Origin: a virus
Direction: 5' to 3' (one strand)
Virus record (IMG/VR): IMGVR_UViG_3300030117_001800
Span: 1-22,290 of that record
DNA length: 22,290 nt
Shown: one piece after another, positions 1 through 22,290 of the stretch
Numbering within the stretch: position 1 is the first letter of the stretch
How the letters are laid out: each line of letters opens with the position of its first letter
Notes under the pieces: generated by a model
Told to the model about the DNA's origin: nothing
Seen by the model: the letters and a program-made list of their open reading frames with translations, nothing else
Database searches by the model: none
Position numbers and translations under genes: made by a program

Positions 1-3000
1 TCCTCTTAATGCAACTTGTATTAATTGATCACGTAAATGTTGTATACCAGCTTTTCTTAAATCTTTACCAACTCTACCAAAAGCTTTTTGAGATAGTACG
101 TCGTATAAGCTTTTATTACTAGTACCTACTACTTGGTAATCTTTTAACATTTCAAAATCAAGTGACATTCTAGCCATACCAGCTGGATTAGTTGTTTTAC
201 CTATTAAATCTATTATATCAAAGTTAGATTTAGGCCCAATTATTCCTTTAAAATTTTCTGTTAATTTTTTACCTTCAGCACTAACAACTGTTTCTCCTTT
301 AGCATTTACTTCACTAAACTTACCATTTATAACTAATAAAGCAGCTTCAACTGACTGTTGAACCATGGGCTTAGCATGCTCTAATTTGGTAATACCAACA
401 ATATTAGTACCTCTATAAACAGCTACAACTTCAGCTAATTGTCTTTCACCAGATTCTATATTAGTGTTGTTTCTAGCCATTAACAATATATGTTTAGCTC
501 TTTCTAACCATTGTTTTTTACTAGTAGAAGATTCTAACCACGCTTGTTTAGATTTTTGCCAAGCATTATATATTTCTCTTCTAGCATCATTGTCAATAAC
601 TGTAAAGGCTTTATCTATAGTTTCATTTGCTTTTTCTATTTTACCTTCATCTACAAGCCTGTTTGCTTTTTCATAAGCATTTTTTAAAGAAGATATTTGT
701 TTAAAAGTCGTTTCAGATATATCTTTAAAAAATTTACCTTTATCTTTTTGCTTTGATTTATCATATGATTTAGTAAAATTAGGAGCTTTTTCAAAATTAC
801 TAATACTTCCGTCAGCATATTCTCCAAATAATTCTTTTGCTTTAGCATCACTAATGTTATCCATATTTGATCTTCTGTGATAACCTAATAAAGCTCTTGA
901 AAAACTTTCACCAAAATTGCTTGACAAATATTCCATTAATTCAGCACCATTTTTACTATATGTTTTAGCGTCTTCAACATTAATTATACCGTAGTCTTTA
1001 CCTTTATATTTTTTTTGTAAATTGTCAACTTCTCCAACAACTGCTTGAAACTCTTCGTTTGTTATTTTTAATTCTTTTGCTTTATCACTATTCAGTTCAA
1101 ATTCTTTTACAGCTTTAACAAAATCAATAGTATTTTCAACGCCTTTTATAGCAAGACCTGTATTTTTTCCTAAATTATTTATTATTTTATATTCTTTAGG
1201 ATATTTAGATTTAAATTGTAATGGATTATTTCTAAATTCTTCTACAGCCAGTATACTAGATATTATGCTTGTTCCAAAAGGTGATCTAATCTTAACAAGT
1301 TCATCTTTTAATTTAGCAGCCATATATTCATTTTTACCATCAACAAGTTGCTGTATAATTTTTTCATTAGTTTCTGATTGTCTTATACCTCTGTTGTTTA
1401 TAACTTTAGCAGCTTGTTTATAAAAACTATTTAAAAGTGTTCCTTGATTTCTATAAGCAGCGTCAGTAGATTTTAAATCTGCTATTTTTAAATCAGACCA
1501 AGACATATTTTCCCATACAGTTTTTGCTTCTGACCAAGGCATCCTATCTCTTATTTCCAACCCTGATTTTGTACCAGCTTTACCTGTTTCTATTTCTGTT
1601 GCTTTTACAGCTCTTTCACCACTAGGCACATAAAACATAGGAAAAGCTTTAGAAATCATTGTAGAGCTTTTTCCAGGCTCTACTACACCAGCACCATACA
1701 TGGCTGACTCTGGAAAATAAGCATTATAATAAAGCTCACCATTATCGATCATGTTTTGTATTTGATCTTTTCTATTTTTACCAAATAAAGGTTTTACTAA
1801 ATTTACTAATTCTTTACTTGGCTCTAAATTAGCTATGTTTTTATTGCTTAAATCAGCGGGTTTATCAGCCTCTATTTGATTATTAATTTTTTCATTAGTA
1901 GTTTTATTTTCACTAATAACTTCTAATGGCTCTATAAGACCTTTTTCAGTTTGAACTAATCCAGTTTCTTTTTTAGATTTATCAATATTTTTCTTATTTT
2001 CACCAAAAACATAAGTGTCTTCAAATGTTTTTATACCAATATCTTCTCCACCTCTTTCACGAATACTGCCAAGCTCACCAGCTTCAACATCTCTACTTTT
2101 TTCAAATGGAGATTTTTTAAAATCTTTTAACACATCTCCTTTAGCCCATATTATTCTATTAGCAAGATAACCAGATAAACTATTATTTTTTTCAGGATTA
2201 AAATTTAATATGTCATTAGCTAATTCAGAAGTAACTCTTTCTACAAAAGCGTCTTTGCTTTTTCCAAAAACATTATCGCCTTCTATACCTTTTAATATTA
2301 TTCCTCTAAATATATTAGATTCTTTTGGCGCATAAAGAGCTTCAAAAGCTTTAGCGCTACCAGGTCTTATTGGATTGTCCCACTCTGCTTTAGTAACAGT
2401 ATATTTATCATTAACTTTTTCACCAACTAAAGCGTCTACTTCTTTTTCTTTACTACGAAAAGCTTCATTAGTTTCTTGAACTTCTTTTAGCTTAACATCG
2501 TTAAATTGTGTATCTTTATCTAGCCAATCAAACTCTTTACTTGCAAATTTACCTTTTCTATTAGCTAAATTTTCAAAAAACCTCATAGACTCAGCAGTAA
2601 TATTTCCTTTTTTAAGTTCTTGTACTGTTCTAGCAAAGGCCATTATTATAGATTTTTTATCAGCAAATAGTTCGGGTGATGCACCAGTTAATGTACTGTA
2701 TTTATCTTTTAATATAGACCAAGTTGTTAAACTGCCATTATTGTTTTGTCTAAGAACATTTCTATAATAAATAGGATCAGCCATAAACTCTATGGCATTT
2801 GTTAAAAATTCTATATCAGTTAGTTTTTTAGTAGGAGCTTTACCGTCTTCAGTATATAAATCTTTTATATACTCTCTAAAAGAAGTATATTTCTTGTCAC
2901 CTTCTGTAAATATTTTACCTTTAAAAGCATCTTCAATACCATTGACTAGTCTACCAACTAATCTAGGATCATTTTTAAGTTTTCTTTTTAACAGCTCATG

Positions 3001-6000
3001 ACCTATCTCATGTTCTATCATACCTCTTTTAGCTATTAAAGTGTTTACACCGATTACAACACTACCATCTTTTCTAAATACTATACCTGCTGGATCAAGA
3101 GGATTTAAACCTTTTTCTGCAAAACCACTATTACCTTGTTGAATTACTAACTCTACATTTTTATACTCTTTACTTAAACTTTCAAAATAACTTTTATAAG
3201 TTTTTGTTATGTGCTTTGCTATTTTATCAGGATCTTGAGTATCATATACATCGCCTTCGCTTAATATTTTTTGTTGCATGGCATCATTTATAAGCTCTGT
3301 GGTTCTTTGATGTTCTAACTCTAATTCTTTTTTACGATCTTTAAACGCTATGTTTTCAGGTAATAATGTTTCAAGATCTCTGTAATCGTTTTCTATTCTA
3401 CGTAAAGACGCGTGTCCGTTGTGTATTATATTATCAAGTTGAGCGGTTGAAGTTAAAGAGTTTGCATAAGGATTTTTAATTACTTCACCAGTTATGCTTT
3501 TTATTCTAAGCATACTACCAAAAATCATATTACCTATAAACTCTCTATCACCTTGATAACTAGGAAAAGCGTTTTCTAATTGTTTAACAAATGTTTCTCC
3601 ACCGTTAAGAGTTTTCCATCCGCCTTCTAAATAACCTGCTCCCACAGTAGAAGTAGCAAAAGCTAAACCAGAATATGGAACACCTATAACTGTGTTTAAC
3701 CTTCTTGATCCAGTTCCTAATCCTTTAGTTAAACCTGTTCCAAATCTACCAAAAGCACCTCCAAAGGCATAAAAAGCAGTACCACCACCAACTTTATAAT
3801 CTTCTTCAAAAACAGTTTTCATTTTAAATTCTTCACCAATAATACCAAAACCGTACTTATATAGATTAGCGTATTTGTTTAATTCAACTGTATAACCTGC
3901 TTTATTAGCTGCTTTTAAAGCTAATGGTCCAGATAAACTTGTTAAATTATTTGTTTCTTTAAATTTTTTAATTTCAGCAGCTGAAACTCTAACTTTATTA
4001 TTAGGACCTGTTCCTCTTACAGTTTTAAATAAAGTATAATTTTTACCACCTATATTAAACGCTCTTTGAACACTACCAACACCTTTACCAACTAGAGCAA
4101 ATTTAGCAAGGTCTTCTGTAAACTCAAGAGGCATTTGATAACCGTATTCATAAAGCATACTTTTTTGTAAAGTACCTATTGCATTTTTGTTTATAATACC
4201 TTCATTACCTTTAACCCAGTCATATGTATCAAATTGAAGCTGTAGTTTGTTATTAAAATCTGATTTAAGATTCATACCGGCTTTTTCAGCAGCTTCTACG
4301 CTCCAAGTATTAGCAATGTAATTACCACCAGCTTTTATAGCGTCTATTGTTTCTGATCCAAATTTTTTATTATAACTTCTAGGATCTAATTGTAAGTCTG
4401 TTAAAGCCATTAATACTTTAAAATCAGACATGTTTTGTTTTCTAAAATTAGCATACTGACTAACATAAGTATAAAGCTGAGCTTCAGACATATCATCAGT
4501 GCTTAACACTTCATCTTCTTTACCGTAAGCAGCTGGATTTAAAAATGAAAGATAATATTTAGCATCTTCTATTATGTTTCTTTCTGAAGGATTAAATATA
4601 GTGTTTCTATGTTTTGCTAAATCAGATAATCTAACTTTTAATGTAACAATGCTAGTTTCTGTAGGATCTTCAGGTTTATATTCTTCTTTAAAATCTGTAT
4701 ATTCTAAATCTTCTATTATTTTTTTATAGCCTCTACTATCAGATCTAAGTCCTTTTAATGTTATAAAATCATCACCTATTTTATTAGAAGCAGCTATATT
4801 AAATGCTATCTCATCAGTTTTGTCAGTTAAATAATCTTTTATTGATGATTTATCTTTTAATTCATCAGGAACTAAGCTGCTAAATTTATTAGCGCTTGTC
4901 ATTAAATCATCATTATTAATAGTATCTTCGTCTTCATCTACAGCAAGACCGTCTACAAAATCACCATCTAAAGTAAACGCAGGTTTTAAAGCGTTTTCTT
5001 TATTAAAATTTAAACCTGTTAAAAAAGAACCGTGCCAACCTTTAGAATTACCTATTACATTTAATAAATTATTTCTTTGTTGTTGCAGCTTTTCTATTTG
5101 ACTAGATTTATCATCATCAATTATAGTGCCTGTTCTTAAACCATAAGAAGGTTGAGACATTTCATTTTTTAAAGAATCTATTTGTTTATTTATTTCTGAT
5201 AACTTTATTTCATTATCAGTATAATTAATTTTTCTATAATCATTTTTAATATTTATAGCATCATCTTCTTCTCTAACTGATTCTCTTTTTATTCTTTGTT
5301 TTCTATTAAAATCTTCTAAATAATTATCATGGTATCTTTTACCTATTTTCTCAAACTCATCATCAAAATAATATTCTAAATTAGTACCGTCTACGTTTAA
5401 TTCTTTTTTTAATCTTTTTAACTGATCATCATAATTAAAATCACCAACAGATCTATCTTTTTGATCTTTTTTTGTACCTGAACCACCTTTATAATCTGGT
5501 AAAAAATTAGCATAAGTTTGAACTTGGCCGTCTTTAAATCTTATATCATTTTTAAAAAAATCTTCTATAGAGTTATCAATTGATTTTTTTCTTTCACTAT
5601 ATATTTTTCTTTCATCAGAATCAAAAGTTTTATCTGACATCCAGTCATTCATTGCATTAATTCCTTCTTCATTTTTTTGAAATTTACCAACAAATCCTTT
5701 AGGAGATCTAACAGTAATTGCATCAATCATGTTAGGTTCTGGATTATATTCAAAAACAAAACCGTCTTCGTTATATTTTTTGCTTAAATTATTTACAATA
5801 ACATTAAAAGACTCATCTACTTGATCAGTTACACCAAACCTACCAAGAAAACTATCTTTTTTTACAATTTTACTAGGTAATGAAACTATAGAATCTATTT
5901 GAGTTTTATTTAAAGGTTCAAATATATATTCTGGCTCTTCTTTTTTTGGCGCTAATATAAACTGATCTTTTTCTGGAGCCTGTTCAGGTCCGAAAACTTC

Positions 6001-6030
6001 TTGTTCTTCTTGTATTCCAGGAATCACCAT
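1..6030 (-). CDS. Giant virion cargo-type protein with a zincin (HEIGH) metallopeptidase motif, 3' end beyond the window
   Basis: One frame stays open from the ATG at 6028-6030 to base 1: 2010 codons without a stop, so the C-terminus is missing. The start lies 9 bases after the stop of the preceding 614-residue gene. The protein begins MVIPGIQEEQEVFGPEQ and its first ~700 residues are charged and largely helical-looking. Residues ~746-805 are Gly-rich and hydrophobic. At residues 1007-1011 (bases 2998-3012) it reads HEIGH, inside the context MIEHEIGHELLKRK. Acidic residues E1074 and E1081, in IEFLTNAIEFMAD, are candidates for the third zinc ligand and supporting residue of a gluzincin-like site. 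Giant multidomain proteins after the tail genes are known in crAss-like phages, where some are packaged and ejected and one carries the phage RNA polymerase; no DxDxD polymerase motif was noticed here. Protease activity is inferred from the motif alone. The role as cargo is inferred from size and position. Confidence 0.85.
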   Translation of the reverse strand, partial: MVIPGIQEEQEVFGPEQAPEKDQFILAPKKEEPEYIFEPLNKTQIDSIVSLPSKIVKKDSFLGRFGVTDQVDESFNVIVNNLSKKYNEDGFVFEYNPEPNMIDAITVRSPKGFVGKFQKNEEGINAMNDWMSDKTFDSDERKIYSERKKSIDNSIEDFFKNDIRFKDGQVQTYANFLPDYKGGSGTKKDQKDRSVGDFNYDDQLKRLKKELNVDGTNLEYYFDDEFEKIGKRYHDNYLEDFNRKQRIKRESVREEDDAINIKNDYRKINYTDNEIKLSEINKQIDSLKNEMSQPSYGLRTGTIIDDDKSSQIEKLQQQRNNLLNVIGNSKGWHGSFLTGLNFNKENALKPAFTLDGDFVDGLAVDEDEDTINNDDLMTSANKFSSLVPDELKDKSSIKDYLTDKTDEIAFNIAASNKIGDDFITLKGLRSDSRGYKKIIEDLEYTDFKEEYKPEDPTETSIVTLKVRLSDLAKHRNTIFNPSERNIIEDAKYYLSFLNPAAYGKEDEVLSTDDMSEAQLYTYVSQYANFRKQNMSDFKVLMALTDLQLDPRSYNKKFGSETIDAIKAGGNYIANTWSVEAAEKAGMNLKSDFNNKLQLQFDTYDWVKGNEGIINKNAIGTLQKSMLYEYGYQMPLEFTEDLAKFALVGKGVGSVQRAFNIGGKNYTLFKTVRGTGPNNKVRVSAAEIKKFKETNNLTSLSGPLALKAANKAGYTVELNKYANLYKYGFGIIGEEFKMKTVFEEDYKVGGGTAFYAFGGAFGRFGTGLTKGLGTGSRRLNTVIGVPYSGLAFATSTVGAGYLEGGWKTLNGGETFVKQLENAFPSYQGDREFIGNMIFGSMLRIKSITGEVIKNPYANSLTSTAQLDNIIHNGHASLRRIENDYRDLETLLPENIAFKDRKKELELEHQRTTELINDAMQQKILSEGDVYDTQDPDKIAKHITKTYKSYFESLSKEYKNVELVIQQGNSGFAEKGLNPLDPAGIVFRKDGSVVIGVNTLIAKRGMIEHEIGHELLKRKLKNDPRLVGRLVNGIEDAFKGKIFTEGDKKYTSFREYIKDLYTEDGKAPTKKLTDIEFLTNAIEFMADPIYYRNVLRQNNNGSLTTWSILKDKYSTLTGASPELFADKKSIIMAFARTVQELKKGNITAESMRFFENLANRKGKFASKEFDWLDKDTQFNDVKLKEVQETNEAFRSKEKEVDALVGEKVNDKYTVTKAEWDNPIRPGSAKAFEALYAPKESNIFRGIILKGIEGDNVFGKSKDAFVERVTSELANDILNFNPEKNNSLSGYLANRIIWAKGDVLKDFKKSPFEKSRDVEAGELGSIRERGGEDIGIKTFEDTYVFGENKKNIDKSKKETGLVQTEKGLIEPLEVISENKTTNEKINNQIEADKPADLSNKNIANLEPSKELVNLVKPLFGKNRKDQIQNMIDNGELYYNAYFPESAMYGAGVVEPGKSSTMISKAFPMFYVPSGERAVKATEIETGKAGTKSGLEIRDRMPWSEAKTVWENMSWSDLKIADLKSTDAAYRNQGTLLNSFYKQAAKVINNRGIRQSETNEKIIQQLVDGKNEYMAAKLKDELVKIRSPFGTSIISSILAVEEFRNNPLQFKSKYPKEYKIINNLGKNTGLAIKGVENTIDFVKAVKEFELNSDKAKELKITNEEFQAVVGEVDNLQKKYKGKDYGIINVEDAKTYSKNGAELMEYLSSNFGESFSRALLGYHRRSNMDNISDAKAKELFGEYADGSISNFEKAPNFTKSYDKSKQKDKGKFFKDISETTFKQISSLKNAYEKANRLVDEGKIEKANETIDKAFTVIDNDARREIYNAWQKSKQAWLESSTSKKQWLERAKHILLMARNNTNIESGERQLAEVVAVYRGTNIVGITKLEHAKPMVQQSVEAALLVINGKFSEVNAKGETVVSAEGKKLTENFKGIIGPKSNFDIIDLIGKTTNPAGMARMSLDFEMLKDYQVVGTSNKSLYDVLSQKAFGRVGKDLRKAGIQHLRDQLIQVALRG

Positions 6031-6039
6031 ATTATTTAA

Positions 6040-7884
6040 TTATTTCTTAAACTGTTTTATAAAATTAACTTGTTTAATCTCATCTTCTGATAAACCTTCT
6101 GTGTTGCCTGTTGCAACAGCGCTTCTAATTCTTTGGTCTTGTTTTTGTAATTCACTACCTGCCCAACCCAAATTTAAACTATCTCTTTTGTCTTTAGTAG
6201 TAGCAAATTGATATAAAAAGTTATATATATCTTCGTTGTAATAAGCACCTGTTTTAAGCTGTGTATCTGGTGAAACTTTACCATCTTTATATATAAATAA
6301 TTCAGTTTGTGGGTATTGACTTAAATCACTTTTAACATTTTGCTTAATTTGTTTTTCAAATGCAATTCGTTCTGAATCTCTTAAATCTTCATAATCTCTA
6401 CCAGCGTATTTGCCTCCTTCAGCAAATGCAGCTTGTCTATACATATTTTCTAATGTATCTCTTTTTCCTATATATGTTCCAGGTTGTAATTTAGTTACTT
6501 GTTTTTGTAATACATCTATATTGTCTTTATCTATAAGATCAACTAAATTACCTTTAAATTCATAATCTTTAGTTCCTTCACCAATAGCTCTCTTGAAATC
6601 AGATTTTAAACCTTCCATAGGTGATTGAGCGCTAAAGAAGCTGCCAAATGCAATTCCACCTGTTTCTTCATCAATTGGTGTTTTAGTTTCTGATTGTTTA
6701 ATTAAATACTTATCGTCTAGTCTTTCTGCTCTACCATTATCACCTCTTCTATAACCGTTAGAAGCGTTAGCTATCAACCACTCTTGCTCAGCTTCATCTT
6801 GAAGCATTTCTAATTTAATATCGTTAGGTATTTGTGACATTTGAGTTCTAAAAGATTTTAAGTCTTTACTTTTAGATATTACATCTTCTAAAGCAGACAT
6901 ATATTTACTGTCAGTATTAAAGCCATTATATATTTTAGCTGTTAATTTATGAAAAGCAGAGTTGACATTTGGAGAAGATATTGTTTTATATAAATTTGAT
7001 GAAAAAACTTTTGATTTATCTTCTGCTTTATTAAAATAACCAAGACCTTCAACTATTTTTTTGTAATCCGTAAAATCAGTAACACTTTGTAATCCTTTTT
7101 CTGTTGTTATTTTTGAAGTTTCATTCATGTAAGTTGGCTCGTCTTTCCAGTCAGATGTAAAACCACCTGAAGCCATTGCTGATTGAACGTCTAATCCTAT
7201 ATTAGATCTAATATCAAAACTATTATTTAAATAATTTTCTGTTAAATCTGTTAAATTAACATTATATGTTTGACCGTCTAATTTTACTTGGTAAACAGCC
7301 TTATTATTAACAAGAGCGTATTTTATATCTTGTGGTCTTTCATTGTTGACTTTAGTTATATCAGCTAATGAAAGAAAACTACCATCTGGTTTTTTAATAT
7401 TTTTTCTATTAACATCTATCATGTATTGACCTCTACTAGTTTCGTTATCATAAACCTCGTCGTCAATATACTTGCTTAAATAATTTCTCCATTTTGCAGC
7501 ACCATCTTGTATTATATTTAAAGATCCTTCTATTCTTCTTAAACATTGTTGATCGTTTGCTTTTTGACATTTTTCATATTGAGCTTGAAAAGGTATTAAA
7601 TCATTATAAAGTTGATTTACTGTTGACTGATTTTCATTCCAAGCAGCATCTCCTAACATAGAATCTTTTAAACTACCTATGTAGTCAATAGTTGGTAGCT
7701 CTAATTCTTTAATTTCTTGTTCTTTTGGTAATCTAAATGTAGATGCCACTCCTCTACCAAAAGCGCTGTAATCTTGTATACCTAATCTAGGGTTTTCATA
7801 TGATCCACCTACTGTTGTTCTAGCACCGCTACCTAAGTTAGCACTTGTAAAAGGATTTGATTGTGTTCTTCTTCTTGTTGCCAT
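6040..7884 (-). CDS. Unrecognised 614-residue protein, probable virion/cargo protein
   Basis: I do not recognise a known domain. The ATG sits one base after the stop of the preceding gene (TAA, T, ATG), so translation is probably coupled. The N-terminus is basic and low in complexity (MATRRRTQSNPFTSANLGSG), followed by mixed, charged, mostly soluble sequence rich in Asp, Lys, Asn and Tyr. There is no signal peptide or clear membrane segment. Two cysteines occur close together in KCQKANDQQCLRR (about residues 105-117). The protein lies between the Ala/Gln-rich gene and the giant zincin-bearing gene. In crAss-like phages this stretch after the muzzle protein encodes proteins stored inside the virion, which is the basis for the suggestion. 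An internal or tail accessory protein is an equally possible reading. Confidence 0.85.
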   Translation of the reverse strand: MATRRRTQSNPFTSANLGSGARTTVGGSYENPRLGIQDYSAFGRGVASTFRLPKEQEIKELELPTIDYIGSLKDSMLGDAAWNENQSTVNQLYNDLIPFQAQYEKCQKANDQQCLRRIEGSLNIIQDGAAKWRNYLSKYIDDEVYDNETSRGQYMIDVNRKNIKKPDGSFLSLADITKVNNERPQDIKYALVNNKAVYQVKLDGQTYNVNLTDLTENYLNNSFDIRSNIGLDVQSAMASGGFTSDWKDEPTYMNETSKITTEKGLQSVTDFTDYKKIVEGLGYFNKAEDKSKVFSSNLYKTISSPNVNSAFHKLTAKIYNGFNTDSKYMSALEDVISKSKDLKSFRTQMSQIPNDIKLEMLQDEAEQEWLIANASNGYRRGDNGRAERLDDKYLIKQSETKTPIDEETGGIAFGSFFSAQSPMEGLKSDFKRAIGEGTKDYEFKGNLVDLIDKDNIDVLQKQVTKLQPGTYIGKRDTLENMYRQAAFAEGGKYAGRDYEDLRDSERIAFEKQIKQNVKSDLSQYPQTELFIYKDGKVSPDTQLKTGAYYNEDIYNFLYQFATTKDKRDSLNLGWAGSELQKQDQRIRSAVATGNTEGLSEDEIKQVNFIKQFKK

Positions 7885-7885
7885 A

Positions 7886-8845
7886 TTATCTTATTATTGG
7901 AAAAATATTTGTTGGTGATGCGTAAGGGTTATAGTTCATACCAAGAGATCCTATAAAATCTGAACCCATTTGTTGTTGTTGCATTCTTGCTTGAGCAGCT
8001 GGATCAAATCTTAAATTTAAACTAGCAAATGGATTTTGCGTAGAAGGATCAAACCCAGGAGGAGGTGTATAAGGTGTTCCAGGTATAATTCCTGAAAGCG
8101 TGCTTTCTAATTGTTTAACACCTTGTGTTCCAAGAGTTTCTAATGCTTTATTTTCAACTACAGGTGTTGTTTGACTACCAAAACCACCAAATGCAGCAAA
8201 AGTGCCTAAAGCACCTACAGCTTGACCAATCATCTGCGAGCTTTGTGCGCCATACGCAGCAGCTTGTTGACTAGCAGAGCTTTCTAAACTAGCAGCTCTG
8301 TTTAAAGCTTGATTTTCTCTAGCAAGAGTTGCTTGATAAGTTCTTACCTGAGCATCTTGTCTTATTTTAGCAGCTTGTAATTCACCTTGTGCTCTTAGTT
8401 GAGCGTTTCTAGCTTCTTGTTGTTGTATGCTAGCAGAAACATTTCTTTTACTTTGCGCGGCGGCTCTAGCTAAAGCAGTTGCACCACCAGCACTAGCACC
8501 TGTTGCTCTTAATGTATCTAGCGTGCTAGCTAGTGATATATCAGCTTGTTCTGCTTGCATTTCAGCTGCTCTAGTAGCAACTTGTAAATTAGCAGCTGGA
8601 TTTTCAAATCTAGCACCAAAATCAGGTACATCTGCTCTGTTAGCTTCTAAAATTGCACGATTTGCAGCGGCTGCAGCTTCTCTTTTTTGAGCTTGTCTTC
8701 TAGCTCTACCAGCACTAACACCACCAAATATACTAGATAAAGCACTAACACTAGCACTAATAAGCATTGCTGTTGCCCCGGCGTCTGCAAAAGCTGGTAT
8801 TGTTACAAAGAACAAACCTAAAAATAAATATAATCTTTCTTTCAT
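7886..8845 (-). CDS. Ala/Gln-rich internal virion-type protein with signal-peptide-like N-terminus
   Basis: The 319-residue product begins with a basic-hydrophobic-polar run, MKERLYLFLGLFFVTIPAFA followed by DA, which looks like a Sec signal peptide with an AFA cleavage site after residue 20. A second hydrophobic, small-residue segment spans about 26-46 and ends in GRARR. Residues ~48-190 are Ala/Gln/Arg/Glu-rich and likely helical or coiled coil. Residues ~205-223 are Gly/Ala-rich and the last 70 residues are rich in Pro, Asn, Phe and Gln. The overall design resembles small internal or ejected proteins of podoviruses (T7 gp14-like in style only). The ATG lies 2 bases after the muzzle gene stop, which supports this start; a shorter start at M27 (base 8767) would remove the signal-like segment. 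The function is inferred from composition and position. Confidence 0.85.
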   Translation of the reverse strand: MKERLYLFLGLFFVTIPAFADAGATAMLISASVSALSSIFGGVSAGRARRQAQKREAAAAANRAILEANRADVPDFGARFENPAANLQVATRAAEMQAEQADISLASTLDTLRATGASAGGATALARAAAQSKRNVSASIQQQEARNAQLRAQGELQAAKIRQDAQVRTYQATLARENQALNRAASLESSASQQAAAYGAQSSQMIGQAVGALGTFAAFGGFGSQTTPVVENKALETLGTQGVKQLESTLSGIIPGTPYTPPPGFDPSTQNPFASLNLRFDPAAQARMQQQQMGSDFIGSLGMNYNPYASPTNIFPIIR

Positions 8846-8847
8846 AA

Positions 8848-11800
8848 TTATTGTGATGAATAAACAGTTTCGCTACCTACAGCATATAACTCTCCTTTAT
8901 CAACAGAAGAAGCTATTGCTTCACTAGGTTTCCAATACTGCATTTTAACTTTATTAAAATATCCTTTTATACCTGATAAATCAACACCTACTATTTGATT
9001 TAAAGCAGTTGTTGTAGTATTATTTCTTATATGCCCGTAATATTTGTTTTCTTTATTAACAAAATTTACAGGTATTGATAATGCTGATACAGTTGTATCA
9101 CTGTCTAATATAGGATATGCTACATGCATATCTGTTTCAGCTGATGCCATTTTCCAACCAGTAGTACCCTCATAATCTATTGTATGAAAGTTTTTAACTG
9201 TCGTTGGTTGATCGTTAAATACAAACTCTACATTTGCCGGATCTGTGTAAACAGATTTATAAAACATACATCTTTGTACATCATCTCTATAATGTTGATA
9301 TAAGTTTTGTAAATTATAAGTATAAAACTGATTACTTATACTAAATCCAAAAGTAGGTTTATACGTGTAAAATGATACCCAACCTTTTGATCCTTCGTCA
9401 TACGATAACGTAGCATAATCATCTCTAGTTATACTTGTAGTACCGTTACCACCATATTCTGGTAAATACGTAGAGGTTACACCATGATTGTTTTGTAATG
9501 AAATAACGTATTTGTTTTTTTGCTCGTCGTACATACCGTATACTCTAACAGCATTTTGTAAATTATCTCTAAAAAAACTACGCATACCAGCGTCTGATAT
9601 AGGTGTTAAACCATCTTGCGATAACCGCAATATAACACCTCTATTTTTATCAGAAAAATATTTTCTACCAGCATATACTGCAAAACTCTCAGGATTTTTA
9701 CTTATACCATATTTACCCCCAAAAGTAGCAACTTGGCCAATAACAACTTTTGAAGCAGTTGTAAGTGGTTGACCTTCTTGTGTAAATATAGCGTCTTTAT
9801 CTATTAATGCTCTACTAACTTTATTTTCTTGAAATATAATTAAATTAGTATCTTCAGCGTATAGTTTTTGTATACTACCGTTTTGTATATCAACAGCCTT
9901 AGTTATGTTTTCACCAATAGAAAATTGATTTGTTTCGTTTACTTTTGTTTTAGCATTAAATATACCAGAGTGTATTAAAGCATTACCTCTAATTCTTTGA
10001 GCATACTCATCGTCTACTAAATGAGCTCTAACACCGAAGTCAACTGATTTACCGTTAAACTCACCTTTTATTCTAGACTCTTCAACGTGATATATTCCAG
10101 GTGTATTAGTTGTTGCATTACCACCACCTGCTAATATAAATGTATTAAAATAAGCTATTTCTTTAGAAGCAGTACCAGCTACCATATCAGCATGCAAATC
10201 TCTAATTAAACCGCTTGTTGATGATTCGTAGTATATATCTAAATTAGATTTAACAGGATTAGTTTCTAAAACTGTTAAACCTGTTGATACTGCTATTGGT
10301 TCTTCTTCAATATTTTGTATAACTATTTGTTCACCGGCATTAAACTCGTGCTCATGAGATATTTTAATTTTTTGAAAATATTTTGTTTCACCATCAACAA
10401 CTCTAGTAACAGTTTCTACAGACTTAATAGTTAAAGGGTCGTAAAGTGCTAAAGCTTGGTCATTACTATTTTGAAAAGCTACGCTATCTTGAATTCCATC
10501 AGGAAAAACTTGTCTATCAAAATGTAGTATAGTTCTTGTTTGTTCTTTGTTTAATTCAACTTTTTGAAGTATAGGTCTACGAACATTAAAATTATCACCA
10601 TGTTCTTCTATAGAAGCAGTAGAAAAATCAAAATCATCAAAAACACCGTATATATTGCTTGCGGCAGCTAAATATTGGTTGCTAGAACTATATTCATCTT
10701 CAAATTCACCATCTTCAACAGCAGGTCTATAATCTATTATTTGCCCAACTTCAATTCTACCAGATCCTCCTAATGTGTTACTTATTTCATCTCCATCAAG
10801 AATAATTGTTTTTGAATCCCAATATTTTTGTTCTTCATTATCTACTCTTACTTTAAAAACTAATTTTCCTATGTTAGTTACAATAGCTTGATCTCTTGTT
10901 CTCTTTAATGTAACTTCTTGACCAATTCTTATATAAGGATTTATATTATTACCGTCGCCTATTTCAAAATAAGATTTATCATCTTCATTGTTTGAATTTA
11001 CAGATAATTCAATACCATATTTAACCCTATTAATATCACCGTTATTTAAAGATTTTACTTGAGCTAATAAAGGATTACGTTTAGACATAACAAAGTCATG
11101 AACTCTATCTTTATCTCTATCGCCTTTTGTAAGTATACCTTGCTCTCTAGCAGTACCAACAGTCATAACTTCTATAAAATCTTGATCTACACCAGCTACA
11201 GACTCATTATCTTGCGTGTTATTAGCTTTTACTACTTTTGGAAATACAAGTGTATCAGAACCAGCAACACCTTCTGTTATTTCATCAACTTCATCAACAT
11301 CTCTTGGTATTTTATTTATATTATTACCATATAAACTTATCCAAGTAAATCCTAATACTTCATCATGATTATTTGATTCATTATTCCAATTATTAGCAGG
11401 GTGATTAGTATATATATTATAGTATTCTTGCTCTTGTTGTTTAACTACTATTTTATAGCTATACCAACCATATGGGTTGTAATCTTCGCTAGTTATATCA
11501 CCTTCATACACTTGATCTACTATACTAGTATCGTTAAAAGTTATTGATAATGCTTTACCAATAGTTTCATGATTATTAGCCCAACTATAATTACTATTAA
11601 AAAAATCACTTAAATCGTTTGCTACTGCAGGTATGTTTATAGTATCAACATCATCTGTTGATAATATAACCGGTGATTGTCTACCAAATTTATCTATTAA
11701 AACAACCCCAACTTGATATTTTCTTTTTTGTTTTACAGAGTGATTTTTATAAACTGCTTTATTATACTGTGGATTATTGTTAAAAATCGAAGTAACAGCC

Positions 11801-13089
11801 GTATCACCTTTGCTAGTATTATTTATTACATAGTTTATACCTGATTTACCATTGCTATCAGTTGGCAGTTCATAGTTCTCTGTAAAGTTACCATATATAA
11901 CTCTATTACCAGATATTTCTTGTGATTTAGCTCTTAATGGTACTTGATCAAATACTCTAGTTATTTGTTTGTCTTCTAATATTTTATATGGTTCTTCTGA
12001 TTTGTAAATATACTTATAAACATGTCTATAATAAGTTGTTGAAGTAGTTCCATACATTATAGGTCTAGTTTCTAATAGACTAGTAAAAGAGTTGTTATCG
12101 TTTACATCTATTTCTTTAACTACTTTGACAACATCTTGATCAGATTCTTTTACAAGTATTTCTAATTTAGTTATACGTAATTCGTTATTCCAGTTAATAG
12201 AGCTATCTGTTTGATATTCGTCTCCTGGTAATGGTATTCTAACCTCTACTTGATTATAATGATTTTTCATTATGTCAACTATAGTTTTAGAATAAACATC
12301 TTGAATATCTGTTTCTTCTCTACTTGTTGTTAAAATATTATCTATATTACCTTCGTTTAAAGGTTTAAATACTATTTGTGTAAATGGAGCCATAGTAGTA
12401 TACTCACCATCTTCATATTTATATCTATATGAAAACCTAACAAAACGATCTTTTAAATAATCAGAAGTTATATCGCTGTTATTAGTTATAGTTGTATTAT
12501 CACCTTGCCCTGAAGAATTATGTAGTATAGGTGCTAAATAAGGCGCGACTTTAGCTACAGATATTTGCTCTTCTTTTGTGTAATATGTAATATCTGCCTC
12601 TGCTCTTGTAACGTTTATTTTTCTAGGTTGATTATAATTGTCTGTAAAAAATAATAAATCATCAATTAAATTTACACCAGTAATTAAATGGTTTTTACTA
12701 AAATTTAAAAAATGACCTTTTACTATTATTTTAGCTTCTTCAGATGTATTATTTAAATCAGCCATTAATATTAAACAAGTATTACTTGACTGAGCTCTAG
12801 ACATTGTTCTTACATCACCATCATCGCCTGTAAAATCAGTTATAAACCAATAAGCTTTTTTATTTAAAGTATCAGCAAAATAGCCTATTGTTTCTAAATT
12901 ACCCGTAATATCAGGCATAGGTACAGCTAGTGCATTACCTTCTATGTTTTCAATAGCGCCTACATCAGAATCTTCTGATTGCGTAATTAATATATTTTGT
13001 GCTTCGCGATATTCACCTTTTGGCACAAGCCTTTCATCAAGGTCTTTATTCATTTTACCTCGTAAAAAGCTATTTTGAATTTTAGGCAT
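8848..13089 (-). CDS. Tail stabilisation / muzzle-type protein, crAss-like
   Basis: The 1413-residue product is the largest complete gene here. Its N-terminus has the family-typical block at residues ~6-33, including GKMNKDLDERLVPKGEYREA, followed by a SDVGAIENIEGN stretch. I know this block from the very large stabilisation (P22 gp10-like, PF11134-type) proteins of crAss-like and related marine phages; in the crAss001 virion the counterpart forms the muzzle at the tail tip. The rest is beta-rich looking, with many Thr, Asn, Asp and Tyr residues. A segment near 1060-1190 (SIGENITKAVDIQNGS through YFSDKNRGVILRLSQDG) resembles beta-propeller-like repeats. The ATG follows the previous stop by 3 bases. 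The family call is from recognition; the tail-tip location is inferred by homology. Confidence 0.85.
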   Translation of the reverse strand: MPKIQNSFLRGKMNKDLDERLVPKGEYREAQNILITQSEDSDVGAIENIEGNALAVPMPDITGNLETIGYFADTLNKKAYWFITDFTGDDGDVRTMSRAQSSNTCLILMADLNNTSEEAKIIVKGHFLNFSKNHLITGVNLIDDLLFFTDNYNQPRKINVTRAEADITYYTKEEQISVAKVAPYLAPILHNSSGQGDNTTITNNSDITSDYLKDRFVRFSYRYKYEDGEYTTMAPFTQIVFKPLNEGNIDNILTTSREETDIQDVYSKTIVDIMKNHYNQVEVRIPLPGDEYQTDSSINWNNELRITKLEILVKESDQDVVKVVKEIDVNDNNSFTSLLETRPIMYGTTSTTYYRHVYKYIYKSEEPYKILEDKQITRVFDQVPLRAKSQEISGNRVIYGNFTENYELPTDSNGKSGINYVINNTSKGDTAVTSIFNNNPQYNKAVYKNHSVKQKRKYQVGVVLIDKFGRQSPVILSTDDVDTINIPAVANDLSDFFNSNYSWANNHETIGKALSITFNDTSIVDQVYEGDITSEDYNPYGWYSYKIVVKQQEQEYYNIYTNHPANNWNNESNNHDEVLGFTWISLYGNNINKIPRDVDEVDEITEGVAGSDTLVFPKVVKANNTQDNESVAGVDQDFIEVMTVGTAREQGILTKGDRDKDRVHDFVMSKRNPLLAQVKSLNNGDINRVKYGIELSVNSNNEDDKSYFEIGDGNNINPYIRIGQEVTLKRTRDQAIVTNIGKLVFKVRVDNEEQKYWDSKTIILDGDEISNTLGGSGRIEVGQIIDYRPAVEDGEFEDEYSSSNQYLAAASNIYGVFDDFDFSTASIEEHGDNFNVRRPILQKVELNKEQTRTILHFDRQVFPDGIQDSVAFQNSNDQALALYDPLTIKSVETVTRVVDGETKYFQKIKISHEHEFNAGEQIVIQNIEEEPIAVSTGLTVLETNPVKSNLDIYYESSTSGLIRDLHADMVAGTASKEIAYFNTFILAGGGNATTNTPGIYHVEESRIKGEFNGKSVDFGVRAHLVDDEYAQRIRGNALIHSGIFNAKTKVNETNQFSIGENITKAVDIQNGSIQKLYAEDTNLIIFQENKVSRALIDKDAIFTQEGQPLTTASKVVIGQVATFGGKYGISKNPESFAVYAGRKYFSDKNRGVILRLSQDGLTPISDAGMRSFFRDNLQNAVRVYGMYDEQKNKYVISLQNNHGVTSTYLPEYGGNGTTSITRDDYATLSYDEGSKGWVSFYTYKPTFGFSISNQFYTYNLQNLYQHYRDDVQRCMFYKSVYTDPANVEFVFNDQPTTVKNFHTIDYEGTTGWKMASAETDMHVAYPILDSDTTVSALSIPVNFVNKENKYYGHIRNNTTTTALNQIVGVDLSGIKGYFNKVKMQYWKPSEAIASSVDKGELYAVGSETVYSSQ

Positions 13090-13092
13090 ATA

Positions 13093-14268
13093 TTAATTTT
13101 TAATTCGTTTACTTTGTCCTCTTAATACTTGTGATATTTCAGCTAAGTTAATTTTAGATAATCTAAGCTTAGCATTACGCATAGCTGCTCTTCTTTCTTT
13201 TTTGTATCTGTTAACTATATATTCAGGTATATTTCTTTTAGCAGCTAATACATTAAACGCAATGTGCTTGTATAAAGCTTCTTCTGCAAACTTATGCACT
13301 TTCATTTCAGCGTCAGTACCTAAACCATCAGATATATATTCTATAGCTATAATTTTACCATTTAAATCACTACTAAAATTAAAACTACCAGTTCTTTCGT
13401 TTATAGTAAAATAACCGTTTATTTGTTGGTGTTCTGGCTCAATACCATATCTTCTACCAAAATCAGTACCTAAGTGATTATCTCTACTTATATAATAATC
13501 TTCTTCTGTACTTAAATTACCTGTTAAATTATCTGTATCAAAGTTTTGCCATTGTGTTTCTGTATAAGATGTTCCTTCAACAATTTTGCCATCGCTTCCA
13601 AATACATAGTTATAATCATTATCTTGAACTGGTGATTCTGTAGGATTAGTAGTTAATCTAGTAGGATATATTATCTTTTTTATACCAGAACTATCAATAT
13701 AACATATTTTAACATAGCTTATATAATCCTGAGGCATAGCTATTGATAATGATGGACCTAATTCAACTTCTTGTATTTTAACTGTCTTAAATATGTCGTA
13801 ACTAAATTCTTGTAAACCTCTTTTAGCATGAAATATTACGTCAGATTTATTAACATTGTTTATTAATTTACCATCACCCACATATGCAACCATAAAGCTG
13901 TTTATTATATCTGCTAATGAAGTATATCTATATCCGCCGAACACACTGTCAATTAACTCAACTCTTAGCTCGCCTTCAAAATTATTTTCAGCTAACTCGT
14001 CAAACGCTTGATCACCGTCACCACCTGTAGTTACTGTTAATGTTGTTCCGCTAACTGTAAAATCAAATATTTCTCTATTTAAATAGCTAGTTTCACCCGC
14101 TGTAACATCAGCACTTTCAACATATACTTTTATATCAGCAGCTGTAAGCGTTTGATTAAAACCTGATAATGAATATGTATACGCAGGATAATTAGTTCCA
14201 ACTCCGGTAATATAGTAAACTTGACTACCAGTGTAATATATTTCTTGACTTGTGTTTATTAATCCCAT
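13093..14268 (-). CDS. Head-tail connector / tail ring-type structural protein
   Basis: The 391-residue protein has a beta-rich N-terminal half (MGLINTSQEIYYTGSQVYYI, then Thr/Ser/Tyr-rich strands). The C-terminal third carries a block I associate with crAss-like structural proteins: FGRRYGIEPEHQQINGYFTI, SFNFSSDLNGK, EMKVHKFAEEALYKHIAF and, near the end, RRAAMRNAKLRLSKINLAE, finishing with a basic QVLRGQSKRIKN tail. In such phages this gene sits between the capsid and muzzle genes and encodes one of the ring or tail-tube components below the portal. It starts 3 bases after the preceding gene's stop and ends 3 bases before the muzzle gene, so the three are likely translated as a coupled set. 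Which ring position it occupies cannot be told from sequence alone. Confidence 0.8.
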   Translation of the reverse strand: MGLINTSQEIYYTGSQVYYITGVGTNYPAYTYSLSGFNQTLTAADIKVYVESADVTAGETSYLNREIFDFTVSGTTLTVTTGGDGDQAFDELAENNFEGELRVELIDSVFGGYRYTSLADIINSFMVAYVGDGKLINNVNKSDVIFHAKRGLQEFSYDIFKTVKIQEVELGPSLSIAMPQDYISYVKICYIDSSGIKKIIYPTRLTTNPTESPVQDNDYNYVFGSDGKIVEGTSYTETQWQNFDTDNLTGNLSTEEDYYISRDNHLGTDFGRRYGIEPEHQQINGYFTINERTGSFNFSSDLNGKIIAIEYISDGLGTDAEMKVHKFAEEALYKHIAFNVLAAKRNIPEYIVNRYKKERRAAMRNAKLRLSKINLAEISQVLRGQSKRIKN

Positions 14269-14271
14269 TTA

Positions 14272-14982
14272 TTATTGATTTTCAAGTTGTATTTTTTGAT
14301 TTGTTTCCGCCGAAGCGCTTTGTATAACGCTAGGATCTTTTATAACTATACCAACATATCTTAATATTTCTAATACTAAATCAACTTCGCTTGATGGGTG
14401 TAATGTAAAATCTACAAAACTAACACCTGAAGCACCTGTGCTATCAAATGTTAAAGCTCCGTTAGAATCAACTGTGCTAGCCCAAACAGGATCTGCTGGT
14501 ACTGATACATAGTCTACATCAATAGAAGTTAACGTGCTAGGATTTACTGTTATAGTACTACCTGTTACATAATATATTGGAAACGTTGTTGATGGTGCAG
14601 TTAATGGTGAAGATAATAAAAAGCTTAGTTTTGATTTTTCTATTCTTTCTATGTTTGTTAATCTGCTATCTGCAGATACATTTATAATATTGTAAAATGT
14701 AGGTAAAGTTCCTACACCACTTGTTAATGTTACGCTTGCATTAGCGTAAAATGGATCTATACGATCTTGTATTTTTTTAGGTATATCAGCATATCCTTGT
14801 CCACCTCTACCAAAAGATTCTTTAGTTATAGCTCTAGTGTAATCATGAAAAGCTTTGTCTAGTAAATCAAGTTGAGCTTGAGAACCTATTTTAGAAAACT
14901 CATCTGGTGTTAAAAAACCTCTGGACTCTTTGTTAAGTATAGCTAATACTTTCCTATATACTTTATCTACTGATATTGCCAT
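14272..14982 (-). CDS. Head-tail connector / ring-type protein (236 residues from the internal ATG)
   Basis: I choose the ATG at 14980-14982, giving MAISVDKVYRKVLAIL, rather than the GTG at 15001-15003 that adds MIIIKYK. The ATG form matches the N-terminus usual in this family, and the GTG lies inside the stem of a strong hairpin. The helical N-terminal block (VDKVYRKVLAILNKESRG, then FLTPDEFSKIGSQAQLDLLD, residues ~5-45) is familiar from crAss-like and uncultured marine phages, where the gene precedes the 391-residue-type structural gene and the muzzle gene. The middle is beta-rich with many Thr and Ser. The C-terminus, EVDLVLEILRYVGIVIKDPS, is helical. A connector or tail-ring role is inferred from family recognition and gene order. 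Confidence 0.8.
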   Translation of the reverse strand: MAISVDKVYRKVLAILNKESRGFLTPDEFSKIGSQAQLDLLDKAFHDYTRAITKESFGRGGQGYADIPKKIQDRIDPFYANASVTLTSGVGTLPTFYNIINVSADSRLTNIERIEKSKLSFLLSSPLTAPSTTFPIYYVTGSTITVNPSTLTSIDVDYVSVPADPVWASTVDSNGALTFDSTGASGVSFVDFTLHPSSEVDLVLEILRYVGIVIKDPSVIQSASAETNQKIQLENQ

Positions 14983-14998
14983 TTTATATTTTATTATA

Positions 14999-15027
14999 AT
15001 CACTGGCCCTAGTTAAAGGGCCGTGAT
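14999..15027. other. Strong imperfect hairpin before the 236-residue connector gene
   Basis: The arms GGCCCT (15005-15010) and AGGGCC (15017-15022) pair perfectly around the loop AGTTAA. The stem continues outward as ATCAC (14999-15003) with GTGAT (15023-15027) around one bulged T at 15004, giving 11 base pairs in all. In the transcribed (minus) direction it follows the stop of the 265-residue gene and precedes the connector ATG by about 16 bases. No U-run follows it on the minus strand, so it is not a canonical intrinsic terminator. An mRNA processing, stabilising or translation-control element is more likely. Confidence 0.6.
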
Positions 15028-15036
15028 CATTAGTTG

Positions 15037-15834
15037 TTAGTTTAACCTTTTTTGTATTGATTTGTAAACGTCAACACCTTCATCAGTTTTAAGCCAAGCA
15101 GCAAACGCGCTGTATGGGTTTTCATCAAAAGGTACTTCCATTAATTTTCTATCAGTTGCACCCCAAGTAAATCTTCTTTGATCTTGTGATAAAGTTATAA
15201 TACCCATTTCGTTAGCTTTAATAGCTAAATTTCTAAGTACAACATTTTCATCATTTACAAGATCTAAAAATAAAACAGGGTTTTGTCTTGCAAATAAATA
15301 CAAATCTCTTTTTATTTCAGCTGAACTCATTTTATCAACAGTAGAACCTAGTTCAACTCTTAATATAGCTTCAGCTTGATCTATTTCAATTGATGTAGCA
15401 GTATTTAAAGCTTGCATTTCAGTTTCAATATCAATTAAATCTTCTTTTGCTTCTGCAACATCATCTCTTTCAGAATAAACAATACCTTTTTTAGGGTGGT
15501 ATAAAGATAAAAGTTTTTGTAATGGTTGATTCTGTTTTGGCACAAACAACACACCGTCTTCAAATATAACGTGATCTAACATTACGTTAGTATCTTGCTC
15601 ATCTACAAATATAGATTTTTGATTACTTGAATATCTTATTTCTCTATTAACACCTTTATTATCGTCCCACCATAATAATGGTTTTTTTCTTGTTGATTTA
15701 GACTGTAAAACATAAGTTAGTGGTCTACCGTCTTGCGTTAGATAATATTGTCTATCTTTCATCTCCCATCTTGGAGATGTGTCTTTTACTTGTACTGGTT
15801 CTTCTACCAATACTTCTTTTTTCTTTTTTGCCAT
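15037..15834 (-). CDS. Unrecognised 265-residue virion-region protein
   Basis: No named domain is recognised. The start is a Lys-rich, disordered-looking segment (MAKKKKEVLVEEPVQVKD), followed by a compact aromatic and basic region with WEMKDRQYYLTQDGRPLTYV and KKPLLWWDDNKGVNREIRYS. A Glu/Asp-rich helical stretch spans about residues 120-160. The C-terminal part contains a run of helices (AEIKRDLYLFARQNPVLFLD) and ends VYKSIQKRLN. The gene lies between the small post-capsid gene and the connector genes, and has gaps with hairpins on both sides (15861-15896 and 14999-15027). Proteins of this general type occur at this place in uncultured marine crAss-like phages, as far as I recall, so a head or connector accessory role is a guess from position. 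Confidence 0.8.
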   Translation of the reverse strand: MAKKKKEVLVEEPVQVKDTSPRWEMKDRQYYLTQDGRPLTYVLQSKSTRKKPLLWWDDNKGVNREIRYSSNQKSIFVDEQDTNVMLDHVIFEDGVLFVPKQNQPLQKLLSLYHPKKGIVYSERDDVAEAKEDLIDIETEMQALNTATSIEIDQAEAILRVELGSTVDKMSSAEIKRDLYLFARQNPVLFLDLVNDENVVLRNLAIKANEMGIITLSQDQRRFTWGATDRKLMEVPFDENPYSAFAAWLKTDEGVDVYKSIQKRLN

Positions 15835-15860
15835 AATATAATATAATTAAATAGTTAAAA

Positions 15861-15896
15861 TAAACCTAAAGGCGTCATAAAGACGCCTTTGGTTTA
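15861..15896 (-). terminator. Probable intrinsic terminator after the 108-residue gene
   Basis: TAAACC-T-AAAGGCGTC (15861-15876) pairs with GACGCCTTTGGTTTA (15882-15896): 15 base pairs with one bulged T and a 5-base loop (ATAAA). Read on the minus strand, the hairpin lies 14 bases after the TAA TAA end of the 108-residue gene and its lower stem runs into a U-rich TTTATTTTAA tract. Polarity and position fit termination or 3'-end stabilisation of the capsid/108-residue transcript. It could also be partial, allowing read-through to the downstream tail genes. Confidence 0.7.
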
Positions 15897-15909
15897 ATAT
15901 AAATTGTTA

Positions 15910-16236
15910 TTAAGCATCAAGCGCTATTGCACAAGCTGTAATGTCAGAGTCAACATAAACTCCATTAACATCGTCAGCAACTACAATATAACCGTTAGGC
16001 TTAAAACTGTTTCCACTAATTGCTTCTGCAATTGATTTGAAAACTTTTAGCTCTTGATCAGCTGTTACAGTTAAAGTAACAACATCAACACTACCAGCTT
16101 GTCCATCACCAAGGCTACCTGGCGCAAATTTAATAAGTAAAGTTGCGTCACTAGCTACAGTTAAAGACTGAATTTTTGAAACTGGGTACATTGCCGCGTC
16201 ATCAGCCGCGTCAATAAAAATTAAAAATTTTTCCAT
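15910..16236 (-). CDS. Small post-capsid protein, possible capsid decoration/auxiliary protein
   Basis: The 108-residue product begins MEKFLIFIDAADDAAMYPVS and looks like a small compact beta domain: alternating hydrophobic strands (SLTVASDATLLIKFAP, VDVVTLTVTADQELKVF, GYIVVADDVNGVYVD) with one likely helix (KVFKSIAEAISG). It is acidic and ends with ALDA. There is no signal peptide or membrane segment. It is the first gene after the major capsid gene and has its own leader and 3' hairpin; two stop codons (TAA TAA) end it. Small genes beside the capsid gene often encode capsid cementing or auxiliary proteins, which is the basis for the suggestion. I do not recognise the family, so this is inference from context. 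Confidence 0.8.
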   Translation of the reverse strand: MEKFLIFIDAADDAAMYPVSKIQSLTVASDATLLIKFAPGSLGDGQAGSVDVVTLTVTADQELKVFKSIAEAISGNSFKPNGYIVVADDVNGVYVDSDITACAIALDA

Positions 16237-16239
16237 GTT

Positions 16240-16255
16240 TTAAGTTTTAAGTTTA
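16240..16255 (-). promoter_or_regulatory. Tandem ACTTAAA leader before the 108-residue gene
   Basis: Read on the minus strand, the bases just before the ATG are AACTTAAAACTTAAAAC: the unit ACTTAAA is present twice in direct repeat. A similar CAACTTAAAATTAAACAAAA leader precedes the capsid gene. There is no Shine-Dalgarno sequence. An A-rich translation enhancer of the Bacteroidota type is the likeliest role; promoter function is not shown. Confidence 0.35.
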
Positions 16256-16271
16256 TAGTTTTTGGTTTATT

Positions 16272-16297
16272 ATAAGGCGGCTTTTACACCGCCTTAT
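16272..16297. terminator. Perfect GC-rich hairpin after the capsid gene
   Basis: ATAAGGCGG (16272-16280) and CCGCCTTAT (16289-16297) form a perfect 9-bp stem around CTTTTACA. It lies 12 bases after the capsid gene stop (TAG at 16310-16312) in the minus direction. The seven-T run (16297-16303) is on the plus strand, so by the usual rule the structure would terminate plus-strand transcription; on the minus strand an A-run precedes it and AATAAACC follows. It may stabilise the 3' end of capsid mRNA or act as a weak terminator in the minus direction. Confidence 0.55.
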
Positions 16298-16309
16298 TTT
16301 TTTAATCTA

Positions 16310-17740
16310 CTATGATTCTTTTAATAACACGAAGTTATTAGCAGCTTGTACAACTAAACATCTTTCAGATAAATAGTGTACCTCCATAATATCGTCGCCG
16401 ATATATGATGCACCACCAACAGATCCTGTTACCCAAGACTTCATTCTTCTATCATCAGTTTGAGAAGCTCTATATCTTACGTGTAAGAAAGGTCTCTTGA
16501 TATTTCTACCTAAGTTTTCATCATATACAGATGATACACCAGCAGGAATTAAAATTCCAGAAATATCTCCAAAACCACCTCTACCAGTAGCATCGTTTAA
16601 GTATCTCCAGTCAGACTTATAGAAGTCATAAGAACCTCTTCTTAGTCCTGAGAAACCTAAGTTTAATGCCATATCAGCAGAATTTTCAAATACTCCAAAT
16701 GAAGCACCGCCACCGTAGTTAGCGTTTAATCCAGCCATCATGTCATCAAAAGTTAATGCTAAATCTCTGTTTACGTAAAGGATGTTTTCTTCAATAGCAC
16801 CTTGCTTATCAAGATTTTTAAGTACTAAATCAAAATCAGCTAAAGAAGCTAAATCTTCAAATACATTACCTCTTGTTTCTACTGCTTGGAATAAACCTTC
16901 AGTACCGAAGTTTTCACCAGCAATACCCATATCAGTATCAGCAGTTGAAGAACCAGGAACACCTTTTACAGATTCAATCATAGACATTTCTAAGTAATCT
17001 TCAAATCTTAATCTAGTTTCACTAGCAGATTTCATATACCAAGAAAAACCTGATTGTCCAGACTCATCAATTGTTTCAACCCAACCGATTTGAGCAGTAT
17101 CAGAACCAGAAATTTTAAAGTGATCTTTAATAATAATTGGTCTATTGTCAAATTTAGTAAACTGAGGCTTAAGTTCACCTGCCATAGAAGCAGATCCTTT
17201 AGCAAACTCAGAACCAAATACGAAAACATTAACACCACCATCATTAAGCCCTGTAACGTCATCCATTGTAGCGACTTTATATGGTTTTGCTGTAATAACT
17301 TGACCAGATGTTGCAGAAACTCTACATACTACTGTAATAAGTCCAGTAGCAGCATCAGTAACAATTATAGTAGCACCTACTCTTACAGAGTTAGTATAAT
17401 CACTACCTAATGTTATTGTATTAGCACTTACATCAGCTGTAACAGTTTCGTTACCACCAGCTTTGTGTTTGTAAGCAATATGTAATCTGTTTTGCTCAGA
17501 CCATACTACTTGATCGGATTGCATAGGCATCTCTGCCCCTACCATTGCTAAAAATCCGTTGATTGTACGATTTCCGTATCTTTCGATTTCTTGTTCGTAC
17601 AACTCAGGTAGGTATTGTTGCGCCCAACCTTGGTTAGCTGTATTAGCTAAATCTAAATAGTTGTTCGCGCTTACAGTTTGAGTTGGAGAGTTAGTCAAAG
17701 AGTAACTTCCAGCTAAACCTAAAGACGTATTAAATCCCAT
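16310..17740 (-). CDS. Major capsid protein, crAss-like (HK97-type fold expected)
   Basis: The 476-residue protein forms the icosahedral shell. Residues ~50-90 hold the blocks I recognise from crAss-like capsid proteins: YEQEIERYGNRTINGFLAM, VGAEMPMQSDQVVWSEQN and RLHIAYKH. A Thr/Val/Asn-rich beta insertion follows at about 95-160. Further typical stretches are FDNRPIIIKDHFKISGSDTA, DDMMAGLNANYGGGASFG and, near the C-terminus, HVRYRASQTDDRRMKSWVTG and LSERCLVVQAANNFVL. Length and order fit the family; HK97-like folding is known for it. The gene follows the acidic scaffold-like gene by 24 bases and has a strong hairpin after its stop, fitting high expression. It is the only gene here that ends in TAG. 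Confidence 0.9.
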   Translation of the reverse strand: MGFNTSLGLAGSYSLTNSPTQTVSANNYLDLANTANQGWAQQYLPELYEQEIERYGNRTINGFLAMVGAEMPMQSDQVVWSEQNRLHIAYKHKAGGNETVTADVSANTITLGSDYTNSVRVGATIIVTDAATGLITVVCRVSATSGQVITAKPYKVATMDDVTGLNDGGVNVFVFGSEFAKGSASMAGELKPQFTKFDNRPIIIKDHFKISGSDTAQIGWVETIDESGQSGFSWYMKSASETRLRFEDYLEMSMIESVKGVPGSSTADTDMGIAGENFGTEGLFQAVETRGNVFEDLASLADFDLVLKNLDKQGAIEENILYVNRDLALTFDDMMAGLNANYGGGASFGVFENSADMALNLGFSGLRRGSYDFYKSDWRYLNDATGRGGFGDISGILIPAGVSSVYDENLGRNIKRPFLHVRYRASQTDDRRMKSWVTGSVGGASYIGDDIMEVHYLSERCLVVQAANNFVLLKES

Positions 17741-17764
17741 TTTTGTTTAATTTTAAGTTGTTAT

Positions 17765-18985
17765 TTATTTTCTAATTTTAAATTTCAAACTAGAACTATC
17801 ATCACCACTTAATACTCTAAACTTTCTACCACCAGCATCAACAACAGGAGCAGCAGTTCTTGGAGACATATCAATGTTTTTAGCACTCATACTTGATTCT
17901 CTTATAGCATCTGCTTTACCTTGATCGTAAAAATGTTTAACAATTTTATCGATGTTTTTACCAGCATACAAAGCCTTGTGATACCCTTTTGCATCTTGCA
18001 TCATATTCTTATCGTCAAGAAACTCTCTTACGAAATTAGATATATCGCTTTGATACTCTTTAACACCTTGAACATCTTTAATATTGTATCTATAAGTTTT
18101 TTCTCCAACGTTAAAGTCAAAACCTTTGAAATTATTATTGAATACAGAGTCAGTAGATTTTTGGAAACGTTCTAGCTGTTGTTTTTGGATCTCACTATTA
18201 GTGGTTTGTTCTTGTTTGTATTTATTGTAAAATTCTACTGCCTCTTTCTGCTCGCTGGTCAACTTAGAACCCAACTTGACTTCTTTGTAATACTGATCCT
18301 TCAGGCCAGTAAGATGCTTTCGAGCTTTTACAATTTCTTCTTTGAAAGCCAATTTTTTCTTTTTAATATCTCTTGGCTCATCAAGTTCCTCATCAAACTG
18401 AAACGTATCTTCAATTAAGAAGTTTATTTCTTCCATGTTTAAATGAGGTTTAGTATTTTTATAATATTCTAATAACAAAGCGTTATCGTCTATATTAGAA
18501 TAATCCGCGTTTAATCTAGTGTAATCTTCTAGAGTTCCACCTGTATCTTCCATAAACTTAACTAAATCTTTTAAGTTTTCTGGTACAACCACTTGCGGCT
18601 CAGGTTGTGTTTGCGTTACAGGTTCTTCAATTTTTTCTTCTACAACTTCTTGTTGTACATCTTCTTCTTTTACCTCTTCAAGAACTACCTCTTCTTCTTC
18701 TTTAACTTCTTCGGTAGACTCTTTAGTTTCTTCTTGCTTGTTTTCTTCAGAAACTTCTTTGCTAGCGTCGGATTCGTCGCGAACAGGTATTTCATCTGTG
18801 CTTTGCTCTTGAACGGGCTCATTTTTATTTTTTAATTTAATTTTAAAAGTACCTTCTTCGTTATCTAGCATTTTAGCTTTAACTTTAGGCTCTTCTTGTT
18901 TTTGTTCTTCATTAGAAGGTGTTACAGATGTTTCTTCTGTTTTTACTTCTTGAATAACATTTTCTTGTTTTTCAGTGTTTTCCAT
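17765..18985 (-). CDS. Acidic scaffold-like capsid assembly protein
   Basis: The 406-residue product lies between portal and major capsid genes, the usual place for a scaffolding protein. Its first ~130 residues are extremely rich in Glu, Val, Lys and Gln (for example EEVKEEEEVVLEEVKEEDVQ) and are probably disordered. The middle (about 135-300) is charged and helical, with likely coiled coil. The C-terminus is basic and ends SLKFKIRK, like the capsid-binding tails of phage scaffolds. A related basic-hydrophobic stretch, GTFKIKLKNK, occurs near the N-terminus (residues ~45-54). No protease motif was seen. Scaffold function is inferred from position and composition; an internal head protein is the main alternative. 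Confidence 0.85.
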   Translation of the reverse strand: MENTEKQENVIQEVKTEETSVTPSNEEQKQEEPKVKAKMLDNEEGTFKIKLKNKNEPVQEQSTDEIPVRDESDASKEVSEENKQEETKESTEEVKEEEEVVLEEVKEEDVQQEVVEEKIEEPVTQTQPEPQVVVPENLKDLVKFMEDTGGTLEDYTRLNADYSNIDDNALLLEYYKNTKPHLNMEEINFLIEDTFQFDEELDEPRDIKKKKLAFKEEIVKARKHLTGLKDQYYKEVKLGSKLTSEQKEAVEFYNKYKQEQTTNSEIQKQQLERFQKSTDSVFNNNFKGFDFNVGEKTYRYNIKDVQGVKEYQSDISNFVREFLDDKNMMQDAKGYHKALYAGKNIDKIVKHFYDQGKADAIRESSMSAKNIDMSPRTAAPVVDAGGRKFRVLSGDDSSSLKFKIRK

Positions 18986-18986
18986 G

Positions 18987-19000
18987 ATATAATATTATAT
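18987..19000. repeat. AT-only perfect palindrome before the scaffold-like gene
   Basis: ATATAATATTATAT is a 14-base perfect palindrome directly before the scaffold-like ATG, in the 25-base gap after the portal stop. It is pure A/T in an AT-rich genome, so it may be chance or simply an unstructured translation leader. A related ATAATATAATAT stretch precedes the 265-residue gene (15833-15846). Confidence 0.3.
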
Positions 19001-19010
19001 AATTAATAAA

Positions 19011-21422
19011 TTACCTAGGCTCAAATTGTTCTAGGCCAAAACCTCCTAAATTATCAAATCCAGCTGATTCAAAATTTTTTGGTCCTGTGTTTTGTTTTCT
19101 TTGATCAATCATCTCACTTTGTTGAGTTGCTTGTATCTTAGTTCTTTCGTCTTTTCGATCTTCTTTTTGTTTTTCTCTTTCTTTTAATACATTAGATTCC
19201 GCCTGTTTTAATTGCATATTCATTTCAAATTCTATCTGCATTAATTCTTTTTTAAGCTGCGCTTCTCTTTCAAGTTTCTGCATTTCAAGTTGAGCTTTAA
19301 CTTGTTCCATTTGAGCTTTACTTTGATCTAACGCTTGTTGTTTTTGCATTTCAGCCGCAGACGCTCTCTCAGCAGCAGCCGCATTGGCTTGTGCTTGAGC
19401 TTGTATGTTTTGTTGTGCTACTTGTTGATCAAGAGCTTGTTTAGCTTTTCTTCTTATTTTTAATAATTGATTAGCTAATTTTATATTTCTAACCTCACGT
19501 ATATCAATAGCATCTTCTAAGTTTATACTATTTTGTTGCAAAGCCATTTGTATATTGTTTTCTAGTCTAGCCTTTTCTTCTTCATCAGGTGCTAATTCTA
19601 AGAATATACCAAAATCATGTAAATGTAAGCTAGCCATTTCTTCTAACGTACCAACATTAAACTTACCTAATGATTTTATAAATGCTTGTTTTGTTGGTGA
19701 ATATTCTATAACATCTGATATTCTCATAGCAATACACTCTGCTAACGATAAAGTTATATATAAACTACCTTGTAATATATGTCTAGTAGCAGTGTTACTG
19801 TTTGCGGCAGCAAGCTTTTGAACACCTACTAAAGCATTTTTATCTGGCATGCTACCATCTCTAGCTTCATTAAGCCCAGTAACATCACGCATCATTTGTA
19901 AATAATAATTATACGTTTGTATCAAAGAAGCAATTTTACCGTTTTTACCACTAGAGTTTATTTCAGTAACTGGTCTTATACCTCTGTTCATATCACCATC
20001 TTGTGTCATCGATCTACCAATAACAGAACCAGTTTGGAAGTACATGTTTAAAGCTTCTTGTGGATTATAGTTTGTACCATTACCTAAATCTATTTCAGCT
20101 AAAGCATCAGCATCTAAATAAACACCATCTGGTACCATTTTAGACATTACTTGTTGTAGCTTTAAATGTGTAAGCTGTATCATATCTGCAAAACCAGTTA
20201 TACGACTTACTAAACTTTCAATACGACCTTCATACATACGAGGAGCACACATACTATAACTCATAACAGCTTTTGTAGTATCAGCCTTAGGTCTTATCAT
20301 GTTTTTCTTTAACTCCCATTTTAAAAGCTTATCTGAACCACTACCTAATATTTTAGCTCCTTCATATATAACCTCTATAACTCTTTCAACTTTTTGAAAG
20401 TCTTCGTTTTTAGGTGGATTAAAACCACTATCTTTTTTAATAGCTCTTTGACCACCTGTAGATGTATTCTTTACTTTATATACTTCGCTCATATAAGTTT
20501 TATATTCAAAATATAAAACACTTATAGCGTTGCTATCATCACCTTTTTTATTTACTACAGTTCTTTTTCTATATGCAGTTGAATAACCTCTATATCTTTC
20601 AATATCTTCATCTGTTACTTCTGGAAACTGTTTTTTAAGCTCGTTAGCATATATTTGTTTTACTTCACCAACATAATATATATCATCAAAATAAGGTGAA
20701 TCAGTGTAAGAATAAACTAAATCAGCTGGATCAACATATTCTATTTTAATACCTTCTGATTTATTAAATGAATTTTTTACAGCACCAATACCTATAGTAA
20801 CCAAATCTTGATTTACTCTTTTAGATAAGTATTCATATTTATTAGCATCAAAAATACTATTAATAGCTTCTTCTTCTGCTATTTCAATGCTTTGTTTATA
20901 ATCAAGCTGCATATGAAGTTGTAGTTCTTCATTAGACTGCGGTAGTTTTGCTTGATCAGTTTTATACATGTTTATACCAAACTGCTGTGCTACTTGATCG
21001 TTAAAACCTTTAGCCTGCATATCTGATACTATATTTTGAACATAATCAGTTCTTTCTTTTATAGCAGCTGGATCTTGCGAGTATGCTTTAATATCATATG
21101 ATCTATCAGCCATACCATTTACAACTATATCTACAAACTTAGGTATAATAGGAACAGGTTTCCAGTCTAAATTAAGATAAGACATATCACCATTAATAGA
21201 TAACTCGTCTTTATATTTTTTAATTGACTGTTCACCTCTTGCGTATAATCTTAGCGAGTGAAAAGATTCTTTAAAAGTAGTGTATCTATTTGAGTTTTCG
21301 TTATTACTAAACCACTCATGCTCAATAGCTGAACCAACTTTAGCGCCATATTCAGCGCTCATCTTTTCTTCATCACTAACAGCTTGGCTAGGAAAAGAGG
21401 TTTTAATACCTTTTTTAATCAT
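19011..21422 (-). CDS. Portal protein, crAss-like
   Basis: The 803-residue protein forms the dodecameric ring at one capsid vertex through which terminase packages DNA. Family-typical stretches are YARGEQSIKKYKDEL, then LNLDWKPVPIIPKFVDIVVN and GMADRSYDIKAYSQDP (within about residues 55-115), the central EYVDPADLVYSYTDSPYFDD, and MMRDVTGLNEARDGSMPDKN followed by ALVGVQKLAAANSNTATRHI. The last ~160 residues hold a long Gln/Ala/Lys/Glu coiled-coil region (about 650-780) and end in a Gly/Phe-rich GGFGLEQFEPR tail. The length is typical for crAss-like portals and above that of most tailed phages. The ATG follows the terminase stop by 2 bases (TAA, AG, ATG), so the two are probably coupled. Confidence 0.9.
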   Translation of the reverse strand: MIKKGIKTSFPSQAVSDEEKMSAEYGAKVGSAIEHEWFSNNENSNRYTTFKESFHSLRLYARGEQSIKKYKDELSINGDMSYLNLDWKPVPIIPKFVDIVVNGMADRSYDIKAYSQDPAAIKERTDYVQNIVSDMQAKGFNDQVAQQFGINMYKTDQAKLPQSNEELQLHMQLDYKQSIEIAEEEAINSIFDANKYEYLSKRVNQDLVTIGIGAVKNSFNKSEGIKIEYVDPADLVYSYTDSPYFDDIYYVGEVKQIYANELKKQFPEVTDEDIERYRGYSTAYRKRTVVNKKGDDSNAISVLYFEYKTYMSEVYKVKNTSTGGQRAIKKDSGFNPPKNEDFQKVERVIEVIYEGAKILGSGSDKLLKWELKKNMIRPKADTTKAVMSYSMCAPRMYEGRIESLVSRITGFADMIQLTHLKLQQVMSKMVPDGVYLDADALAEIDLGNGTNYNPQEALNMYFQTGSVIGRSMTQDGDMNRGIRPVTEINSSGKNGKIASLIQTYNYYLQMMRDVTGLNEARDGSMPDKNALVGVQKLAAANSNTATRHILQGSLYITLSLAECIAMRISDVIEYSPTKQAFIKSLGKFNVGTLEEMASLHLHDFGIFLELAPDEEEKARLENNIQMALQQNSINLEDAIDIREVRNIKLANQLLKIRRKAKQALDQQVAQQNIQAQAQANAAAAERASAAEMQKQQALDQSKAQMEQVKAQLEMQKLEREAQLKKELMQIEFEMNMQLKQAESNVLKEREKQKEDRKDERTKIQATQQSEMIDQRKQNTGPKNFESAGFDNLGGFGLEQFEPR

Positions 21423-21424
21423 CT

Positions 21425-22290
21425 TTAAATTATTTGAGATCTCACTCCTTGGTTGTCATATCTTTTGATACCAAGATTAATTGATTTTATTTTTCTTTCT
21501 TGTATTGGTTTATAAAGGTTTTTGTTACAAGCCATTAAAGCTAAACCAGAACTTATTGACGCATCAAATTTAGTTCTATTGTTTATATCAAATTTAGCCC
21601 AGTCTTCTAGTGTTCTATTAAAATACATATCACCATAGTTATCACCTAACTGTCCTACATAGTTTTCAATATAACTTTCTATAGCTGCGGCATGAGCTTG
21701 TTTAATATCTTCACTTGAGTTTGGTATACCACCTATTTCTTTTTCTGTAACAGATAATTTATTCCAAACTTTGTCAGGTCTATTCATTGAATAACCTCTG
21801 TAGCCACGGCGTTTTAAATAATATAAAAGCCGAGGTTTATTATTTTCACATAATATTGGCATACCATAAAATACTAACGCCATTAAAACATCTTCAAAAA
21901 ATATTTCAGCTGTTTGTGGTCTTGCTACATATTCTAAAAATACTCTGTTAGGCGGAGCGTTTTCCATGCTAAATTTAGTAACTCCGTGTAAAGCTCCATT
22001 AGAACCTAATCTATCAACAGTACCTGATATATCATAGCTATCACAACCAAATGCTCCAACGTGTTCGTTTCCAGGAAACTTAACACCGTTTTTAACTATT
22101 ATTCTGTTTTGCATGTTAACATCAGGTGTCCAGCTTATTTTAAATCTACCATTATTGTTTGGCATAAATTCAACCGTAGTATCTTTAATACCGTTACGCC
22201 ATTGAAAACTACCTTTTGTTACAAGTCCAGACATTTTAACTTCTTCATTGTAATCTATTTGTTCGTATATTTTTGTTAAATTAAACAAAC
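21425..22290 (-). CDS. terL: Terminase large subunit, C-terminal nuclease part (5' end beyond the window)
   Basis: The frame is open to the right edge, so the N-terminal ATPase domain lies outside; the TTG at 22286-22288 is just the first start-like codon and is not a credible start. About 287 residues remain. They hold the RNase H-fold nuclease that cuts concatemeric DNA during packaging. Counting from that TTG, GAFGCDSYDISGTVD (about 78-92) carries the first acidic site (D83/D86), IFFEDVLMALVFYGMPILCE (129-148) supplies the second acidic region, and KFDASISSGLALMAC (240-254) the third Asp (D242). The GSNGALHG and KPRLLYYLKRRGYRGYSMNR stretches are also typical of crAss-like terminases. The gene heads the visible late module, directly before portal. 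Exact catalytic residues are assigned by motif spacing, not by alignment. Confidence 0.9.
   Translation of the reverse strand, partial: LFNLTKIYEQIDYNEEVKMSGLVTKGSFQWRNGIKDTTVEFMPNNNGRFKISWTPDVNMQNRIIVKNGVKFPGNEHVGAFGCDSYDISGTVDRLGSNGALHGVTKFSMENAPPNRVFLEYVARPQTAEIFFEDVLMALVFYGMPILCENNKPRLLYYLKRRGYRGYSMNRPDKVWNKLSVTEKEIGGIPNSSEDIKQAHAAAIESYIENYVGQLGDNYGDMYFNRTLEDWAKFDINNRTKFDASISSGLALMACNKNLYKPIQERKIKSINLGIKRYDNQGVRSQII

Follow-up and report, generated by a model that had tools for sequence, protein, structure and literature searches.

What do the three longest gaps in an otherwise tightly packed phage capsid module do, and how might they set the levels of the proteins encoded on either side? 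We addressed this question in a window of 22,290 nt, the whole stretch of DNA analyzed here (positions 1 to 22,290 of IMG/VR record IMGVR_UViG_3300030117_001800).

Three long gaps in the capsid module each hold a stable hairpin

Every gene of the capsid module lies on the minus strand, and the gaps from the terminase gene to the 2010-aa ORF measure 2, 25, 24, 73, 75, 54, 3, 3, 2, 1, and 9 nt. The initial annotation had pointed to three gaps of 54 to 75 nt, each holding a GC-rich hairpin, and had proposed that these hairpins act by stepwise partial termination or RNA processing. Measurement of the gaps confirms that exactly three fall in this range and that all remaining junctions are 1 to 25 nt long. 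The genes and hairpins of this region are as follows.

17765..18985, minus strand: scaffold-like acidic protein, 406 aa, assigned by position
16310..17740, minus strand: major capsid protein, 476 aa (PHROG 13704, virion structural protein; the Calle_1 homologue is annotated as major capsid protein)
16272..16297, minus strand: hairpin 1, between the capsid and 108-aa genes; 10 pairs, −16.3 kcal/mol, z −4.9
15910..16236, minus strand: 108-aa small protein, a variable accessory gene, fold unmatched
15861..15896, minus strand: hairpin 2, before the 265-aa gene; 15 pairs, −21.2 kcal/mol, z −6.1
15037..15834, minus strand: 265-aa protein, conserved, fold unmatched
14996..15030, minus strand: hairpin 3, between the 265-aa and 236-aa genes; 14 pairs, −21.2 kcal/mol, z −7.3
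14272..14982, minus strand: 236-aa virion structural protein (PHROG 14543), which opens the next tightly packed gene set

All three hairpins are stable G+C-rich stem-loops, and the claim of a strong hairpin in each long gap holds: in 1000 dinucleotide shuffles per gap, none was equally stable (0/1000; z −4.9 to −7.3). Among the 60 listed 46-nt sense-strand segments of a sliding scan, which extend from the terminase end of the module to position 14417, hairpins 2 and 3 rank highest in stability. The coordinates first given for hairpins 1 and 2 are correct, and those for hairpin 3 (14999–15027) were slightly short. The 236-aa gene starts at the ATG at 14982; the GTG at 15003 chosen by a mechanical ORF call falls within hairpin 3.

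The 265-aa and 108-aa proteins returned no Pfam match and no PDB sequence match at E ≤ 1, and their AlphaFold models (pLDDT 83.4 and pTM 0.56 for the 265-aa protein; pLDDT 89.5 and pTM 0.81 for the 108-aa protein) gave no Foldseek PDB match at E ≤ 0.001. No family match was found for the scaffold-like protein. A tRNA scan found none, and an Rfam search of the window gave 0 matches at the gathering threshold.

Hairpins 2 and 3 are kept in place among relatives

Hairpins 2 and 3 flank the 265-aa gene, and their place is kept among relatives while their sequences change. With a threshold of dG ≤ −14, a hairpin is found at the hairpin-2 junction in 67 of 75 loci and at the hairpin-3 junction in 57 of 60, and at five control junctions in 0 to 2 loci only. 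Hairpin 1 is lineage-specific, being present in 11 of 33 loci that carry the 108-aa gene (10/20 loci fetched with the 108-aa protein and 0/12 other loci bearing this gene). The three hairpins thus do not form the single stepwise series originally envisaged.

Covariation of the stems had been named as a check, and it is clear at hairpin 3, where the base stem harbors 30 doubly changed cells compared with 8.9 ± 2.5 after shuffling (0/500) and a maximum of 12 in slid versions of the structure. At hairpin 2, covariation is found among distant relatives and is unconvincing in the close clade, in which four of five measures score a +1 slide above the true register. When the structures are imposed, 221 of 257 double changes at the 265-aa site and 89 of 104 at the 236-aa site keep pairing, to be compared with a chance level of ∼0.44 that is our own estimate. 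The alignment of hairpin 1 (nine carriers, window included) reveals by eye one compensated pair, in locus L092 and its identical twin L093.

The loops vary widely between loci, with cUUCGg loops in 24 of 69 at hairpin 2. These features bear on whether the hairpins might operate as DNA. In phage N4, DNA-level hairpins are promoters for the virion RNA polymerase, and the hairpins described here likewise lie directly upstream of genes; we nonetheless consider such a role highly improbable, as loops and stems vary freely among relatives and the cUUCGg loops point to RNA. A search for the T7-type RNA polymerase (PF00940) gave 0 matches in 14 records, but the control genomes were likewise matchless, and the search is therefore uninformative.

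U-tails and promoter boxes at the hairpin junctions

On the transcribed strand, a U-run follows the stem weakly at hairpin 2 and is lacking at hairpins 1 and 3. The sense-strand tail of hairpin 2, TTTATTTT, starts at the foot of the stem, and a U-rich tail is found here in 55 of 69 loci on the sense strand versus 11 of 69 on the antisense strand; the sense frequency of 0.80 is a modest excess over the 0.65 of the interval's own T-rich background. In the window, the 3′ foot of hairpin 3 continues into TTATAAT; a U-tail is found in 5 of 58 clade loci and is absent from 53, and hairpin 3 is therefore not a canonical terminator in this clade. Hairpin 1 has a run of seven T on its plus-strand side. 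We rejected this hairpin as an antisense terminator because the T-run is broken in seven of nine aligned carriers and is thus not conserved.

The annotated relatives include Cellulophaga phi38:1, Calle_1 (Pervagoviridae), Elemovirus, Maribacter phage Panino, phi13:2 and phi46:3 (Pachyviridae), and an assembled Manatee Spring genome. Between terminase and the 236-aa homologue, these Bacteroidota phages have the same gene order as the window, interrupted in some by insertions, and their hairpins occupy the corresponding junctions. A U-run hairpin is seen by eye after the capsid gene in all eight loci fetched (L083–L090), and such terminator-like hairpins often precede the Bacteroidota promoter box TAnnTTTG at the same junctions. 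All five records examined have the box upstream of the scaffold gene and upstream of the 236-aa gene, where in Panino and phi13:2 it follows inserted genes; two of the five have it upstream of the 265-aa gene. The box occurs in 0/4 scaffold–capsid gaps of at least 15 nt. In gaps of at least 40 nt, summed over five capsid-region loci, it occurs in 16 of 34 on the sense strand and 0 of 34 on the antisense strand. Genome-wide, two annotated relatives have more TAnnTTTG than its reversed-pattern control on one strand; phi38:1 and Panino do not. In the window clade, the box is present in 1 of 75 scaffold upstream regions and in none at the other six junctions.

Stepwise partial termination, as first proposed, is partly supported: it gains from the stem covariation, above all at hairpin 3, from the U-run hairpins at the same junctions in annotated relatives, and from the conserved place of hairpins 2 and 3; it loses from hairpin 1 being lineage-specific and lacking a sense U-tail, from hairpin 3 mostly lacking one, and from the relatives' promoter boxes. 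Since these boxes stand at the boundaries, re-initiation, and not attenuation alone, may set protein ratios. An alternative is attenuation as in T7, with a single upstream late promoter, leaky terminators after the capsid and 265-aa genes that each lower the expression of later genes, and no restart in the gaps. There is a precedent, in that the sole phage terminator of T7 lies directly after capsid gene 10 and genes 11 and 12 are reached by read-through alone (PMC5592923), and hairpin 2 does have a U-rich tail; however, the promoter boxes in the relatives' gaps, the conserved elements in those of the window clade (see below), and the general lack of a U-tail at hairpin 3 make this an unlikely account.

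Hairpins 1 and 3 could instead be cut sites or end protectors that determine how stable each segment of a single long late message is. Long stems without a U-tail do lie only a short way ahead of start codons (for hairpin 3, at a median of 13 nt), and RNase sites are described among the T7 late genes (PMC5592923), but U-run hairpins occupy these places in annotated relatives, and the loops differ so widely between loci that a shared nuclease motif is not seen. We regard RNA processing as a distinctly unlikely explanation.

An AT-rich element abuts the scaffold and 265-aa start codons

The window clade differs from the annotated relatives, with their U-run hairpins and host TAnnTTTG box, in having a different, AT-rich element, a hairpin 3 mostly without a U-tail, and, in the longest contigs, a gene for a sigma factor. 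The elements found in the window are as follows.

18986..19005, minus strand: matching AT-rich element ending TATAATATTATATC, abutting the ATG of the scaffold-like gene
15835..15854, minus strand: AT-rich element ending TTTAATTATATTATATT, abutting the ATG of the 265-aa gene; putative promoter or start-site control element
14993..14998, minus strand: TATAAT at the hairpin-3 foot, with its first T lying 16 nt upstream of the 236-aa ATG; putative promoter −10 element

Across the clade, the element WATWATATTATAT(T/C) directly adjoins the ATG of both the scaffold gene and the 265-aa gene. The pattern TAT[AT]ATAT is found in 69 of 75 scaffold upstream regions (5.4 in shuffled sequences) and in 69 of 74 265-aa upstream regions (4.1 shuffled). 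The element is nearly self-reverse-complementary, and the same pattern occurs on the antisense strand in 59/75 and 56/74, respectively; the window's own 265-aa element has A, not T, at −14. Upstream of the 236-aa gene, TATAA[AT]A is present in 27 of 59 regions, compared with 2.7 shuffled and 6 antisense, and the TATA columns of the TATAAT site are invariant in 27 aligned sequences. The 265-aa gene has TATAA[AT]A on the antisense strand in 69/74 and on the sense strand in 0/74, and this motif is not sense-enriched in the larger gaps of three long contigs (5 versus 7 antisense, of 72).

In these three long contigs, the scaffold and 265-aa sites rank as the two best weight-matrix matches, and just these two sites stand out, which is few for a dedicated sigma factor. 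The 12-mer TWTTATATYATG has 78 matches in 43 sigma-bearing contigs. Assigned by distance, 44 fall at 265-aa starts (43/43 contigs) and 13 at the scaffold position; the other 21 lie elsewhere. The 12-mer is found in 0/8 annotated relatives. To call it a twice-per-contig mark of the two genes would be too strong. Scaffold sites are often one or two letters off the 12-mer, and the weight matrix ranks the scaffold site first or second in the three contigs.

That the element abuts the ATG would also be expected of a translation element and counts against reading it as a promoter. It could be a translation-control site common to the scaffold and 265-aa genes, bound, for example, by an assembly protein that restricts how much of the two proteins is made, with the hairpins merely insulating or ending messages. 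The exact abutment, the two best matches in three long contigs being these very genes, the absence of a clear strand preference of the TATA motif, and the T at −6 and −12, positions at which Flavobacterium favors A (PMC6847099), all argue for this explanation. It is, in our judgment, possible but somewhat doubtful, given that promoter boxes stand in the scaffold gap of the annotated relatives and in the 265-aa gap of 2/5, and that a pyrimidine at −1 followed by A at +1 fits a transcription start.

A phage sigma factor and a model of transcription-unit boundaries

The clade's long contigs carry a gene for a sigma factor (243–259 aa), which was not found in the annotated relatives. All 43 tested long contigs with the sigma gene, a subset of those found through the sigma protein, also carry the capsid and 265-aa genes; the gene is not seen in the window, a 22-kb fragment. 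This co-occurrence may reflect a link between the sigma factor and the AT-rich element, or the two may simply be co-inherited within one clade.

From the gaps and hairpins, the conserved position of the latter, the covariation (strong at hairpin 3, weak at hairpin 2), the boxes in relatives, the elements, and the co-occurring sigma gene, we infer termination, promoter activity, and a sigma–element link. Our preferred reading of these sequence features, held tentatively and at somewhat less than an even chance, is that the hairpin gaps are boundaries between late transcription units, each combining a terminator-like hairpin with re-initiation, a modification of stepwise partial termination. A first message, carrying scaffold, capsid, and here the 108-aa protein, would end mainly at hairpin 2, a putative intrinsic terminator in which the U-rich tail is weak. 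Transcription of the 265-aa gene would restart from the promoter-like element abutting its ATG, giving a nearly leaderless message, and this short unit would be ended or insulated by hairpin 3, at whose foot TATAAT would restart the 236-aa gene set. Partial read-through is likely at every boundary, and hairpin 1 may be a recent additional boundary in one lineage. The phage sigma of the clade may read these elements, replacing the host TAnnTTTG box of annotated relatives. Leaderless messages are rare in Flavobacterium, at 5.5% (PMC9723704), which counts against this reading.

A bolder proposal, which we consider improbable as a whole, is that an uncultured, widespread clade of marine Bacteroidota phages has, at the boundaries of its capsid module, given up the host box in favor of a TATA-type promoter that depends on its own sigma factor and is fused to the start codon. 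The scaffold and 265-aa messages would then be leaderless, and each boundary sealed by a hairpin whose position is kept as its sequence drifts. If true, this would be a switch of promoter system within a conserved late operon, and a phage lineage could abandon the host promoter code yet keep its late operon layout. The boundary model provides an anatomical account, across many marine phage relatives, of how the levels of capsid, scaffold, and 265-aa protein could differ, and it names a testable sigma gene and element. Among the papers listed by a literature search, none has a title that concerns termination signals or sigma factors of this phage group.

Likeness to T7 and T4 and start contexts in the window

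Late promoters of phage T4 have the sequence TATAAATA and are read with the sigma factor gp55. The window clade resembles T4 in its short TATA-type element with no evident −35 box and in its phage-encoded sigma, and differs in having few strong sites and a sigma–element link that is putative. The late region of T7 has promoters before genes 9 and 10 and the terminator T-phi after capsid gene 10 (PMC5592923). The window shares with it the scaffold–capsid order, a promoter-like site before the scaffold gene, and a terminator-like hairpin right after the capsid unit, with a putative separate level for the next genes. Unlike T7, the window has a single 265-aa gene enclosed by two conserved boundaries, gaps that contain promoter-like elements, and a scaffold–capsid interval that contains none.

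Finally, the start context of the capsid gene is A-rich, with A at −3, −12, and −13, as is the start-context consensus of the 108-aa gene (12 loci). A-rich contexts favor translation in Flavobacterium (PMC6847099), and the A-rich starts at both genes lend some support to the earlier suggestion that the capsid and 108-aa proteins may be made in ample amounts.

Gene order and intergenic hairpins of the capsid module

All capsid-module genes of this viral record (22,290 bases) lie on the minus strand, in the sense-direction order terminase, portal, scaffold-like (406 aa), capsid (476 aa), 108 aa, 265 aa, 236 aa, 391 aa, and 1413 aa. The initial annotation had noted three long gaps that each harbor a strong hairpin, and this is borne out: the gaps are 73, 75, and 54 nt versus 1 to 25 nt for the remaining module gaps, and 0/1000 dinucleotide shuffles matched the real stability of each gap.

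Hairpins of the window
16272–16297, minus strand: hairpin 1, between the capsid and 108-aa genes, −16.3 kcal/mol
15861–15896, minus strand: hairpin 2, before the 265-aa gene, −21.2 kcal/mol
14996–15030, minus strand: hairpin 3, between the 265-aa and 236-aa genes, −21.2 kcal/mol

A mechanical ORF call stretches the 236-aa gene to a GTG within hairpin 3 (14983–15003); the start is the ATG at 14982, in line with the aligned starts of relatives. Structures predicted by AlphaFold for the 265-aa protein (15037–15834; pLDDT 83.4, pTM 0.56) and the 108-aa protein (15910–16236; pLDDT 89.5, pTM 0.81) matched no fold in the PDB at E ≤ 0.001.

The capsid, portal, and terminase match PHROGs 13704, 6547, and 6681, respectively. 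By capsid identity, the nearest annotated relative is an assembled Manatee Spring genome (46.5%), followed by Maribacter phage Panino (42.5%), Elemovirus phages (39.1%), Cellulophaga phi38:1 and Calle_1 (about 37%), and phi13:2 (Pachyviridae; 24.8%). In the phi38:1 proteomics of PMC13288928, the putative major capsid protein is gp067; because the order of three named genes there is the reverse of that in the GenBank record, we infer that gp067 is gp093 of that record and the homologue of the window capsid.

Conservation of the hairpins

We scanned the window and the best 80 of at least 600 IMG/VR matches (81 loci, limited to those with a placeable start and room upstream) for 46-nt segments at −14 kcal/mol or lower in the 95 nt before each start. 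Such segments precede the 265-aa gene in 67/75 loci and the 236-aa gene in 57/60; the counts at other starts are 0/53 (portal), 2/75 (scaffold), 0/79 (capsid), 0/36 (391 aa), and 0/43 (1413 aa). A cruder downstream scan, which covered 100 nt past each stop at −12 kcal/mol or lower, included the annotated phages and the window, and reaches into coding sequence, found segments after the 265-aa gene in 69/69 loci, the 108-aa gene in 13/13, and the capsid gene in 72/87, with 36/85 for scaffold, 16/61 for terminase, 12/87 for portal, 4/62 for 236 aa, 12/52 for 391 aa, and 7/20 for 1413 aa. Excluding gaps outside −60 to 200 nt, median gaps are 76 nt from capsid to 265 aa (55 loci), 76 nt from 108 to 265 aa (11 loci), and 56 nt from 265 to 236 aa (57 loci), and at most 28 nt at the six remaining counted junctions, including capsid to 108 aa (27 nt, 12 loci). 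The hairpins are real, with two of the three widely kept and one lineage-specific.

Stem covariation in relatives holds for hairpin 3 but, among close relatives, not convincingly for hairpin 2. In 27 sequences hand-picked as alignable and diverse from loci with a placed 236-aa start, the hairpin 3 base stem retains 91.1% standard pairs, with 30 doubly changed cells versus 8.9 ± 2.5 in shuffles (0/500); its covariation score is 0.501, versus 0.267 in shuffles (0/500; slid versions ≤0.195). Among 16 close relatives, hairpin 2 retains 90.4% pairs versus 87.6% shuffled (2/500), a result that is not convincing because a +1 slide outscores the true register in four of the five measures used (covariation 0.112 versus 0.089). 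Pairing is kept in 221/257 double-change comparisons at the 265-aa site and 89/104 at the 236-aa site, these being non-independent comparisons of distinct, equal-length hairpins of 50 to 95% identity preselected for stability.

Grouping the three hairpins as one like set does not survive comparison, as hairpin 1 is missing from the 12 other loci of the downstream scan that carry the 108-aa gene (gaps of 25–39 nt), including L003 and L004 (91% capsid identity). It is present in 10/20 loci fetched with the 108-aa protein, near-identical pairs among them being L092/L093, L101/L104, and L102/L103. Its occurrence does not track capsid similarity and only loosely tracks the 108-aa protein (69–98% identity in carriers; 55–84% in noncarriers L097–L100, L105, and L108). 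Aligned carriers have near-identical loops and flanks, as in a recently spread module. The 3′ foot runs into TATAAT, as in hairpin 3, which is suggestive only. The more distant L107 and L109 harbor different hairpins with U-runs upstream of their homologues of the 108-aa gene. L107 carries two copies of this family (1668–1985 and 3001–3315), and in L017 (about 1239–2017) a 109-aa copy is followed by a second small ORF (123 aa) and the 265-aa gene.

Terminator-like features and promoter boxes

At hairpin 2, at least five T occur in the 8 nt past the stem in 55/69 loci versus 11/69 in the opposite direction, a modest signal since the background there is T-rich (0.65 of 8-nt windows). Its cUUCGg loops (24/69 loci) point to RNA structure. 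The same tail occurs at hairpin 3 in 5/58 loci (opposite direction, 18/58); in the window clade of uncultured relatives, hairpin 3 is not a canonical terminator, and it may insulate, serve as a processing site, or terminate transcription despite lacking a U-run.

Visual inspection places hairpins with U-runs at the same junctions of Elemovirus, the Manatee Spring genome, phi38:1, Calle_1, Panino, and Pachyviridae. The Bacteroidota sigma-A box TAnnTTTG, as described in PMC9723704 and PMC6847099, precedes the scaffold gene in 5/5 annotated records examined, the 265-aa gene in 2/5 (Manatee, Elemovirus), and the 236-aa gene in 5/5, where in Panino and phi13:2 it follows inserted genes; it occurs in 0/4 scaffold–capsid gaps of at least 15 nt. 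Summed over five capsid-region loci, gaps of at least 40 nt carry it in 16/34 cases sense and 0/34 antisense; in the rest of phi38:1 the counts are 4/27 versus 1/27, and 0/40 versus 5/40 in shorter gaps. Genome-wide, one strand exceeds the reversed-pattern control in Elemovirus (63 versus 37) and Manatee (73 versus 38), with no excess in phi38:1 or Panino. In anatomy, hairpin plus TAnnTTTG in annotated relatives is a terminator–promoter boundary. Insertions also concentrate between the 265-aa and 236-aa homologues, a hotspot with five small genes in Panino (L083, 10333–11436), eleven in phi13:2 (L088, 10408–13110), and eight in phi46:3 (L090, 10252–12717); those of phi13:2 and phi46:3 lie on the opposite strand with one exception across both sets.

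The hairpins were initially proposed to set protein ratios by stepwise partial termination or RNA processing. The hairpin 2 tails fit such termination modestly, but the hairpin 3 tails do not, and the promoter boxes of relatives sit in these same gaps, leaving pure stepwise attenuation improbable. Because of those boxes we lean, at slightly below even probability, toward transcription-unit boundaries, at which transcription would re-initiate. The T7 late region offers a parallel: genes 9 and 10 are preceded by promoters, and gene 10 is followed by a leaky terminator (PMC5592923).

An AT-rich element and a sigma factor gene in the window clade

TAnnTTTG is missing from window-clade junctions except in 1/75 scaffold regions. 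Two starts instead adjoin an AT-rich element.

AT-rich elements of the window
15835–15854, minus strand: WATWATATTATAT(T/C), adjoining the ATG of the 265-aa gene
18986–19005, minus strand: WATWATATTATAT(T/C), adjoining the ATG of the scaffold-like gene

Across the window and L003–L082, the element abuts the ATG with T or C at −1, and TAT[AT]ATAT lies within the last 40 nt before the start in 69/75 scaffold and 69/74 265-aa loci. This motif is almost palindromic (antisense 59/75 and 56/74), and at the 265-aa gene TATAA[AT]A falls exclusively on the antisense strand (69/74; sense 0/74), so these motifs establish no direction for the element. The core 12-mer T[AT]TTATAT[TC]ATG is almost confined to these starts: capsid-region loci totaling 870 kb, searched on both strands, hold 125 matches, 63 at 265-aa starts, 46 at scaffold starts, one on the minus strand, and 15 that the start caller left unlabeled. 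The context of 14 of these 15 suggests scaffold or 265-aa starts, and the other (L020) falls in the portal gene. A weight matrix built from 144 sites, leaving out L034, L042, and L029 but keeping their near relatives, gives the 265-aa and scaffold sites the top two ranks in all three of these contigs (scaffold scores 18.2, 23.0, and 22.3; next distinct site ≤14.0). In six loci (L006, L010, L097–L099, and L108), the stretch between the hairpin and the 265-aa start, within about 75 nt of that gene, contains an additional inverted repeat of the type GACAATAGC...GCTATCGTC, its arms separated by an AT-rich spacer; it looks like an operator or small mobile repeat.

All 27 aligned sequences share TATA ahead of the 236-aa gene, and TATAA[AT]A occurs there in 27/59 loci versus 2.7 shuffled (6 antisense); three contigs show no enrichment of it across 72 larger gaps (5 sense, 7 antisense). 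TATA[AT] is depleted at the capsid junction (6/79 versus 47 shuffled), and the capsid start has A at −3, −12, and −13, an A-rich context described as favorable in Flavobacterium (PMC6847099). The weakest link of the boundary reading is the nature of the AT-rich element, promoter or translation element; contact with the ATG fits both, and we consider a translation element rather unlikely.

A post-capsid terminator and late promoter boundaries are known; the clade-specific element and a sigma factor gene are unexpected, and together make the proposed boundaries testable. PF04542 matches occur in 3/14 records searched, these being the three longest window-clade contigs among them, with none in four annotated relatives or in seven shorter contigs (31–49 kb). 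The 39-kb contig of L003, a close relative of the window, gave no match; the length of the window itself is insufficient to reveal such a gene.

Genes for sigma-70-like proteins (243–259 aa) in long window-clade contigs
L112, 1090–1821
L113, 1000–1743
L114, 1072–1851

Sigma-70 regions 2 and 4 are both matched by each protein, with just one region 2 match above the curated cut-off. From 126 relatives of the sigma protein, 80 were kept, 44 on contigs above 51 kb; all 43 tested (L189 left out) encode the capsid and 265-aa proteins and carry the 12-mer at the 265-aa start, and the 12-mer is absent from the genomes of all eight annotated relatives. Because these contigs form one clade, the co-occurrence may reflect mere shared ancestry. 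In tblastn against phage records, the sigma protein gave 22 matches at E ≤ 0.001, four of them unannotated fecal records and none in records named Cellulophaga, Flavobacterium, or Maribacter phage. In L112–L114, the sigma gene is flanked by genes for a 205- to 206-aa protein upstream and a 180- to 185-aa protein downstream.
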